Below are positions 1-64,000 of a stretch of 64,000 nucleotides of DNA, one piece after another. A program made the translations under genes and the position numbers. This DNA is from Bacillota bacterium (GTDB taxonomy: Bacteria; Bacillota; SHA-98; UBA4971), in the NCBI GenBank assembly GCA_024653485.1, contig JANLFY010000011.1, positions 1 through 64,000 on the forward strand, written 5' to 3'. Below the pieces are notes generated by a model. It made no database searches, was not told where the DNA came from, and was given only the letters and a program-made list of their open reading frames with translations. Each line of letters opens with the position of its first letter. The first letter of the stretch is position 1.

Positions 1-38
1 TAGATCCCCGATCCCGAAAACCCCCTCTGTGTGCCCTG

Positions 39-278
39 TCACTGTCGAACCCGGGGATGGGTGTGTGCATCAACGAACCCAGGCACCAGCGCAAGGTTTG
101 ATGCCTCGATAACAGCGTGTTCGGATCCCTCAGCAGGAGACGCGAGACGTTCAGGACGATATGCGATCTTGCGGATCCGGTTCCCCTCAACCAGCAAGTC
201 GCCACGGGCGAACGGGTCGCCAGACTCCTTGTATATAAGTGCGTCTTTGAACAGGACTCCGGTTCGCTCCGATGCCAC
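39..278 (-). pseudogene. Amidohydrolase N-terminus, frame broken near left edge
   Basis: About 79 residues of a metal-dependent amidohydrolase (imidazolonepropionase/deaminase-like superfamily). The N-terminal beta-sandwich is followed by PGFVDAHTHP, whose HxH supplies two metal ligands. The GTG start at 278 has GGAGGT about 10 nt upstream. The frame stops at 39-41 just after the HTHP motif, but a one-base shift there continues open to the window edge as PGFDSDRAHRGGF, which fits this family. I infer a frameshift (or sequencing error) at the run of C/G near position 45; the rest of the gene lies left of the window. It begins 15 nt after the nucleoside phosphorylase ends, on the same strand, so it is the third gene of that operon and plausibly deaminates a base or nucleoside. 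The exact substrate is unknown. Confidence 0.6.
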
Positions 279-292
279 AGCCGCGTGACCTC

Positions 293-1024
293 CTACCCAA
301 GTCTTACCGCGGCACGCAACGCAACTCGGATCATGGCATCTATGCCATTCTCAATTTCGCTTGGGCTCTTTATCTCGTGGCCGGTTATCAGGTTGCCCGC
401 GGGCACCAGCAGCGCTGCTCCAGCAGATCCACGAAGGCTGGACACGACGAATACGGCTGACGCTTCATTTTCGACCGCGAGTACCCTTGAGTCGCTCCAA
501 ACCTTGATGCGGTGTCTGTAGTCTCCATGCGCAAACGGTGATTCGATGTAGAAGGCATCGTGTGTTCGGACAATACCCAGTCTGTAGTCGATGCCAAGTT
601 CCTCTGCAGCGTCTACCAGTGCCCGCAGGAGTGTGAAATCTGCGACAGCAGGATATGAAAGCGGGACGTACTCAGGAGTCGTACCTTCTCCGCGGACCGC
701 GCCTGTAGCGATGATGAGTTGGCCAGGAGCGATATCTGCCTGAAGGGCACCGCATGTACCCACCCGAATGAGATTCCTCGCGCCTACGTTTATGGCCTCT
801 TCCACGGCGATGGAGGCCGAGGGTGCTCCAACTCCTGTTGATATGGTGGAGACTGTCACCCCATCAACTCTCCCGGTATAGGTGTAGAACTCGCGATTTG
901 CTGCTACATGGCGCGCGTCCTCAAGGTAGCCTGCTATCACTTTCGCACGTGCAGGATCCCCTGGCAGAAGGACTGTTCTCCCAATATCTCCTGGCTTGCA
1001 CCTTATGTGATGCTGAACCTCCAT
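293..1024 (-). CDS. Uridine/purine nucleoside phosphorylase (NP-I family)
   Basis: Phosphorolysis of a nucleoside to free base and ribose-1-phosphate in cytosolic salvage. The 243-aa length is normal for the hexameric NP-I family. Visible marks are the phosphate-binding LLPGDPARAK near residue 20, STGVGAPSASIA, the RVGTCGAL strand, and TPEYVPLSYP, with VRTHDAFY resembling uridine phosphorylases more than purine enzymes. Oddly, the ribose-binding EMEA motif reads ENEA here (AVENEASAVF), a Met-to-Asn change. An upstream in-frame ATG exists at 1063, but the ATG at 1024 is preceded by GAGGGA at 6 nt and gives the family's usual start. It lies 41 nt downstream of the GntR regulator and just upstream of the amidohydrolase, so it is likely co-transcribed and controlled by that regulator. 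Confidence 0.88.
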   Translation of the reverse strand: MEVQHHIRCKPGDIGRTVLLPGDPARAKVIAGYLEDARHVAANREFYTYTGRVDGVTVSTISTGVGAPSASIAVEEAINVGARNLIRVGTCGALQADIAPGQLIIATGAVRGEGTTPEYVPLSYPAVADFTLLRALVDAAEELGIDYRLGIVRTHDAFYIESPFAHGDYRHRIKVWSDSRVLAVENEASAVFVVSSLRGSAGAALLVPAGNLITGHEIKSPSEIENGIDAMIRVALRAAVRLG

Positions 1025-1065
1025 GTCTGCTCCCTCACTTTGGTAGAATAATGGATGCACCATCT

Positions 1066-1815
1066 CTAGCGGCTACCCTGCCAGGTCGCTACAAACCTGA
1101 GCTTCGGGGCATGCGGAAGAAGGTAATGCCTGGAATACACGACGGCCTTGTCGGACGTGTCGTACGCCACGCGTTCAATCAGTAAGGCCGGAGTATCAGC
1201 TGGAACGCGGGCATTTCTCGCGTCGGTCTCTCCGAGGTGGACCGCGCTTGCCTCGACCTCGGAGCGAGCCACCGTTACTCCAGCCGACGCTAGCAACCGG
1301 ACCGCGGAATCCGGTGCGTTTCGGCGTACTCGTTCGAGGACGAACGGCACGACTCTGATAGGCACGAAGTCAACCATGTACGCCACCGGAACCCCCGTCA
1401 CCTCGGCCCTTATCTGCAAGACCAGTACCCTCTCACCTTCGGACAGATGCAACCGATCCTTCGCGACCGAGCCCGCCTCTTGGTCATAAGCAGCGATCAC
1501 GCTGCAGTCTACGCGGTCCCCACGTGCACCAAGGAAGTCCACTGTATCTACGAACCGCGACACATCGGTGCCCGGAGGGGCCTTCGCCGGGCCGAGCACG
1601 GTACGCCCGATTCCGCGCTGGTTCACGACGATTCCGTCCTGTTCCATAAGGAGGAGGGTCTCACGAAGAACATTCCTGCTGACCTTCAGTAGGCTCGCAA
1701 GCTCAGGCTCGGAAGGCAGCTTACTCCCAAACGGAAGGCGTCCGCACCTGATCATCTCAAGGAGCCTTTCGTAAAGCTGCACTCTGAGGGGCTTGAAGCC
1801 CTTCTTTACCCGCAC
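1066..1815 (-). CDS. GntR-family transcriptional regulator (HTH + UTRA)
   Basis: A 249-aa regulator of the HutC subfamily of GntR. Residues 8-75 form the winged helix-turn-helix (RLPFGSKLPSEPELASLL then SRNVLRETL). Residues from about 90 to the end resemble the UTRA ligand-binding domain (PVAYMVDFVPI; ALLIERVAYD near the end). The GTG start at 1815 follows GGGAGGAAGG at about 4 nt. It is the first gene of an operon with the nucleoside phosphorylase and amidohydrolase, so by inference it represses this set and responds to a nucleoside-related ligand; the ligand is not visible from sequence. Two inverted repeats upstream are candidate operators. Confidence 0.85.
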   Translation of the reverse strand: MRVKKGFKPLRVQLYERLLEMIRCGRLPFGSKLPSEPELASLLKVSRNVLRETLLLMEQDGIVVNQRGIGRTVLGPAKAPPGTDVSRFVDTVDFLGARGDRVDCSVIAAYDQEAGSVAKDRLHLSEGERVLVLQIRAEVTGVPVAYMVDFVPIRVVPFVLERVRRNAPDSAVRLLASAGVTVARSEVEASAVHLGETDARNARVPADTPALLIERVAYDTSDKAVVYSRHYLLPHAPKLRFVATWQGSR

Positions 1816-1922
1816 AAGACCTTCCTCCCTGAAGTGTCGTGACTCAATGACCCAAGTTGCTCACGAACCCTTTCTGACCTACGCATCGGCAACATGGCAA
1901 AAGATCCGACTCTTGGTGTTGT

Positions 1923-1961
1923 AGTATAACAGATGTTGGACATCTTGATAGTATGATATCA
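1923..1961 (-). promoter_or_regulatory. Candidate promoter and dyad operators of the GntR operon
   Basis: On the minus strand an extended -10 box (TGTTATACT; hexamer at 1923-1928) lies about 110 nt before the GntR start. Beside it are two dyads: GATGT-TGG-ACATC at 1932-1944 and TGATA-gtatga-TATCA at 1946-1961. No good -35 hexamer is present, as expected for an extended -10 or activator-dependent promoter. Autoregulation through these dyads is inference. Confidence 0.35.
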
Positions 1962-2352
1962 CGGGATGGAGACGAAGGCAATAGCTCATGTCCGGTTGGC
2001 GTTGGACGATCCTCCCACCACCGACTGTGGTTGGTACAGCGCGTCACGCATCGCAGCTCGGGGCTTACGTCACTATCGCGAACCCGTCGAGCAGTTCGAT
2101 GAAGGACGGCTCATGACTTGCAGTGGCATTTGAGGTTCTTCGAAAGCTGGGCGGTATTCCGTCGTGGCGGAGAATCTGCGTGTAGAGCACACACCCTGCG
2201 GCGGCCAGCGCCGGCCGTCGCTGCCACCTCCTCCGCAAGCGCCCAGGCAACGGCAGCCTCCAAGCTTCAGCCGAAGGCGCGCGAGGACTTCGAAGAACGT
2301 GTCCAGATCACGTGCGCGGCTCATTCCCGCATCCGAAGGCCTCCTCCCGACC
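1962..2352. other. Intergenic, no gene recognised
   Basis: Several short overlapping frames are open here, but none resembles a known protein or has a convincing ribosome binding site. Confidence 0.5.
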
Positions 2353-2952
2353 CTATCTTCTCGATCTCGGCCCGGTCACGCGGCCAGGCGGCCGCACGCG
2401 CCCTCCGACGGACTCGCTTCCGGTGAACTCCTCCTCGATTTGCGTCACGCGGTTGGACGAGCTCCGGGTGGGCCCGCCGCGCGTCGGCTCGCTCGCAATG
2501 GACATACTCCCCACAGACTCGTTCCCGATCTGGACGGCGCACATGAACGTGGCAGGTAAGTCGTCCGCGATGAGGCGGTCCCACAACGCCTCCGCGTCCA
2601 CCACGTCCGCCGCCTCCCTCTCCCCTGCCTGCGCCTCCTGCGCGAACCCCAGCGCGAAGAGCTCGAATATGCGCCCTTTCGAGGCGATCACAGGGCTCCC
2701 GTAGGCAGTGGCCTCCTCTGGGCCAGCACGAACCACTGTCACGCCGGGGCCTCTGACGGCGTCCTCGTTGCCGGAGCCCGTAAGGAAGATGAAGCGCTGG
2801 CCCGACCGCGGGATCACCGGAGGTTCGAGCGCATCGAGGTAGCGGGCGCCCAACAGGAAGACGACGAGCGGGAAGCCCTTCGCGACCGCCCTGACGTCGC
2901 GGGCGATGCCTAGATGCCGCGACCACGCCAGGGCTTCACGCCTGCCCATCAT
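2353..2952 (-). CDS. Hypothetical protein, possibly the 3' part of a decayed gene
   Basis: A 199-aa frame I do not recognise. Residues 20-110 look like a folded alpha/beta domain (VVFLLGARYLDAL, FIFLTGSGNED, then ASKGRIFELFALGF); the last about 40 residues are Arg/Gly/Pro-rich and may be read-through. There is no clear ribosome binding site at the ATG at 2952. On the same strand upstream (about 3170-3001) short peptide pieces in two frames (GMLSREKQGEVVAALLSMFG, then FIVLVRSPDKIASLQNRL) lead towards it, so this may be the tail of one gene broken by frameshifts. It sits among aminotransferase and toxin-antitoxin debris. Confidence 0.3.
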   Translation of the reverse strand: MMGRREALAWSRHLGIARDVRAVAKGFPLVVFLLGARYLDALEPPVIPRSGQRFIFLTGSGNEDAVRGPGVTVVRAGPEEATAYGSPVIASKGRIFELFALGFAQEAQAGEREAADVVDAEALWDRLIADDLPATFMCAVQIGNESVGSMSIASEPTRGGPTRSSSNRVTQIEEEFTGSESVGGRVRPPGRVTGPRSRR

Positions 2953-3227
2953 CGGGAATGTAGCTGCCGGGCATGATGAGGCCGCGTAGAGCCGTTCGTA
3001 CTAGAGGCGATTCTGCAGTGAGGCGATCTTGTCAGGACTACGAACCAGGACTATGAAGCACGAGAGGGGCACTCATGCCCGAACATGCTGAGCAGCGCAG
3101 CCACGACCTCCCCCTGTTTCTCGCGTGAGAGCATTCCTGCACAATGGTCCAGTCGATAGCCGCTCACGTTGCCACGCGTTCCCTCATTCGTTCACTCCCC
3201 CCACTCTCGCCTGACGACGGTCCCGTC

Positions 3228-3490
3228 GATGCGCAGCATCCGCGCGGCCCCGAGCGCGGCCGAAAGCTCGTCCATGCGGTAGTTGTAGGCGAGGCGCTCA
3301 CGGGAAAGCCACACTCCTGTCTCCTGCCGTCCCTGGTTGAACAGCCGATGAGAGAGACGGAACTGGGGTAGGTTACCCCGCCCCTCAGCGCCCTGGGTTA
3401 GACATGCACCGGCAAGGGCGGGCGCACAGCGTGATGTTCGCCAGTGGCCCGCATAACGATCATCCGCCCTTGCCCATAGGGCCGTGGTGG
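3228..3490 (-). pseudogene. Degenerate fragment of a DegT/DnrJ/EryC1 aminotransferase
   Basis: A short remnant closely matching the middle of the larger aminotransferase pseudogene at 4414-5331. The translation contains NQGRQETGVWLSRERLAYNY and MDELSAALGAARM, against NQGRGEAGVWLSHERLGYNY and MDELSAALGVAQM in the larger copy. DNA similarity is high over 3228-3350 (matching about 4833-4955), then resumes at about 3398-3490 (matching about 4937-5015), with some 50 bp of unrelated sequence between. It lacks both ends, the catalytic lysine region and a start, so it is non-functional. Confidence 0.75.
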
Positions 3491-3636
3491 ACTGCGATGC
3501 GGCGGACGATGTCAGCTCGGTACACACATGCCGCAACTACCACTTCCGAGATCTGGGACAGCCAATCGTTGAATGCCTTTAGCTCTCGGTCCAGCCATCG
3601 ACAGATCTTTCTGAACCAAATCCTTCCCAACCCGCC

Positions 3637-3665
3637 TTGCACGTAATACTCTCATCTGGTATCAT
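3637..3665 (+). promoter_or_regulatory. Possible promoter of hicAB
   Basis: TTGCAC at 3637-3642, a 17-nt spacer and TATCAT at 3660-3665, ending about 38 nt before the hicA start. The -35 match is poor (3 of 6), so this is a weak prediction. Confidence 0.35.
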
Positions 3666-3703
3666 ATACGGTGCCATGTGGGATACTCATGGAGGGGAAG
3701 GGC

Positions 3704-3966
3704 TTGAGCAAGCGCGATAAGCGCATAGAGAGATGGCGTAATAACCCACGAGATGTGGACTTCGAAGAGCTAAGATGCGTAATGGAGTACTTCGGGTGCT
3801 ACGTGGATCAGCCGCGCGGTGGTTCGAGCCACTACGTCATCGGCCACGAGGCCGTCTCTCGGTCTATCACGGTGTGAAGTCCCATCCTTTGAAACCCATC
3901 TATGTCAAGCGTGCTCTCGCCCTGATCGATGAGATAAAGGAGGCCATTGCTGATGGAGACGTCTAG
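3704..3966 (+). pseudogene. hicA: HicA-type toxin, frameshifted
   Basis: HicA toxins are small double-stranded-RNA-binding-fold mRNA interferases neutralised by HicB. The frame begins at a TTG (3704) with GGAGGGG 6 nt upstream and reads SKRDKRIERWRNNPRDVDFE, then GGSSHYVIGHEAVSRSITV, where the GGSSH histidine is the usual catalytic residue. It then hits TGA at 3875-3877. The family's C-terminal segment HPLKPIYVKRALALIDEIKE continues in another frame to 3966, so a single-base frameshift lies near 3850-3878. The 3' end overlaps the HicB start by 14 nt, as in intact hicAB operons. As read, the toxin is probably inactive, though it keeps the histidine. Confidence 0.75.
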
Positions 3967-4459
3967 AGAAGACCTGTTCGGGTATAGCGTAAGGCTCTCC
4001 CATTTGGGCGAGGAGGACGGCGGGGGATGGCTGGCAGAGGTACCCCAACTGGACGGGTGCATCTCAACCGGAGAGTCACCTCAGCAGGCTTTGACCAACG
4101 TCCAGGACGCAATCAAGTGCTGGCTCGAGTCGGCCAAGAAACATGGAAAGGAGATTCCGCCACCGGTGGACCACACAGAACCCGAGTTTAGCGGGAAGTT
4201 CACCCTCAGGGTCCCCAGGACACTCCATCGGATGCTGGCGAAACGTGCCGAGTCAGAGGGCGTGAGTCTGAACCAGTACCTTGTGTCACTTATCTCTTTC
4301 GGGCTGGGTAAGGAGTTCGGGGAACGTTCTGCCCAGGCGCGGGAGACGCATGCCAGCGAGGTGGGGCCCCAGGCCAGCTATTCCATAGCGAGCGAAGACC
4401 GCCCGTCCCCTGCCTACTGCACCTCCCCCAGCGCCCGCTCGAGGACGCCTGCGACGTAG
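3953..4459 (+). CDS. hicB: HicB-type antitoxin
   Basis: Antitoxin partner of HicA, 168 aa from the ATG at 3953 (AGGAGG 9 nt upstream). Residues about 8-65 are the partially degraded RNase H-like HicB fold (FGYSVRLSHLGEEDGGGWLA, then VPQLDGCISTGESPQQAL). Residues about 80-118 are a ribbon-helix-helix DNA-binding segment (FTLRVPRTLHRMLAKRAESE, then GVSLNQYLVSLISFGL), which would autoregulate the operon. The last about 40 residues look like random read-through and overlap the 3' end of the opposite-strand aminotransferase pseudogene, suggesting that the native C-terminus was replaced at a rearrangement junction. An antitoxin with a broken toxin is a common decay state. Confidence 0.8.
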   Translation: METSREDLFGYSVRLSHLGEEDGGGWLAEVPQLDGCISTGESPQQALTNVQDAIKCWLESAKKHGKEIPPPVDHTEPEFSGKFTLRVPRTLHRMLAKRAESEGVSLNQYLVSLISFGLGKEFGERSAQARETHASEVGPQASYSIASEDRPSPAYCTSPSARSRTPAT

Positions 4460-5331
4460 TCGATCTCCTCGGCGGTGAGGTGGTTGTGGAACGGGATGGC
4501 GATGCTCGTCCGTCCCGCGAGCTCGGTGACGGGGAAGTCCCCCTCCTTGAAGCCGAACTCGGCGCGGTAGAAGGGCTGCAGGTGGATGGGGGTGAAGTAC
4601 GGGCGGCACCCGATCCCCGCATCCTGGAAGCGCCGCATCACGTGGTCGCGCACGGCGGACTGGCGCTCGGGGGTAGGCTCGTCCACGCCGACCCGGATCA
4701 CATACACGAACCAGCTCATCCGCGTCACCTCCGGAGCCACATGCGGCAGGCGCACCCCCGGCACCCTCGCCAGGCGCTCCGCATACATCGCCGCCACCCG
4801 CTCGCGCTTGGCGATGATCTCCTCGATGCGCGACATCTGCGCGACCCCGAGCGCGGCCGAAAGCTCGTCCATGCGGTAGTTGTAGCCGAGCCGCTCGTGG
4901 GAAAGCCACACCCCGGCCTCCCCCCGTCCCTGGTTGGACATGCTCCGGCAGAGGCGCGCTGTCCGGTCGTCGTCGGTGACGATCATCCCGCCCTCGCCCG
5001 TGGTGATCTGCTTGTTAGGATAGAACGCGAACACCGCCCCGTGCGAGAAGGCGCCGTGCCCGGCCTTAATGCCCTTGTACTCGGACCCCAGGGACTCGCA
5101 GGAGTCCTCGATCACCACAAGCCCGTGGCGGTCCGCGATCTCGCGGATGACGTCGAGCCTCGCCGGCTGACCGAAGGCGTCCACCGGGAGGATGGCCTTC
5201 GTGCGAGGAGTGATGGCGTCCTCGATGAAATTCGGGTCGATCTTCGCGGTGTCTGGCTCGATGTCAACGAACACCGCCTTCGCCCTGTTGTAAAGGATGC
5301 GGTTGCTGGATCCGATGAAGCTGAACAGCGT
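4414..5331 (-). pseudogene. DegT/DnrJ/EryC1 sugar aminotransferase, N-terminally truncated
   Basis: PLP-dependent aminotransferase of the family that aminates nucleotide-linked keto-sugars for polysaccharide synthesis. About 305 residues are well conserved: FVDIEPDTAKIDP, the ILPVDAFGQPA strand, VIEDSCESLGSEYKG, the PLP-lysine motif FYPNKQITTGEGG, and NYRMDELSAALG. Homology begins near 5331 at LFSFIGSSNRILYN. The roughly 60-70 residues that should precede it, including the PLP-phosphate-binding start of the fold, are missing and replaced by unrelated sequence. I therefore call it a pseudogene whose 5' end was lost at a breakpoint near 5331-5345. A second, smaller remnant of the same gene lies at 3228-3490, with hicAB between them. 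Confidence 0.8.
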
Positions 5332-5339
5332 CAGACAAG

Positions 5340-5518
5340 TTCTGTCGCTTCTTTTCCTGTCGCTGCATCTGTTCCGTGGGTGATAGACCAAATGGCGGCC
5401 GTTGAAGCTTGTCGGGGTCAGTAGGCAGGGGTATCACCAAGTTGCACACCTCATGTGGTATAGCATGTTTGGGCTTACGACCCCCGTTCTTATGGGCCAG
5501 GAACGGCGGGCCGTGCAT
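5340..5518 (-). pseudogene. Possible transposase N-terminal fragment
   Basis: From an ATG at 5518 (AAAGGAG 5 nt upstream) a short frame reads FLAHKNGGRKPKHAIPHEV, a pattern like the helix-turn-helix linker of ISNCY-type transposases (HKNRGRKPKHAIP-like). The similarity fades after about 35 residues and the frame runs into the truncated aminotransferase. If right, insertion and decay of this element caused the loss of the aminotransferase 5' end. The call rests on a short motif and is tentative. Confidence 0.3.
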
Positions 5519-5739
5519 AGTCGCTCCTTTCTTGAGGCGTTTCACCTAGCCGGGAGCTGAACTGCAACGCTTGGGCTGCTTGTGACGCTGTAAGGCTACC
5601 TCAGACAACTCGTTCAATGACGTAGAGCCGACGGACTTCTTTCTGGCTCAAGAGAATCTCCATTGCTATGGTAACATCCTCCCAGAGCCATACCGAGAGC
5701 GCAAGTAGCTGGCCTGAGGATGTCACCCAGTTTCCGCCA

Positions 5740-5767
5740 CCTGCCCCAGCCCTAGGGCTGGGGCAGG
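5740..5767. repeat. Perfect 28-bp palindrome
   Basis: Fourteen bases followed at once by their exact reverse complement (CCTGCCCCAGCCCT and mirror), centred at 5753/5754, with no loop and no following T-run, so it does not look like a terminator. It lies 84 bp upstream of the -35 box of the ubiquitin-like operon, in a 490-bp stretch (5519-6008) without any other recognisable gene. It may be a protein-binding site or the end of a lost mobile element. Confidence 0.85.
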
Positions 5768-5850
5768 CGCTCGGGCCCCTCGCAGGCCAAGAGCGTACTG
5801 CCGGAGAGTGACATTATCACAGGCTTACGACATCGGGGCAAATTGAACGC

Positions 5851-5880
5851 TTGACATAAGGAGAGTCAGCTTCCTATAAT
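5851..5880 (+). promoter_or_regulatory. Sigma-A promoter of the ubiquitin-like operon
   Basis: A perfect TTGACA (5851-5856), an 18-nt spacer and a perfect TATAAT (5875-5880). Transcription should start near 5887, leaving a leader of about 120 nt before the first gene at 6009. It is among the best sigma-A promoters in the window and points to constitutive expression of the four downstream genes unless a repressor is involved. Confidence 0.8.
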
Positions 5881-6008
5881 ATTACCAGAGATTTGGCAAT
5901 CCTGCTTCAATAGCCCATTGTTGTCGAACGTTCACATTTATGGCGTCAGTGCTGAAAGTTATTAGTGAAGGGTTGCGCTATGTCAGGCCTGATAAGGGAG
6001 GGTGACGG

Positions 6009-6299
6009 ATGAATTCCGACGGGACTGTCAACGTTCGTGTTATCTACCCCTCCGCGCGGAAACCCGCGGAGCGCGAGTTCTCTCTTCGAACGCCGGTTTG
6101 CCAGGTCAAGGCGTTCGCTCTTGGTGAATTCGGTATCACAGAGGGCGCGGATTCTCAAAACCCTGCAAACCAAGTGGTGTTCTTTCTTTTCCATGGTCGC
6201 ACGAAGGTTGAGGATCTCAACCAGCCTCTTAGTGCCTTTCACAAGGGTAATCAGCAAGAGATGGTCTTCCGGTTGATAAGAGAGGTCATTGTAGGGTAG
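6009..6299 (+). CDS. bilA: Ubiquitin-like modifier protein (BilA-like)
   Basis: A 96-aa single beta-grasp protein, first gene of the conjugation operon. The layout matches ubiquitin: a strand pair (VNVRVIYPSA, then EREFSLRTP), the main helix (VCQVKAFALGEFGI), strand 3 (NQVVFFLFHGRTKVEDL, like the ubiquitin QRLIFAGKQLED region) and the last strand EMVFRLIREVIVG. The protein ends in a single glycine directly before the stop, so the reactive C-terminus is exposed without trimming. Start ATG 6009 follows GGAGG at 7 nt. It is 9 nt upstream of the E2 gene. By the family model the E1 adenylates this glycine and the E2 passes it to a target. Some described Bil modifiers carry two fused ubiquitin-like domains; this has one. 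Recognition is by fold pattern and context, so confidence is moderate to high. Confidence 0.78.
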   Translation: MNSDGTVNVRVIYPSARKPAEREFSLRTPVCQVKAFALGEFGITEGADSQNPANQVVFFLFHGRTKVEDLNQPLSAFHKGNQQEMVFRLIREVIVG

Positions 6300-6308
6300 G
6301 TAGCGACC

Positions 6309-6755
6309 ATGGTTGTTGATCCAGCTCAGTCTCTGCTCTGCCTCCGCGCTGACTTAGAGGCGATTCAGGACGAAATAAAGTACTTTGGGTGGAGGATCCA
6401 ACCCTGGCCAGTGGACGATCTCACCGTTTTCGTCACGATGACCTCGGCTGTTGATTTGCGCGCATGGACTCTTCGGCTCGTATGTCAGAACTACCCCGAT
6501 GAGCCGCCGTCGATCAAGTGCGTGAATCCGCAGACGAAGGACCCTAGTGATTCCTGCGCATGGCCTCAATGTGAGGGGTTCCGCCCCACATCGGACTTGT
6601 GCATGAACATTAGCCGTGAAGGACTCATGCAGTTGCACCCAGGCTGGCAACAGAGTGGCTATCGGTGGATCACGGATGGTAACCCGATCCACTGTGTTCT
6701 TCTATCCATCCAGTTCCGGCTCGACGATCCGTCCAAGTATAAGCCGAAAGGGTAG
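6309..6755 (+). CDS. bilB: E2-like ubiquitin-conjugating enzyme (BilB-like)
   Basis: A 148-aa protein with the ubiquitin-conjugating (UBC) fold in the canonical order. Residues 1-35 are the N-terminal helix (LLCLRADLEAIQDEIKYFGW), then beta-strands with LRLVCQNYPDEPPSIKCVNP (55-74) matching the YPxxPP turn of eukaryotic E2s. The catalytic segment is TSDLCMNI with Cys98, aligned to the ICLDI motif. GLMQLHPGW and VLLSIQFRLDDP (130-141) match the W-P and VLLSIQSLLxDP elements. It would carry the modifier as a thioester on Cys98 between the E1 and the substrate. No eukaryote-style HPN tripeptide is evident before the cysteine, as is common in prokaryotic E2s. It lies 9 nt after the modifier gene and 5 nt before the JAB gene, clearly in one transcript. 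Confidence 0.88.
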   Translation: MVVDPAQSLLCLRADLEAIQDEIKYFGWRIQPWPVDDLTVFVTMTSAVDLRAWTLRLVCQNYPDEPPSIKCVNPQTKDPSDSCAWPQCEGFRPTSDLCMNISREGLMQLHPGWQQSGYRWITDGNPIHCVLLSIQFRLDDPSKYKPKG

Positions 6756-6760
6756 TGTAA

Positions 6761-7285
6761 ATGGACATTCATGGCTACTTTCCTCTCATCAACAGTTACG
6801 ACCTGCCTTTCAACCTACTTCCTGAGACGGTCCGAGTCTTGCGGGATGAGGGAGCAGGAAAAACTGAAAGCCTCGTTTTCTGGGCAGGACGCGTTTTGCG
6901 TGACCGAGCAGAGCTATCCACAATCATTGTGCCGAAGGGATCAGGGGTCCAAAAACACCCTCAGTACGTACGGATCAGCGATGCAGCGATGCTTCGGGTT
7001 GCGGAGCTTCTCAACCCGCCTGACCGAGTGCTGTTGGCTCAGGTCCACACCCACAGAAGAGCAGCGTTCCACTCGCCGACGGACGACTCTTATGGTTTCA
7101 GATCCCCTGGTTTCATTTCCATCGTAATCGGAAACTATGCAGCGGATGCGGTCCCCGCTATAGATACATGGGCGGCATGGGAGTGCACGGACGGCGTTCG
7201 GTTCCGTGAACTGCTGCCCGCGGAACTTAGTGCGAGGTTTCGCGTGCGGCAGGATCTTCCGCTGCGTATCCTGGAGGCCACGTGA
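6761..7285 (+). CDS. bilC: JAMM/JAB metalloprotease, deconjugase (BilC-like)
   Basis: A 174-aa Mov34/MPN/PAD-1 zinc isopeptidase. The metal site is visible: Glu36 in KTESLVFWAGRV, His96 and His98 in LLAQVHTHRRAAF, then HSPTDD with Ser105 and Asp108. The second histidine-to-serine spacing is six residues instead of the usual seven. In this family the enzyme trims the modifier and/or removes it from targets. Because the modifier here already ends in glycine, removal from conjugates is the likelier job. The gene starts 5 nt after the E2 stop. Its TGA at 7283-7285 overlaps the best ATG of the E1 (TGATG), so the two are translationally coupled. Confidence 0.87.
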   Translation: MDIHGYFPLINSYDLPFNLLPETVRVLRDEGAGKTESLVFWAGRVLRDRAELSTIIVPKGSGVQKHPQYVRISDAAMLRVAELLNPPDRVLLAQVHTHRRAAFHSPTDDSYGFRSPGFISIVIGNYAADAVPAIDTWAAWECTDGVRFRELLPAELSARFRVRQDLPLRILEAT

Positions 7286-8847
7286 TGCTTGAAAAGGGCC
7301 TGGGTCGGCACGACCGACACCTTCGTCTTGCGCAGGGCGTTACGGGAGAAGATCTAGAGGAGCTTGGCAGGAAGTTTCTATCGCAGCGTGTGCTGGTAAC
7401 CGGAGATGAAGCATTTCTTGACACCAGAGAGGGCCGACTCACCGTAGTTACAGCCCTCAACCTTATCGTACGCTTTTGCCCTAAGATCGATATAGATCTT
7501 GGTAATCATCGCCGCCTAGTTACTGACTCCCTCGGGGTTCTTAATCGTGTCGACCAGAGTCCCAATGCATGCTTCAACGAAGTGAGAGGAGCACCCTGGG
7601 AGGAGTATGACGCTGTTCTGTACGCCGGGCGGCTGCCAGAATGCGGTCCGAACGTAACTAGCGTAGTCGGTAGTGGCTGGCTTGCAGGTGTCTCGTGCTA
7701 TGGACCAACACCTGATCTGCCTGGAGGCCCTTATAATCCGTTTGGCCCGCTTATCGCGGCGACCTTCGGTGCTGCCGAGGTCTTCAAGCGGCTTATACGG
7801 GCACGGCCGGGTGCGGTGTCTTTCTTTTCACCGACCGTCTTTTCCGCCTATTCATATAGAGTGTATGGTTGCTGCGAACCTACAGAGCTAGAACCGACCT
7901 TACCAGCGGAAACGTGCCTTCCCGAGGTGTTCCTAGCAGGGGCCGGAGCCGTGGGCAATGCGTTCGCATATGCACTCAGGAACGTTCCCGGAGTAACGGG
8001 CCCATGCGCCGTAGTAGATCGCGAGGATTTGGACGACGAGACTAACCTGAACCGGTATCTTTTGGCTTTCCATGAGGACGCCTACGGCGAGGAGCCGGTC
8101 CGCAAGGTCGATCTCGTAGCTCGAGCCTTCGAGAACACTGGTATTAAGTGTCGCCTGTACAAGATCGAGATCGACGAGTACCTCAAGCGCATCTTTGATA
8201 AGGCTGAGCCACATCCTGACGTAGTAATCAGCGCTGTAGATAACAACGATGTTCGTCCGTCGCTCCAGAAGCTTTGGCCTGATCTATTGGTCGAAGGAGC
8301 GACAAGTGACAGTGTGTTCCAGGTGTCCAGGCATGCCTATGTGGATGAACTGGCGTGCCTCATGTGCATTCATAGTATTCACCACGCGGCACAGAGCCAC
8401 GAGCCTTACGAAACCCAAGCTGCAAAGAGATCGGGTCTTTCTGATAAAGAGGTTCGGGATGCACTCCACGACGAGAAGTTGGTGGTTACCCCAGCGGACG
8501 TAGATGCCGCGCCTGAAGATAAGCGGGCGTTCCTCAAGGAGCGAGTAGGCAGGCCCATATGCTCCGTCCTCACGGAAATCGAAACGCTTTCTAAAACCCC
8601 TATGGAAATGCCGCCTGCGGCTACCGTTTCTTTTGTGTCGATGGCTGCGGGAGCACTCGCAGCGGCAGAGGTTGTCAAATGGGCATCTGGAATTGGCTCG
8701 CGGCTAGAAACCCTTTTCCAAATGGACATGTTCTGTCCCATAGAAAACGCCGTACTTCAGGGAGTGGAGAAGTCTCAACGTTGCCAATGCTACACCCGGC
8801 GCCGTCAGATCGACCAGTACAGGGCCTCTGCGTTCTCTAGAAGATGA
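7285..8847 (+). CDS. bilD: E1-like ubiquitin-activating enzyme (BilD-like)
   Basis: A 520-aa two-domain E1. An alternative GTG at 7282 exists, but the ATG at 7285 has GGAGG 7 nt upstream; residue numbers below count from the GTG. Residues about 1-205 look like an inactive N-terminal adenylation-type domain, starting with GLGRHDRHLRLAQG. Residues 215-340 are the active ThiF/Rossmann domain: FLAGAGAVGNAF nucleotide loop, VVDREDLDDETNLNRYL (acidic residue, Asn and Arg for ATP/Mg), Lys275, and VISAVDNNDVR. CLMC (359/362) and CQC (501/503) fit a structural zinc site. Cys427 in RPICSVLTEIETLS is the best candidate thioester cysteine. It would adenylate the modifier, take it as a thioester and pass it to the E2. 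Operon partners exclude a simple thiamine or molybdopterin role. Confidence 0.88.
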   Translation: MLEKGLGRHDRHLRLAQGVTGEDLEELGRKFLSQRVLVTGDEAFLDTREGRLTVVTALNLIVRFCPKIDIDLGNHRRLVTDSLGVLNRVDQSPNACFNEVRGAPWEEYDAVLYAGRLPECGPNVTSVVGSGWLAGVSCYGPTPDLPGGPYNPFGPLIAATFGAAEVFKRLIRARPGAVSFFSPTVFSAYSYRVYGCCEPTELEPTLPAETCLPEVFLAGAGAVGNAFAYALRNVPGVTGPCAVVDREDLDDETNLNRYLLAFHEDAYGEEPVRKVDLVARAFENTGIKCRLYKIEIDEYLKRIFDKAEPHPDVVISAVDNNDVRPSLQKLWPDLLVEGATSDSVFQVSRHAYVDELACLMCIHSIHHAAQSHEPYETQAAKRSGLSDKEVRDALHDEKLVVTPADVDAAPEDKRAFLKERVGRPICSVLTEIETLSKTPMEMPPAATVSFVSMAAGALAAAEVVKWASGIGSRLETLFQMDMFCPIENAVLQGVEKSQRCQCYTRRRQIDQYRASAFSRR

Positions 8848-8995
8848 GGCAGTGAGAAGTTCCTCAAGAGAAGCTAGAATACGGAGGAACGCACCGCCCG
8901 CATAGAATGGTCACCACAAACCTGAGATGGAGAGGACAGACACAAATTCGTGTGGGTGTCGTGGCTGGCTTGATGTCACTCTGTGTTTCATTACT

Positions 8996-9018
8996 GTGAA
9001 CCACCCCTATAGGTTCAC
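8996..9018. terminator. Possible bidirectional terminator hairpin
   Basis: A 7-bp perfect stem (GTGAACC/GGTTCAC) with a 9-nt loop between the convergent E1 and WecA-like genes; it overlaps the stop of the latter. Neither side has a good T-run, so termination efficiency is uncertain. The remaining bases 8848-8995 hold nothing recognisable. Confidence 0.35.
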
Positions 9019-10095
9019 CAAGGGCATCTCGGTGTCTGTATGGGAGCGATGACGCAGCTCATATGCCTTGATTATCTTCGCTCTAAGCACAACCAGAGCG
9101 GTCCCGCAAATCCCGATAACCGCAACCAAGCTGCGAGGCCACACGCAGGCTGCAGCGGCAGCGGCGGCCAGTGCGATGTTGATACCGAGCACCGCCACTG
9201 TAACCTGCTTGTGAGTATGACCAGCCTGCACCGCTAGTTGGTATGCATGTGTCCGGTGAGCTTCGGTCCACCGTTCCCTGCGCCAAATCCGCCGCAACAG
9301 GGTAGCTGTGGCGTCCACCACAAAGACCCCCAGCAGCAACACCCACACCAGAAGGGGTAAGGCGCCAGAGTTCTCGGATGCGACGGCAAGTACGCCGAAT
9401 GTGAAGCCCAGAAAGCCGCTTCCCACGTCGCCCATGAATATCCTGGCCGGGGGCCAATTCCAGACCAGAAATCCTGCCGACGCGGGAACGAGAAGCGTGC
9501 TAACCAGAGCTATGCTGGCCGCACCAGGAGCCGTCCTAGTCATCCCGGGGTTTGGCAAGAGTCCGACTCTCATTCCTCCGATGAGCAGTGCAGCCGTACC
9601 GGCAACGGTGATCGCTTCGGTTCCAGCGAGGCCGTCGATCCCGTCCATGAAGTTATACAGATTGACGAACCAGACGATCCCGACAACCCCCAAGACAAAG
9701 CCGACTGAACCCAAAGAGAGGCGAGTCACCCCGAGATTGAGCGATGGAAGGCCGCCAAGCCAGTACAAAGCCCACGAGGCGGCAATGACATGCGCCCCGG
9801 CGCGCAGCGTGGCGGGTAGACCGCGCCGATCATCAAGCCAGCCGACACCAGCCACAAGGAGACCACCGCCGCAAATCGCTGCCGCGACTTCGCCGTTGAT
9901 GATGCTGCGCAGAGCCAGAAGTATGACAGTGCCCAGGAAGACAACAACAATGGCTAATCCTCCGCCCCGCGGCGTAGCCACCACGTGGGAGCTTCTGGCG
10001 TTAGGCACGTCGAGGATTCCCCGACGCAAGGCGTATCGCCGCACAACCCCGGTGAGACCATATGCCGCAAGGAACACAAGAGCAGTAATTTGCAT
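9007..10095 (-). CDS. WecA/MraY-family sugar-phosphate:undecaprenyl-phosphate transferase
   Basis: Polytopic membrane enzyme of glycosyltransferase family 4 type (WecA/WbpL/TagO) that starts a polysaccharide repeat on the lipid carrier by moving an N-acetylhexosamine-1-phosphate to undecaprenyl phosphate. Diagnostic motifs: GWLDDRRGLPA, NLYNFMDGIDGLAG, ARIFMGDVGSGFLGF and the cytoplasmic HRTHAYQ loop; about ten hydrophobic helices. The start at ATG 10095 (MQITALVFLAAYGLTG) places the first helix at the N-terminus; the frame is open to 10200, but those extra residues are atypical. It is the last gene of the minus-strand polysaccharide locus, 722 nt after the epimerase. That epimerase neighbour is typical of WbpL/WbpV-like pairs handling N-acetylquinovosamine or N-acetylfucosamine, an inference from context. 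Confidence 0.88.
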   Translation of the reverse strand: MQITALVFLAAYGLTGVVRRYALRRGILDVPNARSSHVVATPRGGGLAIVVVFLGTVILLALRSIINGEVAAAICGGGLLVAGVGWLDDRRGLPATLRAGAHVIAASWALYWLGGLPSLNLGVTRLSLGSVGFVLGVVGIVWFVNLYNFMDGIDGLAGTEAITVAGTAALLIGGMRVGLLPNPGMTRTAPGAASIALVSTLLVPASAGFLVWNWPPARIFMGDVGSGFLGFTFGVLAVASENSGALPLLVWVLLLGVFVVDATATLLRRIWRRERWTEAHRTHAYQLAVQAGHTHKQVTVAVLGINIALAAAAAAACVWPRSLVAVIGICGTALVVLRAKIIKAYELRHRSHTDTEMPLVNL

Positions 10096-10817
10096 GATCT
10101 CCGCAGTCAATCCGGAGTACCTCCACCTCAACCGGCCCGCTTCGAACAGAACTCGCGGTGGGTCCCAACACGCCGCAAGCCCTGCTAACAAGCACGTCAC
10201 GACGCTGCACGGAGGCGCCTACCTACGTTCATACCTTGGAGAAGCGCTTCCATCCGCGCTTGCACCAGGTGCATGCTGCAGGCATCCGGTATTGGGCATT
10301 TGTTAGGCTGCACCGTTGCAGGCCTAGTAGCCGACTCTAGTGCTCTGGAAAGCTACGAACGTGCTCTTAGGTACGCGGAGGAACCCGCGTACCTGCGGAA
10401 TTCGCAACCTGGCATGTCCTACCTGCCGAATGGCTGATGATGATAGAACACCACTCTGATCGATTCACGGCGAGTATGCTCGATAACTCAGCGCTGCGCT
10501 TCAGGAGTCCTTGGAGGGCTAGGCTTCCCGCAGCTCTGCTGATAGGCTCCCTCCATTGGGCGGCACGCGCCAACTACTACCCCAAACCCTCCAGAGTGGT
10601 CCACAAGGAACCACCCGGACGGGACCGGCCATCCGCCCTTTTGACCTTGCTGACTCCTCCGGCGTCACGCTCCTGCCGCTATGGCGCCAAAACGCACTCG
10701 TAGGTATACGTTGCCTCTTGCAGCTTTGAGTGAGTTCCCTCGAGAAGGACCCGGGTTTCCACCCGGCGCCGGTCGGAGTAGAGCGGTACCTTCAACTGGT
10801 TGATCTCGCTCCGCTTC
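10096..10817. other. Intergenic, no gene recognised
   Basis: 722 bp between two polysaccharide genes on the same strand. The small open frames here lack plausible starts or known motifs. The length is unusual inside an otherwise compact locus and may mark a lost gene or a separate promoter for the WecA-like gene, but I see no clear promoter. Confidence 0.4.
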
Positions 10818-11807
10818 TCAAGTCTCGCCTTTGGACCTGTACCAGTCGACGGTCTTCCTAATACCTTCCTCCAAAAGTATCGGCGCTACAAAGCCTACCT
10901 CCTGCCGGAGTCTGGTCACGTCGCACACCGCATCCTCAGTGATCTTCACCACTTGCTCAGGCGTCAGAGGACTCTTGCGCCCAAGCAGCCTTGCTGCCAC
11001 GGTAAGGCACCAACTGCCCACCAGCGCAAGCCGCCGATCTACCCTGACTAGGTGACGAGGTTTGTTGAGTGCCGAGGCAATGGCCGCTACGATCTCGTCA
11101 AGCCTGTACGGTTCGGGGTCTGCAACATTTAGGATGGACACGCCGCTAGGCCCCGGCCATCTGGCAAGTCTACTGCACAGGGCTGCCACGTTGTCGACAT
11201 ATGTCATGCTCTTTCTGTTGGCGCCCTTCCCCAGCACCAGTGGACCGTGTTTCGCCACAGCCTTTATCAGTCGAGAGACATTTCCCGGCTCGCCCTCGCC
11301 GTACACGGTGCTTAACCGGAGAATGGTCAGCCTCATGCCGGTCTCAGCGGCAACATCCGCCGCGGCCTTCTCAGCCATGAGTTTTGATTGACCGTAAGCG
11401 TTGTCTGGCCTGCAGGGGGACTCCTCCTTGAAACTCACACCGCCTTTACCGTACACAGACGTGCTGCTGGCAAACACGAAGTGCCGCACGTTGTTGGCAC
11501 CGGCAGCCCTTGCGATGTTCCTGGTTCCCTCGACGTTAATAGACCGGTACTCGTCTTCTGTCGCTCTTCGGTGGACCGCCGCAGCAAAGTGGAACACTGT
11601 ATCGACGCGTTTAGTCGCCTCGGCAGCTACAGAAGGATCCCTGACGTCGCCGACAACCACATCACGTGAAGAACGTGGTGTCCGGAACGGGGTACGGCGC
11701 ACAAGGCACCGGACGTCCATCCGGTCTGAGAGAAGCTGGTCCACCACACGAGAGCCTATGAAACCGCCGGCTCCCGTAACCAGAACCTTCTCGCCCACGT
11801 ATCCCAC
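10818..11807 (-). CDS. NAD-dependent sugar epimerase/reductase (extended SDR)
   Basis: A 329-aa short-chain dehydrogenase acting on nucleotide sugars. The NAD-binding VTGAGGFIGSRVVDQL motif is at residues about 9-24. The catalytic YxxxK is YGQSKLMAEKAA, with the preceding serine in FASSTSVYGKGG. The sugar-nucleotide half has RLSTVYGEGEPGNVSRL. The GTG start at 11807 follows GGGAG at 3 nt; a second GTG at 11798 is possible. Family knowledge links such proteins beside WecA/WbpL-like transferases to reduction of UDP-4-keto-6-deoxy-GlcNAc or to C4 epimerisation; sequence alone does not separate these. Confidence 0.85.
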   Translation of the reverse strand: MGYVGEKVLVTGAGGFIGSRVVDQLLSDRMDVRCLVRRTPFRTPRSSRDVVVGDVRDPSVAAEATKRVDTVFHFAAAVHRRATEDEYRSINVEGTRNIARAAGANNVRHFVFASSTSVYGKGGVSFKEESPCRPDNAYGQSKLMAEKAAADVAAETGMRLTILRLSTVYGEGEPGNVSRLIKAVAKHGPLVLGKGANRKSMTYVDNVAALCSRLARWPGPSGVSILNVADPEPYRLDEIVAAIASALNKPRHLVRVDRRLALVGSWCLTVAARLLGRKSPLTPEQVVKITEDAVCDVTRLRQEVGFVAPILLEEGIRKTVDWYRSKGET

Positions 11808-11887
11808 GACTCCCTTCGCTCACCGTTCGCTTACAGTCGGTGTCACACGCGGTCAACTGCACCCGACGACAGTTCACCGCAGGCGTA

Positions 11888-12760
11888 TCACCGGATTCCT
11901 CTCCCATCGGTCAGCGCGTCAGATATCCTCATAAACGTGAGCTTTCGACTCCACTCCTCCAGGAAGCGCCGCAGTCTCAGCTCTGCGGTACGCGTTCCGC
12001 CCGAGTGCCTGAGCCTCGTTGCCAAAGACATCCCGGGAACATCAGGTTGCCCGCGGTCCAGCTCCCACGGGTGGAGATAGAAGACTAAGGAAGCTTCCCT
12101 GAGGATGTTCGGAAGACCCAGGCGAAAGATACAATATGGGAGCATCCGAAAGTACCCGCCGCCTGCCCATGGGATCGTAAGATTTCCCGCTCTCACTACA
12201 GATATCGGGATTTCCCAGAACCCTGATCGTACCTCGAAGGGTCTCCGAGGCGCGGGACCCTGGCCGCTGGGCAGTGTCAGTGAGCCGTATCTCTGATGCA
12301 TTGCAAATGGGTGGAGGCTGGAATCGTAAGTGAACCCGTGCTTCCGGAGGATGTCGATCGCGTCATCGTTAATAGAGAAGCACGGCGCGCGATAGCCTTT
12401 GACTGCTTGACCCGTCATGTCTTCGAGCAGCCTTTTAGAGCGGACGATATCCTGCTCGAACTCTTGCAAGGACTGACGCGGTATTAGTTGATGGTTGTAC
12501 CCGTGCGAGGCAACCTCGTGGCCTGCAGATTGAATGTGTTTGACCAAGGACGGGATGCGTTCAGCAACCCATCCGAGGATAAAGAAGGTCGCTTTGAGGT
12601 CGAGATCCTCAAGAATGCTCAGGATTCTTTCGGTCGACTCGGCCACCCGGAGCTGTTGGCCGTCCCACAGGCTTCTCGGGACAAGTGAGCGGAGATTCTC
12701 GCTCTGAAACCAATCCTCTATGTCAAAGGACAGGAAACACGCGTGGGGTGCACGGATCAT
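11888..12760 (-). CDS. Polysaccharide deacetylase (NodB-like)
   Basis: A 290-aa carbohydrate esterase family 4 protein that removes acetyl groups from N-acetylhexosamine residues. Visible metal and catalytic motifs: LSFDIEDWFQ (Asp pair), LKATFFILGWVAE, HEVASHGYNHQ (two His ligands), YRAPCFSIND, and FYLHPWELD near the end. The WFQ and HPWE forms match the exopolysaccharide/PEP-CTERM-type subfamily. There is no signal peptide, which suggests action on lipid-linked intermediates at the cytoplasmic face. Its ATG overlaps the stop of the upstream formyltransferase gene by 4 nt (ATGA), so the two are translationally coupled. Confidence 0.9.
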   Translation of the reverse strand: MIRAPHACFLSFDIEDWFQSENLRSLVPRSLWDGQQLRVAESTERILSILEDLDLKATFFILGWVAERIPSLVKHIQSAGHEVASHGYNHQLIPRQSLQEFEQDIVRSKRLLEDMTGQAVKGYRAPCFSINDDAIDILRKHGFTYDSSLHPFAMHQRYGSLTLPSGQGPAPRRPFEVRSGFWEIPISVVRAGNLTIPWAGGGYFRMLPYCIFRLGLPNILREASLVFYLHPWELDRGQPDVPGMSLATRLRHSGGTRTAELRLRRFLEEWSRKLTFMRISDALTDGRGIR

Positions 12761-13539
12761 ACGAGTCGCCTACCCATTCTCCTGAACTGCCGAACATGCT
12801 CGGGTTTCGGGAACGAGTAATACCTCGCACCTTCTTTGGGCATCGGTTTCAAACGGACGGTTCCAGTCCGGAACTGCTCTATCACTTCAGTGAGCATGTG
12901 CGCTGCCTCGATCTTCGTACGCTTCATGAGTGTGTCTAGAGTGTCGTGAGACCCGATCGGTACCTGCCTCTCCATGATGATGGGACCGTCATCAACTTTC
13001 GGGGCCATTACGTGGACCGTCACGGTCGCCGAGGGCTCACCATTCAGCATCTGCCAGAAGGTCGGAAGCATGCCGCGGTATTCGGGTAACTTACCGCTGT
13101 GCACATTAATGCACCCGTACCGAGGAATGCTGAGAACCTCACGGGAGAATATCTGCGAAGCGGCTACTGAAATGATCAAGCTCGGTGTCAGGGTACGAAG
13201 AAGGTGCAATGACTCTGCAGAGTTGATGTCTACCACATGAAGTAGCGCTGTTCGGGCGAGTGCGCCACGCAATCCCCACCGACGACGGGGCCTGACGATT
13301 TCCACAGCAGAAGCGCAACAGAATTGGAGGCCACGGCGGATGAAGTCGCCCATGCCATAGAAGCGATACATTTCCCTGGCTAGGTCTAGTGTCGACTGCC
13401 GGTTGAGCGGTCTAAGTACAATTATCGCTGGAACCGATACATCCGCTGATAGGTGAAATACCCGTGAGAACTCTTCAAAGAACGCTGACGTATAAAACGG
13501 GTCGTCTTGTGTTACGAGAACAATCCTAAAGCCGTCCAT
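12757..13539 (-). CDS. Formyltransferase-like protein, probable sugar N-formyltransferase
   Basis: A 260-aa protein with the formyl_trans_N (Fmt/PurN-like) fold. The key segment is CINVHSGKLPEYRGM, matching the NxHxSLLPxYRG loop with catalytic Asn and His, followed by TVHVMAPKVDDGPIIM, which carries the conserved aspartate. It lacks the C-terminal domain of methionyl-tRNA formyltransferase. With amino-sugar and polysaccharide neighbours, formylation of a sugar amine using 10-formyl-tetrahydrofolate is the likely role. I chose ATG 13539 because the frame upstream to 13752 overlaps the preceding glycosyltransferase and is not family-like. It overlaps the deacetylase by 4 nt, which suggests that the two modify the same residue. 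Confidence 0.8.
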   Translation of the reverse strand: MDGFRIVLVTQDDPFYTSAFFEEFSRVFHLSADVSVPAIIVLRPLNRQSTLDLAREMYRFYGMGDFIRRGLQFCCASAVEIVRPRRRWGLRGALARTALLHVVDINSAESLHLLRTLTPSLIISVAASQIFSREVLSIPRYGCINVHSGKLPEYRGMLPTFWQMLNGEPSATVTVHVMAPKVDDGPIIMERQVPIGSHDTLDTLMKRTKIEAAHMLTEVIEQFRTGTVRLKPMPKEGARYYSFPKPEHVRQFRRMGRRLV

Positions 13540-13681
13540 CACTGCTACACGCCTCACAAAGACGCCATTCCTTGTCTGCCGTCGCTTGGGCACCCATCTG
13601 GCAAGGTACGACTGTGCCCTTGCCCCTCCATCTTTCTCTGCTTTGCAGCGCCCCGCGTTTCGGACGCGATAGCTGACACTG

Positions 13682-14932
13682 CTATCGGCACCTCCCGCGA
13701 CTATTCGCTTGGCGAACAGCAAGAAGAAGGACGTCTTCCAATTCCTTGGCAATCGTTCGTCTCAAGTACCTTGAAGCAACATGTGCCCTGCCGTTGCGCC
13801 GGCAGGCTTCTCTGAAATCCTCTCTCTGCTTCATTTCCAAGATCGCAGAAGCAAGCGCCTGTGAATCTCCGGGAGGGACTATAAGTCCTGCTTTCGCTTC
13901 AAGCAGGACATCGCAGGACTCCCCGGAAGCGCAAAGGATCACAGGACACCCTACTCCCATGTATTCATATAGTTTCGAAGGAACGCTGTCAGTAAGTTGA
14001 CCGTTCTTTAGCGGAATAACTGCTGCGTCTGCCATTGCGAGATAGGATCGAACCTCCTCTTTTGGAAGTCCAGGCAGGAAGCGAACGTTACTAAGGTTGA
14101 GCGTCGCAGCCATGCGCATTAGTTCGCTCTTCGCAACCCCTTCCCCGATGATCAGGAATTGTACGTCAGGCGTCTGCTTCTCGAGTGTTGATGCCGCCCA
14201 CAACAGAACGTCAACACCCTGAAACCTCCCGATGAGTCCTGCATAAAGCACTACAAAAGCCCCGTCCAGCCCCATCATTGTTCTCAAACGGGTGTCTACG
14301 GGAGCATTTATAAACTCCTCGTCCACACCGTTACGTATGACGTGGATCTTTTCTCGTGGAACGCCTTTCTCGACCAGCTTGTTCACTTTTTGCTCCGTTA
14401 CAACCGTAATGACGCTAGCTTTCCTGTACAAGAACCTCTCTAGTCGTTGTGCAACGCGATTGGCGAGCGAATCGGATTTCAATTCCCCTATTAGTGTAGC
14501 TATCTCGGGCCATATGTCCCGAACGTCAAACACAAATGGGCACCTCTTGAACAAGGCTATCGCACAACCTGAAAGCCCAAGGAATAGAGGTGGGGAACTT
14601 ACAAACGCCATGTCGTACCTCTGCGAATTGAGGATAGACACCAGGCTTGACGACACCACAAATGAAAGCTGATTCGCAAGCCTAGGCGCTGTCCTCGCGC
14701 TCGCCGACACGTACATATAGGTGCGGACGACTTTCAAGTCATCCATGCGCTCAAGTGACCACGGTCGTACCCTGTATGGCTTGAACACTCGTCCGTTAGG
14801 GTAGTTCGGGTAACCTGTCACTACGGTGACATCATGCCCTAGTCTGCTGAGATTCATTGCCAAACCATACATCCGTGCAGCAGGCGCCCCAGTCTCTGGA
14901 GGGAAATAGTGGGTAACAAAGAGAATTCGCAT
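13682..14932 (-). CDS. Glycosyltransferase family 4 (WbuB-like)
   Basis: A 416-aa GT-B fold, retaining glycosyltransferase. The start MRILFVTHYFPPETGAPA is characteristic of the WbuB/fucosamine transferase group; it goes on GHDVTVVTGYPNYPNG and FDVRDIWPE. The C-terminal nucleotide-sugar domain has VLYAGLIGRFQGVD and the EX7E-type segment SKLYEYMGVGCPVI. ATG 14932 is preferred over 14965 because the family starts here. It is cytoplasmic or membrane-associated and adds an amino sugar to the growing lipid-linked repeat; the exact donor is unknown. Confidence 0.88.
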   Translation of the reverse strand: MRILFVTHYFPPETGAPAARMYGLAMNLSRLGHDVTVVTGYPNYPNGRVFKPYRVRPWSLERMDDLKVVRTYMYVSASARTAPRLANQLSFVVSSSLVSILNSQRYDMAFVSSPPLFLGLSGCAIALFKRCPFVFDVRDIWPEIATLIGELKSDSLANRVAQRLERFLYRKASVITVVTEQKVNKLVEKGVPREKIHVIRNGVDEEFINAPVDTRLRTMMGLDGAFVVLYAGLIGRFQGVDVLLWAASTLEKQTPDVQFLIIGEGVAKSELMRMAATLNLSNVRFLPGLPKEEVRSYLAMADAAVIPLKNGQLTDSVPSKLYEYMGVGCPVILCASGESCDVLLEAKAGLIVPPGDSQALASAILEMKQREDFREACRRNGRAHVASRYLRRTIAKELEDVLLLAVRQANSRGRCR

Positions 14933-15045
14933 GATGTACAGCCTCGACTTCCCATAATCAGGCATTGTGCAGCCTCACATCTCTGCAAACGAGCAACCAC
15001 TGAAGCAACGAACGCGCTGCTCAGCACGGCGTATGCGCTGAACCC

Positions 15046-16482
15046 TCACAACCTTGCTCGCCAACACCTTTGCTCACCTGTCCCGACTCCCAAACGAACT
15101 ACTCTGAACCCAGCTCTGTCCCATTCTTCACCACAGAAGCCCCTCGTGTCAAGGATTAGGCGCTGCCTCATCAACGCAACAACCTTCTCAGGCACAAACT
15201 GGGACCTATATACAGTATGATCAGTCAGCAACACCACAGCGTCTGCACCTCGTATCGCATCTTCCAGGGTATACCCGCTGAATCTCGGTACATAGGGGTC
15301 GTGAACCACGACGTCGTAGCCTGCGGCTCTGATCCTCTCGATCACCTGAAGGGAGGGACTCTCGCGTTCGTCCCCCACATCGGCCTTATACGAAACCCCA
15401 AGAGCAGTCACTTTCTCTGTTTTCCGGCCTAGGGCCTTTGACTCATCCACCATCCCGCAGAAAAGGCTAAGAACATGTAAGGGCATGGCTGAGTTTACCT
15501 GTCTCGCCACACTTATGAGTCGCGCTTTCTCAGGAACCGCCTCTATGAGGAAATATGGATCGACTGCAATGCAATGGCCTCCCACGCCAGGCCCGGGTTT
15601 CAACACATTCACCCTCGGATGGCGATTCGCCAGCGCAATTGTCTGGAATACATTGACCCCGAGTTCTTCACAAATGAGGGCAAACTCGTTAGCCAGCGCT
15701 ATGTTGACGTCCCGGTAAGTGTTCTCCATGAGCTTAACGACTTCGGCGGTGGTAGAGTCAGTGCCAATTACGTTCCCGCGTACGAAGGTACGGTAGAACG
15801 CAACAGCTTGCTCGGTGGACTTGTCGTCAACCCCACCAATAATGCGGTCGTTCTCGATTAGTTCCCGGAGAATATGCCCAGGCAATACGCGTTCCGGCGC
15901 ATGGGCAAGATAGAAGTCCTTCCCGCAAGTGAGGCCGCTCCCTGCCTCCAAGACCTTCCGAACCAGCGTGTTTGTGGTTCCGGGTGAAACTGTGGATTCA
16001 AGAATTACAAGGTTGCCCGGACGAATATACGGTGCGACACCGCATGCCGCTTGTTCAACATACGAGAGATCCGCGCTAAACGTCGGGATGTCATGGTGTT
16101 CGTCTTGTAATGTAAGGTATTGCCCTGGAATACCAGTCTCGCCCCTGGAATCATGACTTGCAGCAGCTACCTGCTCTTTCACCTCGTTGGCCCGGTCGCA
16201 GCCTAGCACAGGTCGACACGGCGTGGGCACCGCAAGAATGAAGACGTCTCCTGGTTCGGCATGCTCAGAGACCCGCAGATGACCGGAGGCGAACGCTTCG
16301 CGGGCGATTTCCGCGAGTCCGTCCTCGTTGAGAATGTGAATTCCACCATGGTTGAGCTTGTCTACGATCTCGCGATTGAGGTCTATCCCCAAGACGTCAT
16401 GACCTGCCTGTGCTACCACGCAAGCTGTGGGAAAGCCAATGTAACCAAGTCCAACTATACACACTTTCACGATGGCATGCAC
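15046..16482 (-). CDS. UDP-N-acetyl-D-mannosamine dehydrogenase-like (nucleotide-sugar 6-dehydrogenase)
   Basis: A 478-aa two-step NAD-dependent oxidase that converts a UDP-hexosamine to its uronic acid, giving an acidic sugar for the polymer. Residues 6-30 form the NAD fold (VCIVGLGYIGFPTACV). VPTPCRP, ESTVSPGTT, HAPERVLPG and KLMENTYRDVNIALANEFA follow. The catalytic cysteine is in GPGVGGHCIAVDPYF, and the C-terminal UDP-binding domain has YKADVGDERESPS. The HAPERVLPG form and the CIAVDPYF loop fit WecC/WbpA-type enzymes rather than UDP-glucose dehydrogenase. A roughly 40-residue insert after residue 90 is longer than usual. No partner 2-epimerase (WecB) is present in the window, so one must be encoded elsewhere or the substrate differs. 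Confidence 0.87.
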   Translation of the reverse strand: MHAIVKVCIVGLGYIGFPTACVVAQAGHDVLGIDLNREIVDKLNHGGIHILNEDGLAEIAREAFASGHLRVSEHAEPGDVFILAVPTPCRPVLGCDRANEVKEQVAAASHDSRGETGIPGQYLTLQDEHHDIPTFSADLSYVEQAACGVAPYIRPGNLVILESTVSPGTTNTLVRKVLEAGSGLTCGKDFYLAHAPERVLPGHILRELIENDRIIGGVDDKSTEQAVAFYRTFVRGNVIGTDSTTAEVVKLMENTYRDVNIALANEFALICEELGVNVFQTIALANRHPRVNVLKPGPGVGGHCIAVDPYFLIEAVPEKARLISVARQVNSAMPLHVLSLFCGMVDESKALGRKTEKVTALGVSYKADVGDERESPSLQVIERIRAAGYDVVVHDPYVPRFSGYTLEDAIRGADAVVLLTDHTVYRSQFVPEKVVALMRQRLILDTRGFCGEEWDRAGFRVVRLGVGTGEQRCWRARL

Positions 16483-16497
16483 CGCCCTTTGCTCGTG

Positions 16498-18654
16498 TCA
16501 AGCGGATGCTGGGCCAGGCCCGCACGAAGGATATTCGCCTATGGGCCACAGACGGCCCAATCCCCAGGTTCTCATGATATCGTCTACTTCGGCAGCGAGC
16601 AACGTAGTCGTCTCTCGGTCCTTTGATAAGGGCTGGATTAGCGTGAAGAACCGCACAGGCCCCTTTACTCTCGCCGTGACACGGTATGACCAGGCTGGAA
16701 GTCTCTCACCGTAGTACAGAGACCACCATCCCCGCATGGGATTTGCCTGCCCCTTTGCCCATGTGCCCGCCACTTCCTGCGTGCAGCCAACCCGAAGAAG
16801 AAGCTTTGTATCCTCAATTGTTGCTACGGCCCCCGTAGGGTTTAGCTCGAGTTCCACATCGCCTACAAGCCAGTGGAGGGTGAATTCATGCTCCGAGTCG
16901 TCTCCGAAGAGATCATCGACAACGAGGAATGCGTCATCTTTCTGCGCACTGAACCTTCTGTGGATAACTGGGCTATAACCAGCATGCTCTCCGATGAAAA
17001 GTTGTGTCAAGCCGATGGTGGAGAATTGGAGAGCCCGTCCTCGCGCCCAATTTGACCACAAGAAACGGCCCCCTTTCCTCATTTGGTCGCGGTCATCTAC
17101 CGTCACCGTGTTATGCGAAGACGTACCTGCGAAGTATTCTAGCCAGCCCCCGCGAGGGTTGTACGAGTAGGTTCCAGCATCAACCAGGAGGTTCTGACCG
17201 TTATACCACAGATCCAGGTGAAGCATGTCTGCTTGATAGGGGCGGTGGCGGTACTCTCCACAGCGTATCATAGCAAAGGCATTCTGCCCCCTCAGGACAT
17301 AATAACCACCAACGGGAAACGAGGCACCACGTCTTGCTATCTGAACGGTCGATGAGTTCTCTGATGTTGATGAAACACAGACAACTCCTTCGCCGTTACG
17401 TTTTCTTTGCTCTGCCGGACCACGAAACCAGGTTGTCTCTTCTAGCCATGGCCCCGGACCGTAAAGACTCTCGCCATCTAGTATCACACTCAGTGCATTC
17501 AACGAAGGCCGGTAGTCCAGGTAGTCACAGGAGGACAGGGGGAAAATGAGAGCCCCATCGTTTGAACCATAGTTAGGGAGCTGCCCGGTTTTCTCGTCTT
17601 GCATACTCCTTAAGAAATGCAGCAACTTTCGGAGACGAGCGATCAACACATTGGGAAACTCCGTCTCATTGACCTGGGCAATCCTTAGACTCCAGCTGAA
17701 AAGCTGCACCACAAACCTCGAGTAATTCGTGGAGTGCATCGAGTAAGAACCATCAGTGCATATCTGCCACAAGGCCTCTCTAACCAAGTGGCTGAACCCC
17801 TTCTTCCGCCACCTCGTCGATTCTTTGAAGAACGGGAAAAGGGTCCCGATAGTGAACATACCGGCAGCCTCGCTCAGGGAATGGTTATTCCTTACGCAAC
17901 GCAAGGCATACCAGTGGTTTCTCTCGATGTGCCATGCATTATACCAGAGGTACTTGAGAAGCAACGCGACCCGCTCTGGCGTCGTTACCCTCAAGCCTCC
18001 AAATGCATAAAGGCCAAAGATCCACGCAAAGCTTCTTATGGCTATCTCCTGGCCACACCGCCAGTTAGGCCCATACTCCGGCGGATTAGCTTGTACCCAT
18101 GACTCAAGATGGTTCCAGAATCCGTCGGCATAGCGTTCGTCTCCGGTCAGAGCATAGGCCCTTGCCAAGTAGTAGACATGAGAGAAACGCGAAGCCTCCC
18201 AGACGTATTTGATGTCGCCCAACTCCGCGGACAAATCGGGGACAAGCGACCAGTGAGTGTCTCCTGGGTAGCGGATGCCATCGACAGGATTCATGAGCCA
18301 GTCTGGAGGGTCACCCAGATCCGCCCACCACCGGCTAAAGAAGAGAAACCTACCCTCCAGCGCAGCATTTGCAACCTCTACGACCCTGTGTGGGTCAGCT
18401 ATTGCTTCTCTGTAGCCCGACAAGTCAGGGTCAAGGAAGAAGTGCGAATCGGCATTCTGCCATTTCTCAAGAAGGTAAGCGTCTAGGTCAGCCGGTGCCA
18501 CCCCAAACGACCTCGAAAGCAACCCGTCAACGGACGTAGGCTTAAACCGCCTGCATATTAGGCCGCTTCGAACCTCGCCCTCATATAGAGCCCGCCAGGC
18601 AAACCAGGTGGGACCCATTTCCCTAATTAGGCGCAACATGTCGCGGTCATACAT
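16498..18654 (-). CDS. Heparinase II/III-like polysaccharide lyase
   Basis: A 718-aa protein with an alpha-toroid N-terminal half (YVWEASRFSHVYYLARAY, RNHWYALRCVRNNHSLSEAA with the Asn-His catalytic-type motif) and a beta-sandwich heparinase_II_III C-terminal half (YRHRPYQADMLHLDLW, LLVDAGTYSYN, GTSSHNTVTVDDRDQM). Such lyases cut uronic-acid polymers by beta-elimination. No signal peptide is evident. Within exopolysaccharide loci these proteins are thought to trim or recycle the polymer, which fits the neighbouring uronic-acid-forming dehydrogenase 15 nt away. An alternative start at residue 6 is possible. Confidence 0.85.
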   Translation of the reverse strand: MYDRDMLRLIREMGPTWFAWRALYEGEVRSGLICRRFKPTSVDGLLSRSFGVAPADLDAYLLEKWQNADSHFFLDPDLSGYREAIADPHRVVEVANAALEGRFLFFSRWWADLGDPPDWLMNPVDGIRYPGDTHWSLVPDLSAELGDIKYVWEASRFSHVYYLARAYALTGDERYADGFWNHLESWVQANPPEYGPNWRCGQEIAIRSFAWIFGLYAFGGLRVTTPERVALLLKYLWYNAWHIERNHWYALRCVRNNHSLSEAAGMFTIGTLFPFFKESTRWRKKGFSHLVREALWQICTDGSYSMHSTNYSRFVVQLFSWSLRIAQVNETEFPNVLIARLRKLLHFLRSMQDEKTGQLPNYGSNDGALIFPLSSCDYLDYRPSLNALSVILDGESLYGPGPWLEETTWFRGPAEQRKRNGEGVVCVSSTSENSSTVQIARRGASFPVGGYYVLRGQNAFAMIRCGEYRHRPYQADMLHLDLWYNGQNLLVDAGTYSYNPRGGWLEYFAGTSSHNTVTVDDRDQMRKGGRFLWSNWARGRALQFSTIGLTQLFIGEHAGYSPVIHRRFSAQKDDAFLVVDDLFGDDSEHEFTLHWLVGDVELELNPTGAVATIEDTKLLLRVGCTQEVAGTWAKGQANPMRGWWSLYYGERLPAWSYRVTARVKGPVRFFTLIQPLSKDRETTTLLAAEVDDIMRTWGLGRLWPIGEYPSCGPGPASA

Positions 18655-18770
18655 TCGGCATCATCAACCCAAACCGAAAAGCCGTCTTCTTAGTCCGGGA
18701 TCACCGCTCAACAGTCTCTGATTCTCGCGTTTGTCACGCAAGGCCTCGCACCCTTTGCCCTACGGCATCC

Positions 18771-20243
18771 TCAATTCTGCTGGCTCACAGCCAGTGGAGA
18801 CCCTTCGCGTGTCCCACGCCTCGTGCCGTCGCCACCATAAGGTACTTCATCGCCAGTTCCGAGTGAAATCCCGTGATACCACGGTACGTTCACGAATAAA
18901 GATACAATTACCCACATCACCCCTACGGGAAGTACCTTTCCAATCAGGCATTCCTTTACAAAGCCGCTCAGGCTCCCTCTAATAAGAGAGACCAATGAAG
19001 GCAGAAACAAACAATAAATGACCGCACCCAATTCGGACCGCAGCAAGTATCTCCTTGCGAAGCCTAACAGCAGCCCGAGTACAAACATGTGAAGCACAAC
19101 GCCTATAAGTCCGAAGTTCAAATAACCTTCTGCAACGGTGAAAAAAGCATAGCCACCTCCGCGAGCATACACATCAGGGTAAAGAGTGGATACGTACCAT
19201 TCTGTCGGTGATAGCGGTCGCACGTTACCAAGAACCTTCAAAGGAATCTGTTGGAAGAGAATCTCTATATAAGATCTCCCCAGCCAAAAAGGGTAGTCCT
19301 GCGGTACATGTTCAATCACGTCGTCGAGAATTCTGAACGCGTATCCAAACTCCATCCTCCCCGGGTCAAGCCAACTCCACGAAAAAGATCTCACTACCAT
19401 ATCGAGCTCTACAGAGCCAAGGAAACGTCCACCGAGAAGTCCTCGAATGTAGCCAAATGAAGCAATCCCCACCCACAGAACAGGGAGCACAAACGTCAAT
19501 CTGCGCCAATTGAAGCGGTAAACGAAGATGTAGTAAGCAGCCACCGAGGATAGCAAGAGCGATAGGAATAACCTCCGCCTAGCGGAGAGCAGTTCCAGAA
19601 AGAAGACGCACGCGATGACTAGTATGGAAAGCAACACTCGTGAGCGTGGAGACCTTGAGTTAGCGGAACTGCAGAATATCAGAGCAACACCAGGAAGTGT
19701 AAGACCTCGCCAAAGCGTGACGAAGCCTAGACCTCTTTCCACAAGGTAACGTTCCGAATAAGGCATCTGGAAATACGCAAAACCCCCGCCTGCCTCACTG
19801 AAGACGACAAAGTACGACGCAATTCCTAGCAGTGACATGAGAACACCTGCGTAGAGAAGAAGCTGATACTTCTGTCTAGAACCAGAACGCTTCGGTATCT
19901 CCGCTCTGGCACTTCTCACACAAGCGCAACCCGCAAGACAAGCAAGTAGGCCTATCGCTGCAACGAATGCCGTATAATATGATAACTCAGACCATCTGCC
20001 CTGCCTCGCAAGCGAGAGAGGATATGAGAACGAATACAAACAAAGACCCACCGGGAAGAAGGCCTTAACATCGAGAGGGCCTAACCGGGAAATCAACGCC
20101 TGGCGCACGGAAAAGACCGCCGTGACCGCTATACAGGTCACAATTACCGTGCTGACGACAACACTTTCGCTAGCAGCAGCAACCACAGAGCCGACGCCTA
20201 CTGCCAGACCTAATGCAACACCTAATAGAGCCCAATGTCTCAT
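18771..20243 (-). CDS. Oligosaccharide repeat-unit polymerase (Wzy-like)
   Basis: A 490-aa integral membrane protein with about 11-13 hydrophobic helices, starting with MRHWALLGVALGLAVGVG. A large extracytoplasmic loop between late helices (about residues 280-350) contains WYVSTLYPDVYARGGGYAF and then TVAEGYLNFGLIG; the E-G-Y-x-N-F/G signature is typical of O-antigen/EPS polymerases. It would join lipid-linked repeats at the outer face of the membrane. Sequence conservation in this class is low, so the call rests on topology, the loop motif and locus context. Confidence 0.8.
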   Translation of the reverse strand: MRHWALLGVALGLAVGVGSVVAAASESVVVSTVIVTCIAVTAVFSVRQALISRLGPLDVKAFFPVGLCLYSFSYPLSLARQGRWSELSYYTAFVAAIGLLACLAGCACVRSARAEIPKRSGSRQKYQLLLYAGVLMSLLGIASYFVVFSEAGGGFAYFQMPYSERYLVERGLGFVTLWRGLTLPGVALIFCSSANSRSPRSRVLLSILVIACVFFLELLSARRRLFLSLLLSSVAAYYIFVYRFNWRRLTFVLPVLWVGIASFGYIRGLLGGRFLGSVELDMVVRSFSWSWLDPGRMEFGYAFRILDDVIEHVPQDYPFWLGRSYIEILFQQIPLKVLGNVRPLSPTEWYVSTLYPDVYARGGGYAFFTVAEGYLNFGLIGVVLHMFVLGLLLGFARRYLLRSELGAVIYCLFLPSLVSLIRGSLSGFVKECLIGKVLPVGVMWVIVSLFVNVPWYHGISLGTGDEVPYGGDGTRRGTREGSPLAVSQQN

Positions 20244-20319
20244 ACCCAGGTCGTACCTACCATCAATCAGAATGACAGGTTCAGTGTACCTATCGGAGGC
20301 AAGACCTCGCTACCCGTGC

Positions 20320-21579
20320 TTATGGACTAAGATTCTGCAAGTTCATAGCATTAGCCAGGCACTCGCGCATTCGAAGTCTCTCATGATCTATGCGCTTTGC
20401 AACATCCATAAGTGCCTTTCTTGAAAACGCTATGAGCTCGTCAATATCAAGCAGTTGATTGTGCCGTAGGTCTCGAAAATCGAAGCATAGCCTACGTAGC
20501 CCTAGATCGTCAAAGGTGCCCGGCATCTTGGACCCCCACGCTGTTCTGTAGATACCTATCGCTGGTGTCCCAGCTGAAAGAGAGAGAATCGCCGCGTGCA
20601 GTCTGAACGCTATCGTGCAATACGCGCGTTGATAAATCCCCCTCAGAACCAGTGGATTGAGCTCTTCGATTATCGGGACTTCAACACCCAGGTATCTACC
20701 CTGCCTTGCACTGGCCTCACTAATCCTCTTGTCTTGAAGCGTCTGCACAACCAACACAGGTTGCAGGCCCATAGCCCTCAGCTTCAGGAACAAATCGCCC
20801 ACAAGCTCCGTGGTTTCCCTTCTATCTCTGTCAGGCAGTTCATTCTGATCGCCAAGAGAACTAGCACGCAATACCACAGGAACAAACTCACCTATGCGGA
20901 GCTTAGAACTCGCCAATATGCTCATGGCAGCCTCGTGGTCTGTTCTCTGGATAAAGAAGGCTAGATCTGGGAAGACACACTGGCTTGAACCACCCAGTTC
21001 AACCGTCCTACTTGACACTGACTCTCTAAAAAAGCAAAACCGTGCTTCTCTCAAGAAAGACTCTATCGTTTCTCTACCTGCTCGATTAGCTAGATCCGGG
21101 ATAGACTGGGGAAGGAAACCATATGGCTTGTCAAATGCCTTGGCGCAGGCAATTGGATAGAGAATGCCCCGCAATCGTAGGTTATCTTTGAGACTTCTGG
21201 AGAAAAGAAGATTGCCCCCGTTGAACACAACGTAGTCGGCCGAACGTATTGCCTTAAGAACGGCGTTATCTCCTGTGAGGGGACAATCTATGCTGGGAAA
21301 GAATAGCAGCGATCCCTTTAAGAAGCCGATTGCCTGGCGAATCAATGATTGGGAATGCCTATCATAATCGACAGGAAAAGGCAGCATGCCGACAGACGAG
21401 TAGGCCGATCTCATGTACCGTACCGTAGCACTGTAGCCTGGGTGATGCTCCGAGAATCGGCTGATGCCCACTATTCTAACATCCCCCAATGACTGCAGGA
21501 CATCAACTGCACCGCAATTCAGCGCCATATCCCCCGCGTTGTTCGGCCCATAAATGTAGACGATGACTATCTGAGTCAT
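20320..21579 (-). CDS. Polysaccharide pyruvyl transferase
   Basis: A 419-aa protein of the polysaccharide pyruvyl transferase/CsaB family. It begins IVYIYGPNNAGDMALNCGA and contains DYVVFNGGNLLFS and ACTIAFRLHAAILSLSAGTP-like sequence (CTIAFRLHAAILSLSAGTP), the conserved xxRLHAxI loop. It would add pyruvate ketals from phosphoenolpyruvate to sugar residues, making the polymer more acidic; some members are instead glycosyltransferase-like. It lies 16 nt upstream-to-downstream from the next glycosyltransferase gene. A separate decayed member of this family is present at 41.1 kb. Confidence 0.85.
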   Translation of the reverse strand: MTQIVIVYIYGPNNAGDMALNCGAVDVLQSLGDVRIVGISRFSEHHPGYSATVRYMRSAYSSVGMLPFPVDYDRHSQSLIRQAIGFLKGSLLFFPSIDCPLTGDNAVLKAIRSADYVVFNGGNLLFSRSLKDNLRLRGILYPIACAKAFDKPYGFLPQSIPDLANRAGRETIESFLREARFCFFRESVSSRTVELGGSSQCVFPDLAFFIQRTDHEAAMSILASSKLRIGEFVPVVLRASSLGDQNELPDRDRRETTELVGDLFLKLRAMGLQPVLVVQTLQDKRISEASARQGRYLGVEVPIIEELNPLVLRGIYQRAYCTIAFRLHAAILSLSAGTPAIGIYRTAWGSKMPGTFDDLGLRRLCFDFRDLRHNQLLDIDELIAFSRKALMDVAKRIDHERLRMRECLANAMNLQNLSP

Positions 21580-21595
21580 GGGAATACCTTACCTT

Positions 21596-22717
21596 TCAGG
21601 GTCTCAATAAGGACATATAAATCTGCGCATACTTCTCAGCAACAACGAAAGGATCATAAGATCGAGCATAGGTAACCCTAGCTGATTCAGCGATACGTTC
21701 ATACAGGGCTTTGTCTGTCAGCAGTTCTCGAACGGCTCTTGCATAGAGTATCGGATCATGCTCTCTGACGACCAGAGAGTCTTCTTTGTCCTTGACGAGA
21801 TCAGCCATTGGTGCAATTGCTGACATGACGACTGGCCTACCGAGCATGTAGCTTTCCACCAAGAGATTCGGTAACGCTTCATGGAGCGTCGGGAATAGTA
21901 CCAGGTCTGCCGCAGCTAGGTAGTCTTCCGGTCTCTCTTGCAAGCCCGCAAACACAATGAGCTTGTCAACAGACAGTTGAACAGCCAACTTCTGTAAGGA
22001 ACTGACATAAGCCTCTGGCCCAGTCCCCACGATGACCCCGCCCACTCGATAGGACATGTCCCGTAGAACAGATAACGTCCTAACAAATACGTCCAGCTGC
22101 TTCGACCGGATCAAACGCCCAGCATATACGACAAGATGATCACACCGCGTCTCCCCTAGTAGATCTCTTCGGAGTCGCGCTACCGAAGGCTGATCTATCG
22201 TTTTCTTCGGTATAACATTGGGCACGATGGACCACGTGCGCGGCGTGAACCCAACCTTCGTAATATAGTAGTCGGCCTGATATCGTGTGAGAAACGTCGC
22301 GTGGTCCACCCGATTACTCAGCCAGGATAGTGCGAATCTAGATAGTATGCGAAACCTTGGTGGCGACGTTCTGTGCACAGTGACAACCACTTTGAACGGC
22401 TTGTCACTCCTTTGCAGAAATGTGGCGAGCATGCCTGTGTACAAACCCATTGCGTGAACTATATCTGGTTTGTATTCGGTAATAGCGTTTCTGAGTCCTC
22501 CATAGAACGCATAGCTGAAAGGCTGCATGCCGTCATTGGGAAAGGAGCGGACCCCTGCCCCCGCACCATTCTCCCGGCTGTGACTAGGTCCATACACAGC
22601 AACGTCTGAAAAACGTGATTCCCCTACCAATGCTTCCGCAAGGTTCCTTGTCGCTCTCAACCCGCCACCCGGAACACTTCTGGCTTCCACCAAGTAAAGC
22701 ACTCTTGCACGAAGCAT
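21596..22717 (-). CDS. Glycosyltransferase family 4
   Basis: A 373-aa GT-B glycosyltransferase, first gene of the minus-strand polysaccharide locus. N-terminal domain: VLYLVEARSVPGGGLRATRN, DIVHAMGLYTG. C-terminal donor domain: LVVYAGRLIRSKQLDVFVRT, and the EX7E-like LFPTLHEALPNLLVESYMLG. It likely adds one sugar of the repeat, donor unknown. The ATG at 22717 puts the first beta-strand at the N-terminus as usual. It shares no obvious close similarity with the other GT4 in the locus beyond the fold. Confidence 0.87.
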   Translation of the reverse strand: MLRARVLYLVEARSVPGGGLRATRNLAEALVGESRFSDVAVYGPSHSRENGAGAGVRSFPNDGMQPFSYAFYGGLRNAITEYKPDIVHAMGLYTGMLATFLQRSDKPFKVVVTVHRTSPPRFRILSRFALSWLSNRVDHATFLTRYQADYYITKVGFTPRTWSIVPNVIPKKTIDQPSVARLRRDLLGETRCDHLVVYAGRLIRSKQLDVFVRTLSVLRDMSYRVGGVIVGTGPEAYVSSLQKLAVQLSVDKLIVFAGLQERPEDYLAAADLVLFPTLHEALPNLLVESYMLGRPVVMSAIAPMADLVKDKEDSLVVREHDPILYARAVRELLTDKALYERIAESARVTYARSYDPFVVAEKYAQIYMSLLRP

Positions 22718-23885
22718 CCTTCGGCATCACCGCTTTCTCATTGCACCAACTTTGCCAGCTATTGACTAGTCCTACCGCCATTCTGCGAGTGTGCTAGATT
22801 ACGACGGACTCGCAGTTCATCTTGAGAAGCAGTATAGAGAGTATCAACAGCTTGGTACCCTAAGATTGGGGGAATCCCAACGGCACGCCTACGCTACACC
22901 CTAGTCGGCGAATTCAGTGCCACCCCTGCCACTCTAGCGAGCCCATCAATCAGATGCGTTTGCCACATCGGCCAGCGCCGTCTGTTCAAGCCTGTCACTC
23001 AAGTCCGTCGCGGCAACTCAACCGGCGCGTTACAACTACGCTAAAGGCCTGACTGATCGCCCACGCAACCATCCTAGTGGATTCCAGCAAGAGGCACATC
23101 AGTTCTGGACCAAGAAACACATTCCGCCGTGTGCGACACTACCGCAGCCCGCCCGACTCAATCTCATGCATACGTGAATGCGCACGCATCCCGGACCACG
23201 TGGTCACTCGACAGTATGACCATGAGAACGTCCCTGATGCGCCGCCCCACATAGATCGCGGCATAAGGTCGTAGCATACAGTGCAGGGACCGGGCCGCCG
23301 CTTACCAGCTTTGTGATACGGCTCTCACGCTGAATGGCCGGGAGCCGCCAGAGGACAAGCTGATTATAGTTGGATCCGGTTATTAAATGCACGCCATTTA
23401 CATCGTTCGTGACCTTCAGCACCAGTTCAAAGGCTTGGTGGCCAGGCGCCCCGTCTCGCCCAGCCGCACAGATTGCCTGGTCATTGGACCAGCATTGCTA
23501 CGTCAAAACCTCGCCTTTCCCTCCCGCCATGATTACTGCGACGGTGCGCGGAAGGGAGCCATTCATAATCGAAAAGCTCGGATCATGAGGCTAGGTCCGG
23601 TGCTGCCCCGGTCACGCGAGGTATCGTCTCCTCATTCCTGCCTCCTCAGCCCCCCAAGCCAGCGTGGCATCGCAGAAGCGGCTGAATGGATGCGCAATAC
23701 GTGCGCGTCCTTCCCAGCGCGCACCTCAGGCCGTTGTGAGCAGTCTCGATCTTAATCTCTCCCGTCGTGCCGAAACTTCTTCCCTCGAGCTGCCAAACAA
23801 TGGACAGCCGAGTGGGTCAACCTGTCCCGGTGTTTTCGGTGTCCTCCCCGGTACGGGGTGACAAAAGGCGCGCCACTAGGTCGGC
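22718..23885. other. Gene-poor stretch upstream of the polysaccharide locus
   Basis: About 1.17 kb in which I find no recognisable protein, RNA or repeat. The promoter of the locus should lie here, but no convincing -35/-10 pair stands out on the minus strand. It may be the debris of lost genes. Confidence 0.45.
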
Positions 23886-24936
23886 TCAGCACACGCGCAC
23901 GTAGTCGCACCCGCCGCACGCTTGCCCGCTACGGGCCACGAACGAAGCGCTCCGGATCCCGTGGATCCACCGGCGCATGTCCTCCTGGAACCGCGCAAGT
24001 TCGCGCCGGTCGTCCTCCACCGGTATAGCCGCGCCGTCCTCGGAGTCGAGGTCGTGGATGGCGAGGCGCACGGGGTTGAGGCCGAGCGTCCTCGCCGCCT
24101 CGGCGAAAAGGCGCAGCTGGTTCCGGTGTTGCGCGAGCGGCGGGCGGCTCTCGGAAGTCTTTATGTCGACTATTTCGACCCCTGATGGATCTTGTCCTGC
24201 TTCTCCCTCGTCCCCCCACAACAAAAGAACGATCCTGCCGCGCAGGCGCGCCTTCCAGGGGGATCTCGAAGCGGCGCTCGACCTCCGGCGTCCGCGCGAT
24301 GTCCGCTGCGTGCCTCCTTACGTAGCTCACAAGGCGCCCCTTCAGGGCGTGAAGCATGGCCTTGTACTGAGCGCGTCCCCCGAACGGGAGGTAGAAGCAT
24401 TCCTCCAGGAGTGCGGCCGCCTCGCTTGCCGAAGGCACGGCGCCCAGCCTTGCACTCCGCGCCATCTCGCACAGCACGTGGTGGGCGACCTTGCCGAAGC
24501 CCAGCGCGGGGGTGATGGGGGGCGCAAAGCCGCACACGTAGCGCAGGTAGTACTTGCGCGGGTACTCGCTATGGACGAGGAGCTGTCCGCCTTGACACCT
24601 CCGCATAAACTCAATAACGGTGACCCCTGCAAAGGAGCCATCAATGAGGTTATGCCTGATTAAGAAGCCTTCTTCGGGTTCCTCACAGTACGATTCTCTG
24701 GACGCCCCGAAAGACACGTACAGAACCTCAAACCTCCTGTCGTAGTCATACGATATCTCATTTCCGACGCGGTTTCTCATATCGAAGACCCCAGACGCGT
24801 CGCTCTCAGATAGTCCGCGAATCAGCCAGCCCGATACAACCAACCCTGATGACGGGTCCGGGAACTCTACAATCACCTTCGTCGCCAATTCCGAGAACCC
24901 CCTGGCACTGAATTGAGTGTATTCCGAGCATATCAC
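23886..24936 (-). pseudogene. Decayed UvrD-type helicase/PD-(D/E)XK nuclease, C-terminal part
   Basis: Two frames together make the C-terminal part of a RecB-like nuclease. The first (from 24936) has RRFEVLYVSFGASRE, resembling the last UvrD helicase motif (LLYVAFTRARE), and YPRKYYLRYVCGF with GFGKVAHHVLCEM, the usual start of the nuclease domain. Near 24255 a one-base frameshift moves the reading to a second frame with GRIVLLLWGDEG and the active-site VEIVDIKTSE. This ends in CGGCDYVRVC, whose cysteines would bind an iron-sulphur cluster. The aspartate expected in GRID is valine. The helicase ATPase domains are missing altogether. I read this as a pseudogene of a DNA-repair or defence nuclease. 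Confidence 0.6.
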
Positions 24937-25089
24937 TCCCCGGTCGGGAATGGCTTTATGGTAGTGCAGAGTCTACGGGGGTCTCCTTGCTCCGCGCCCT
25001 GCATAGGCAGTCCAGGTAACCACCTTCCTACTTCTCCCGCAGGACGCCTGGACTGGGCAGGCCCTGCATGCGGCCCGCTTTCCGGCGTC

Positions 25090-25533
25090 TCAACCGGGGC
25101 CTGCGTCTCCGGCAGCCATCCATTCTTCGATCCTGTCCAAGAAGGCCTGTGCATCGGAACGGCCTTGGGCTAGGAAAGCCTTGATGTGTTCCCACTTGAT
25201 GTCGAGGTACTGATGCGCGAGGACATTCCGAAGCCTGGTCGTATCTGCCAGACGCGTTGAAAGGCCCGGGTCTATCAGGCCCAACGATGCGAGTTTCGTA
25301 AAGATGTCCCTATAGCTTTCCGGCATCTCGATGTCAGCCTGGGAGAGGATGATCTTGCCTATATCGGACAGGGAGTTTACAACGTTCTCGATCATGCGTT
25401 CAACGTTCCGCCGGACAAGGCGATCAGAAGTGTAGCGAGAGAAGTCCAGATCGCCAAAGTCTCCGAGGTCCGCGAGTTCTGTTCTCGCAAACTCGAGCCT
25501 CCTGATTATGCTATCCCTGGAAGCCCGCTCCAC
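25090..25533 (-). CDS. hepT: HepT-like HEPN toxin
   Basis: A 147-aa HEPN-domain protein, the toxin of a type VII toxin-antitoxin pair. The all-alpha chain ends with the RNase signature RNVLAHQY: Arg102, His107 and Tyr109 of the Rx4-6H and RxxxxHxY patterns. In this family the toxin cleaves RNA and is silenced when the MntA partner AMPylates the tyrosine after the histidine, which is present here. It starts 2 nt after the MntA stop, so they are co-translated. The first residues (MERASRDSIIRRLEFARTEL) match usual HepT starts. Confidence 0.87.
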   Translation of the reverse strand: MERASRDSIIRRLEFARTELADLGDFGDLDFSRYTSDRLVRRNVERMIENVVNSLSDIGKIILSQADIEMPESYRDIFTKLASLGLIDPGLSTRLADTTRLRNVLAHQYLDIKWEHIKAFLAQGRSDAQAFLDRIEEWMAAGDAGPG

Positions 25534-25535
25534 GT

Positions 25536-25967
25536 CTAACCCTCCGCATGATTGTGCTTAGTGGTGTGATGGTGTGCCCGCCGGAGTCCCCACAAATCAT
25601 AGAGCAGCTCGCTGAAGTCTTCAGCCTCCCGCGAGACATCCAGCATGTACTGCAGGTAGAACGCCCGGTCGCGGATGACCAGCGGAATCCCTCTTAAAGC
25701 TGCCCACGCCACCGATGCGTTCGCTTCGTTCAGGACGATGAGATCAACGTCCTTGTGAAGGAGTGCCTCGAGTTCTCCTGCGACACCGTTGATTCTGGCT
25801 AAATCGTGTGCGCCGGCGAAGTATACTGCTACGTCCACGTCTGAGCGTCTGGTCGCCCTACCCCTGGCGTGCGACCCGAAAAGAAACGCCACGACGACGT
25901 CATCTCTCGAGGCGAAGTACCGCTTGAGTGTGCCGAGAATGCGCCTGGATTCGTCGCCCTCGTGCAT
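25536..25967 (-). CDS. mntA: MntA-like antitoxin nucleotidyltransferase
   Basis: Minimal nucleotidyltransferase of the type VII toxin-antitoxin pair; it transfers AMP to the HepT tyrosine. The active site is VAFLFGSHARGRATRRSDVD (GSx10DxD), then VAVYFAG, and a third acidic site in KDVDLIVLNEA. I place the start at ATG 25967, giving 143 aa, because family members begin a few residues before LGTLKRYF. The frame stays open to 26117, but the extra 50 residues are not family-like and there is no strong ribosome binding site for either choice. A GTGCAAGCTTC motif occurs twice in tandem just upstream (25978-26000). Confidence 0.85.
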   Translation of the reverse strand: MHEGDESRRILGTLKRYFASRDDVVVAFLFGSHARGRATRRSDVDVAVYFAGAHDLARINGVAGELEALLHKDVDLIVLNEANASVAWAALRGIPLVIRDRAFYLQYMLDVSREAEDFSELLYDLWGLRRAHHHTTKHNHAEG

Positions 25968-26503
25968 CTCGTCACTTGTGCAAGCTTCTGTGCAAGCTTC
26001 GTACGCTCTTGCCGCGATGGTCTCACCGGACATCTCGCTCGTGTTCACCAGCCTGCTCACCACCTGCGGGTGCCGAACCATTCGCGCCCCGGGACCCGAA
26101 CACTCCCGGGCCTCCACGCTGACTCTGTCTGCGCCTGGTCACGTCCCAGCGTTTCTGCTTGCACGCGGTCGAGCTCTGGAGAATTCTGCGTAGCAGCGGC
26201 CGGACGCTGGGTGCCGCACCGCCGCTGGCATAGGGCGTGTCACCGTGCCGCCGGGGTGGGTGACCATCGCCGCGGGCTGGGCCGGCCGACCCCGGAGAAG
26301 CGGCTCGGGGATTCCTGCCTAGCCCTCGGCTTGATTGTACTGGAAAGTCCCCCGGCAAGCAAGGAGATTCCTTGTGTTGGCGTGGAGGCTCCTCTTGCTG
26401 CTTCCCGCGGAACGCGGTGTCATTCGGTTAGAGTTCTTGAGAGCAACGGCGCGACAGGCGGGAGCGACGTAACGCAGCGCAACGCAAGAGCAACGTAACA
26501 AAA

Positions 26504-26550
26504 GAGCGCGCCCGTTCGCAGCCGCTTCGTGAAACGAGCGCGCCCGTTTC
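26504..26550. repeat. 47-bp dispersed repeat, copy A
   Basis: Two near-palindromic blocks (GAGCGCGCCCGTT and AACGAGCGCGCCCGTTTC) separated by about 19 bp. The same 47-bp arrangement recurs at 40351-40397 with 40 of 47 bases identical and no gap; there the blocks are perfect palindromes. Copy A lies in a 600-bp gene-free gap between the MntA and Fic genes (26118-26600), in which I recognise nothing else. Confidence 0.8.
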
Positions 26551-26595
26551 CGATCATAGCGACCTCTGGGACGCGGCTATGGAGTGAATGGCATT

Positions 26596-26669
26596 GCTTA
26601 TTAAAGTGAATGGCGATATACTTTAATTACATTGTCGGGAAAATCGGCGGATTAAGGTCCTCCTTAATA
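26596..26669. repeat. Repeat flanking the Fic gene, left copy
   Basis: A roughly 70-bp segment resembling 28101-28172 without gaps. It contains ATTAAAG (26600-26606) with CTTTAAT (26621-26627), and ATTAAGG-TCCT-CCTTAAT (26651-26668). The right copy has AAAG/CTTT in the second stem, a paired change. A direct repeat GTGAATGGC also occurs at 26584 and 26606. It may be a duplicated piece of the truncated NYN gene or a mobile-element end. Confidence 0.65.
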
Positions 26670-26726
26670 GCACCGGACGGCACGCAGTCCAGTACTGGCG
26701 ATGCGTCAAGGTGGGGGTGGTTACGC

Positions 26727-27911
26727 GTGAACTCCACAAGAGCAGGCACATTTGCCAGGCAGCCGGGCGGGTACGCGGCGTTCATTCCGAAGCCCCTGCC
26801 CCCCCATCCTCCGATCCAAATGGATAGCCAGCTTCTCGAGCTCCTGTCCAAGGCGGATAGGACTCTCGGCCGCCTGGACGGTGCCACGGAGATCCTCCCG
26901 AACCCCAATCTATTTGTTGCAATGTATGTCCGCCAAGAAGCAGTGTTATCTTCACAGATCGAGGGCACGCAGGCCTCCCTCTTAGATCTGTTGGAACTTG
27001 AGCTGGACAACACCAGGCGACAGATGCCTCCGGATGTTGAGGAAGTAGTCAATTACGTCAAAGCAATGAACTATGGCTTGCAGCGGCTTGAAACGCTACC
27101 ACTCTCCCTAAGGCTCATCCGCGAAATCCATGAAGTGCTCCTGAAGGACTCAAGGGGAGGCGAGCGGAGCCCGGGGGAGTTCCGCAGAACGCAAAACTGG
27201 ATAGGTCCGCCGGGCGCGACGCTCACAAACGCGGTGTTCGTTCCGCCGCCGGTCCCGGAGATGGTGGAGGCGCTTAACGACCTCGAGAGGTTTCTTCGTT
27301 CAGAGGAACCCATGCCCGCGCTGGTCAAGTGCGCCCTGGCGCACGTCCAGTTCGAGACAATCCACCCGTTCCTTGACGGAAACGGCCGCCTCGGTAGGCT
27401 TCTCGTGACCTTCATGCTGTGCGAAAAGGGCATTCTCAGGAGGCCACTCCTGTACCTGTCACTCTTTTTCAAGCAGAACCGTCAGGAGTACTATGACAGG
27501 TTGATGGCGGTCCGAACTCAGGGAGACTTCGAAGGCTGGATCAAGTTTTTCCTAAAGGGTGTAGCAGAAATCTCCGCGCAGGCGACGGATACTGCTCGGG
27601 CGATACTTGCCCTGAGAGAGCAACACAGGGGAATCCTCAGTCACAATGGGTTGGCGAATCCGAGCTCGTTGACGCTTCTGGAGCGCCTTTACGAGCACCC
27701 TATGCTCACAGTGAGCAAGGCCGCGGAACTCCTGGATGTAACGTTCCCCACTGCCAACAATATCGTGGGGCAGTTTCAGAGGCTTGGGCTCTTGGAAGAG
27801 GTGACAGGCAGGCAACGGCGGCGCCTATTCGCCTACCGGCCCTATCTTCGGATTTTCCACCACGCTGGCATCGACTTCGAAACGGCCGCTTCGCTTGCAG
27901 AGTTTAGTTAA
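26727..27911 (+). CDS. Fic-family AMPylase with C-terminal winged helix
   Basis: A 394-aa Fic/DOC protein that transfers AMP (or another nucleotide part) to hydroxyl side chains of target proteins. The active-site loop is complete: HPFLDGNGRLGR at residues 213-224 with catalytic His213. The inhibitory helix motif SSQIEG (75-80) lies N-terminal, so this is a class II self-inhibited Fic. The C-terminus (TVSKAAELLDVTFPTANNIV) is a winged helix-turn-helix. The start is GTG 26727 after a GGTGGGGGTGG stretch, because residues from AGTFARQPGGYAAFIPKPLP match family N-termini; the frame upstream to 26610 runs through a repeat. It is flanked by two related repeats, suggesting that it moved or was captured as a unit. 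Confidence 0.85.
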   Translation: MNSTRAGTFARQPGGYAAFIPKPLPPHPPIQMDSQLLELLSKADRTLGRLDGATEILPNPNLFVAMYVRQEAVLSSQIEGTQASLLDLLELELDNTRRQMPPDVEEVVNYVKAMNYGLQRLETLPLSLRLIREIHEVLLKDSRGGERSPGEFRRTQNWIGPPGATLTNAVFVPPPVPEMVEALNDLERFLRSEEPMPALVKCALAHVQFETIHPFLDGNGRLGRLLVTFMLCEKGILRRPLLYLSLFFKQNRQEYYDRLMAVRTQGDFEGWIKFFLKGVAEISAQATDTARAILALREQHRGILSHNGLANPSSLTLLERLYEHPMLTVSKAAELLDVTFPTANNIVGQFQRLGLLEEVTGRQRRRLFAYRPYLRIFHHAGIDFETAASLAEFS

Positions 27912-28100
27912 TCGGTACCTTTACGGAAAGCCCTTGCGGAGTTGCGGGTATGGCGCACCGGGTGCACCTCTGCGGAAATGGGGACATCGACCCAACGCTT
28001 CCCAGTTGCGTCGGCCAGACGTTGCGTCGCCATGACAAGGAGAAGGGCGACATGGTCCCAAGGGGTCATCCGGCGGGCAAGAGAGCACGCGACTTGTGTC

Positions 28101-28172
28101 GCTTATTAAAGACAGTGCCGTTGCACTTTAATTGCGTTCGTGCCGAGAGCGGCGGGTTAAAGTCCTCTTTAC
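28101..28172. repeat. Repeat flanking the Fic gene, right copy
   Basis: Counterpart of 26596-26669. Shared blocks are GCTTATTAAAG, CTTTAATT and GGCGGRTTAARGTCCTCYTTA. It ends inside the first codons of the truncated NYN gene (RRVKVLF). In that frame the left copy would read RRIKVLL, so the repeat may be coding in origin. Confidence 0.65.
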
Positions 28173-28599
28173 TTACTACTATGACTGCCTCCCCTACCAG
28201 TCACTCGTCCCGAGCGACGAGGAGCGGGAAATGGTATCGCGAAAACAGCGGTTCCTCTCGGCACTGAAACGGCTGGACAGGTTTACAGTGCGAGAGGGAC
28301 GTCTCGAGTATCGAGGGACCGCTGACGACGGATCCCCCATATTTCAACAGAAGCGAGTGGACCTTCAGATCGGACTGGATATCGCGACAGTGGTCACGAG
28401 AGGTCGGGCCGACATCGTCGCGATGGTTTCCGGCGATAGCGATCTCTTGCCGGCGGTGCAAATGGCGAAGGACAGTGGCGTAATCGTGCGGCTGATACAT
28501 GGGCCAAAGGTTACCTACCACGGCGACCTTTGGGAAGCGGCTGACGAGCGAAAACAAATCTCCTCGGAGACCATAGCTCTCTGCAGCAGGGGCTCCTAA
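28132..28599 (+). pseudogene. NYN-domain RNase (LabA/MARF1-type), N-terminus missing
   Basis: The last about 145 residues of a PIN-like NYN domain: RRVKVLFTYYYDCLPYQS, QKRVDLQIGLDIATVV, VAMVSGDSDLLPAVQMA and GVIVRLIHGP, the conserved acidic residues of the second half of the metal site. The N-terminal strand with the first catalytic aspartate (the IFIDGSN-type motif) should come 30-40 residues earlier, but an in-frame TAA at 28129 blocks it and only a TTG at 28132 is available. The break falls in the repeat that also occurs before the Fic gene. A fragment of an intended N-terminus in another frame upstream (27950 onward, MAHRVHLCGNGDID) cannot be excluded. Confidence 0.6.
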
Positions 28600-28984
28600 C
28601 AGCACAAACGGAGAAGACCGCCTAGCGGCGGCCTCTCCCGCATTCTCGCCTGGCATCCCTGCTGCGTCCATACCAAGGAGCAGTGGAACACCAGGAGGCA
28701 TATTCGCATTATGATAATAGCCAGAGCGCTGCCATCTTGTCAAGCGGGTTTGAGTCTTCGTGCGGAGAGCCAAGGCTCTTTGATAGCATGAGCGTTGTGT
28801 TTGCTTGCGTGCGTCGGCAATGCTTGGCGCGACCCGGCTCCGCTCAACTGCATCGCCGATTGGGGGTTTGTGCGGATGATCGTGCGCCGACGGGTCGGCC
28901 ATTGTCGACCCTTACGAAGCGCCTCGTCGTGCACTACCGTCGCACACTACTAACGCGAGCTATTGGCACAATGGAGCGCCGCGA
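28600..28984. other. Intergenic, no gene recognised
   Basis: 385 bp between the NYN remnant and the convergent ROK gene. No known coding pattern or strong terminator is visible. Confidence 0.45.
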
Positions 28985-30304
28985 TCACACGAGGCTGGCG
29001 AGGTTTATCGATTTCCGCCCTTCTTCCTGCCTGTAGATGGGAAGCCCGAAGAACTCCTGCAGCACGAGTATGGCCGCCCCTACGAGCCACCCGTCGGGCA
29101 GCTTCGCCGGAAGGATCTCCGTCTTCTCGGACAGGACGGCAAACGCCCGTTCTTTCACCGTCCGCCTTATCGGCTCGAGGAGGAGATCCCCCGCCTGGGC
29201 CGCAGCCTCGCCGCCTACGATGATGGCCTCGGGATTCAGGATATTAACGAGGTTGGCAAGGCCTGTGCCGATGTGCGTGCCTGCCTGCCGAACCAGCACC
29301 TGTGCCATCTCGTCGCCTGCCTTCGCCGCCTCGACGATGATCTCGCGGGTGATCTTGGACTCATCGCCCCCGGCCAGTTGCAAAACCATGGATCCAGGCG
29401 CGGACCCGCCGCTCTCCGCAAGTCTCTCGACCGCCTGCCGGACCAAGGCCTTGTCCGATACCATCGCTTCGAGGCAGCCCCGGTTTCCGCATATGCACTG
29501 CGGTCCCTCTTCGTCGATGGTCATGTGGCCGATCTCGCCCGCTCCGCTCGCGCCGCCCCGGTACAGCCTCCCGCCGACTATGAGGCCCGCGCCGACACCG
29601 GCCCCCACGGTTACGCAGACGAGATCAGCGTAGTCTCGCCCCGCGCCGTACCACTTCTCGGCCAAAGCCGCTGCATTTGCGTCGTTATCAATGAACACCT
29701 GGACGCCCAGGCTGTCCTCGAGTATCTGTTTCATCGGCACGTTTATCCAGTTGAAGAAGGACGGCCACACCGACACACCCGTCTCCGGGTCCACGATGCC
29801 CGGAAGCACTATGCCTATGCCGAGGACGTCGTCGATGTCCACCGCTGCCTGAGCGAGGAGTGCGTGTGTCATCTGAATCAGGGCCTCTACGATCTCATCC
29901 GCGGTCTCATGGTCTGCCAGCATCCTCTCTTGCTGGCACAGAACATGCGCGTTCATGTCCGTGACCGCGCCGACGATCCTGCCTGGTGCGAGCTTGATGG
30001 CGATGACCGGCCGGGCCTTCTCATTGAATTTGAGCAGGATAGGTCGTCGCCCGACCTTGGACTCGCCGCTCCCGAGTTCCACGAGAAAGCCCTCTTCGAG
30101 GAGCATGGAGGCGATTCCGGTGATCGTGGAGCGTCCGAGGTTGGTCACTCTGGCGAGGTCCGCCCGGCAGATCGGGCCATGTTGGCGCACGGCATCGATC
30201 ACTATCGAGATATTGAGGTCCTTCATCAGCTTGCGGCTGCCCTTGCGAATCTTCAACTTCAACGCACCGCCTCTTTCATCTCTTCTGTCATGTTGCCGGT
30301 TCAC
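28985..30304 (-). CDS. ROK-family transcriptional repressor (NagC/XylR-like)
   Basis: A 439-aa ROK regulator. Residues about 25-85 form a winged helix-turn-helix (ICRADLARVTNLGRSTITGI). The rest is the sugar-kinase-like fold with GIGIVLPGIVDPETG, VFIDNDANAAALAEKWYGAG, VTVGAGVGAGLIVGG and the zinc motif CICGNRGCLEAMV. The presence of the DNA-binding domain makes it a regulator rather than a sugar kinase. The GTG start overlaps the stop of the GH15 gene (GTGA), so it is translated with the glycoside-utilisation operon and probably controls it in response to a sugar. Confidence 0.88.
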   Translation of the reverse strand: MNRQHDRRDERGGALKLKIRKGSRKLMKDLNISIVIDAVRQHGPICRADLARVTNLGRSTITGIASMLLEEGFLVELGSGESKVGRRPILLKFNEKARPVIAIKLAPGRIVGAVTDMNAHVLCQQERMLADHETADEIVEALIQMTHALLAQAAVDIDDVLGIGIVLPGIVDPETGVSVWPSFFNWINVPMKQILEDSLGVQVFIDNDANAAALAEKWYGAGRDYADLVCVTVGAGVGAGLIVGGRLYRGGASGAGEIGHMTIDEEGPQCICGNRGCLEAMVSDKALVRQAVERLAESGGSAPGSMVLQLAGGDESKITREIIVEAAKAGDEMAQVLVRQAGTHIGTGLANLVNILNPEAIIVGGEAAAQAGDLLLEPIRRTVKERAFAVLSEKTEILPAKLPDGWLVGAAILVLQEFFGLPIYRQEEGRKSINLASLV

Positions 30305-31602
30305 GGGTCTCCGGCGCTAGCCCTCAAAGCGCTTTCGAGCACTATGTACATGGCATGCGACCACAGGAGGGGCTTTGCGACCTCACCCCACTTCTCTACC
30401 CAGCGGGGATAGAACGATTGGTCGTTTACGTGCGCGCACACCTGCTCCGGCAGGTGCCCGGCCGCATCCGCAGCCTGCTCGACCCACTTCTCGAGCCGCC
30501 GAGCCCCTGCGACATCGCCGCTCTCGGCATAATACCACCCGAGCCAGCACGTCAGGAGAATCCATTCCCCGCCGCCGTAGAAGGTGTCCTTCGCGTACCG
30601 GTGGAGCCCCCCGTCGTGCAGAAGCTCCCTTTCGATTCGCTTCACCGTGGCGCGCATCGTCTCGTCTCGCGCGTCCACCACTCGGAAAGGCACGGCAAGC
30701 CAGAGAAGGCTGCTGTCCACATCCCGGCTTCCGACATGCTTGACAAAAGTGCCATCAGCGACGCAATTGGTCAGGATGTACGCCCGTATCCTTTTCGCTA
30801 GCGCCCTTGCGAGCGCCTCCGGCAGCTCACTTGCCGGCGCGATCCCGGGCGCGCTCTCTGGCGCGCTCGCCTGCCCTGGCGGGAACTCCCGGCACGGCGC
30901 GATCCCCGGCGCGCTCGCCGCCACCCTCGCCGGCGCCCCTGCCGGCCCCCCTGCCGGCCCCCCTGCTTGCACCCCCGCCAGCGCCCCCGCGAGTGCCCCT
31001 GGCGGCGCCGCAACCGTCGAGCCCGAGCAGTCGTCTCTCAGGTGCTCGGCGATGGAGCTGAGCCCGCCGTAAAGGCAGGCAAGGGTGGACGTGTGGACCT
31101 TGTCGCCGTTTTCCTCCCAAACGTCGTAGTTCGGATAATACCAGAGGTTCTCGATGTACCGAACAGTCTCGCGGATGCTCTCGCTGAGTTCCGCGAGGAT
31201 TTCAGCCCGGCCCGTCATCTCGACGTGCGCGGCGAGCGCCCAGAGCCACGTTCCGTAGCCGTCGAGTTGGAAATTCTCCCAATCGCTCTCGTTTTCCTCG
31301 TTACCATCGAGCGTGTACCGGGTGAACAGGAAATCCTTCTGCTCGAGCCTCTGGCCGTCCTGTATCTTGCGGATCACCGTCTCGATCTTGTGGCTGTGCA
31401 GCCTTATCACCCTGTCCACCCATCGAAAGAACCGCTCCGCGGACTCGTGCTCACCCGCGAGGTCCATTGCGTACGCCGTAAAGCTCCCGTCCCTCAGCCA
31501 GCAATAGTGGTACGTTGGGAACGAAGGCGACGCGACGTACGCCCCTCCCGGAGATTGGTTCTCGAGAATCAGCTCTATGCTTGTCCTGAAAAGATCGCCC
31601 AT
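30301..31602 (-). CDS. Glycoside hydrolase family 15 (glucoamylase-like)
   Basis: A 433-aa intracellular alpha-glycosidase. (alpha/alpha)6-barrel motifs: YHYCWLRDGSFTAYAMDLAG, FQLDGYGTWLWALA, DSSLLWLAVPF and GGEWILLTCWLGWYYAESG, which carries a glutamate in the position of the catalytic pair. ATG 31602 is preceded by AGAGGAGAG; the frame upstream to 31812 is Arg-rich and not family-like. Between about residues 165 and 230 there is a low-complexity Gly/Ala/Pro insert (GALAGVQAGGPAGGPAGAPA) encoded by short GC-rich repeats (about 30806-31015), which is not normal for GH15. There is no signal peptide, so it acts on imported oligosaccharides, downstream of GH31 and the ABC importer. Confidence 0.83.
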   Translation of the reverse strand: MGDLFRTSIELILENQSPGGAYVASPSFPTYHYCWLRDGSFTAYAMDLAGEHESAERFFRWVDRVIRLHSHKIETVIRKIQDGQRLEQKDFLFTRYTLDGNEENESDWENFQLDGYGTWLWALAAHVEMTGRAEILAELSESIRETVRYIENLWYYPNYDVWEENGDKVHTSTLACLYGGLSSIAEHLRDDCSGSTVAAPPGALAGALAGVQAGGPAGGPAGAPARVAASAPGIAPCREFPPGQASAPESAPGIAPASELPEALARALAKRIRAYILTNCVADGTFVKHVGSRDVDSSLLWLAVPFRVVDARDETMRATVKRIERELLHDGGLHRYAKDTFYGGGEWILLTCWLGWYYAESGDVAGARRLEKWVEQAADAAGHLPEQVCAHVNDQSFYPRWVEKWGEVAKPLLWSHAMYIVLESALRASAGDP

Positions 31603-31664
31603 GTAGACTCTCCTCTGTAAGCGTTTCGTTCCAGGTATCAGCGCTGCGTTCTGGCGCTGCGCAT

Positions 31665-34600
31665 TCAACTGCGCACCGCATACAGGTACATCTCGCGGCC
31701 GTTGACGCCGTGGATTCTGATGGGTAGCGCCGGGCCGTCCACGAGGTCGGCGCGCGGGACGATCACGTAGACCTCCCGGACCGGGCCGGATACGGAGACG
31801 TTGATCTTGCACGCGTGGGCTTCCTTCGGCCCACCCTCGTCTGCGCGGCCTTGGACGCTGACCAGGACCCTGTTACCCAGGTCGTCCTCGAACTCGTAGC
31901 CCTCGCTCCCGCTCGCTCCATCGCCCACGTCGTCTACGACGTCGCAAGATCCGTGCCCACCTGACCCGCCGGGTTCACGACGGCCAACATGGCACCCAAC
32001 ATAGCGCCCAACCTGAGGCTCGACATGATGCTCAACATGACGCTCAAGGGGAAGGCCCGTCACGAGGAAGCACAGGTTCTCGTACGCGTCGACCCTGTTG
32101 CCGTGTGAATGACCAAGCTCGAACCTGTCGCTAAGATCCAGCGGGATCACCGAGCCGCCGCGAATGAACACAGGAATCCTGTCGAGGTCGGCCGCGTACG
32201 AGACGACCGCCCTACCCTGGTAGGCCGCGCCGGTCCAGAAGTCGATCCATTCGCCTTCGGGAAGGTACACGTCCCTCGCAAAGCAGTTCTCCTCGGTTAT
32301 GGGAGCGACGAGCAAGTCCCTCCCAAAAAGGTACTCGTCCTCGACCTCGTAGGCATGGGGGTCGTCCGGGTAGTCGATGAAGAGCGGGCGCATCATCGGC
32401 TCTCCGGTTCGGCTGGCATGCATAGCCTCCTGATAGATGTAGGGAAGGAGGTTCATGCGAAGGTGAGCGTAATAGCGGTAGATGTCGAGGACGCGCGTGT
32501 CCCCGGTCCTTTCGGCCAGGTTCCACGGACTGCGGTCCCGGTTGAACTCGCCGCGGGACTCGGAGTGAAACTGCATGACCGGAGCGAACGCCGCCATCTC
32601 CGCCGACCGGATGAATAGCTCCGGCGTCGGTATCTCGCCCGAAAAGCCGCCGATGTCGTAGCCCCAGAAGGGTATCCCGGAGATGTTGGCGGACAGCCCC
32701 GCCACGAGGACGCTCCTGAAGTGAGCGAACGAGGAAGGCTGATCGCCTGCCCAATGGAGCGGGTACCTCTGAGCCCCTGCGAACCCTGCCCTGCTGAAAG
32801 TGATCCTGCCCTTGCCGGTGGGGTCCTTGCCGATGAAGTCGCTATATGCCGCGACATACACGTTGGGATATCGGTTTCGCATGTCCCGGCCCGTTGAACC
32901 GTCGAAGAAGACGATGTCATCATCGAAGATGAACTCCCCGCCGTCGGTCTTGAAGCCGTCGACACCCAGGTCTGACAGGAGGTATCTGCGCTTGTTGAAC
33001 CACCATTCCCTCGCCCTGGGGTTTGTGAAATCCAGGAGCAGGCTGCCTCCGAACCAGCCGTCCGTGATCCGGTAGGGCGTGCCGTCGGGGTTCATGGCGC
33101 AGAGCCGCTCGCGTATCACGTAAGCCTCGTCGAGAACGTGCTGCGCGTTTTCGGGGACGTCGAAGTGCTTGATGACAGGTATCTGCCACAGGATGAGCTT
33201 CAGGCCGGCGTCATGGACGTATTTCGCCATGGCCTTGGGATCCGGCCATTTCCCATGCTGGGGGAATGTGAAGTCGCCGTAGGTAAAGTGTTGCTCCCCG
33301 TCCTTGAGCTCGTACTCGGCGTCGTTGAAGATGTAGAAAGTCGCCTCGTCGCTCCACGCCTCGATCACGAACACAGTGGCGGGGATGTCGTGCTTTCTCA
33401 TGTTGTGGACCTGTTCCACGACCTCGCGCTGAGTGTTCCAGCTGTTGCTGGACATCCAGGGGCCGAAGACCCATTTCGGCGGGAGCGCCGGTCGGCCGGT
33501 GAGCGAGAGATACTCTCGTATCACCTGCAAGGGCGTGCCGAAGAATACGTAGATCTCAAGGACCTGGCCCATTACGCCGCCTTGGTTTCTCGCGTCGCCG
33601 TTGTTTGCCCCGTCGCCTTGGTTTGCCGCGTCAGCTCGGCCTCCTGCGTCGGCCAGGTCTCTTGCGGCGGCCCGGTGTCCCGCGTCCGCTCGGTCTCGCG
33701 CGTCGGGCAGGTTTCTCGCGTCGGCTTGGTTTCTACCGCCGGCGTCGTCCTTCGCGCTGGACTGGTTTTGCGCCCTGGCTTGGTCTATCGCGTCCAGCTT
33801 GGCGCTTATCCCGATGCGTCTTTCGATGCATCGCCCGAGGCCGCCTAGGCCGGTTTGGGTGCCCCCGCAGTCGAACCTCACGTAGTTCGGCGTGTTGACG
33901 AACATGCCGAAGCCCGCCTCTGTGAAGAAGAAGGGGACGGGCATGTAGGTCTTATTGTCCTGATAGAGATAAGGATTGTATACGCAGATGTCCGGCTGCA
34001 ATCCCGCCTGGTCCAGCTTGTTGAATCTCTCCCCAAACCCAAAGTACTTGCTGCCTTCCGACACGAATCTCAGAGTGACCGAATCTACCGACTTCCGAGG
34101 GGAGGAGGCATCGAGGCCGGGGGTGGCTGCCCCTGGGACGGAAATGACCTCCAGGTGCCTGAAGAGTCCGTCTGCTGCGCCTCCCGGGTCTATCGAGCTT
34201 TCCGACCTGAGCAAGACGCGGCCGGTTTCGTCCCGGACGGCAAAGGAGAAGGGGCTCTTCGTTATCTCCACGGAGCGGCCGGACTTCACGTCGCGGTAGA
34301 TGTACGAGTTCTCGCCGGCCCGTTCGAACGAGCACAGGCCTTCGCATTCATCGCCGGCACGAGCGTCAGCATCTATGTCGGCATCAGCATCAGCACCAGC
34401 GCCAGCATCAGCGTCAGCGTCAGCGTCGGCGTCGGCGTCGGCACCGGCGTCAGCATAGGCATCAGCATAGGCATCAGCACCGACGCTGGCCACAGCACCA
34501 GCATTACCATCGGTGACGGCGTCAGCACGAGCATCAGCGTCACCACAGACACCGGTACCACCACCAGCATTGGAGTGAGCCCCGACATTGGCGTCAGTAC

Positions 34601-35489
34601 CAGCGTTACTAGCGTCGGTGCCGGCGTCGGCACGAGCCGCTCCTCCGAAGGCGTAGACCATGCGAAGACGGCCTCTTTCTAGCGCAAGGTGAAGGACAGG
34701 CGCCTCAGATCCGGCTGGCGCCGCAGCTGCGACGTGCGCCCCGGGTGAAACAGGAGCTGCACCTGAGACGCGAACCGTAGCTCGACCGGGGGCCGCGCCT
34801 GAGACCGGGGGCGCACCTGATACGTGAGCCACAGCTCCGCCGGGAGTCGCAGCTCCGCCGGGAGCCGCGAACGTTACGGCCACTCTGTTGTTCGCGAATG
34901 TGATGTCCCGGGCTTCCTCCACGCATGTCCGGGCCATCACCGTAAACGAATAGACTTGGGACTCTGTGCAGCTGCGGCGGCCTTCAGCGCCATCTCGTGT
35001 GCCGTCTTGGACGTCTTCCAGGCCGCCTCCCACGCCGCCTCCCGCGGCGTCCTCGGCGCCCTCGGCGCCCATCTCGAGGCTACCCTCCATGCGCTCTTTC
35101 GCGTCGTCCTTTGCGCCGCGTTCCACGCCGTCTTCCGCGCAGCCCTCCGCGCCATGCAATTCTCGCGCGTCTTTCACGGTGATGACATACTCCACCCGGT
35201 CTCCCGCCCTGAACCTACCCAGGGAGAACTCAAACCACTCTCTATCCTTGAAGTAATCGCGGACCTTCCTCGCTTGCACCGGCGCGCGTTCGACTCCGTT
35301 CACGGCCATCCTCAATGACACGGCGTCTGCGGGAGGACATGGATCAACGACAGCCTTTACCACCACCATGTCGCCGTCGAGCGGCTGTCTCGGACGCCTT
35401 TCGTACTCGTGGTTCTCATACGGGTCGTTCAGGCCGAACGGTATGTGCTTTATGCGGAGACGGGTTCTCTCACCGGTCCTGTCTGTCAT
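31665..35489 (-). CDS. Glycoside hydrolase family 31 with large low-complexity inserts
   Basis: A 1274-aa GH31 enzyme (alpha-glucosidase/alpha-xylosidase family), about 500 residues longer than usual. The catalytic barrel is intact: WVFGPWMSSNSWNTQREV, VFVIEAWSDEATFYIF, nucleophile Asp in GFKTDGGEFIF, RYPLHWAGDQPSSF with the likely acid/base Asp, and GYDIGGFSG. The excess is made of Ala/Asp/Gly-rich tracts: a DADADADA region (34362-34640), a V-S-G-A-x tract (about 34710-34870), an E/G-A tract (about 34975-35170) and an ARDxADAG tract inside the catalytic half (about 33568-33800). ATG 35489 follows GGAGGAGTGA. No signal peptide. It is next to two ABC permeases, so it degrades an imported glucoside or xyloside. 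Confidence 0.88.
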   Translation of the reverse strand: MTDRTGERTRLRIKHIPFGLNDPYENHEYERRPRQPLDGDMVVVKAVVDPCPPADAVSLRMAVNGVERAPVQARKVRDYFKDREWFEFSLGRFRAGDRVEYVITVKDARELHGAEGCAEDGVERGAKDDAKERMEGSLEMGAEGAEDAAGGGVGGGLEDVQDGTRDGAEGRRSCTESQVYSFTVMARTCVEEARDITFANNRVAVTFAAPGGAATPGGAVAHVSGAPPVSGAAPGRATVRVSGAAPVSPGAHVAAAAPAGSEAPVLHLALERGRLRMVYAFGGAARADAGTDASNAGTDANVGAHSNAGGGTGVCGDADARADAVTDGNAGAVASVGADAYADAYADAGADADADADADADAGAGADADADIDADARAGDECEGLCSFERAGENSYIYRDVKSGRSVEITKSPFSFAVRDETGRVLLRSESSIDPGGAADGLFRHLEVISVPGAATPGLDASSPRKSVDSVTLRFVSEGSKYFGFGERFNKLDQAGLQPDICVYNPYLYQDNKTYMPVPFFFTEAGFGMFVNTPNYVRFDCGGTQTGLGGLGRCIERRIGISAKLDAIDQARAQNQSSAKDDAGGRNQADARNLPDARDRADAGHRAAARDLADAGGRADAANQGDGANNGDARNQGGVMGQVLEIYVFFGTPLQVIREYLSLTGRPALPPKWVFGPWMSSNSWNTQREVVEQVHNMRKHDIPATVFVIEAWSDEATFYIFNDAEYELKDGEQHFTYGDFTFPQHGKWPDPKAMAKYVHDAGLKLILWQIPVIKHFDVPENAQHVLDEAYVIRERLCAMNPDGTPYRITDGWFGGSLLLDFTNPRAREWWFNKRRYLLSDLGVDGFKTDGGEFIFDDDIVFFDGSTGRDMRNRYPNVYVAAYSDFIGKDPTGKGRITFSRAGFAGAQRYPLHWAGDQPSSFAHFRSVLVAGLSANISGIPFWGYDIGGFSGEIPTPELFIRSAEMAAFAPVMQFHSESRGEFNRDRSPWNLAERTGDTRVLDIYRYYAHLRMNLLPYIYQEAMHASRTGEPMMRPLFIDYPDDPHAYEVEDEYLFGRDLLVAPITEENCFARDVYLPEGEWIDFWTGAAYQGRAVVSYAADLDRIPVFIRGGSVIPLDLSDRFELGHSHGNRVDAYENLCFLVTGLPLERHVEHHVEPQVGRYVGCHVGRREPGGSGGHGSCDVVDDVGDGASGSEGYEFEDDLGNRVLVSVQGRADEGGPKEAHACKINVSVSGPVREVYVIVPRADLVDGPALPIRIHGVNGREMYLYAVRS
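34362..34640. repeat. Coding hexanucleotide repeat inside the GH31 gene
   Basis: A run of GCATCA/GCGTCA/GCGTCG-type units on the plus strand, translated on the minus strand as alternating Asp-Ala with Gly-Ala. Units are multiples of 3, so the frame is kept. Similar but unrelated tracts occur elsewhere in this gene. Confidence 0.85.
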
Positions 35490-35617
35490 GTGGTCACTCC
35501 TCCAGAGCTCAACGATCCCAGCGTCCCGACGTCGCCCGCGCCACTGTTTCACGTCACTGTCTCACGTGACGGTTTCGACCCGCAGTCACTGTCTCACGTC
35601 GCTGTCTCAGTCCGCCG

Positions 35618-36478
35618 TCACTGTTTCAGTCCGCCCACCTGAAGCCCCGCCTCGAAGTACTTCTGAGCGAATAGGTAAACCAGGATGATAGGCAGGATGG
35701 AAATGAGGCTCCCTGCCATCAGGGTATTGTAGTCGCTGTTGTACTGCCCGCTCAGATGGCTGAGCGCCACGGGCAAGGTCATCTTGTTCCTGTCGCTGAG
35801 GACGACAAGGGGCCAGAAATAGTCGTTCCAAGCGCCCATGAAGGTGAGGACGCCGTACGTGGCGATGATGGGCTTGCTCAAGGGCAGGACTATGCGGGCG
35901 AACACCGCGAAGTGCGACGCCCCGTCTATGAGGGCCGCCTCCGTGAAGTCGTTCGGGATGGTGCTCATGTACTGTCTTAGCAAGAAGATACCGAAAGCGT
36001 TGAAGAGCGATGTCGGGACCACCACTCCGGCGTACGTATCGAGAAGGCCCAAATACTTCAGCACGATGAACACCGGAATGATCGTGACCTGTCCGGGGAC
36101 CATCATGGTCGCAAGGTAAGCATAGAAGAGGCGGTCGCGTCCCCTGAACTCGAGCTTCGAGAACGCGTACGCGGCCATGGTGGCCGATGTCATGGTCACG
36201 AGCGTCACCATGGACGAAACCACGATGCTGTTCATGACCGCCCTCCCGAACGGGATCACGGAGAACAGCTTTCTGTAACCCTCGAAGCTGATCTCAGGCG
36301 GGATCCACTGAATCGGAATGGCCATGAGCGCCCCCTTCTGCTTGAGTGAGGTGCTCACCATCCAGAAGAACGGCAGCAGCATGAAGAACGCTACTATTGT
36401 GGCTGTCACGTAGAACAACCCCTGCCGAACGGCGCCCCGGCCTCGACTTCGACTGCGACCGCTTCGGCTACGACTCAT
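35618..36478 (-). CDS. Sugar ABC transporter permease (MalG-type)
   Basis: A 286-aa inner-membrane permease of a CUT1 carbohydrate importer. There are six hydrophobic segments; the cytoplasmic EAA loop reads EAALIDGASHFAVFARIVLP. MMVPGQVTIIPVF is typical of MalG-like subunits, and the protein ends KYFEAGLQVGGLKQ. ATG 36478 follows GAGGTGG at about 6 nt and overlaps the upstream permease by 11 nt. It pairs with the MalF-type subunit and the binding protein upstream. No ATPase is encoded here; CUT1 systems often share an ATPase (MsmX-like) from elsewhere. Confidence 0.92.
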   Translation of the reverse strand: MSRSRSGRSRSRGRGAVRQGLFYVTATIVAFFMLLPFFWMVSTSLKQKGALMAIPIQWIPPEISFEGYRKLFSVIPFGRAVMNSIVVSSMVTLVTMTSATMAAYAFSKLEFRGRDRLFYAYLATMMVPGQVTIIPVFIVLKYLGLLDTYAGVVVPTSLFNAFGIFLLRQYMSTIPNDFTEAALIDGASHFAVFARIVLPLSKPIIATYGVLTFMGAWNDYFWPLVVLSDRNKMTLPVALSHLSGQYNSDYNTLMAGSLISILPIILVYLFAQKYFEAGLQVGGLKQ

Positions 36479-37352
36479 AGTGGACCCACCTCTTCTGCAT
36501 CCTCATCTGCACGAGAGTGACCGCGAAGATGATGACAAAGAGGAGCCAGGAGTATCCGCAGGCGTAGCCCATCTTGTAATACCTGAAGGCGTACTGATAG
36601 ATCCGCTCCACCACGACAGCGGTCGCGCCAAGGGGGCCGCCCTTGGTCATTATCATGACCTGGGGAAATAACTGGAAGGAGTTGATGAGCGAGATGACGA
36701 TGACGAACAAAAGGCTCGGTGACAAGAGCGGCAGGGTAATGCGGATCGTCTTCTGCCATCCCGATGCTCCGTCGATCTCCGCGGCTTCGTAGTAGGAAGG
36801 GTTTATGCCCTGCAGTCCTCCGAGGAGAATGAGTCCAAAGAATCCCATGTCCTTCCAGATGCTCGCAATGACGATGCCGGGCATAGCCCAGTTCCGATCG
36901 TGGAGCCAGCCCGGTCCGGTGATGCCGAAGTACCCCAGGAGGGCGTTTATGGGACCGTACTCGGGGCTGAGAAGCCATCTCCATACGAGCGATCCGGCGA
37001 CCCACGAGGTCAAGACGGGGATGTAGTAGATCACCCTGTACGCGCCGATTCCCCGCGCCTTGCCGTTGAGCAGATGAGCCACGGCGAGCGATGTTACCAG
37101 GATGAGGGGCAAGTACAGAACGATGAAGTACAGCGTGTTGCGGAGCACGCGCCAGAACTCCTCTCCCCTCAGGATCTGCTCGTAGTTCTCAAGCCCGATC
37201 CACTTCGGTGGCCCGCTCACGGCATCCCACACCGTAAAGCTGATGCCCAGGGAGGATATCATCGGGATGAGGCTGAAGACGATGAACCCCACGAAACTCG
37301 GTAAGAGGAAGAGCGCGGGGATCAGGAACGCGCCCTTGCCGCGGATACGCAA
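36468..37352 (-). CDS. Sugar ABC transporter permease (MalF-type)
   Basis: A 294-aa partner permease, six hydrophobic helices. It starts LRIRGKGAFLIPALFLLPSF, and the EAA loop is EAAEIDGASGWQKTIRITLP. I prefer the TTG at 37352 because AGGGAGGTGA lies 5 nt upstream; the longer frame to 37388 includes that ribosome binding site within the coding part. It forms the heterodimeric channel with the MalG-type subunit. Confidence 0.9.
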   Translation of the reverse strand: MRIRGKGAFLIPALFLLPSFVGFIVFSLIPMISSLGISFTVWDAVSGPPKWIGLENYEQILRGEEFWRVLRNTLYFIVLYLPLILVTSLAVAHLLNGKARGIGAYRVIYYIPVLTSWVAGSLVWRWLLSPEYGPINALLGYFGITGPGWLHDRNWAMPGIVIASIWKDMGFFGLILLGGLQGINPSYYEAAEIDGASGWQKTIRITLPLLSPSLLFVIVISLINSFQLFPQVMIMTKGGPLGATAVVVERIYQYAFRYYKMGYACGYSWLLFVIIFAVTLVQMRMQKRWVHYES

Positions 37353-37695
37353 TGCTGTCACCTCCCTGCCTGCCGTCCCTGCGGGCACGAGTGAGCCCGC
37401 CGGCGTCGTCGGCGGCCTCTCGTTGGCGGTCGGCCCGTCGTCGTTGCGATCGGCCTGTCGTCGCCGCCGTCCGTGGTCGTCGACGATCCGAGTGGGCGCG
37501 GGCGGCCGCGGGTCACGATGCCCTCGTCCGTGAGACAGGCCTCCGAGACCCGTGGCCGCCCCGCACCGTATCGCGCTTCCTCGTGCGTCGTGGCGCTACA
37601 TCGCACCGCACCGTGGCCCGAGATGGGGCCTGGTCCGCTGGCCGGCTGCTGTCGGCCATACGTCCCGCTGGTTGCTGCCGGTCAGACCGCTGCCA
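37353..37695. other. Intergenic with short GC-rich repeats
   Basis: About 340 bp between the binding protein and permease genes. It consists largely of degenerate CGTCGGC/CGTCGTC repeats. No gene seen. Confidence 0.5.
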
Positions 37696-38964
37696 TTACA
37701 GCTTTATCTTTTGCTCCAGCTCCTTCTGGGCGTCGTCGAGAGCCTGCTTCGGCGTCTTCACGCCGGCCACCGCCGCCGCAAGGTGCCCTCCGACTATGTC
37801 CGCCATCTCCGAGAATTGCTCGATCACCGGAGGAGTGACGAGATAGTCGAGGGAGTCGAAGACCGCTTTTCTGTTAGCGGGCGGCGTGTCCTTCATGTAG
37901 GCCTGTAGGACGTCCGGATAAGTGACCGCCGGAAGCTCCCATCCGGCCTTCACCCTGAGCATGGCGGCCTCCTTGCTCGCCGACATGAATTTGATCCATT
38001 CGAACGCCTCTTTGGAACACTTGGTGTTCTTATTGATGACAAGGCCGTTGGAGAAGAAGTGAGTGGCCTTCTTCACGTTGCCAGGCTCTACTTCGACGTC
38101 CCAGTTGAAGGTCACGTTCTGCTTGAAGTCCGGGAATGCCCAGAGGCCTGTGACAAGCATTCCCAGCCTGCCGGCCTTGAAGAGGTCCCAGTCGCCCATG
38201 CCGGCGAGCTGCGCCTCGGTTGGAACCACGTTGGACTTCCTCACTCTGTCAACCATGACCTGAAGAGTCTGGACGTTCTGGGGGGAGTTGATCGTGAACT
38301 TGGTCTTGTCGGCGCTCAGGATGCTCCCACCGTTCTGGGCGACCATCTTGTAGAACTCCCAGAACTGAATCGGCTGAGAGAGACCGAAAATGTCCTTGCC
38401 GAGCGCCCTGATCTTTTGGGCGGCGCGGTCCACGTCCGCCCAGGTCCAGCTGGCAGTCGGATAGGAGACCTTGGCCTTGTCGAAGAGGTCCTTGTTGTAG
38501 ATGAGAAGGACGTTAGAGAAGCTAGCAGGAAGGCCGTACTGCTGGCCGCTCACGGCGAACGCCCCAAGGGCGTTGGGGTTGAGGACGGAGGTGTCGAACC
38601 CCGTCTCCCTGATCAGCGATCCGAGGTCCATGACAACGCCCTTCTTGGCGTAGGTCACGAAGTTCTCGTAGTTGAGTTCGTAGGCGTCAGGCGCCTTCCC
38701 CCCGGCTATCCTAGTCTGAAGCTGAGTGAAATAGTCGCCGTAGCCGATCGTCTCGATCTGGACCTTGATGTCGGGGTGCTGCTTCTCGAACTCCTGTCTC
38801 ATCTGGTCAAGGACTTGCTCGTTGGCGCCGCTCGATGAGAAATTGAGGAACTTGATGGTCACCGGCTGAGCCGCCGCAGCGACTGCCGCGGTCCCGGCCA
38901 TCGTGATCAACAACAGAACCACCACCGCAAGAGAAACGGCTGACAGAAACCCCCTCTTTCGCAT
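37696..38964 (-). CDS. Sugar ABC transporter substrate-binding protein
   Basis: A 422-aa extracellular binding protein (CUT1, SBP_bac_1 type). Residues 1-32 are a signal peptide (MRKRGFLSAVSLAVVVLLLI, then AAAQP). The mature protein begins VTIKFLNFSSSGANEQVLDQ and includes FEKQHPDIKVQIETIGYGDY and YGLPASFSNVLLIYNKDLFD. No lipobox cysteine is evident at the cleavage region, so anchoring is unclear. ATG 38964 follows AGGAGGGTC. It is the first gene of the operon with two permeases, GH31, GH15 and ROK, which implies an alpha-linked oligosaccharide substrate. Confidence 0.92.
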   Translation of the reverse strand: MRKRGFLSAVSLAVVVLLLITMAGTAAVAAAAQPVTIKFLNFSSSGANEQVLDQMRQEFEKQHPDIKVQIETIGYGDYFTQLQTRIAGGKAPDAYELNYENFVTYAKKGVVMDLGSLIRETGFDTSVLNPNALGAFAVSGQQYGLPASFSNVLLIYNKDLFDKAKVSYPTASWTWADVDRAAQKIRALGKDIFGLSQPIQFWEFYKMVAQNGGSILSADKTKFTINSPQNVQTLQVMVDRVRKSNVVPTEAQLAGMGDWDLFKAGRLGMLVTGLWAFPDFKQNVTFNWDVEVEPGNVKKATHFFSNGLVINKNTKCSKEAFEWIKFMSASKEAAMLRVKAGWELPAVTYPDVLQAYMKDTPPANRKAVFDSLDYLVTPPVIEQFSEMADIVGGHLAAAVAGVKTPKQALDDAQKELEQKIKL

Positions 38965-39774
38965 GCGCTGACCCTCCTCATGAGTCTGAGCATAAGTCTA
39001 TGGGCAGCCAATCTCAGGACTGAAGGATTATCATGCAGTCTGTCCGCACTTCCGCATACCGCCGCATATCGCGGCTCCTTTCGCCGTACACAGCCCTTGT
39101 TCGACCTTTGCTGTCCACCCTAGCCATCTCTAGACCGACTTCACAGTAACTCCACACAGTAACTCCACTGCGACACGCAGGCCCAGAACCGGCCACAAGA
39201 CGCAGATGTGGGACCGGCCGCGAGGCGCAGATGCAGAACCGACCGCGAACCGTCGCCTCGAGACGTCGCCCCGCGAGAATTGGAAACCCGCCACAAACCA
39301 AGAGGGCACCAGGCATCACCTATAGTCCTCGAGCATCTCCCGCCCCCTCTCATGAATTGCCCCTCCGCAGAACTCGACTCGCCTGGGATCTTGACTGGGA
39401 TTTTGATTCGTTCTGTGAATGAATTATTCTCTGTTGGTTGGCGGATTCCTTCTGTAAGGCGAGAGGTCTTCTGCATTTTCTATGGATCGGGGTAACAGCC
39501 TGTCTTGCTGGTTGTCTTGCTGAAGGTTCATCGCCCTGTCGATGAGGCAGACGAGGTACAGCAGAGCACGAGACGGGGCACGGACACGTATGGACAGGCA
39601 CGGACACTCCGAGGCAGCCACGACGACGCGTGGGGAGGCACGAGGGTGCACCGGGATGCGACGGGAGGCGCGGACATCTGATCACACGAGGGAGGTGCCA
39701 TACAGGTGGCAATACGCTTGGCAGCGGTCCTCAGGTGCAGTAGCTCACTGAAGACCGCTGGCTATGACCGCAGA
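38965..39774. other. Upstream region of the sugar operon, no gene
   Basis: About 810 bp. It should hold the operon promoter, but no clear -35/-10 pair appears on the minus strand. There is an imperfect dyad GAATGAATTATTC at 39417-39429, a possible regulator site. No credible coding sequence. Confidence 0.4.
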
Positions 39775-40098
39775 CTATGCGTCAATGGGTCGACCCCTGC
39801 GAAGGATTTCGTCGTACAGGAACTCGCCGCGGCTCGCCTTGCGGTATTCGTCCAGCGAATAGGGTCGGGGCGAGATGTCGAGGTCAATGTCCTCGCTGAC
39901 CCGCTTCAGCATGACAGCCTCTTCAACGCAGTCGTTGCCGAAGTACGGCGAGATTATGGCAATGTCGATATCGCTATCCTGTGTCGCCTGCCCCGTAGCG
40001 TAGGACCCAAACAGGGTGGCTTTCTCCACACGGGTGTTCCTTGACCTCAGCGCCTTCACGAACCCTCGAGTAATCAACTCAACTTGCTTTTCAGCCAT
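39775..40098 (-). CDS. MNT-domain nucleotidyltransferase (orphan MntA-like antitoxin)
   Basis: A 107-aa minimal nucleotidyltransferase. The active site is ATLFGSYATGQATQDSDIDI (GSx10DxD), followed by VSEDIDLDISPRPY, which carries the third acidic site. ATG 40098 follows AAGGAGG. Such proteins usually pair with a HEPN toxin. Here no intact HEPN gene is adjacent; only a short open tail (ADSAGVLAECGEDRRDLVRR) is readable just upstream on the same strand and could be a relic. It may thus be an orphan, or act with HepT elsewhere. Confidence 0.85.
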   Translation of the reverse strand: MAEKQVELITRGFVKALRSRNTRVEKATLFGSYATGQATQDSDIDIAIISPYFGNDCVEEAVMLKRVSEDIDLDISPRPYSLDEYRKASRGEFLYDEILRRGRPIDA

Positions 40099-40350
40099 TC
40101 TACAACCTCCTTCGTCCTAGCCATCGTCGCACGAGGTCTCGTCGGTCTTCACCGCACTCCGCCAAAACACCGGCGGAATCCGCAAGCGAGACGAGGTCGT
40201 GCTTCTCGGTCCCGCCCTGGCGCGTCCATCATCTGTTAGCATCTGGAACGCGGCTTCCAAAATGAGGATACCACGACTTCCCGTGTGTAATCAACTTCTA
40301 TTGCTGTGCTCTTGGGTCGCAGAGCTGTTGCCCGTTGGCAGAAGAAAAAC

Positions 40351-40397
40351 GAGCGCGCTCGTTCATAGCCTCTTGGCGAAACGAGCGCGCTCGTTTC
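40351..40397. repeat. 47-bp dispersed repeat, copy B
   Basis: Second copy of the repeat at 26504-26550. The block AACGAGCGCGCTCGTT, a perfect 16-bp palindrome, occurs twice, 36 bp apart start to start. It lies in a 456-bp gap (40099-40554) without genes, about 250 bp upstream of the MNT gene. Copy A is likewise upstream of an MNT gene. Confidence 0.85.
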
Positions 40398-40554
40398 TTG
40401 CTCATATTTGTCGCGTTTCTCCGGTCTCCATCGGCTCCTTTCCTCAACTGTTCGCCACTCGTCCCACGCATTCGGGGTACCACGGCTAGCACTGTTGCTC
40501 TGCGTCGCGCCCCCGCTCGGCGCATCACCGGTGGATCCGTCACCGCTTGACGCG

Positions 40555-41080
40555 TTAGCGACTGGCTGGTGTGTAGAAGGACGCCCTGCCCTTACCATGC
40601 AACCTAAGCTGGCCGTCCTTCGCGAGCTCCCTTAGGAGGCGGGTCGCCTGGAAGTCGCTAATCTGGCATATTTCGGCCGCCTCCCGGCGAGTGATCTTAC
40701 CATGCTTCTTCGCGTACTGGAAAACCTTCTGCCTCTGTTGCTCGGGCTTGATACCCTTCACGCGCGCGTATGATGCCTTCTGCCCAATTCCCGCATACAC
40801 AGCGGCCGAGAAATGGTACAAGCGTCCTTTCTTCTCGCCGCGCGGCTCAAGGAGCCCTCTCTCGACAAGTCTCTCGAGCACACCGCGCGCCTCTACCTCA
40901 GGCTTTTGAATCAGCTGTGCAGCCACGCGCGTCTCGATCCGCCGTTCAATGAATACTCGGTTCAGAACGAGAAGCTCGTCCAGTCCGAGCAGGCGACCGT
41001 CTCTATTTTGCTGCTCCATGAGGAAACCCACAAACTCAAGGTTGGCCTCGCCTCCTGGCAAGACCAGCACTACGTCTGTG
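40555..41080 (-). pseudogene. AlbA_2/Schlafen-type ATP-binding protein, C-terminal remnant
   Basis: About 175 residues matching the C-terminal end of AlbA_2-domain putative transcriptional regulators (also annotated RecG-like ATP-binding proteins). They include LVLPGGEANLEFVGFLMEQQ and NRDGRLLGLDELLVLNRVF, then two winged-helix units (EARGVLERLVERGLLEPRG; GKITRREAAEICQISDFQAT). The N-terminal AlbA_2 domain and the GHKL-type ATP-binding region are absent. The frame runs to 41112, but homology stops near 41080, where a fragment of a different gene on the other strand begins. It is probably non-functional. Confidence 0.7.
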
Positions 41081-41088
41081 GGAGTGCT

Positions 41089-41841
41089 CCGCCCATAGTC
41101 GTAGTGGGGCAATCGATCGGCCCGTTCGCCACTCCCTTACAGCGGGCGCTCGCCCGATGGGCGCTCGCGGGAGCCTTGTGGACCGGAGTCAGGGAGTCCG
41201 TATCAGAGACGGCGGTGCTCCAGCTCCTCGGCGGGAAAGCGCGCGGTGCCAAGGTCCACGTCATGCCCGACGTGGCGCTGGCGCTGGAGCCGGCCCCGCC
41301 GGACGACCCCCGGGTGATTCGCGTATGTGAGCTCCTGGACCGCTATCCCCGTCCGTGGATAGGCATGACGGTGCGCCGCTGGAGCAGCCAGCCCGAGGCA
41401 CGACGGCAATGGCGGCGACGGGATACCGGAGCGGGTGCACCCCGGCGCCGGGCCCGGAACCACTTGGGCGAGTCCTTCCCTAACCACCGTAACCACCGCA
41501 GCGGATCTCACTCGAGCTATCCCGGCTACCTCGAGGCCCTCGCCGAGGTATGCCGACGCGTGACGCGTGATCTGGGAGGCATGGTCTTCCTCTGGTTGCG
41601 GTGCAGGGTGGACGATCCTCTCGAGAATGACCGAAGCGCCAGCCTTGACCTGCTCAACCTCGTATCGGTGGAGCCCGGGGGAGGGGCGGGCACTTCGCGC
41701 GTAGTTCTCATGGATGATGCCCATTCCGCCGATGTCCTCAAAGCATGCTATTCGCGCATGGACGCCTTCGTGGCCACGCGGTTCCATTCCGCACTTTTCG
41801 CGATGGCCGGGGGCGTGCCCACGGTCGCCGTTGACTACTGA
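41089..41841 (+). pseudogene. Polysaccharide pyruvyl transferase (CsaB-like) fragment
   Basis: Middle and C-terminal portions of a CsaB-type pyruvyl transferase: PPIVVVGQSIGPFATPLQRA, KVHVMPDVALALEP, and MDAFVATRFHSALFAMAGGV with the conserved RxHS/A loop, then PTVAVDY followed at once by TGA. The N-terminal about 100 residues are missing. The normal continuation after AVDY is still readable past the stop (GAEGVGHTV), indicating decay. A Ser/His/Arg-rich insert lies near the middle. It abuts the AlbA_2 remnant at about 41085, with the broken ends facing each other. Confidence 0.65.
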
Positions 41842-42046
41842 GGGGCCGAAGGCGTCGGGCATACTGTAACCTTGCTGCACCGGGGTGGCTGGACGTTACA
41901 CTCAGTCCCGACCTGCCTGTAGATGATCCACTAGAGCTCCTTACCTGAACCGTCAGACCGGTGCCATGGTCTTCACAAGACGCCATGATGTTCCAGAGCT
42001 TGTCCGGGAACCATCGGCATGAAGCAACGTATTAAGCAACGTATTA

Positions 42047-42069
42047 GAGGTCGTCGGAACAACGACCTC
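42047..42069. other. 8-bp hairpin upstream of the SIMPL gene
   Basis: GAGGTCGT and ACGACCTC separated by 7 nt, about 85 nt before the SIMPL gene start. A 12-bp tandem duplication (AAGCAACGTATT twice, 42022-42045) lies directly before it. This could be a regulatory leader or debris. Confidence 0.5.
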
Positions 42070-42152
42070 CGTCCGGCCGTGTTCAACCAACCGGGCTCCG
42101 GGAGCCAATCTGGCTCCGCGTCCAGTCAACCTAACAGGGAGAGGGGATTTGC

Positions 42153-42914
42153 TTGAGCAATCATAGTCATCGCCTGATTGCGGCCGCGGCTGCCGCTCTC
42201 ATCGTTGTAGCGGCTGTTGTCGCGGTCGGCGCGCGTCCTGAAGCTGCGCAAGAGGGGGCGCGGGAGGACCAGAAAGACGGGCTTCTGAGGGTCTCAGGCA
42301 CCGGGATCGTCGATGCCAAGCCGGACCTGGCCCGAGTGTCTTTGGGCGTTGAGACTCTCGCCGCCACGGCACGTGAAGCGCAAGAACGGAGCAACGAGAC
42401 AGCTGCCAGCGTAGTGAAGGCTCTGCATGACCTCGGCATCGCAGACGACGACATCGTAACGGTTGGGCTCTCGCTGAACCCGGAGTACCGCTACGACCAG
42501 AACAAGAAGGAGAGCGTACTCACCGGTTACAGGTCCGTCCACACCATGACGGTGACAGTGCGCGATGTGGCGAGGGTCGGCAAAGTGATCGACGCTCTGA
42601 CCGAGGCCGGCGGCAATGTTGTGCGCAGCATCTCTTTCGAGGTCTCCGACGAGTCGCGATTCCGCGACGAGGCGCTCGAGAAAGCCGTGAAGGACGCCAC
42701 CCGCAAGGCCGAGGCCGCCGCCCGCGCCGCGGGCGTGAAGTTGAAAGGCATCGCCACCATCACCGATACGGGTGGGTCTAGCGGTATGCCGCTCCCGACG
42801 ATGATGCGCGCCGCAAAGGTGGACGAGGGGTTTTCCGGAGCTGATGCCGGCGCCATGGTCGCCACCGGAAACATCCAGATCGTCGCGACCGTCGAGATGA
42901 CATTCAGATTCTAG
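42153..42914 (+). CDS. SIMPL-domain (DUF541/YggE-like) exported protein
   Basis: A 253-aa protein. Residues 1-30 are a signal anchor (LIAAAAAALIVVAAVVAVGA). The SIMPL domain follows: LLRVSGTGIVDAKPDLARVS, NETAASVVKALHDLGIADDD, LSLNPEYRYDQNK and EKAVKDATRKAEAAARAAGV, ending with IVATVEMTFRF. Members form ring-shaped oligomers at the cell envelope and have been linked to stress tolerance; the biochemical role is not settled. TTG start at 42153 with GGGAGAGGGG upstream. It stands alone with a possible terminator behind it. Confidence 0.85.
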   Translation: MSNHSHRLIAAAAAALIVVAAVVAVGARPEAAQEGAREDQKDGLLRVSGTGIVDAKPDLARVSLGVETLAATAREAQERSNETAASVVKALHDLGIADDDIVTVGLSLNPEYRYDQNKKESVLTGYRSVHTMTVTVRDVARVGKVIDALTEAGGNVVRSISFEVSDESRFRDEALEKAVKDATRKAEAAARAAGVKLKGIATITDTGGSSGMPLPTMMRAAKVDEGFSGADAGAMVATGNIQIVATVEMTFRF

Positions 42915-42973
42915 AGTATACGACGCCTGGACATGGAACGCCGGCTAGGAACGGGGCCAGGAACGGCGCCGGT

Positions 42974-43010
42974 CGAGGACGGCATGTTCTCCGGCGTTCC
43001 GCCGTCCTCG
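42974..43010 (+). terminator. Possible terminator after the SIMPL gene
   Basis: CGAGGACGGC pairs with GCCGTCCTCG, a 10-bp GC-rich stem with a 17-nt loop, 60 nt after the stop. There is no T-run, so it may act as a hairpin only or depend on Rho. Confidence 0.45.
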
Positions 43011-43059
43011 GCGTAGCACCGTGATCCTCCGATCCGCCCCCTCAACCCGCGCCGTCTCC

Positions 43060-43430
43060 CTGTCCCCTCACGCCTTCCGATGCGGCCGTCCCGTTCGGTC
43101 TCGGCCTATCCAGTCTCCTCCCATCCGTGCTCGGCCCGTCGGGTCTCGGACTATCCGGTCCCGGCCTATCCGGTCTCGGCCCGTCGGCTCTGTCTCCCGT
43201 CGCGCCGTTCCCTCCCGCCGCCCCGTCAGCCTGCTCGGCTCGTCCGTCAGCTCCTCTCGTCTTTCAGCTCGGCTCGTCGGTGAGCACGGTTCGTCCGTTG
43301 GCCTAGCTCAGCTCGTCCGTCAGCCCGACCCGTCCGTGAGCCCGGTTCGTCCGTCGGACCAGCACGTCCGTCAACCCAGCTCATCCCTCAGCCCTCAGCC
43401 AACTCGTCCGCAAGCTCGGCTCGTCCCGGC
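43060..43430. repeat. Non-coding degenerate tandem repeats
   Basis: Pyrimidine-rich units related to GTCTCGGCCTATCCG and then CGTCCGTCAGCC repeat irregularly through about 370 bp between the SIMPL gene and the ABC exporter. No conserved spacer pattern (so not CRISPR) and no credible ORF. Confidence 0.6.
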
Positions 43431-43599
43431 GTCTCGCTGTCCCCTTCCGCTTGCCGCTCCGGCCGCTACGACCGGCGGCGTTGCCGCGTTCACAAGGTCC
43501 GAATACCTCGCGACAAGAGTCGTCTAACCTGTCGGATGGGAACATCTGGATGGCGATGAGGGTGCTGAGGGTGTCGAGGATGAGGAGGATGAGGGGGAG

Positions 43600-45216
43600 A
43601 TGAGGTTGAGCCTTCAGCGTGTACGGCGTGCACGGCGTGAGGGAAACGTCCCGGGCGTTCACCCAGGAAAGACGGGGGCGAGCACACACGAGGCAACCGG
43701 CGAGGTCGCATTACGCACGGTCGGCCTGACCCGCGTGTTCGGGCGTCACAGAGCCGTGGACTCGGTCAGTCTCGAAATCAAGGCGGGCGAGGTGTTCGGC
43801 TTCCTCGGCCCGAACGGAGCGGGCAAAACCACCACTATCAACATGATCCTCGGCCTCGTCCGTCCAACCGCGGGGCACGTCGAGATCCTGGGGCAGAGGG
43901 CCGGCTGGGCGAGCCCAGCTCCGCGCCGCATGGTGGGATCCCTACTCGGCGGCGTGAGGTTCTACCCACACATGGGCGGGCGAGAGAACCTGCGCGTCTT
44001 CGCCGCGGCCCTCGGAGGGGTTCCGGAGCGAAGGATCGACGAAGTGCTCGACCTCGTGGGACTGGCGGACCGGGCGCGCGACAAGGTAGGAGGCTACTCG
44101 CAGGGGATGCGCAGGCGCCTGGGGCTTGCGGTGGCGCTTCTGCGCGACCCCGCAGTGCTCGTGCTAGACGAGCCCGCGAACGGCCTGGATCCCGGCGGCA
44201 TCAAAGACATGCGCGACCTGGTCCGGACCCTTGCCGCCCAGGGCAAGGCAGTGTTTCTATCCAGCCACTTGCTGCACGAAGTCGAGATGACGTGCGACAG
44301 GGTGGCGATTCTCAGGCGTGGCGTGGTGCTCGCCCAGGGGCGCGTGAGCGACCTCCTTTCCGCGGCGCCCGCCGTGGAGATCCGGGTGGACTGTACCGAG
44401 CGAGCCGAGGGAATCCTGCGCGCCCATGCGGTCGCCGTCGACGGTGCGTCGCACGGCGGAAACGGGGACTTCATACGCGCCGTGCAGCGTGACGGTGATT
44501 GTCTCGTGGTGGAGTACGCCGTGGAGCACTCGGCGTTCCCGGTGGGCTCAGTGGACGCAGTCCCGGACCCCGGCGGCGTCTCCTCTCCGATCACGGTCCC
44601 GGACGCAGTCACAATTCCGGACGCAGTCACCGTCCGGGACACGGTCTCCGTCACAAACGCTGTCACCGTCACGAACGCGGTTGGCGTCCTCCCTCGCGCG
44701 CCGGCTGCCCTCCCAGACGTACGCGCCGTCTCGCGCGCAGTCGCAGTCCCAGACTCAGTCGGCGTCCCTCGCGCGCCGGCCTCGCCAGATGCGGCGTACC
44801 GAGCCGCCGCAAGCCGCCTAAACGCCCTTCTTGCCTCGCAGGACATATTCGCCCACCAGATCCAACCACGGAGGGCCTTGTTGGAGGAAGTGTTCTTCGA
44901 TGTGTTGGGCGAAGGGGAGGGTGACAGCCACAGGCGCGGGAACGACGGGCAGCTTGTCAAAGAGCGGTGGGCGTCGCCGGGTGAGGCTGGAACCGAAGCA
45001 GGCCCGGTGAGCGGAGTTCTTTGCCCAAGGGCGGGCAAGTACGAGGACGCGCGGACTGCCCGCGTGCGCCGACCGCGCACGGCGGGCACGCGTGGCGTGG
45101 ATCGCACGCAATCGCGGGCGACCAAGCAGGGCAAGTGGGAGAGCGAGCGCCTCACCAGGAGAGAAGGCGAGAGGAGAGAAGGCGAGGTGAACCCCGGTGT
45201 CTTGGCTGGCCGCTGA
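43600..45216 (+). CDS. ABC transporter ATP-binding protein (CcmA-type exporter)
   Basis: A 538-aa ATPase; the domain proper is residues about 38-260. Walker A GFLGPNGAGKTTTINMI, signature YSQGMRRRLGLAVAL, Walker B AVLVLDEPANGLDPGG and the switch His in LSSHLLHEVEMT. The C-terminal about 270 residues are unusual: a hexapeptide array (TVPDAV-TIPDAV-TVRDTV and further units) at 44593-44682, then an AAYRAAASRLNALLASQ segment where normal ATPases have their C-terminal domain, and a long Arg/Gly-rich tail. ATG 43600 follows a GGGGGAG stretch. It overlaps the permease gene by 20 nt; together they form a two-gene ABC-2 exporter of unknown substrate. Confidence 0.85.
   Translation: MRLSLQRVRRARREGNVPGVHPGKTGASTHEATGEVALRTVGLTRVFGRHRAVDSVSLEIKAGEVFGFLGPNGAGKTTTINMILGLVRPTAGHVEILGQRAGWASPAPRRMVGSLLGGVRFYPHMGGRENLRVFAAALGGVPERRIDEVLDLVGLADRARDKVGGYSQGMRRRLGLAVALLRDPAVLVLDEPANGLDPGGIKDMRDLVRTLAAQGKAVFLSSHLLHEVEMTCDRVAILRRGVVLAQGRVSDLLSAAPAVEIRVDCTERAEGILRAHAVAVDGASHGGNGDFIRAVQRDGDCLVVEYAVEHSAFPVGSVDAVPDPGGVSSPITVPDAVTIPDAVTVRDTVSVTNAVTVTNAVGVLPRAPAALPDVRAVSRAVAVPDSVGVPRAPASPDAAYRAAASRLNALLASQDIFAHQIQPRRALLEEVFFDVLGEGEGDSHRRGNDGQLVKERWASPGEAGTEAGPVSGVLCPRAGKYEDARTARVRRPRTAGTRGVDRTQSRATKQGKWESERLTRREGERREGEVNPGVLAGR
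44593..44682 (+). repeat. Five 18-bp coding repeats in the ABC ATPase
   Basis: Five consecutive 18-bp units, each encoding a six-residue repeat (TVPDAV, TIPDAV, TVRDTV, SVTNAV, TVTNAV). The 18-bp period is the same as in the non-coding array in the metG leader, though the sequence differs. Confidence 0.85.
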
Positions 45217-46144
45217 AATCCTCAAGCTCAGGAGGATGAGAGTTACTTGGGTCGTCATGATAGCGCTCGTGGCGTTCGAAGCGCTCATGATAGGTGGGAT
45301 GGCCCTTTGGGCGCAGAGTCGGCCGGGTGCGGGCGACATGACCGGCGAGGAGCGCGAACTCGCTGCGAGAGCCACGTCATTCCCGGCGTCCGTGCCGTTC
45401 ACCATCAGCTTTGCGGCGTCTTTCGGCCCGCTCTTCGCCGTGATCATCGCCGCGAGGCTGGCCGGCGACGAGTACGCTTTGGGAACCGTGAAGCAGCAAG
45501 TCTCCATGGGTGTGGACAGGCGCCGGTGCGCGGCGGTCAAGCTCGCCGCAGCAGCCCTCTCGTCTTTGTTGCTGCTGGTGACGGCGGTTGTGGCGGGAAC
45601 GGCTATCTCGCTGGTGGTAACGATGGCCCTCGGCCGGCCGGTGGAGGCTCGTGCCCTTACGGTACCCTTCATGGTCCAGGTCGCGCGGGGATTCGGGATA
45701 GCCTGGTTCACGCTCACGTTATACTCCGTGCTCACGGTGTGCACGGCGACCCTCACTCGGTCCGCGGCGGCCGCGACCACCGTCGGGATAGTGGTCCTCC
45801 TCCTTGAGGCCAGCTTGATGGGATCGCTTGCCGCACGATTCGCCGCAATCGCCAGGATAGTCCCCTACACCATCGGCCACAACGTCAACGTTCTCCTCGC
45901 CCTAATAGAACAAGGCGAGGCGGCGGCCGCGCAGGCAGCCCAAGCCGCAGCCGGAGCCGTCCAGGCTGGGCATGCTGCAAGTGCGGCGGCCCAGGCCCAC
46001 GCTGAGGCACAGGCGGGCGTGGCAGAGGTGGGCGCCGTTGCTTCCGCCCTCTATAGAGCTTTCGCGGTCTTGGGCGCGTGGCTCGCTGCCTTCGCAGGGT
46101 GCTCCGTGTGGGCTCTCGGCAGGCAGGAGCTTGGCGAGGAATAG
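45197..46144 (+). CDS. ABC-2 type transporter permease
   Basis: A 315-aa membrane protein with about six helices: EILKLRRMRVTWVVMIALVA at the start, then FAASFGPLFAVIIAARLAGD, ALGTVKQQVSMGVDRRRC (the usual cytoplasmic coupling segment), and later TVGIVVLLLEASLMG. A last helix near residue 300 is preceded by an Ala-rich extracytoplasmic segment (AAAAQAAQAAAGAVQAGHAA) that looks like another repeat insertion. GTG 45197 overlaps the ATPase gene by 20 nt, so translation is coupled. Confidence 0.83.
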   Translation: MSWLAAEILKLRRMRVTWVVMIALVAFEALMIGGMALWAQSRPGAGDMTGEERELAARATSFPASVPFTISFAASFGPLFAVIIAARLAGDEYALGTVKQQVSMGVDRRRCAAVKLAAAALSSLLLLVTAVVAGTAISLVVTMALGRPVEARALTVPFMVQVARGFGIAWFTLTLYSVLTVCTATLTRSAAAATTVGIVVLLLEASLMGSLAARFAAIARIVPYTIGHNVNVLLALIEQGEAAAAQAAQAAAGAVQAGHAASAAAQAHAEAQAGVAEVGAVASALYRAFAVLGAWLAAFAGCSVWALGRQELGEE

Positions 46145-46202
46145 AAGGATGCCCGCCCTGGGTGTCGAAAGGCTTAACCAACAGAGCGGTGAAGCTGCCC
46201 GG

Positions 46203-46221
46203 TTTACGCTCCAACGGGTGA
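46203..46221. promoter_or_regulatory. Candidate SatD-operon operator, site 1
   Basis: TTTACG-N7-GGGTGA, 43 nt before the SatD start. The same 6-7-6 layout recurs twice before the DUF3307 gene. This site is the weakest in symmetry. Confidence 0.4.
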
Positions 46222-46263
46222 AATGGGGGCGTCAGCGCCGTAGGCAGATGGGGTGGTGACGGC

Positions 46264-47061
46264 GTGGTGGAGGCAATGATCGTGGGGACCGACCTCGTGA
46301 CTGTGGTGACGGCTGACGTCATTAGATCGAGGGACGCTCGGGACATCGTGGCGGCTCTTCCCGCCAAGCTGGCCTCGGTCGCACACCCTCTGCTCGTCAC
46401 GCCCTTCTCCGTCTCACGCGGCGACGAGCTCCAGGCTGTCTGCAGAGGCCCGCTCCAAGCTCCCGAGATCGTCCGACAGCTTAGGTACGCTTGCCTGCCT
46501 CTTCGTCTACGAATCGGCATAGGAGTGGGTGAAATAGAGCCCAACCCCGGTGGCCCCGGGCCCGACATCAACGAGCACGCGTCAGGCTCCGTTCACACGA
46601 ACGCTCCCGGCCACCGTCAAGGCGTGTCGCCCTCAGGGTTGACGGATGCCTCGGGGGTCCCCGATCCTGGCGCGCGCGTCCACGCCCCAGCGCTGAGCTC
46701 GTGGGAAATGAACGGCTCCGCGTTCAGACGCGCCCGCGAAGCTCTGGAGTCCCTCGGGAAAGGCACGGCGCCGCGCACCGCTGTGCGTTCCGGCGACCCA
46801 TGCTTCGACGAGGCCGTGGGTGCTCTCCTAGCCCTCATGGACGCGATCCAGGGGCGATGGACGCCCGCTCAATGGGACGCCATTCATCACTACGAGCGGC
46901 TCGGCACGTATGGCGCGGCAGGCAAGGCGCTCGGCATCGCCCTGCAGAACGTCCAGAAAAGGTGCAAGGCCGCGAGCTGGTCCGCCGTAAGCCAGGCCGA
47001 GCAGGCGCTCAGGCGTCTTGCCGAGCTCTGGTGGGGGGATGCTTCACCGTTACGCGGGTGA
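46264..47061 (+). CDS. SatD-family protein
   Basis: A 265-aa SatD-family protein. N-terminal VVTADVIRSRDARDIVAALP and SVSRGDELQAVCRGP, then LRLRIGIGVGEIEPNP and SSWEMNGSAFRRAREALE are the family marks. Residues about 200-255 look like a sigma-region-4-like helix-turn-helix (WTPAQWDAIHHYERLGTYGA, then AGKALGIALQNVQKRC), so DNA binding is likely. A Gly/Pro/His-rich insert (about residues 98-140) interrupts the core. It sits directly before a DUF3307 membrane protein, the usual partner. The biological role of this pair is not established; SatD proteins were named from a streptococcal locus. Its stop codon forms part of the second operator-like site. Confidence 0.8.
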   Translation: MVEAMIVGTDLVTVVTADVIRSRDARDIVAALPAKLASVAHPLLVTPFSVSRGDELQAVCRGPLQAPEIVRQLRYACLPLRLRIGIGVGEIEPNPGGPGPDINEHASGSVHTNAPGHRQGVSPSGLTDASGVPDPGARVHAPALSSWEMNGSAFRRAREALESLGKGTAPRTAVRSGDPCFDEAVGALLALMDAIQGRWTPAQWDAIHHYERLGTYGAAGKALGIALQNVQKRCKAASWSAVSQAEQALRRLAELWWGDASPLRG

Positions 47062-47090
47062 TGTGAGGATTTTCACCGCTCAGTGGGTGA
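47043..47090. promoter_or_regulatory. Two candidate operators before the DUF3307 gene
   Basis: Two 19-bp inverted repeats, TTCACC-N7-GGGTGA, at 47043-47061 (overlapping the SatD stop codon) and 47072-47090, 29 bp apart start to start. Together with the site at 46203 they suggest a shared binding protein, perhaps SatD itself. Confidence 0.55.
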
Positions 47091-47111
47091 GACATGGGGA
47101 GGTCCGTGGCG

Positions 47112-48005
47112 ATGACGTTCTTTCTTCTCGGCCTTCTGGCGCACGTCGTAGCGGATTTCGCGCTTCAGGCTGACAGCGTGGTCGAGAGCAAGGGGAAGCG
47201 GATCCCCCGCGGCTATCTCAAGCACGGCGCGATCGTGCTGGTTTCGAACGCGATAGCGTTCCACGTGTACGGGCTTAAGGTGGCAGCAGCGATCGCGGCC
47301 GCCGTCGCCGCGACGCACATCGGCATCGACTGGCTGAAGTCCATGGCCGAAGGACGCGGTGCGGTCGGGAGTACGCGGTCGGGCGCCGGTGCAAGCGGGA
47401 GGTCGGGCACAAGCTCGGGCGCCATCGGCGACGCGCGCTCGGGCTTCGACGGGCTCGACGGCCGCGGCGCAACGAGGGGCTTACTGGTGTTCCTGCTTGA
47501 CCAGTGCGCTCACGTGGCCGTTCTCGTGGGGGTGTGGGAACTTGCCGTTGACCTATACGTCGCACGCTTGTCCGAAAGCGTCTTGCGGATTTACCAGGGC
47601 ACATTCTTACGGAAGACCGTCCAGGCGCTTCTCCCCGCCTGCACCGCGCTGGACCTATCATTCGACAAGGTGCTCATCATCGCCCTCGCGTACGTAACCG
47701 TGGTTTTCGTCGGCGCGGTCTTCGTGCGACAGGTGCTCGACGCGTTCTCCATCTACGCTGAGCCCAGGCTCTCGACGCGCGCCGGCCGCTGCATCGGAAT
47801 GGCGGAGAGGGCGCTCATGCTCACGCTCGTACTCGTGGACGCCCTGCCGTCTATAGCGTTCGTCCTGACCGCGAAGTCTCTCGCCCGCTTTCAGGAACTC
47901 AACGACATGGGGTTCGCGGAATACTACCTCGTGGGCACGCTCACGAGCGCTGTGGTCGCCGTGAGCGTGGGCATAGCCGCGAGGGCTGTCATCCAGGTGT
48001 TGTAG
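47112..48005 (+). CDS. DUF3307 membrane protein
   Basis: A 297-aa polytopic protein. The diagnostic start is MTFFLLGLLAHVVADFALQA with DSVVESK, the conserved DUF3307 motif in the first helix, then a helix pair ending AATHIGIDWLKS. A Gly/Ser/Arg-rich insert (about residues 83-118) separates this from VFLLDQCAHVAVLVGVWELA, and further helices follow. ATG 47112 has GGGGAGG 9 nt upstream; a GTG at 47106 is also possible. Function unknown; it is regularly found beside SatD-family proteins. Confidence 0.82.
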   Translation: MTFFLLGLLAHVVADFALQADSVVESKGKRIPRGYLKHGAIVLVSNAIAFHVYGLKVAAAIAAAVAATHIGIDWLKSMAEGRGAVGSTRSGAGASGRSGTSSGAIGDARSGFDGLDGRGATRGLLVFLLDQCAHVAVLVGVWELAVDLYVARLSESVLRIYQGTFLRKTVQALLPACTALDLSFDKVLIIALAYVTVVFVGAVFVRQVLDAFSIYAEPRLSTRAGRCIGMAERALMLTLVLVDALPSIAFVLTAKSLARFQELNDMGFAEYYLVGTLTSAVVAVSVGIAARAVIQVL

Positions 48006-48037
48006 GTCATAGGCCGTGCCGCAGCGCCCAGCGTTGA

Positions 48038-48916
48038 TCACAGCGTTGATCGGTGCCGGCCACCGCGCGCCGGACGGGCTGCGGGGCCCGCCGGCTCAAC
48101 CTGCGGGACGGCTCTCGCAGGTTTCGCTGGTGTGGCGGGCTTGGCGGGTGAGCCTGGTTTCGCGGGAACGGCGGGCTTGGCGGGCTCGGACGGTTTGGCC
48201 GGCTCGGACGGTTTGGCCGGTTTGCCCGGTTTGGCAGGCTTGGCCCGTTGGGCCGGCTTGGCCGAATCCGACGGCTTCGCCGGCTCCGGGGGCTTCGCCG
48301 ACGTGGCGGACTTGGCTGGCGTGGCGGACTTCGCCGGTTCGGCGGACTCGGCGGGTTCAGGTGGCTTAGATGGTGTCGCGGGCTTGGCCGGTTCAGCAGG
48401 CTTGGCTGACTTGGCCCGCGCCGCGGGTTTGGCTGATGCGGGCCGTCCCCCTGATCTCTCGGCCTTCGCGCTTTCGCCCGCGCAATCTTGCGCCGCGCGC
48501 TCGCCGCTCTCGACAGTTTCCAGGGATTCCGACAGCGTTGCGGCATTCCCCGTCGCCAGCGGCATCGCCTGCGCGACCACTCTGTGCACGTACGTCACTT
48601 TCCTCGCGCTCTCCACCGCGACCGCGTCGATCTTTCCGTCCCGAACGAGCTGCGAGAGAACGCTGTCGTTGATTGAAACCTTGGCTACCATGTCGAACAC
48701 CGGCGGAGGAAGGACGTGCCGGAGCAGCGGGATGTCGTACTCGACCTTCTGGGCCTCGAGGTAGCTCACTTTGCCTCGGTCCGTCTCCAGTTGTTTTACG
48801 CCGGTCGCCTGGAAGTGCTGCACCAGCAACCCCTTGAGGTACTCCTCGCGCCTCTCCAGCTCCTTCCTCCGCTCGTTGATGTCGATGAACTCCCTGGCGA
48901 TAGCGCTGATGTCCAC
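48038..48916 (-). CDS. Hypothetical protein with Ala-Lys-Pro repeat tail
   Basis: A 292-aa protein of unknown function. Residues 1-35 are a charged, probably coiled-coil helix (IDINERRKELERREEYLKGL), then LETDRGKVSYLEAQKVEYDI and VFDMVAKVSINDSVLSQLVR, which looks like a folded domain of about 110 residues, similar in style to small phage-type proteins. Residues from about 155 to 285 are a basic, disordered repeat (EPAKPxxPAKP), encoded by 9-15-bp units. The tail resembles histone H1-like or wall-spanning linkers, and it could bind nucleic acid; that is inference. GTG 48916 follows GGAGGCGGG. Confidence 0.6.
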   Translation of the reverse strand: MDISAIAREFIDINERRKELERREEYLKGLLVQHFQATGVKQLETDRGKVSYLEAQKVEYDIPLLRHVLPPPVFDMVAKVSINDSVLSQLVRDGKIDAVAVESARKVTYVHRVVAQAMPLATGNAATLSESLETVESGERAAQDCAGESAKAERSGGRPASAKPAARAKSAKPAEPAKPATPSKPPEPAESAEPAKSATPAKSATSAKPPEPAKPSDSAKPAQRAKPAKPGKPAKPSEPAKPSEPAKPAVPAKPGSPAKPATPAKPARAVPQVEPAGPAARPARGGRHRSTL

Positions 48917-49377
48917 GCCCGCCCGCCTCCGTTCGGCTCATGTTCTCGGCATTCGCTCGCTCGTCTCGCTCGTCTCGCTCGCTGCTCTGCCGACGCGTCG
49001 GAGCGCGATGCTAATGCTAGACCAGCGGCAGGCGCGGCTGAGCGCAGCTGAGCACGGCTGAGCACGGTTGAGCACGGTTGAGCACGGATAAGGGCTGAGA
49101 CGGTTGCCGCTTTCGCCCCCGACGCCGGTGCCTGCGCACTACTGGTCCGCTACTACATATGAGCCGTCGAAGATGGATATGCCTGTGTGCCAATGCCCTG
49201 TGTCCCAATGCACGGGAGGCTCGCGCGTCCAGCGCGCTCGCGAGCGCCACCGAGCCACCCCTCTCGGGCCGCGGCACACCGTCAAGGCACACCGTCGAGA
49301 AGGCGGGGGCCTCTCGCACGCTCGTGGAGAGGCCCCGGGTCACGAAAGGAACGCGCCTTCCTTCCACTGTCATCCCG
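48917..49377. other. Intergenic with 10-bp tandem repeats
   Basis: A decamer close to GCTGAGCACG repeats about five times at 49036-49087, after CTCGCTCGTCTCG runs near 48955-48990. No gene recognised in the 460 bp. Confidence 0.55.
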
Positions 49378-50430
49378 TCATCCCTTGAAGGCCCCCACGG
49401 TAAGACCCTTCAGGAAGTAGCGCTGGAACAGAAGGAAGACCAGGGTAATGGGGATGGCGGCGTAGGTCGCGCCGGCCATCAAGAGCCCGAACGCCATGGG
49501 CACCTCTTCCTGCAGCATCGCCAGACCCACCTGAAGGGTGCGCATTTCCGACGAGTTGGTGATGACGAGAGGCCACAAGAAGTCGTTCCACTCCCCCACG
49601 AACGTGAAGATGCCCAACACCGCCAGGGCGGGTTTGGCGAGCGGAGCCACGATCAGCGTGAAGATGCCGAATTCGGAAGCCCCATCTATCCTACCGGCGT
49701 CGATGATCTCACCGGGGAGCGTCTGCATGAACTGCTTCATGAGAAACACCCCGAAAGGCGCGGCAATGGCGGGGAGAATGAGGCCGTAGTACGTGTTCAC
49801 GAACCCGATCTTCGACATGAGGATGTAGCGGGGTATGAGCGTGACCTGGCCCGGAACCATCATGGATCCTACATACAGCCAAAACAGCAGGTTCCTTCCG
49901 GCGAAACTCTTCTTCGCAAACGCGTACCCTGCGAGAGCCGCAACGAAGAGCTGCGCCGCTGTGACCGTCACAGCCACGATGACGCTGTTCAGAGTCCACC
50001 GCCCCAGAAGCGGCCGTGCAAGAAGGTCTCTGAAGTTCGCCGCGGACGGGTTTTTCGGGAACCACTCCGGAGGAAGCTTCACCACAAGCGTGGGCTCTTG
50101 AATGGCCGTGACCACCATCCAGTACAGAGGCATCAATGACGCGACCGCAAGCAGAGTCACTATCAACAAGGCGATCGCATCGCCCGGCCGGAGCCTCCTC
50201 CAACGAAGCACGCGCCTTGAGGCTGTCGGGGGACGTCTTGTCGCGGTCGTCGCTGTGCTGTTCGCCGCTGCGCCCTTCAGAGTGTCCGCCGTTGCGCCAG
50301 CCATCGCCGCCACCGTTGTACCCTCCGTTGCGAACGTTGCCATGCCCGTCGTTGCGACCATCGAAGCGCTCGTAGCCGCGCTCATTGTCGCGGGAGCCGG
50401 CTTTCCCGAGAAAGACGAGGAAGTGGGCAT
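49378..50430 (-). CDS. Sugar ABC transporter permease (MalG-type), second system
   Basis: A 350-aa inner-membrane permease, CUT1 family. Six helices with EAA loop DAGRIDGASEFGIFTLIVAP (the usual EAA glutamate is replaced by aspartate) and MMVPGQVTLIPRY; it ends LFQRYFLKGLTVGAFKG. The N-terminal about 65 residues are an unusual Ala/Thr/Met-rich stretch (ASMVATTGMATFATEGTTVA) absent from relatives. ATG 50430 overlaps the upstream permease stop (TGATG) after AGGAGG. It functions with the MalF-type subunit and binding protein that follow upstream. Confidence 0.9.
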   Translation of the reverse strand: MPTSSSFSGKPAPATMSAATSASMVATTGMATFATEGTTVAAMAGATADTLKGAAANSTATTATRRPPTASRRVLRWRRLRPGDAIALLIVTLLAVASLMPLYWMVVTAIQEPTLVVKLPPEWFPKNPSAANFRDLLARPLLGRWTLNSVIVAVTVTAAQLFVAALAGYAFAKKSFAGRNLLFWLYVGSMMVPGQVTLIPRYILMSKIGFVNTYYGLILPAIAAPFGVFLMKQFMQTLPGEIIDAGRIDGASEFGIFTLIVAPLAKPALAVLGIFTFVGEWNDFLWPLVITNSSEMRTLQVGLAMLQEEVPMAFGLLMAGATYAAIPITLVFLLFQRYFLKGLTVGAFKG

Positions 50431-51317
50431 CAGTACTCCACCTCCTGTCCGAGCCACTTGAACTGGGCGAGCGCCAACACGAAAATGATGGCGAACAGCA
50501 CGACGGCCTGCGCTGAAGCGAGCCCGAAGTTGAACTGCTTGAATGCGGTGTCATAGATGAGGTACACCAAGGTCGTCGTGGCGAACTGCGGACCTCCCTG
50601 CGTCATCAGGTATATGTTCGTGAACACCTGAAAACTGGATATGGTGCCCATGACGGTCAGGTAGAGCAGCGTGGGACGCAGAAGAGGGAGCGTGACCCTG
50701 AAGAATGCCTGGGTCTTGGTGGCCCCATCGAGATAGGCCGCCTCGTACAGGTGATGTGGGATGCTCCCCATCGCCGCCGTGATCAGGACGATGGATGACC
50801 CCCCGCCCATGACGACCTGCATGAAGACGATGGACGGAAGCGCGGTTCGAACGTCTCCCAGCCACGCGTGCGGACCAAGTCCCAGAAGATCCATTAGATA
50901 GTTCAAGAGTCCGAACGGCGGGTTGAATATCCACAGCCAGACCATGGAGATTATGACAGACGAAGTCACGTGCGGCAGGTAGAAGGCAGCCTTGAAGAAG
51001 GTCTGGAGCGGCTTGGCAAAGGGGTATATCAGTGCTGAGATGATGAGGGCCTTCCCCAGCCAAAGAGGTACGACCGCAAGAGTGTAGAGCGCCGTATTCC
51101 TCAACGCGACCCAGAAGAGGTTGTTTCGGAATAGCTGTACGTAGTTCCGGACCCCCACCCATTCCTGACTGAAGACTTTGTAGTCCAGAAGACTCAAGTA
51201 GCCGCCCCACACTACGGGCAATAGAAAGAAGAACGCGAAAAGGACAAAGCTGGGTATGACGAAAGCATATGCCCAGCGGTCCTTGTATACCCTCCGAATG
51301 AGCGTCTCCAAACCCAC
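50430..51317 (-). CDS. Sugar ABC transporter permease (MalF-type), second system
   Basis: A 295-aa permease with six helices: RWAYAFVIPSFVLFAFFFLL-like start (AYAFVIPSFVLFAFFFLLPV), EAA loop EAAYLDGATKTQAFFRVTLP, and YLMTQGGPQFATTTLVYLIY, the conserved region before the last helices. It is translationally coupled to the MalG-type gene. The UgpA/LacF-like character suggests an oligosaccharide or glycerol-phosphate-type solute, but the substrate cannot be read from sequence. Confidence 0.92.
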   Translation of the reverse strand: MGLETLIRRVYKDRWAYAFVIPSFVLFAFFFLLPVVWGGYLSLLDYKVFSQEWVGVRNYVQLFRNNLFWVALRNTALYTLAVVPLWLGKALIISALIYPFAKPLQTFFKAAFYLPHVTSSVIISMVWLWIFNPPFGLLNYLMDLLGLGPHAWLGDVRTALPSIVFMQVVMGGGSSIVLITAAMGSIPHHLYEAAYLDGATKTQAFFRVTLPLLRPTLLYLTVMGTISSFQVFTNIYLMTQGGPQFATTTLVYLIYDTAFKQFNFGLASAQAVVLFAIIFVLALAQFKWLGQEVEY

Positions 51318-51413
51318 ACCTCCAACGCCTCATGTCTCGTCTGGTCACGCTGGGCGGCGGAGACGAGTCCCCGCCGCCCCTTCTCGGCGACCAAGCTCGG
51401 CGCCATGTCTCCT

Positions 51414-52799
51414 CTACTTGTTGAACAGCGCGCGATTCGCCTCGCGAACGAAATCATCCAAGGCCTGCTTGGGCGTCTTGGTTCTCGCGAGCGCCGCCTC
51501 AAACATAGCCTGGAGGTGTTTGTCGATGGGCTCTGTGCTGATGTTCGCGGACCCGAAGTAGGGGATACCGTTCTCAATGGCCCTGACGTAAGTATCTACC
51601 TCTTTTTCGAAAGGCGAGCCCTTATACAGGTCCTTGTTGACGGACTTACGCGCCGTGACGTAAAGGAGCGACTTGAGCAAGGCAGTGTTTTCCTTGTTCG
51701 TCAGGAAGCGGGCGAACTCCATGACGACCTTCTTCTTCTCGGGGTCACGCTGCCGGAAGACGACGAATCCGCCGCTCGTATGATACGCTATCGGGCCTAC
51801 CTCGGGGAGGTGCGGGTAACGCGCGATGTGGACGGGGAAAGCCTCCTTGAGCTGACCCTCTTTCACATACCTGTCTATGCGGCCGATCTCGTACGGCCCA
51901 CCGTAACCGATGGCCGTGAGCCCCTGGTGGAACATGTTGATGGAGTCGTAGATCCCCATGCCGGCTGCGCCCTCGGGCGCGATCTTGTACTTGTAGATGC
52001 AGTCCACGATGAACTCCAGCGCGCGGACTCCTTCGGGGCTGTTGAGCACGACCTCCGTCTCGGAGGCGTTGAAGAGCCTGGCCCCGAAGACATGCATCCA
52101 ACCCATCATGACGTAGAGGTCCTTCGCGGGGAAGCTCAGGGCGTACACGTCGGTCTTGCCGTCCCCGTTCCGATCAAACGTGAGTTTGCGGGCGGCGTTC
52201 AGGAACTCGTCCACGGTCCATCCGCGGTCCGGGAGCGGCGGGAGACTGACGTTCCGCTCCTTGAAGATCGCGGGATTCAGCAGCAGTGTGCTTCCCATGC
52301 CGTTATTGCTGTTATTCCACGGGAAGAGATAGTAATGGTTTCCGACTTTCCCGACATCCAGGGCGTACCTATAGAAGTCCTCCTTGTCCTCCGCAGTGAG
52401 GTACTCATCGATGGGCTCCAGCAACCCCTGCTTCACCCACTCCTGCTTGAAGCCTATGGGCCTGAGCACGTCGGGAGGATTGCCGGCCAGAATCGCGGCT
52501 GCGACTTTCTGGTCGAATCCGGCGTTGGTCACGACCTCGTACTTCACGGTGACGTTGGGATGGAGCTTCATGAACTCCTCGCTTGCCCACTTCGGAAAGT
52601 CCTCCGCCGTAACCGCCTTGTCCGCCGGGAAGCCCGGAGGCGTGATCCGCCAAGGATTGATCCACCACGTGATGGTTATGGGTTTCTGTGCCGCAGCGGC
52701 AGCCTGGGCAGCGAGCGGCAGGCTCCCCAGAACCGCGGCGACGGTGAGAGCGACCAGAGCCAGTAAAGACCACTTCATCTTCAGGCTGTGAGACAACAC
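51414..52799 (-). CDS. Sugar ABC transporter substrate-binding protein, second system
   Basis: A 461-aa exported solute-binding protein. The signal peptide spans about residues 8-36 (MKWSLLALVALTVAAVLGSL). The mature part starts ITITWWINPWRITPPGFPAD and has FMKLHPNVTVKYEVVTNAGF, AILAGNPPDVL and YYLFPWNNSNNG, with GYGGPYEIGRI near the ligand cleft. No lipobox. The GTG at 52799 follows GGGGAGG; the ATG at residue 8 is an alternative start. It is the first gene of a three-gene importer, divergent from the HAD hydrolase. Confidence 0.9.
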   Translation of the reverse strand: MLSHSLKMKWSLLALVALTVAAVLGSLPLAAQAAAAAQKPITITWWINPWRITPPGFPADKAVTAEDFPKWASEEFMKLHPNVTVKYEVVTNAGFDQKVAAAILAGNPPDVLRPIGFKQEWVKQGLLEPIDEYLTAEDKEDFYRYALDVGKVGNHYYLFPWNNSNNGMGSTLLLNPAIFKERNVSLPPLPDRGWTVDEFLNAARKLTFDRNGDGKTDVYALSFPAKDLYVMMGWMHVFGARLFNASETEVVLNSPEGVRALEFIVDCIYKYKIAPEGAAGMGIYDSINMFHQGLTAIGYGGPYEIGRIDRYVKEGQLKEAFPVHIARYPHLPEVGPIAYHTSGGFVVFRQRDPEKKKVVMEFARFLTNKENTALLKSLLYVTARKSVNKDLYKGSPFEKEVDTYVRAIENGIPYFGSANISTEPIDKHLQAMFEAALARTKTPKQALDDFVREANRALFNK

Positions 52800-52957
52800 T
52801 TACCAGTCCTCCCCTAACAGGTTTTTCGGAGTAGGGCGCGCCGAAGCAGGACTCAACGCCTCCGACGCGAATGATAGGGGGTATGATCGCTCACAGTGCG
52901 TCGGGCCGTCAGGCCTGATGCGCCGCTCCAGACATGTAGAATTCGACAAGAGAGAGC

Positions 52958-53986
52958 TTGTTCCTTCCACCCGAGGTGATCCACCTGATAGACCTGGTAA
53001 CATTTGACCTGGATGGAGTGCTGATCCAGAATCCTTTCCGCCGCGGAGTATTCCCCCATGTCTGTCGGACGCTTGCCCCTTATGTGATCGCCGCTCGAGG
53101 CTGTTCGCAGGGGAGTCATCCGCGCGTCCACTGCATGGGCGGCACGGGCGGCATTGGTGACACGAGTGGCACCGGCGCACGGACGGACGCAGGTACAAGA
53201 GCAGACCTAGGGGCTGGCACAGATGTGGGCAGCGGAAACCCCACCTCCTCCCCGCCGCGCGACCCCGACCCCGAGAAGATCGTGCTGCGTCTAATAATCG
53301 AGGAGGCGAAGGAGCGGCTCGCCAAGGGGCGTCTCGTGGAGGCGTACGACTGGGACGACATCGTGACGTGTGTCGCCGAAAACCTCGCCCGCAAGGCACA
53401 GGCGGGCAGCCCACCTCCTCTCGACGTGGCGGCCCTCGTGCGTTACTACTGCGGACTGCCTGACATGATCGCCCTCCTGCCTGGAGCGCGCGAAGCACTG
53501 AGTTCTCTCAAGCAGGAAGGGTATACCCTAGGGGTAGTGACGAACGGCTACCGAAGATACCAGCTCCCTGTCTTACAGGCTCTGGGAATAGATGGCTTCT
53601 TCGACGCGATAGTCACGCCGGAGGAGATTCGAGCGGCAAAACCCGAAGCTCGCATATTCCAGGCGGCGTGGGGCAGCAGCCTCACCCCGCTCCACGTGGG
53701 AGACGATCCGGTACACGACGTGTGGGGCGCCCGGTCAGCGGGCGGGTATTCGGTCTGGTTGCACCGCGACTTGCCCGAGGATTTGCGCTGCGAGCTCCCG
53801 GAGGGAAGGCCACGCTGCGGGGGCTTCGCCAGCGTACGAGACAAGGCGTATACCGGCGTGCTCAGCGTCGAAGCGTTCGGAGTCCCGGCCGAGGCCTGTG
53901 TGCCTCATGCGGTGATAGAGACGCTGGAGGAACTGCCGGAACTGCTCCGGAGACTGAAGGCCCGCGACGCGTTGGCCAACAGCTAG
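52958..53986 (+). CDS. HAD-superfamily hydrolase
   Basis: A 342-aa phosphatase-like protein. Motif I VTFDLDGVLIQNP (nucleophile and acid Asp), motif II threonine in LGVVTNGYRRYQ, motif III lysine in IRAAKPEARIF, motif IV HVGDDPVHDVWGAR. The cap lies between motifs I and II and carries a Gly/Thr/Asp-rich insert (about residues 58-100, GGTGGIGDTSGTGARTDAGT), another repeat expansion. The substrate is unknown; the pattern resembles YjjG/2-haloacid-dehalogenase-type phosphatases. The TTG at 52958 has AGAGAG upstream; the GTG at 52976 is also in frame. Confidence 0.83.
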   Translation: MFLPPEVIHLIDLVTFDLDGVLIQNPFRRGVFPHVCRTLAPYVIAARGCSQGSHPRVHCMGGTGGIGDTSGTGARTDAGTRADLGAGTDVGSGNPTSSPPRDPDPEKIVLRLIIEEAKERLAKGRLVEAYDWDDIVTCVAENLARKAQAGSPPPLDVAALVRYYCGLPDMIALLPGAREALSSLKQEGYTLGVVTNGYRRYQLPVLQALGIDGFFDAIVTPEEIRAAKPEARIFQAAWGSSLTPLHVGDDPVHDVWGARSAGGYSVWLHRDLPEDLRCELPEGRPRCGGFASVRDKAYTGVLSVEAFGVPAEACVPHAVIETLEELPELLRRLKARDALANS

Positions 53987-54059
53987 CCGTCGACTCCGCG
54001 TGTCCGGATGGATTGGCGGCCGGGCGCGCTTGCCCGTCAAGCTGGAGTCCAAGCCATGC

Positions 54060-54854
54060 TCAATGCTTCAGGGAGAACAAAACTCCGGCGTTGTGGGTGG
54101 TCGCCGCGGCAACGTCGCCGACGGAGAGCTGCTTCAGCCTGGCAAGCTCCCGAGCCACGAAGAGCACGTGGGCGGGCTCGTTGCGTTTGCCGCGATGAGG
54201 GACGGGCGTGAGGTACGGGCAATCGGTTTCGAGAAGGAGCCGGTCTAGGGGTAAGCGGGCGACCAGGTCGCGCAGAGCGGCGGCGTTCGGAAAGGTGAGA
54301 GTGCCGCCTATCGAAATGTAGAATCCCATGTCTAGGACTGCGCGGGCGATCTTCCAGTCGCCGGAGAAGCAGTGCATTACGCCACCAGCTGCCGTGGTGC
54401 CCTCCGAGGCGCCTTCCGACTTGAGTATAGCGAGGGTGTCGGCGTGGGCCTCGCGGTCGTGGACCACGATAGGGAGCCCGAGCTCCTTCGCGATGGCAAT
54501 CTGCGCCGCGAAGGCCCGCCTTTGGTCGTCGCGAGGGGAGAAATCGTAGTGGTAGTCGAGGCCGATCTCGCCGATGGCAACAACCCCGGGCTGGCGAGCC
54601 AAGGTCCGAAGCTCGTCGAGCGCCGCTTCGGAAGCGGTCTTCGCCTCGTGGGGGTGGATGCCGACGGCAGCGAGAAGGCCGTCGTAACGCCGTACAAGCT
54701 CCAAGCCCAAGCGCGAGGAGGTGAGATCCGAGCCTACCTGGATCACCGGCCACACGCCAGCGGCCTTCGACCGCGCTATGACTTCGTCGAGGTCTCCGCG
54801 AAACCTCTCATGATCGAGATGAGCGTGAGTATCGATCAATCGTGTGGCGCACAT
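54060..54854 (-). CDS. tatD: TatD-family metal-dependent hydrolase
   Basis: A 264-aa TIM-barrel nuclease, the usual length. Metal ligands: LIDTHAHLDHERF (HxH), IGEIGLDYHYDF (Glu), PIVVHDREAHADT (His), VMHCFSGDW (His) and LLLETDCPYLTPVP (Asp). Cytosolic 3'-5' exonuclease/deoxyribonuclease activity is known for family members. ATG 54854 follows GGGGAGGACCC. It lies downstream of metG on the same strand, the standard Firmicutes order metG-tatD. Confidence 0.92.
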   Translation of the reverse strand: MCATRLIDTHAHLDHERFRGDLDEVIARSKAAGVWPVIQVGSDLTSSRLGLELVRRYDGLLAAVGIHPHEAKTASEAALDELRTLARQPGVVAIGEIGLDYHYDFSPRDDQRRAFAAQIAIAKELGLPIVVHDREAHADTLAILKSEGASEGTTAAGGVMHCFSGDWKIARAVLDMGFYISIGGTLTFPNAAALRDLVARLPLDRLLLETDCPYLTPVPHRGKRNEPAHVLFVARELARLKQLSVGDVAAATTHNAGVLFSLKH

Positions 54855-55082
54855 CACGGGTCCTCCCCTTATCCGTTCCCCACCTCGCATGTCATGTCGC
54901 GCGCCACCTCGCCTGCTGCGTGCGCCACCGCGTTCGGGCGCACCTTCGTTTCGTCACGGCTCGGACGCGCTGTCGCTTCGGCACAGATCAAGCGCGCCTT
55001 CGCAAGCTCCATAGCGCACCTTCGAGCCCAGCGGCGCCAGCAAGCCGCAACAGACTCGCGAGCACTTCGAGTCGCAACCGCC

Positions 55083-57365
55083 CTAGCGCACCTTCGAGCC
55101 CAGCGGCAGCTCGCGATCGGTGGTGACCACTGCCAACCGCGACGCGTCTGGCGTGGACCCCGCTAGAAGCATCCCCTGGGAGACGATTCCACGCAGCTTG
55201 GCGGGCTTCAGGTTGGCCACGACTATTATCTGCTTGCCGACGAGCTCCGCGGGTGCGTAGTGCTTCGCGATGCCGGCCACGATCTGGCGCTTCTCAGCCC
55301 CGAGGTCGATTTCGAGTTTGAGGAGCTTGTCCGTGCCCTCGACTCGTTCTGCGGCAAGAACCCTTGCCACCCTGAGGTCCAGCCTAGCGAATTCTTCTAT
55401 GGATACGAGATCGTCTGCCGGCGTCCCGGACTCATTTGGCTTCGGCTGCGGCGTCTCAGTCCTCTGGACTTGCTGGATCACTTCTGAGCCCTCCTTTGAG
55501 CCCTCCCTCTGCTTGCCGCCCCATCCTAGTTTCGCGCATCTCGCATCGTCTTTAACATTGTCATCATGGCCGCGCGCCTCTATCTGGCCACGCGGTTCTG
55601 CCTTCGCGGTCTCGGTTTCGGTCGTATTCATCCCTTTCGCTCCGACCGCTTTCGCCGTCTCCTTCGTAGCCTCTCCCGCCGCCTCTCTCGCCACCTCTCT
55701 CGCCGCCCCTTCGGCCGCCCCTTCAGCGGACGCTTCGGCCGCACTCGCCCTCTTCTTGTCTTGCGCCAGCTCCGCCAGACGGAACTCGCCTCGAGCCAAA
55801 TCCGAGGCTTCCACGTCGAGCCTCGGGAATAGGGGCCCCAGGCGCCTCACCTTCGCCCCTTGCACAAGGCGCGCCACGTCAAGCGTCCCCGCGGTCCACC
55901 TTACGTTGCTCAGAGGTGCCCCGCTCTCCTCCAACCCGAGCGACGTCCAGATACGCTCCGCCGCCTCCGGGATGAAGGGGCTCGCCATGACTGCCACCCT
56001 AGCGAGGGCGTCCGCGAGGCCGAACATCACGGTGGCCAGCCGCTCCCGTCGCCCCTCGCGCGCGAGCGCCCATGGCGCGGCCTCGTCGATGTACTTGTTG
56101 GCTCCGTCCACCAGGCTCCATATCTCGCCCAGCGCTCCCGTAAGGTCGAATGCCTGCATGAGCTCGTGGGCGCGTCGGGTCACTCGCTCCGCCAAGTCCG
56201 CGAGCTCCCGGTCGCGGGCCTCGTATTCTCGCGGGGCCGGCACGCGGCCTTCGAAGTACTTCTCCATCATCGCGCACGTCCGGTTGAGTAGGTTGCCCAG
56301 GTCGTTGGCCAGATCCGCGTTGTAGGTCTCGGCAAGACCTTCGTAAGAGAAATCGCCGTCCTGACCGAACGGGACGGCCTTCATGAGGTAATAGCGAAGG
56401 GGATCGGCGCCCAGGCTTTCCGCCAGCTTGACCGGGTCCACTACGATCCCTTCGGACTTGGACATGCGCGCGCCCTTGACGGTCACAAACCCGTGGCCGA
56501 ACACGGTCTTCGGGAGCGGGACGCCAGCCGCCATCAGTGTCGCAGGCCATATCACGCAGTGGAACCATGTGATGTCCTTTCCGATGAGATGCAGATCGGC
56601 CGGCCACCACTTCCCGAAGTTCTCCGTCCCGGGCACGTAGCCCGCCCCAGTGAGGTAGTTGATGAGCGCGTCGAACCACACGTAAACGACCTGGTTCGGG
56701 TCGATCTCCTCCGGGAATGGAACCCCCCAGGCGAGTGTGGACCGGGACACGCTCACGTCCTGCAGTCCCTCGCGGATCCTGTTCACGACCTCGTTGCGCC
56801 TCGTCTCGGGCAGGATGAACTCTGGATGGGCCTCGATATGACGGAGGAGCGGCTCTTGGAACCTTGAGAGCGCGAAGAAGTAGTTCTTCTCCTCCACCCA
56901 TTCAGGCTCGCGACTGGGATGGAGAGGGCACCGCCCGTCGACGAGGTCTTTCTCCTCGACGAACCTCTCGCAGGACACGCAGTAATGCCCGGAGTAGGTC
57001 CCTTGGTAGATGTAGCCGCGCTCGTTGGCCCGTCGCACGATGTCGCGAACCGTGGCTATGTGGTCCTCATCGGTGGTCCTTATGAATCGGTCGGGACGGA
57101 TATCCAGCTTGTCCCAAGCTCTGCGGAAGAGCCCTGCCATCCTATCGCAGAACGCCTTGGGCGACATGCCTTGCTTTTCGGCTTGGCGAGCGACGTTGAG
57201 GCTGTGCTCGTCGGTGCCTGTCAGGAAGAACGTGTCGTACCCTGCCAGTCTCCTGAAACGCGAGATCACGTCAGCCGCGATCTTTTCGTAGGCGTGGCCG
57301 AGGTGCGGCTCGCCGTTTACGTAGTCTATGGCTGTGGTCAGATAGAACTTTTCCACGTGGAACAC
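55083..57365 (-). CDS. metG: Methionyl-tRNA synthetase with C-terminal tRNA-binding domain
   Basis: A 760-aa class I synthetase, about 100 residues longer than usual. Signature YVNGEPHLGHAYEK (HIGH variant), the zinc knuckle CVSCERFVEEKDLVDGRCPL, and GARMSKSEGIV (KMSKS). The C-terminal OB-fold EMAP/Trbp-like tRNA-binding domain starts near residue 650 (EFARLDLRVARVLAAERVEG). The extra length is an Ala/Glu/Lys-rich linker (AEASAEGAAEGAAREVAREA and on, about residues 540-640). The GTG at 57365 is only 2 nt from AGGAGG; the GTG nine bases later (57356) may be the true start. Expression is controlled by an upstream methionine T-box. Confidence 0.95.
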   Translation of the reverse strand: MFHVEKFYLTTAIDYVNGEPHLGHAYEKIAADVISRFRRLAGYDTFFLTGTDEHSLNVARQAEKQGMSPKAFCDRMAGLFRRAWDKLDIRPDRFIRTTDEDHIATVRDIVRRANERGYIYQGTYSGHYCVSCERFVEEKDLVDGRCPLHPSREPEWVEEKNYFFALSRFQEPLLRHIEAHPEFILPETRRNEVVNRIREGLQDVSVSRSTLAWGVPFPEEIDPNQVVYVWFDALINYLTGAGYVPGTENFGKWWPADLHLIGKDITWFHCVIWPATLMAAGVPLPKTVFGHGFVTVKGARMSKSEGIVVDPVKLAESLGADPLRYYLMKAVPFGQDGDFSYEGLAETYNADLANDLGNLLNRTCAMMEKYFEGRVPAPREYEARDRELADLAERVTRRAHELMQAFDLTGALGEIWSLVDGANKYIDEAAPWALAREGRRERLATVMFGLADALARVAVMASPFIPEAAERIWTSLGLEESGAPLSNVRWTAGTLDVARLVQGAKVRRLGPLFPRLDVEASDLARGEFRLAELAQDKKRASAAEASAEGAAEGAAREVAREAAGEATKETAKAVGAKGMNTTETETAKAEPRGQIEARGHDDNVKDDARCAKLGWGGKQREGSKEGSEVIQQVQRTETPQPKPNESGTPADDLVSIEEFARLDLRVARVLAAERVEGTDKLLKLEIDLGAEKRQIVAGIAKHYAPAELVGKQIIVVANLKPAKLRGIVSQGMLLAGSTPDASRLAVVTTDRELPLGSKVR

Positions 57366-57378
57366 AACCTCCTACACT

Positions 57379-57431
57379 AAAATGCCTCTCACCCCGTCCG
57401 GAAGGCGCCTGCCTTCACGTGGGGCGAGAGG
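57379..57431 (-). terminator. T-box-controlled terminator of metG
   Basis: On the minus strand CCTCTCGCCCC pairs with GGGGTGAGAGG (11 bp including one G-U pair), followed by CATTTTAG. It lies directly after the T-box motif, so it competes with the antiterminator. Its end is 14 nt before the metG start. Confidence 0.8.
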
Positions 57432-57512
57432 ACGTTTTCTCGCGGTACCACCCAGCTTCGCCGGTGCCTTGCGGCTCCGGCCTCACGAGGCACTACGGCG
57501 GGAAGCTCGCCA

Positions 57513-57620
57513 CTCAGTCGGCCCTCGCAGCTCAGTCGACCTTCGTCGCCCAGTCTGCCATCGTCGCTCAGTCGACCTTCGTTGCTCAGTCGACCCTCGC
57601 CGATCAGTCAGCCCTCCGAG
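57513..57620. repeat. Six 18-bp tandem repeats inside the metG T-box leader
   Basis: Consecutive units close to CTCAGTCGACCTTCGTCG start at 57513, 57531, 57549, 57567, 57585 and 57603, all in exact 18-bp register. They lie between stem I and the antiterminator and are transcribed in the leader. Confidence 0.9.
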
Positions 57621-57977
57621 CGACCCTTTGCCTTTGAGCGACCCTTTGAGGCGAGCCGCCGAGGTGAGACGAACAGGTGAGACGTCGACGCGGCCCACCT
57701 CTGCAAGCCGCATGCCCCGGCGCTGTAACGGGCGCCTCTCACGCTTGCCCGGCTGACGGACTACTCGCGAAGACGCGTCTGGGCCCGGAGACCCGACAGG
57801 ACCTCCCTTTCATCCCGCGGCTCAGGGGCCATGTTCGGCAGACTTCCCGCGCCGGCTTTCACCTTCGAGCCCGGCTCTCTCTGGCGGGTCGCCTGTGTAC
57901 TCGTCCCCTTCATCGCTTTCGACATGTTCTCTCATGAGGTTGCGCGAAGCCCGCTACGTCATGGGACGTCTGCCCTC

Positions 57978-58007
57978 AATATATCCTCAGGTTTCGCCAC
58001 GTGTCAA
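57978..58007 (-). promoter_or_regulatory. Sigma-A promoter of the metG T-box transcript
   Basis: On the minus strand TTGACA (58007-58002), an 18-nt spacer and TATATT (57983-57978). Transcription would start near 57971, a short distance before T-box stem I. It is back-to-back with the abrB promoter, the two -35 boxes about 150 bp apart. Confidence 0.82.
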
Positions 58008-58156
58008 GCCCAGGCGGGGCGATCCGGGCTCGTGCTCAAGAGTGACGGGGTCCTTCGCGATAGCTTCGTCCCTGCCCAGCAGTAGTTTCAACTGCGTCAA
58101 CATAGCATGTAATATCGCTAATTCTGCTAGATAAGGTAAAAACTAATAGCGGAGCC

Positions 58157-58185
58157 TTGACTTGCCTTGGAAAATAAAGTATAGT
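58157..58185 (+). promoter_or_regulatory. Sigma-A promoter of the abrB-like gene
   Basis: TTGACT (58157-58162), a 17-nt spacer and TATAGT (58180-58185), 52 nt before the ATG. The flanks are AT-rich compared with the surrounding DNA, as usual for promoters of AbrB-type regulators. Confidence 0.8.
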
Positions 58186-58237
58186 GGGTGCAGGAAGCCG
58201 TCGAAGTCTGGATGCAAGAAGGAGGGAGCTTGAAAAC

Positions 58238-58483
58238 ATGAAGTCTACGGGAATTGTTCGGAAAGTAGATGAGCTAGGCCGCGTGGTGATCCCGATCGAG
58301 CTTCGCAGGACCCTGCAGATCGCCGAGAAAGACGCCCTTGAGATCTACGTTGACGGCGAGAAGATCATACTGAAGAAATACGAGCCCGCCTGCATCTTCT
58401 GCGGGAATGCCGACAACATCAGGATCTACAAGGAGAAGAACATCTGCCGCGACTGCCTCGAGGAGATGAAGGGTCTGATCTAG
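58238..58483 (+). CDS. abrB: AbrB/SpoVT-type transition-state regulator
   Basis: An 81-aa swapped-hairpin DNA-binding protein. Residues 1-47 are the AbrB domain (TGIVRKVDELGRVVIPIELR, then ALEIYVDGEKIILKKY). The C-terminal part has two CxxC pairs, Cys52/55 (ACIFCGN) and Cys70/73 (ICRDCLE), a small zinc-ribbon arrangement seen in clostridial AbrB proteins. ATG 58238 follows AAGGAGGGAGC; the frame further up to 58184 would start inside the promoter. AbrB homologues control the move from growth to stationary phase and sporulation in Firmicutes. Its place between rsmI and metG matches Bacillus and clostridial genomes. Confidence 0.95.
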   Translation: MKSTGIVRKVDELGRVVIPIELRRTLQIAEKDALEIYVDGEKIILKKYEPACIFCGNADNIRIYKEKNICRDCLEEMKGLI

Positions 58484-58843
58484 GAGGGTCTGATCTGAAA
58501 TAGGCGGTTCGGTTCGAAGAATTCGCTGATGCGCATCTCACGTTTCTCCCGAGCATCAGGTTCCGTGGGGGTGGCCTTCTTCACGTGCGGCCGCCCCCAC
58601 ATCCGTTCCGTGTCCGTTCCATATGCGTTCCATGTCCGTACCATCCGTCCGTTCCATCCCATCCGCGAGTGCGGCCCATCTCGCCTGCTTCGCCTGTCCC
58701 GCGTGCTTTGCCAGGCCCGCCCGGCTCGCGTCGCGCAGTGTCGCGTCGTGGCGCGTCGTGGCTCGCGGTGGCGCGTCGTGGCGCGCGGTGTCGCCCCGTG
58801 TCGTCCGCCTCCGCCTTGGTTAAAGGACGTGCCTGGGTTGGGT
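58484..58843. other. Intergenic with short repeats
   Basis: 360 bp between the convergent abrB and rsmI genes. It is made largely of imperfect repeats (TTCCATGTCCG type near 58600-58660 and GGCGCGTCGTGGC type near 58730-58800). No gene or clear terminator seen. Confidence 0.5.
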
Positions 58844-59752
58844 CTACGGCGCGTCAAGCACGACGGTGACCTCGCCTTTCACGGTCTTCCCGTCGAAGCG
58901 CGCTGCGACTTCACTCAGCGGGCCGCGCACGACCTCCTCGTGGACCTTGGTGAGTTCCCGGGCAACCGCGACTCTCCGCTCCTCTCCTACGGTCTCCGCA
59001 AGGTCGGAGAGTGTCCGCGCTATCCTGTATGGAGATTCGTAGAGCACGACCACCCTCTTTTCCTGTGCGATCCTCTCTAAGGCCTCGCGCCGCTCTCTTC
59101 CCTTGCGCGGCAGAAACCCCATGAACACGAACTCGTCGGAGCAGAAGCCAGATACCACGAGGGCCGCGACCACCGCCGAGGGCCCAGGGACGGGCACGAC
59201 CGGGATCCCGCCTGATATGGCCTCCCGGATGAGATGGGCGCCAGGGTCCGAGACCCCCGGCGTCCCGGCGTCGGACACGAGGGCAACGCTTTGTCCGCTC
59301 AGCAAGACCCCGAGGATTCGCGGCGCCTGTGAACGCTCGTTGTGCTCGTGGTAGCTCATGAGCTTGGCCGGTATACCGTAGTGCGCCAAGAGCTTGCGCG
59401 TGCGCCGAGTGTCCTCGGCCGCCACCAGGTCGACCTCGCGCAACACTCTGAGCGCTCTGATGGTTATGTCCTCGAGATTGCCTATGGGGGTGGCGCAAAC
59501 GTAAAGAACGCCAACCTGGGGCCGTCCTGCCTCGCGCGGTCCTGATCCTGCGGGCGCCACGCGCTCCCCCGCTGGCTGCGCACGCCCCTCGGAACACCTC
59601 TCGGACCCGTCAGACCCCGTATGCGCCATTGCTCCCGCGCGCCTCTGGAGCTCTTCCGACGGGGGCTCATCCAGCCACCGGTCTGCGGTCGGCCGCACGG
59701 GTCCCGCTGACCCGGTGCGCTGACCCGGCACCTTCGATCCCACTGGCCTCAC
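58844..59752 (-). CDS. rsmI: 16S rRNA (cytidine-1402-2'-O)-methyltransferase
   Basis: A 302-aa tetrapyrrole-methylase-fold enzyme that methylates the ribose of C1402 in 16S rRNA. The core starts near residue 80: VLYVCATPIGNLEDITIRAL, AEDTRRTRKLLAHYGI, LVSDAGTPGVSDPGAHLIRE, PVPGPSAVVAALVVSG and FMGFLPRKGRERR, with the C-terminal ELTKVHEEVVRGPLSEV. The first about 75 residues are Arg/Gly/Ser-rich and not part of the fold; the true start is perhaps the ATG at residue 42 or later. Its 5' end overlaps the yaaT stop by 4 nt. The order yaaT-rsmI-abrB is characteristic of Firmicutes. Confidence 0.93.
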   Translation of the reverse strand: MRPVGSKVPGQRTGSAGPVRPTADRWLDEPPSEELQRRAGAMAHTGSDGSERCSEGRAQPAGERVAPAGSGPREAGRPQVGVLYVCATPIGNLEDITIRALRVLREVDLVAAEDTRRTRKLLAHYGIPAKLMSYHEHNERSQAPRILGVLLSGQSVALVSDAGTPGVSDPGAHLIREAISGGIPVVPVPGPSAVVAALVVSGFCSDEFVFMGFLPRKGRERREALERIAQEKRVVVLYESPYRIARTLSDLAETVGEERRVAVARELTKVHEEVVRGPLSEVAARFDGKTVKGEVTVVLDAP

Positions 59753-61512
59753 CTGCCGGTTCCCGCACGCCTGCCGCGCCCGTCTCGATCTGGGCTACGG
59801 TCCGGGGCAGCAACGCCCTCCGCCGTGGCTCCCGAGCCCCAGCCCCCGCCGGCCGCCGAAGCGCCCGCACCACGCCCGGGACGTGCTGGCCTCCGCCGTC
59901 GCCGCACACGGCGACGCTGCCCGGACCCTCGGTTGGAGTCAGACTTGGCTCCCGAGTCAGCCGCAACCGTCTGCCCACCCTCGTCGACTTGAGTGGGTGA
60001 AGGCGCCTTCAGGAGGCCTGCTTCGAAGCTCCCCGCCTTGCTCGGTCTGGCGTACCGACGGGGTCTTTCCGGCTGTTCCTTGTCCGCCTGATCCTGCCTT
60101 GCCCTGTCGCGAACATCCGACCTCTCGGACCGCCAGGCACGCCGCGCCTTTCCCTGGGTTGCCTGGTCCTCTAGCTTTCCCTGGCCGGGCCCGCCACCGG
60201 AAGGCGCGCCTTTCGTCTGTGCCCGGAGCGCGCCTGGCTTCCCGATGTTGGCCGCGGTTCCCGTCTCGGCGGGTTTTTGGGGAGCCGTACCGGCAGCGGC
60301 ACCGGGCGCACCCGCTTTCCTATCGCGTTTGCCGCGACGCCTGCGCCTTCCCGCTCGCGGCGCGCGGCGGGCGCTCTCCAGTTCCACTTTGGCCCCAGTT
60401 CCGCCACGTCGCTCGGCGGCGCCGCCCTCGGCCTCCGCCCGCGCCACCCTCACGGCCGGTTCTCTGCTTCCAGCCACCTCGGAAGGGCCGCCATCCTCAG
60501 CCGGATCCAGGCCGACGCCCAAAGCGATGCCATCGATCTTTCGCCCAGCGCCATGGGTTGCCTCCTCGTGCAGCCCAAGCTCGGCCTTCGTCCCTGCGTC
60601 GGTCTTCACGTCAAGCGTCTCCGCCGCCTCGGCCATGTCCGCTTCAGCAATGTCGCACTGCTCACAGGGCCCGCACAGCTCGGCGCTCCATGCGCTCGCT
60701 ACGACGCCGCATCGCTGTGGGCCGCCATCGCGGTGGACGTCCACACGCACGGTCTTCCCGTCCCCCAATTTCACTGAAGCGATCCCCTTCAGGACGTCCA
60801 GCTCGACTATCTTGCCCTTACCCATCTCCGTGTCGACCTCGCTGCCGACAGACGGCAGCGCCTGGCGCAGGTCCTTGTAGACCTCGTGCTCGTACTTCAG
60901 ACAACACATCAGCCTGCCGCATATGCCCGATATCTTGGCGGGATTGAGCGAGAGGCTTTGGTCCTTCGCCATACGGATCGACACCGGCTCGAAGTCGTGC
61001 AAGAACGTCGCACAGCAGAGAGGCCTTCCGCAAGGACCGAGGCCTCCGATCATTTTCGCCTCGTCCCGCACACCTATCTGCCGGAGCTCGATGCGCGTGT
61101 GGAATACACCGGCGAGGTCCTTCACGAGCTCGCGGAAGTCCACGCGGCCATCGGCGGTGAAGAAGAAGATGATCTTGCTTCCGTCGAACGTGTACTCAAC
61201 GTCCACCAACTTCATCGGGAGTCCGTGGGCAGCGATCTTCTCGAGCCCGATCTTGAACGCCCTGTGCTCTTTCTCACGGTTCTGCTCCACAACGCACTCG
61301 TCCTCGGGCGTAGCCCTCCGGACCACTTTCTTGAGCGGCTGGGTCACTTCCTCGTCTTGCACGAGTCTGGGCTCACCCACGACTTCCCCGCACTCCAAAC
61401 CCCGGATCGTCTCCACGATGACCTTGTCTCCATCGGATAGCTCCATGTCTCCGGGGTCAAAGTAGTACACCTTCCCAGCGCTCCTGAACCTCACGCCGAC
61501 CACTTTTGTCAT
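59749..61512 (-). CDS. yaaT: YaaT/RicT (PSP1-domain) protein with long C-terminal extension
   Basis: A 587-aa protein from ATG 61512. Residues 1-270 are the conserved PSP1 protein: TKVVGVRFRSAGKVYYFDPG, VVRRATPEDECVVEQNREKE, and two cysteine clusters, GLGPCGRPLCCATFLHDF and ISGICGRLMCCLKYEHEVY. These bind an iron-sulphur cluster in the Bacillus RicA-RicF-RicT complex, which affects mRNA processing by RNase Y and phosphorelay signalling. Residues beyond about 280 (over 300) are a low-complexity Ala/Gly/Arg/Glu tail (GTGAKVELESARRAPRAGRR) not found in the usual 270-280-aa homologues. It lies between holB and rsmI as expected. Confidence 0.9.
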   Translation of the reverse strand: MTKVVGVRFRSAGKVYYFDPGDMELSDGDKVIVETIRGLECGEVVGEPRLVQDEEVTQPLKKVVRRATPEDECVVEQNREKEHRAFKIGLEKIAAHGLPMKLVDVEYTFDGSKIIFFFTADGRVDFRELVKDLAGVFHTRIELRQIGVRDEAKMIGGLGPCGRPLCCATFLHDFEPVSIRMAKDQSLSLNPAKISGICGRLMCCLKYEHEVYKDLRQALPSVGSEVDTEMGKGKIVELDVLKGIASVKLGDGKTVRVDVHRDGGPQRCGVVASAWSAELCGPCEQCDIAEADMAEAAETLDVKTDAGTKAELGLHEEATHGAGRKIDGIALGVGLDPAEDGGPSEVAGSREPAVRVARAEAEGGAAERRGGTGAKVELESARRAPRAGRRRRRGKRDRKAGAPGAAAGTAPQKPAETGTAANIGKPGALRAQTKGAPSGGGPGQGKLEDQATQGKARRAWRSERSDVRDRARQDQADKEQPERPRRYARPSKAGSFEAGLLKAPSPTQVDEGGQTVAADSGAKSDSNRGSGQRRRVRRRRRPARPGRGAGASAAGGGWGSGATAEGVAAPDRSPDRDGRGRRAGTGR

Positions 61513-61814
61513 CGGCCCTTTGTCTCCTTCCAAGAATCGAGCGCCCCACGCCATCGCGCTCTCCGGGGATGGCTCACGCCCGCTCGTCCATGCTCTCTCG
61601 TCCCCGCTCGTCCACACCCATTGCCCACTTACCCACTCATCGCTGCGCCGGCACACCTTCCGCGTGCACACTGGCCGCGTGCACACTGGACGCGCAGCGG
61701 CGCGCAGCGCGCATGAGACGCTCGCGTGGATGCGCCGACGCCTGTGGGCATGGCCACACGTGTACAGCCACGGACGTGCCCAGGACCGCGCACACGCGCC
61801 CGCCGACGACGAGC

Positions 61815-62915
61815 CTACATCCGGCGGCGTCTTCTCAGGGAGAAAAGCATGGCCTCCAAGGCCAGGCGCATGTTGGCGTTCATCCTCACTCGGCGCCGCG
61901 CTCCCTCTATCACGTCGATTATCCGTATGAGTTCGTCCACACTGTAAGCGGAGGCGTCTCTCGCAAGCTCGGACGCTCTGGCGGCGGGCATCCCTTCTCC
62001 CCCGGCCAGCGCGAGGTCGCCCGTGCTCTTGTAAACCAGCACGTCTCTGAACCAGGCCTCTGCAGCAACGAGCGCAGCCTCCATTCTTTGCCGCGGTTCC
62101 CCACGCGCGCCCGTTGTTCCCTCATCCGCACCCGCGCCTGCCCGGAATACCCTCGCCTCTGCCGCGCCATAGGCAGCGTCCGAACGCGCCCAGCCATCCA
62201 GGTTCTCTGCCGCATCGAGCACCTGGATGGGCGACATGTCCCATGCCTTTCTAACCGTTTCCACGAGAGTCTCAAACTCGCGCGCCGCGGCCTCCGGGCC
62301 GTCGAAGTCCGACTCTCGCACGCTGACCAGCTGACACCTTGACCTCACCGTCGGGAGCAGCCCAGCCGGGTTCAGGCACACCAGGATGAACACCGCTCCC
62401 TCCGGGGGCTCTTCGAGCAGTCTGAGGAAGCTGTTCTGAGCCTCAACAGTCATCTTCTCGGCGCTCTCGACGATGGCGACCCGCACGCCTCCCACGCGGC
62501 GCGGCGCGAGACTCATTTCCCTCTTCAACTCCCGGATCTGGTCGATCTTTACGGATAGGCCGTCCGGCGAGATTATCCTCAAGTCCGGATGGTTCCCGTC
62601 GGCCACGAGCCGACACGAGAGACACTCGCCGCACGCGCTGTCGCCGACGGGCGCCTCACAGTTGAGTCGGCGCGCGAAGGTGAGCGCATCGGCCATCGCC
62701 CGGTCAGTCCCGCGGTCTCCGGCCGCAGGAAGGCCGGCATGCGTCGCCGCGAAAAGGTACGCGTGGGATACCCGGCCAAGCGCCAGCGCCCCCGCGAGCG
62801 CTCGGCTCACCCGTCCCACGGATAGACCCGCAAGCCCCGCAAGCGTGCCGAGTCTTTCCGAGCGCAACTCTGTCACCCTATTCGTGGTCGCTCGTCCACG
62901 TCTTTGCGCGGCCAC
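61815..62915 (-). CDS. holB: DNA polymerase III, delta' subunit
   Basis: A 366-aa clamp-loader subunit. N-terminal AAA+ domain: RVSHAYLFAATHAGLPAAGD in place of an intact Walker A, as in delta' proteins that do not hydrolyse ATP; the zinc module CEAPVGDSACGECLSCRLV; DLRIISPDGLSVKIDQIREL; VAIVESAEKMTVEAQNSFLR, LLEEPPEGAVFILVCLNP and LLPTVRSRCQLV (SRC motif). The C-terminal collar is less conserved. It loads the beta clamp with tau/gamma and delta. Between darA and yaaT, the standard order. Confidence 0.93.
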   Translation of the reverse strand: MAAQRRGRATTNRVTELRSERLGTLAGLAGLSVGRVSRALAGALALGRVSHAYLFAATHAGLPAAGDRGTDRAMADALTFARRLNCEAPVGDSACGECLSCRLVADGNHPDLRIISPDGLSVKIDQIRELKREMSLAPRRVGGVRVAIVESAEKMTVEAQNSFLRLLEEPPEGAVFILVCLNPAGLLPTVRSRCQLVSVRESDFDGPEAAAREFETLVETVRKAWDMSPIQVLDAAENLDGWARSDAAYGAAEARVFRAGAGADEGTTGARGEPRQRMEAALVAAEAWFRDVLVYKSTGDLALAGGEGMPAARASELARDASAYSVDELIRIIDVIEGARRRVRMNANMRLALEAMLFSLRRRRRM

Positions 62916-62922
62916 CTGCCAC

Positions 62923-63252
62923 TCACACCTTCTCGAACCTGTCTACATCCAGAACGAAGATGGTCGCCCCGCCAACCGGCACCTCGAGGGGCTGTCCAAC
63001 ATACGATTCGGCCGAGCGCGCGACTGCCGAGACGGGCGGGATGAGCTGGGTCCTCGAGTGGCACACGGACTTGACAACGTCCACCACCGCGTCCACCTGA
63101 CCGTCCTCCACCCCTATCAGGAGGGTCGTGTTTCCCTGCCGCAGGAACCCACCTGTCGTGGCCAGCTTGGTCGCTCGAAAGCCCTGATCCACCAGTGCGT
63201 CCATGAGCGGTGACGCATCCTGGTCCTGAACCACCGCTATCACGAGCCTCAT
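62923..63252 (-). CDS. darA: Cyclic-di-AMP receptor of the DarA/PstA family
   Basis: A 109-aa PII-like protein (YaaQ). The start MRLVIAVVQDQDASPLMDAL and ATKLATTGGFLRQGNTTLLI (the TGGFLRxGN T-loop base) are diagnostic, with VGVEDGQ-like sequence (IGVEDGQVDAVVDVV) and VPVGGATIFVLDVDRFEKV at the end. It trimerises and binds c-di-AMP; the downstream action is not settled. It starts 94 nt after the R3H-type gene and stops 8 nt before holB. Confidence 0.93.
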   Translation of the reverse strand: MRLVIAVVQDQDASPLMDALVDQGFRATKLATTGGFLRQGNTTLLIGVEDGQVDAVVDVVKSVCHSRTQLIPPVSAVARSAESYVGQPLEVPVGGATIFVLDVDRFEKV

Positions 63253-63345
63253 CCCTGCCCCTCCTTCCTCGCAGGCACGCCACGCCGGTTTCCCGCGTCG
63301 GCGCCTCTCTTGTTCGCGAACATGCTCTCGCTGCGCGGACCCGCT

Positions 63346-64000
63346 TCACGTACTCTCCTTACGCGACTGATCCAGGTAGTAGACCACTCTTCTGAAGGGC
63401 TCCTCTCCTATGCTCGTCGACTTCACCTGGTTGCGCTCGGCAAGCTGATGCTGGAGCATCCTCACGTACGCATTCTGCGGATTGAGCTCAACGGGGCATT
63501 CCATGGATACGACTTTCGAGAGGGCCTCCTCAGCCTCTCTGAGCGCGCTCGCTTCGATGGCGTCTCGGTCCGCGCTGAACGCGTTTCGCAGGAAGTTCGA
63601 TATCTGCGTTATCGTGTTGCTCCGTATTATGTGGACCGGAAGTCCGCGTCGTTCAGCCTCTCGCAATGTCTTCGGCATCTTGCGGTACTGTCCTTTCAGG
63701 GTCAGCACCATGTCCGCCTGACCGAGGTCCTTGGAGACGAAGACCGGAAGGCCCGTCGCACGGATGGCTTGTTCCAGTCGGTTCCGGCTCACGGCATATG
63801 GATAGAGCCGAATCACCTTTTGGGAGCGCTCTTCCGCGATCCCTGCCAGGCCCGCCACGACCGAGGCGTCCGCGGCCCCCGCCCCGACCCCTGTCCCCGT
63901 TGCCCGGGGTCGCGCGAGAGTTGTGCCGCGCCGAGTCTCCTCGACCTCGCGTGCCTCCCGACGCCATTCGGACACCTTCGCGTTGCCGCGCGGGCTCGAG
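63346..64000 (-). CDS. R3H-domain AAA ATPase-type nucleic-acid-binding protein, C-terminal part
   Basis: The visible about 218 residues are the 3' end of a gene entering from beyond the right edge; the frame is open to base 64000 and a methionine at 63975 is internal. Residues QKVIRLYPYAVSRNRLEQAI, LPVFVSKDLGQADMVLTLKG, and later SMECPVELNPQNAYVRMLQH, ERNQVKSTSIGEEPFRRVVY match the C-terminal R3H module of clostridial SpoIIIAA-like AAA ATPases. R3H binds single-stranded nucleic acid. The ATPase domain should be upstream, outside the window. It lies next to darA as in many clostridia. Between them (63253-63345) there is nothing else. Confidence 0.8.
   Translation of the reverse strand, partial: SSPRGNAKVSEWRREAREVEETRRGTTLARPRATGTGVGAGAADASVVAGLAGIAEERSQKVIRLYPYAVSRNRLEQAIRATGLPVFVSKDLGQADMVLTLKGQYRKMPKTLREAERRGLPVHIIRSNTITQISNFLRNAFSADRDAIEASALREAEEALSKVVSMECPVELNPQNAYVRMLQHQLAERNQVKSTSIGEEPFRRVVYYLDQSRKEST

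What the first reader, a model, noticed from the sequence alone, without database searches (positions are those of the whole stretch)
57379..57971. Methionine T-box with six 18-bp repeats inserted between stem I and antiterminator
All key T-box parts are in place (specifier ATG, TGGTACCGCG, terminator), but the spacer is about 380 nt, of which 108 bp are an exact-register 18-bp array. Repeat number changes could tune the leader or be neutral. T-boxes with a tandem array inside are unusual as far as I know.
Basis: partly seen in the sequence, partly recalled or inferred. Interest (0 to 1): 0.7.

Follow-up and report, generated by a model that had tools for sequence, protein, structure and literature searches.

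The report
Methionine T-box with repeat-filled linker
An ordinary tRNA-sensing RNA switch (T-box) in front of the methionyl-tRNA synthetase gene has, in one species of its genus only, a run of six degenerate 18-base repeats in the flexible linker between its two working halves, most likely a tolerated by-product of a repeat-prone stretch of chromosome.

Summary
On the minus strand, upstream of metG (55083-57365), lies a transcriptional T-box with specifier AUG, F-box CCGUUA, antiterminator UGGUACC and a terminator. Six 18-bp units (57515-57622) lie between its two halves. The units share one register, but no two are identical (mean 74% identity).

All five other species of the genus examined have the same metG T-box without the array. 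Specifier to UGGUACC is 383 nt here and 184-286 nt in them. A covariance model built from the sisters puts stem IIA/B 5' of the array and stem III plus antiterminator 3' of it, so the repeats are not a normal stem. They fill the inter-domain linker and probably enlarge the tip of a linker hairpin shared by the orthologues (weak covariation; seen only in local folds).

Weaker tandem duplications occur in a few other T-box linkers of the class. The metG neighbourhood is rich in tandem arrays: 27 in this 64-kb window against 30 in 400 kb elsewhere in the genome.

Best reading: a functional Met T-box with a slippage-born, near-neutral linker expansion. Tuning by repeat number is not excluded and was not tested; no strain data were available.

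The parts
57978..58007 (-). Promoter of the leader: TTGACA (58007-58002), 18-nt spacer, TATATT (57983-57978)
   Evidence: Consensus scan, 11 of 12 matches; a similar promoter stands before the T-box in all six species
57821..57919 (-). Stem I with AGAGA and GGUGAAA motifs and specifier loop GAAC-AUG-G (AUG at 57832-57830)
   Evidence: RF00230 alignment; invariant motifs in six orthologues; coordinates
57757..57820 (-). Stem II with S-turn-like motifs (AUGAAAG / GCGAGUAGU)
   Evidence: Alignment of six orthologues; naming from established T-box anatomy
57719..57752 (-). Stem IIA/B with F-box CCGUUA (57731-57726)
   Evidence: Conserved in all six orthologues; matched by the sister-built model
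57707..57718 (-). 5' strand of the predicted linker helix, GGGGCAUGCGGC
   Evidence: Local folds in all species; weak covariation only; not formed in whole-leader folds, controls included
57503..57706 (-). Linker tip enlarged in this species (about 200 nt here, about 30 nt or less in sisters), including the array
   Evidence: Alignment of orthologues; no other copy found in this genome or 12 relatives
57515..57622 (-). Six degenerate 18-bp tandem units; decayed units possibly to 57658
   Evidence: TRF; register and periodicity; unit identities
57487..57502 (-). 3' strand of the predicted linker helix, CCCGCCGUAGUGCCUC
   Evidence: Local folds
57461..57486 (-). Purine string GUGAGG and stem III (CCGGAGCCGCAAGGCACCGG)
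   Evidence: Sister-built model; RF00230 second match; RRRxG-stem III-AA motif from PMC7583486
57420..57454 (-). Antiterminator with bulge UGGUACC (UGGU complementary to the ACCA end of tRNA-Met)
   Evidence: RF00230 match; tRNA-Met(CAU) of the same genome ends in ACCA
57377..57431 (-). Intrinsic terminator (stem, then AUUUUAG); its 5' strand is the 3' strand of the antiterminator
   Evidence: Folded alone at -34.1 kcal/mol; conserved in six species
55083..57365 (-). metG, methionine--tRNA ligase, the regulated gene
   Evidence: NCBIfam NF008900 803 bits over a cut-off of 598; Pfam PF09334

Best explanation
It is a transcriptional methionine T-box riboswitch controlling metG. Stems I, II and IIA/B read the anticodon of tRNA-Met(CAU). 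The discriminator (stem III plus antiterminator, bulge UGGU) reads the free ACCA end and, when an uncharged tRNA is bound, blocks the overlapping terminator. The 18-bp array is a species-specific tandem expansion in the inter-domain linker, probably at the apex of a linker hairpin shared by the orthologues. Its origin is most likely replication slippage in an array-prone region. It is tolerated because the linker has no fixed length and, if the hairpin forms, its base keeps the two tRNA-binding domains side by side. Shown here: T-box anatomy, position of the array, its absence from orthologues, regional richness in arrays. Inferred: the regulation itself, the linker hairpin in the whole RNA, slippage, near-neutrality.
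For: Rfam matches on both sides of the array; all conserved elements intact and shared with five orthologues that lack the array; sister-built covariance model places the array between IIA/B and stem III; UGGU fits tRNA-Met ACCA; linker helix in local folds with probability 0.95, no dependence on array sequence; regional excess of unrelated arrays, 27 in 64 kb against 30 in 400 kb, in sisters too; weaker duplications in other T-box linkers.
Against: Regulation was not tested. The linker helix has little covariation support (one double change, reached by 131 of 500 shuffles) and does not appear in whole-leader folds, even in array-free controls. The unit could not be traced to native linker sequence, so slippage from a local seed is not demonstrated. 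One genome per species: no repeat counts in strains.
Confidence: 0.75

Rival explanations
1. The array is a tunable spacer or timer: its length adds transcription time between the anticodon-reading domain and the terminator decision, so that copy-number change shifts the metG response.
For: About 200 nt of extra linker would add about 4 s at the 40-50 nt/s quoted in PMC6197855; a tandem array can in principle change in length quickly.
Against: With the 0.5 per s binding rate in PMC6197855 my estimate of bound fraction moves only from about 0.9 to 0.99; the units are diverged (no identical pair), which does not suggest current turnover; shuffled arrays serve the linker fold equally well; orthologues do without it.
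Confidence: 0.1
2. The array is a specific functional part, such as a binding site for a protein or an extra contact with the tRNA.
For: Insertions of unknown function occur in every T-box domain, and extra tRNA contacts have been suggested (PMC7583486); the array folds somewhat better than shuffles (z about -2.1).
Against: Present in one of six species; the whole insert is not unusually stable (z -1.1); no related sequence elsewhere in the genome.
Confidence: 0.06
3. The array damaged the switch, and the leader is decaying in this species.
For: The linker is 2.5 to 3 times longer than in orthologues (F-box to UGGUACC 281 against 98-113 nt).
Against: Every conserved element outside the linker is intact; long linkers occur in other T-boxes of the genus, such as L004 and L006.
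Confidence: 0.06
4. The array is coding sequence or an assembly error.
For: The period is divisible by three and an antisense ORF at 57382-57756 spans it; the genome is a draft in 41 contigs.
Against: Variable columns of the unit (1, 2, 4, 5, 9, 12, 13) show no codon-phase bias; orthologues lack the region; diverged copies can be assembled uniquely (inference).
Confidence: 0.03

Closest known systems
Transcriptional T-box leader (Rfam RF00230) with full stem I, stem II, IIA/B, stem III and antiterminator
   Same: Same order of elements, specifier loop, F-box, UGGN bulge, overlapping terminator, upstream of an aminoacyl-tRNA synthetase gene
   Different: Long linker with a tandem array between IIA/B and stem III; scores below Rfam's gathering score in two pieces
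metG T-boxes of the five sister species G001-G005
   Same: Orthologous leader: same promoter, specifier AUG, F-box, discriminator and terminator
   Different: No array; F-box to UGGUACC 98-113 nt against 281 nt
Other T-boxes of the class with weak duplications in the linker (L146, L151/L086, L152; by eye L006, L143)
   Same: Tandem duplication in the interval between IIA/B and the antiterminator
   Different: Unrelated units, fewer copies, TRF scores of 52 or less against 134 here

Membership tests
T-box riboswitch (RF00230) | Match to the family covariance model | tested here: inconclusive
   Two significant pieces, 48.5 bits (E 2e-9) and 25.5 bits, both below the 93-bit gathering score; 10 of the 11 T-boxes of this genome, this one included, score below it
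T-box riboswitch (RF00230) | Stem I with specifier codon matching the regulated gene | tested here: met
   GAAC-AUG-G upstream of metG, invariant in six species
T-box riboswitch (RF00230) | Antiterminator with UGGN bulge complementary to the NCCA end of the cognate tRNA | tested here: met
   UGGUACC in RF00230 alignment; tRNA-Met(CAU) of the genome ends in ACCA
T-box riboswitch (RF00230) | Terminator mutually exclusive with the antiterminator | tested here: met
   Terminator stem at 57431-57377 uses the antiterminator 3' strand CUCUCGCCCC; termination itself not assayed
T-box riboswitch (RF00230) | Stem IIA/B with F-box | tested here: met
   CCGUUA in all six species, sister-built model match; the pseudoknot itself was not tested
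T-box riboswitch (RF00230) | tRNA-dependent antitermination | not testable with these tools
   Needs transcription assays

The most novel reading that the evidence does not exclude
A T-box whose response is set by the copy number of a tandem array in its inter-domain linker: a length tuner of the contingency-locus type built into a riboswitch of an essential gene.
Probability: 0.08. Interest if true: 0.75.

Novelty: new variant of a known kind. Interest (0 to 1): 0.3.

Why it matters
It marks the linker between IIA/B and the discriminator as a place where a T-box can gain about 200 nt of repeat without losing any conserved element, and six orthologous leaders with short and long linkers form a natural set for testing how much linker length matters. 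If repeat number did tune the switch, it would be a fast way of adjusting an essential gene; the present evidence favours a near-neutral reading.

Tried and rejected
Array as stem II or III: rejected. Unit derived from the native linker: local alignment no better than shuffles (p 0.92-1.0). Unit as a copy of the stem I strand (GTCGA..AGCGA): p 0.86, chance. Dispersed repeat or mobile element: no match beyond chance outside the site. Coding: rejected. Whole-leader thermodynamic test of insulation: uninformative, since array-free controls do not form the linker helix either. F-box to T-box distances of 330-412 nt in several other loci were partly false, the F-box pattern having hit upstream DNA. 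Literature searches for T-boxes or riboswitches with tandem repeats gave nothing on point, in an open-access library only; PMC443535 on methionine regulation is not held.

Full report
What is there. The minus strand from 58007 to 57366 is the leader of metG (methionyl-tRNA synthetase). It has a good promoter (TTGACA-18-TATATT) and stem I with specifier GAAC-AUG-G. Then follow stem II, stem IIA/B with F-box CCGUUA, a long linker, stem III, an antiterminator with bulge UGGUACC, and a terminator of -34 kcal/mol that shares its 5' strand with the antiterminator. Rfam's T-box model finds it only in two sub-threshold pieces, 48.5 and 25.5 bits. Ten of the 11 T-boxes of this genome, this one included, score below the gathering score, so the low score reflects the lineage and the long linker and is not evidence against the assignment. 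A tRNA-Met(CAU) of the same genome ends in ACCA, matching UGGU.

The array. Six 18-bp units fill 57622-57515 in one register; TRF scores are 110 for period 18 and 134 for period 36. The period-18 self-match of 0.67 exceeds every one of 2000 dinucleotide shuffles (maximum 0.48). No two units are identical and mean pairwise identity is 74%. Decayed units may extend to about 57658.

Orthologues. Five other species of the genus were compared. The metG contigs of four of them appear as uncultured Bacillota/Firmicutes metagenome assemblies, and one more distant relative is named Limnochordales. All five have the metG T-box with the same promoter type, specifier, F-box, discriminator and terminator, and none has the array. 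Specifier to UGGUACC is 383 nt here and 184-286 nt in the others; F-box to UGGUACC is 281 against 98-113 nt. One of them (G002) instead carries extra sequence in stem II and in the IIA/B region, and others have extra sequence 5' of stem I. Length change at non-core sites is therefore common in this leader. In the sister genus the metG upstream regions show no T-box motifs. T-boxes stand directly before metG in at least five other families of the phylum, so a metG T-box is ordinary.

Where the array sits. A covariance model made from four sister sequences (IIA/B to antiterminator) hits the window twice. One hit starts at 57754 and aligns well through IIA/B and the 5' linker strand. The other ends at 57420 and aligns well through stem III and the antiterminator. 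The rest of each hit is forced onto the insert. In local folds of the linker a helix GGGGCAUGCGGC / GCCG(C)CGUGCCUC is predicted in the sisters and, with a small bulge, in the window. The array lies in its enlarged tip. The helix forms with probability 0.95 with the array, and shuffled arrays do as well (median 0.96), so nothing in the array's sequence is needed for it. Limits: the helix hardly varies (one double change, reached by 131 of 500 shuffles), and whole-leader folding does not form it even in controls.

Where it may come from. The insert has no other copy in this genome or in 12 relatives. The unit is not recognisably derived from the native linker or from stem I. The region as a whole is rich in unrelated tandem arrays: 27 in this 64-kb window against 30 in 400 kb of other contigs of the same genome (binomial p about 1e-9). 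They concentrate after 32 kb, in coding and in non-coding DNA. The metG contigs of four sister species are locally rich too, up to 0.35-0.8 per kb in some 20-kb stretches against 0.05-0.25 in control stretches, though other stretches of those contigs are not. An array inside the metG leader is therefore not surprising. Slippage is the inferred cause.

How unusual. Sixty-eight T-box loci of relatives (a few fetched twice) and 11 of this genome were scanned. A few have weak duplications in the linker: 12 bp x 3.4 in L146, 21 bp x 1.9 in L151/L086, 14 bp x 2.1 in L152, and degenerate ones by eye in L006 and L143. None approaches the score here. Twenty-nine top-scoring T-boxes from across the phylum show none, but that set is biased to compact leaders. 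[quoted passage not shown]

Function. Control of metG by uncharged tRNA-Met follows from the anatomy and from established T-box knowledge; it was not tested. For the array I favour near-neutrality. A timer role is possible: about 200 nt adds some 4 s at 40-50 nt/s. With the 0.5 per s binding rate quoted in PMC6197855, however, my estimate of the bound fraction rises only from about 0.9 to 0.99, and the diverged copies do not suggest current copy-number turnover.

Noticed in passing
window 32000-62000; also L156, L158 (G001:C13), L160-L161 (G004:C34), L164 (G002:C27), L167 (G005:C23): The metG neighbourhood of this genus is rich in unrelated tandem arrays in coding and non-coding DNA: 27 in the window against 30 in 400 kb of other contigs. 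Cause unknown.
   Followed up: partly
window 55653-55742: A 12/24-bp array inside metG itself, in the alanine- and glutamate-rich stretch before the C-terminal tRNA-binding domain.
   Followed up: no
window 58602-58800 and 43090-43394: Further intergenic arrays (11 bp and 10/20 bp; 15/45 bp and 17/56 bp, the last scoring 149) with other units.
   Followed up: no
L047 (G002 metG leader): The G002 orthologue has about 60 extra nt in stem II and about 25 extra nt in the IIA/B region, a different site of expansion in the same T-box.
   Followed up: partly
L048-L053 (G006-G010 metG upstream regions): The sister genus has a promoter but no T-box motifs before metG: loss in one lineage or gain in the other.
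   Followed up: no
L154 (G014:C117:14700-15750): What looks like a partly tandem T-box: one stem I region followed by two GGGUGGCACC antiterminator/terminator units.
   Followed up: no
L006 (G000:C6) and L143 (G004:C109): Two other T-boxes with very long linkers (366 and 408 nt from F-box to UGGUACC) holding degenerate 12-nt and 9-nt repeats by eye.
   Followed up: partly
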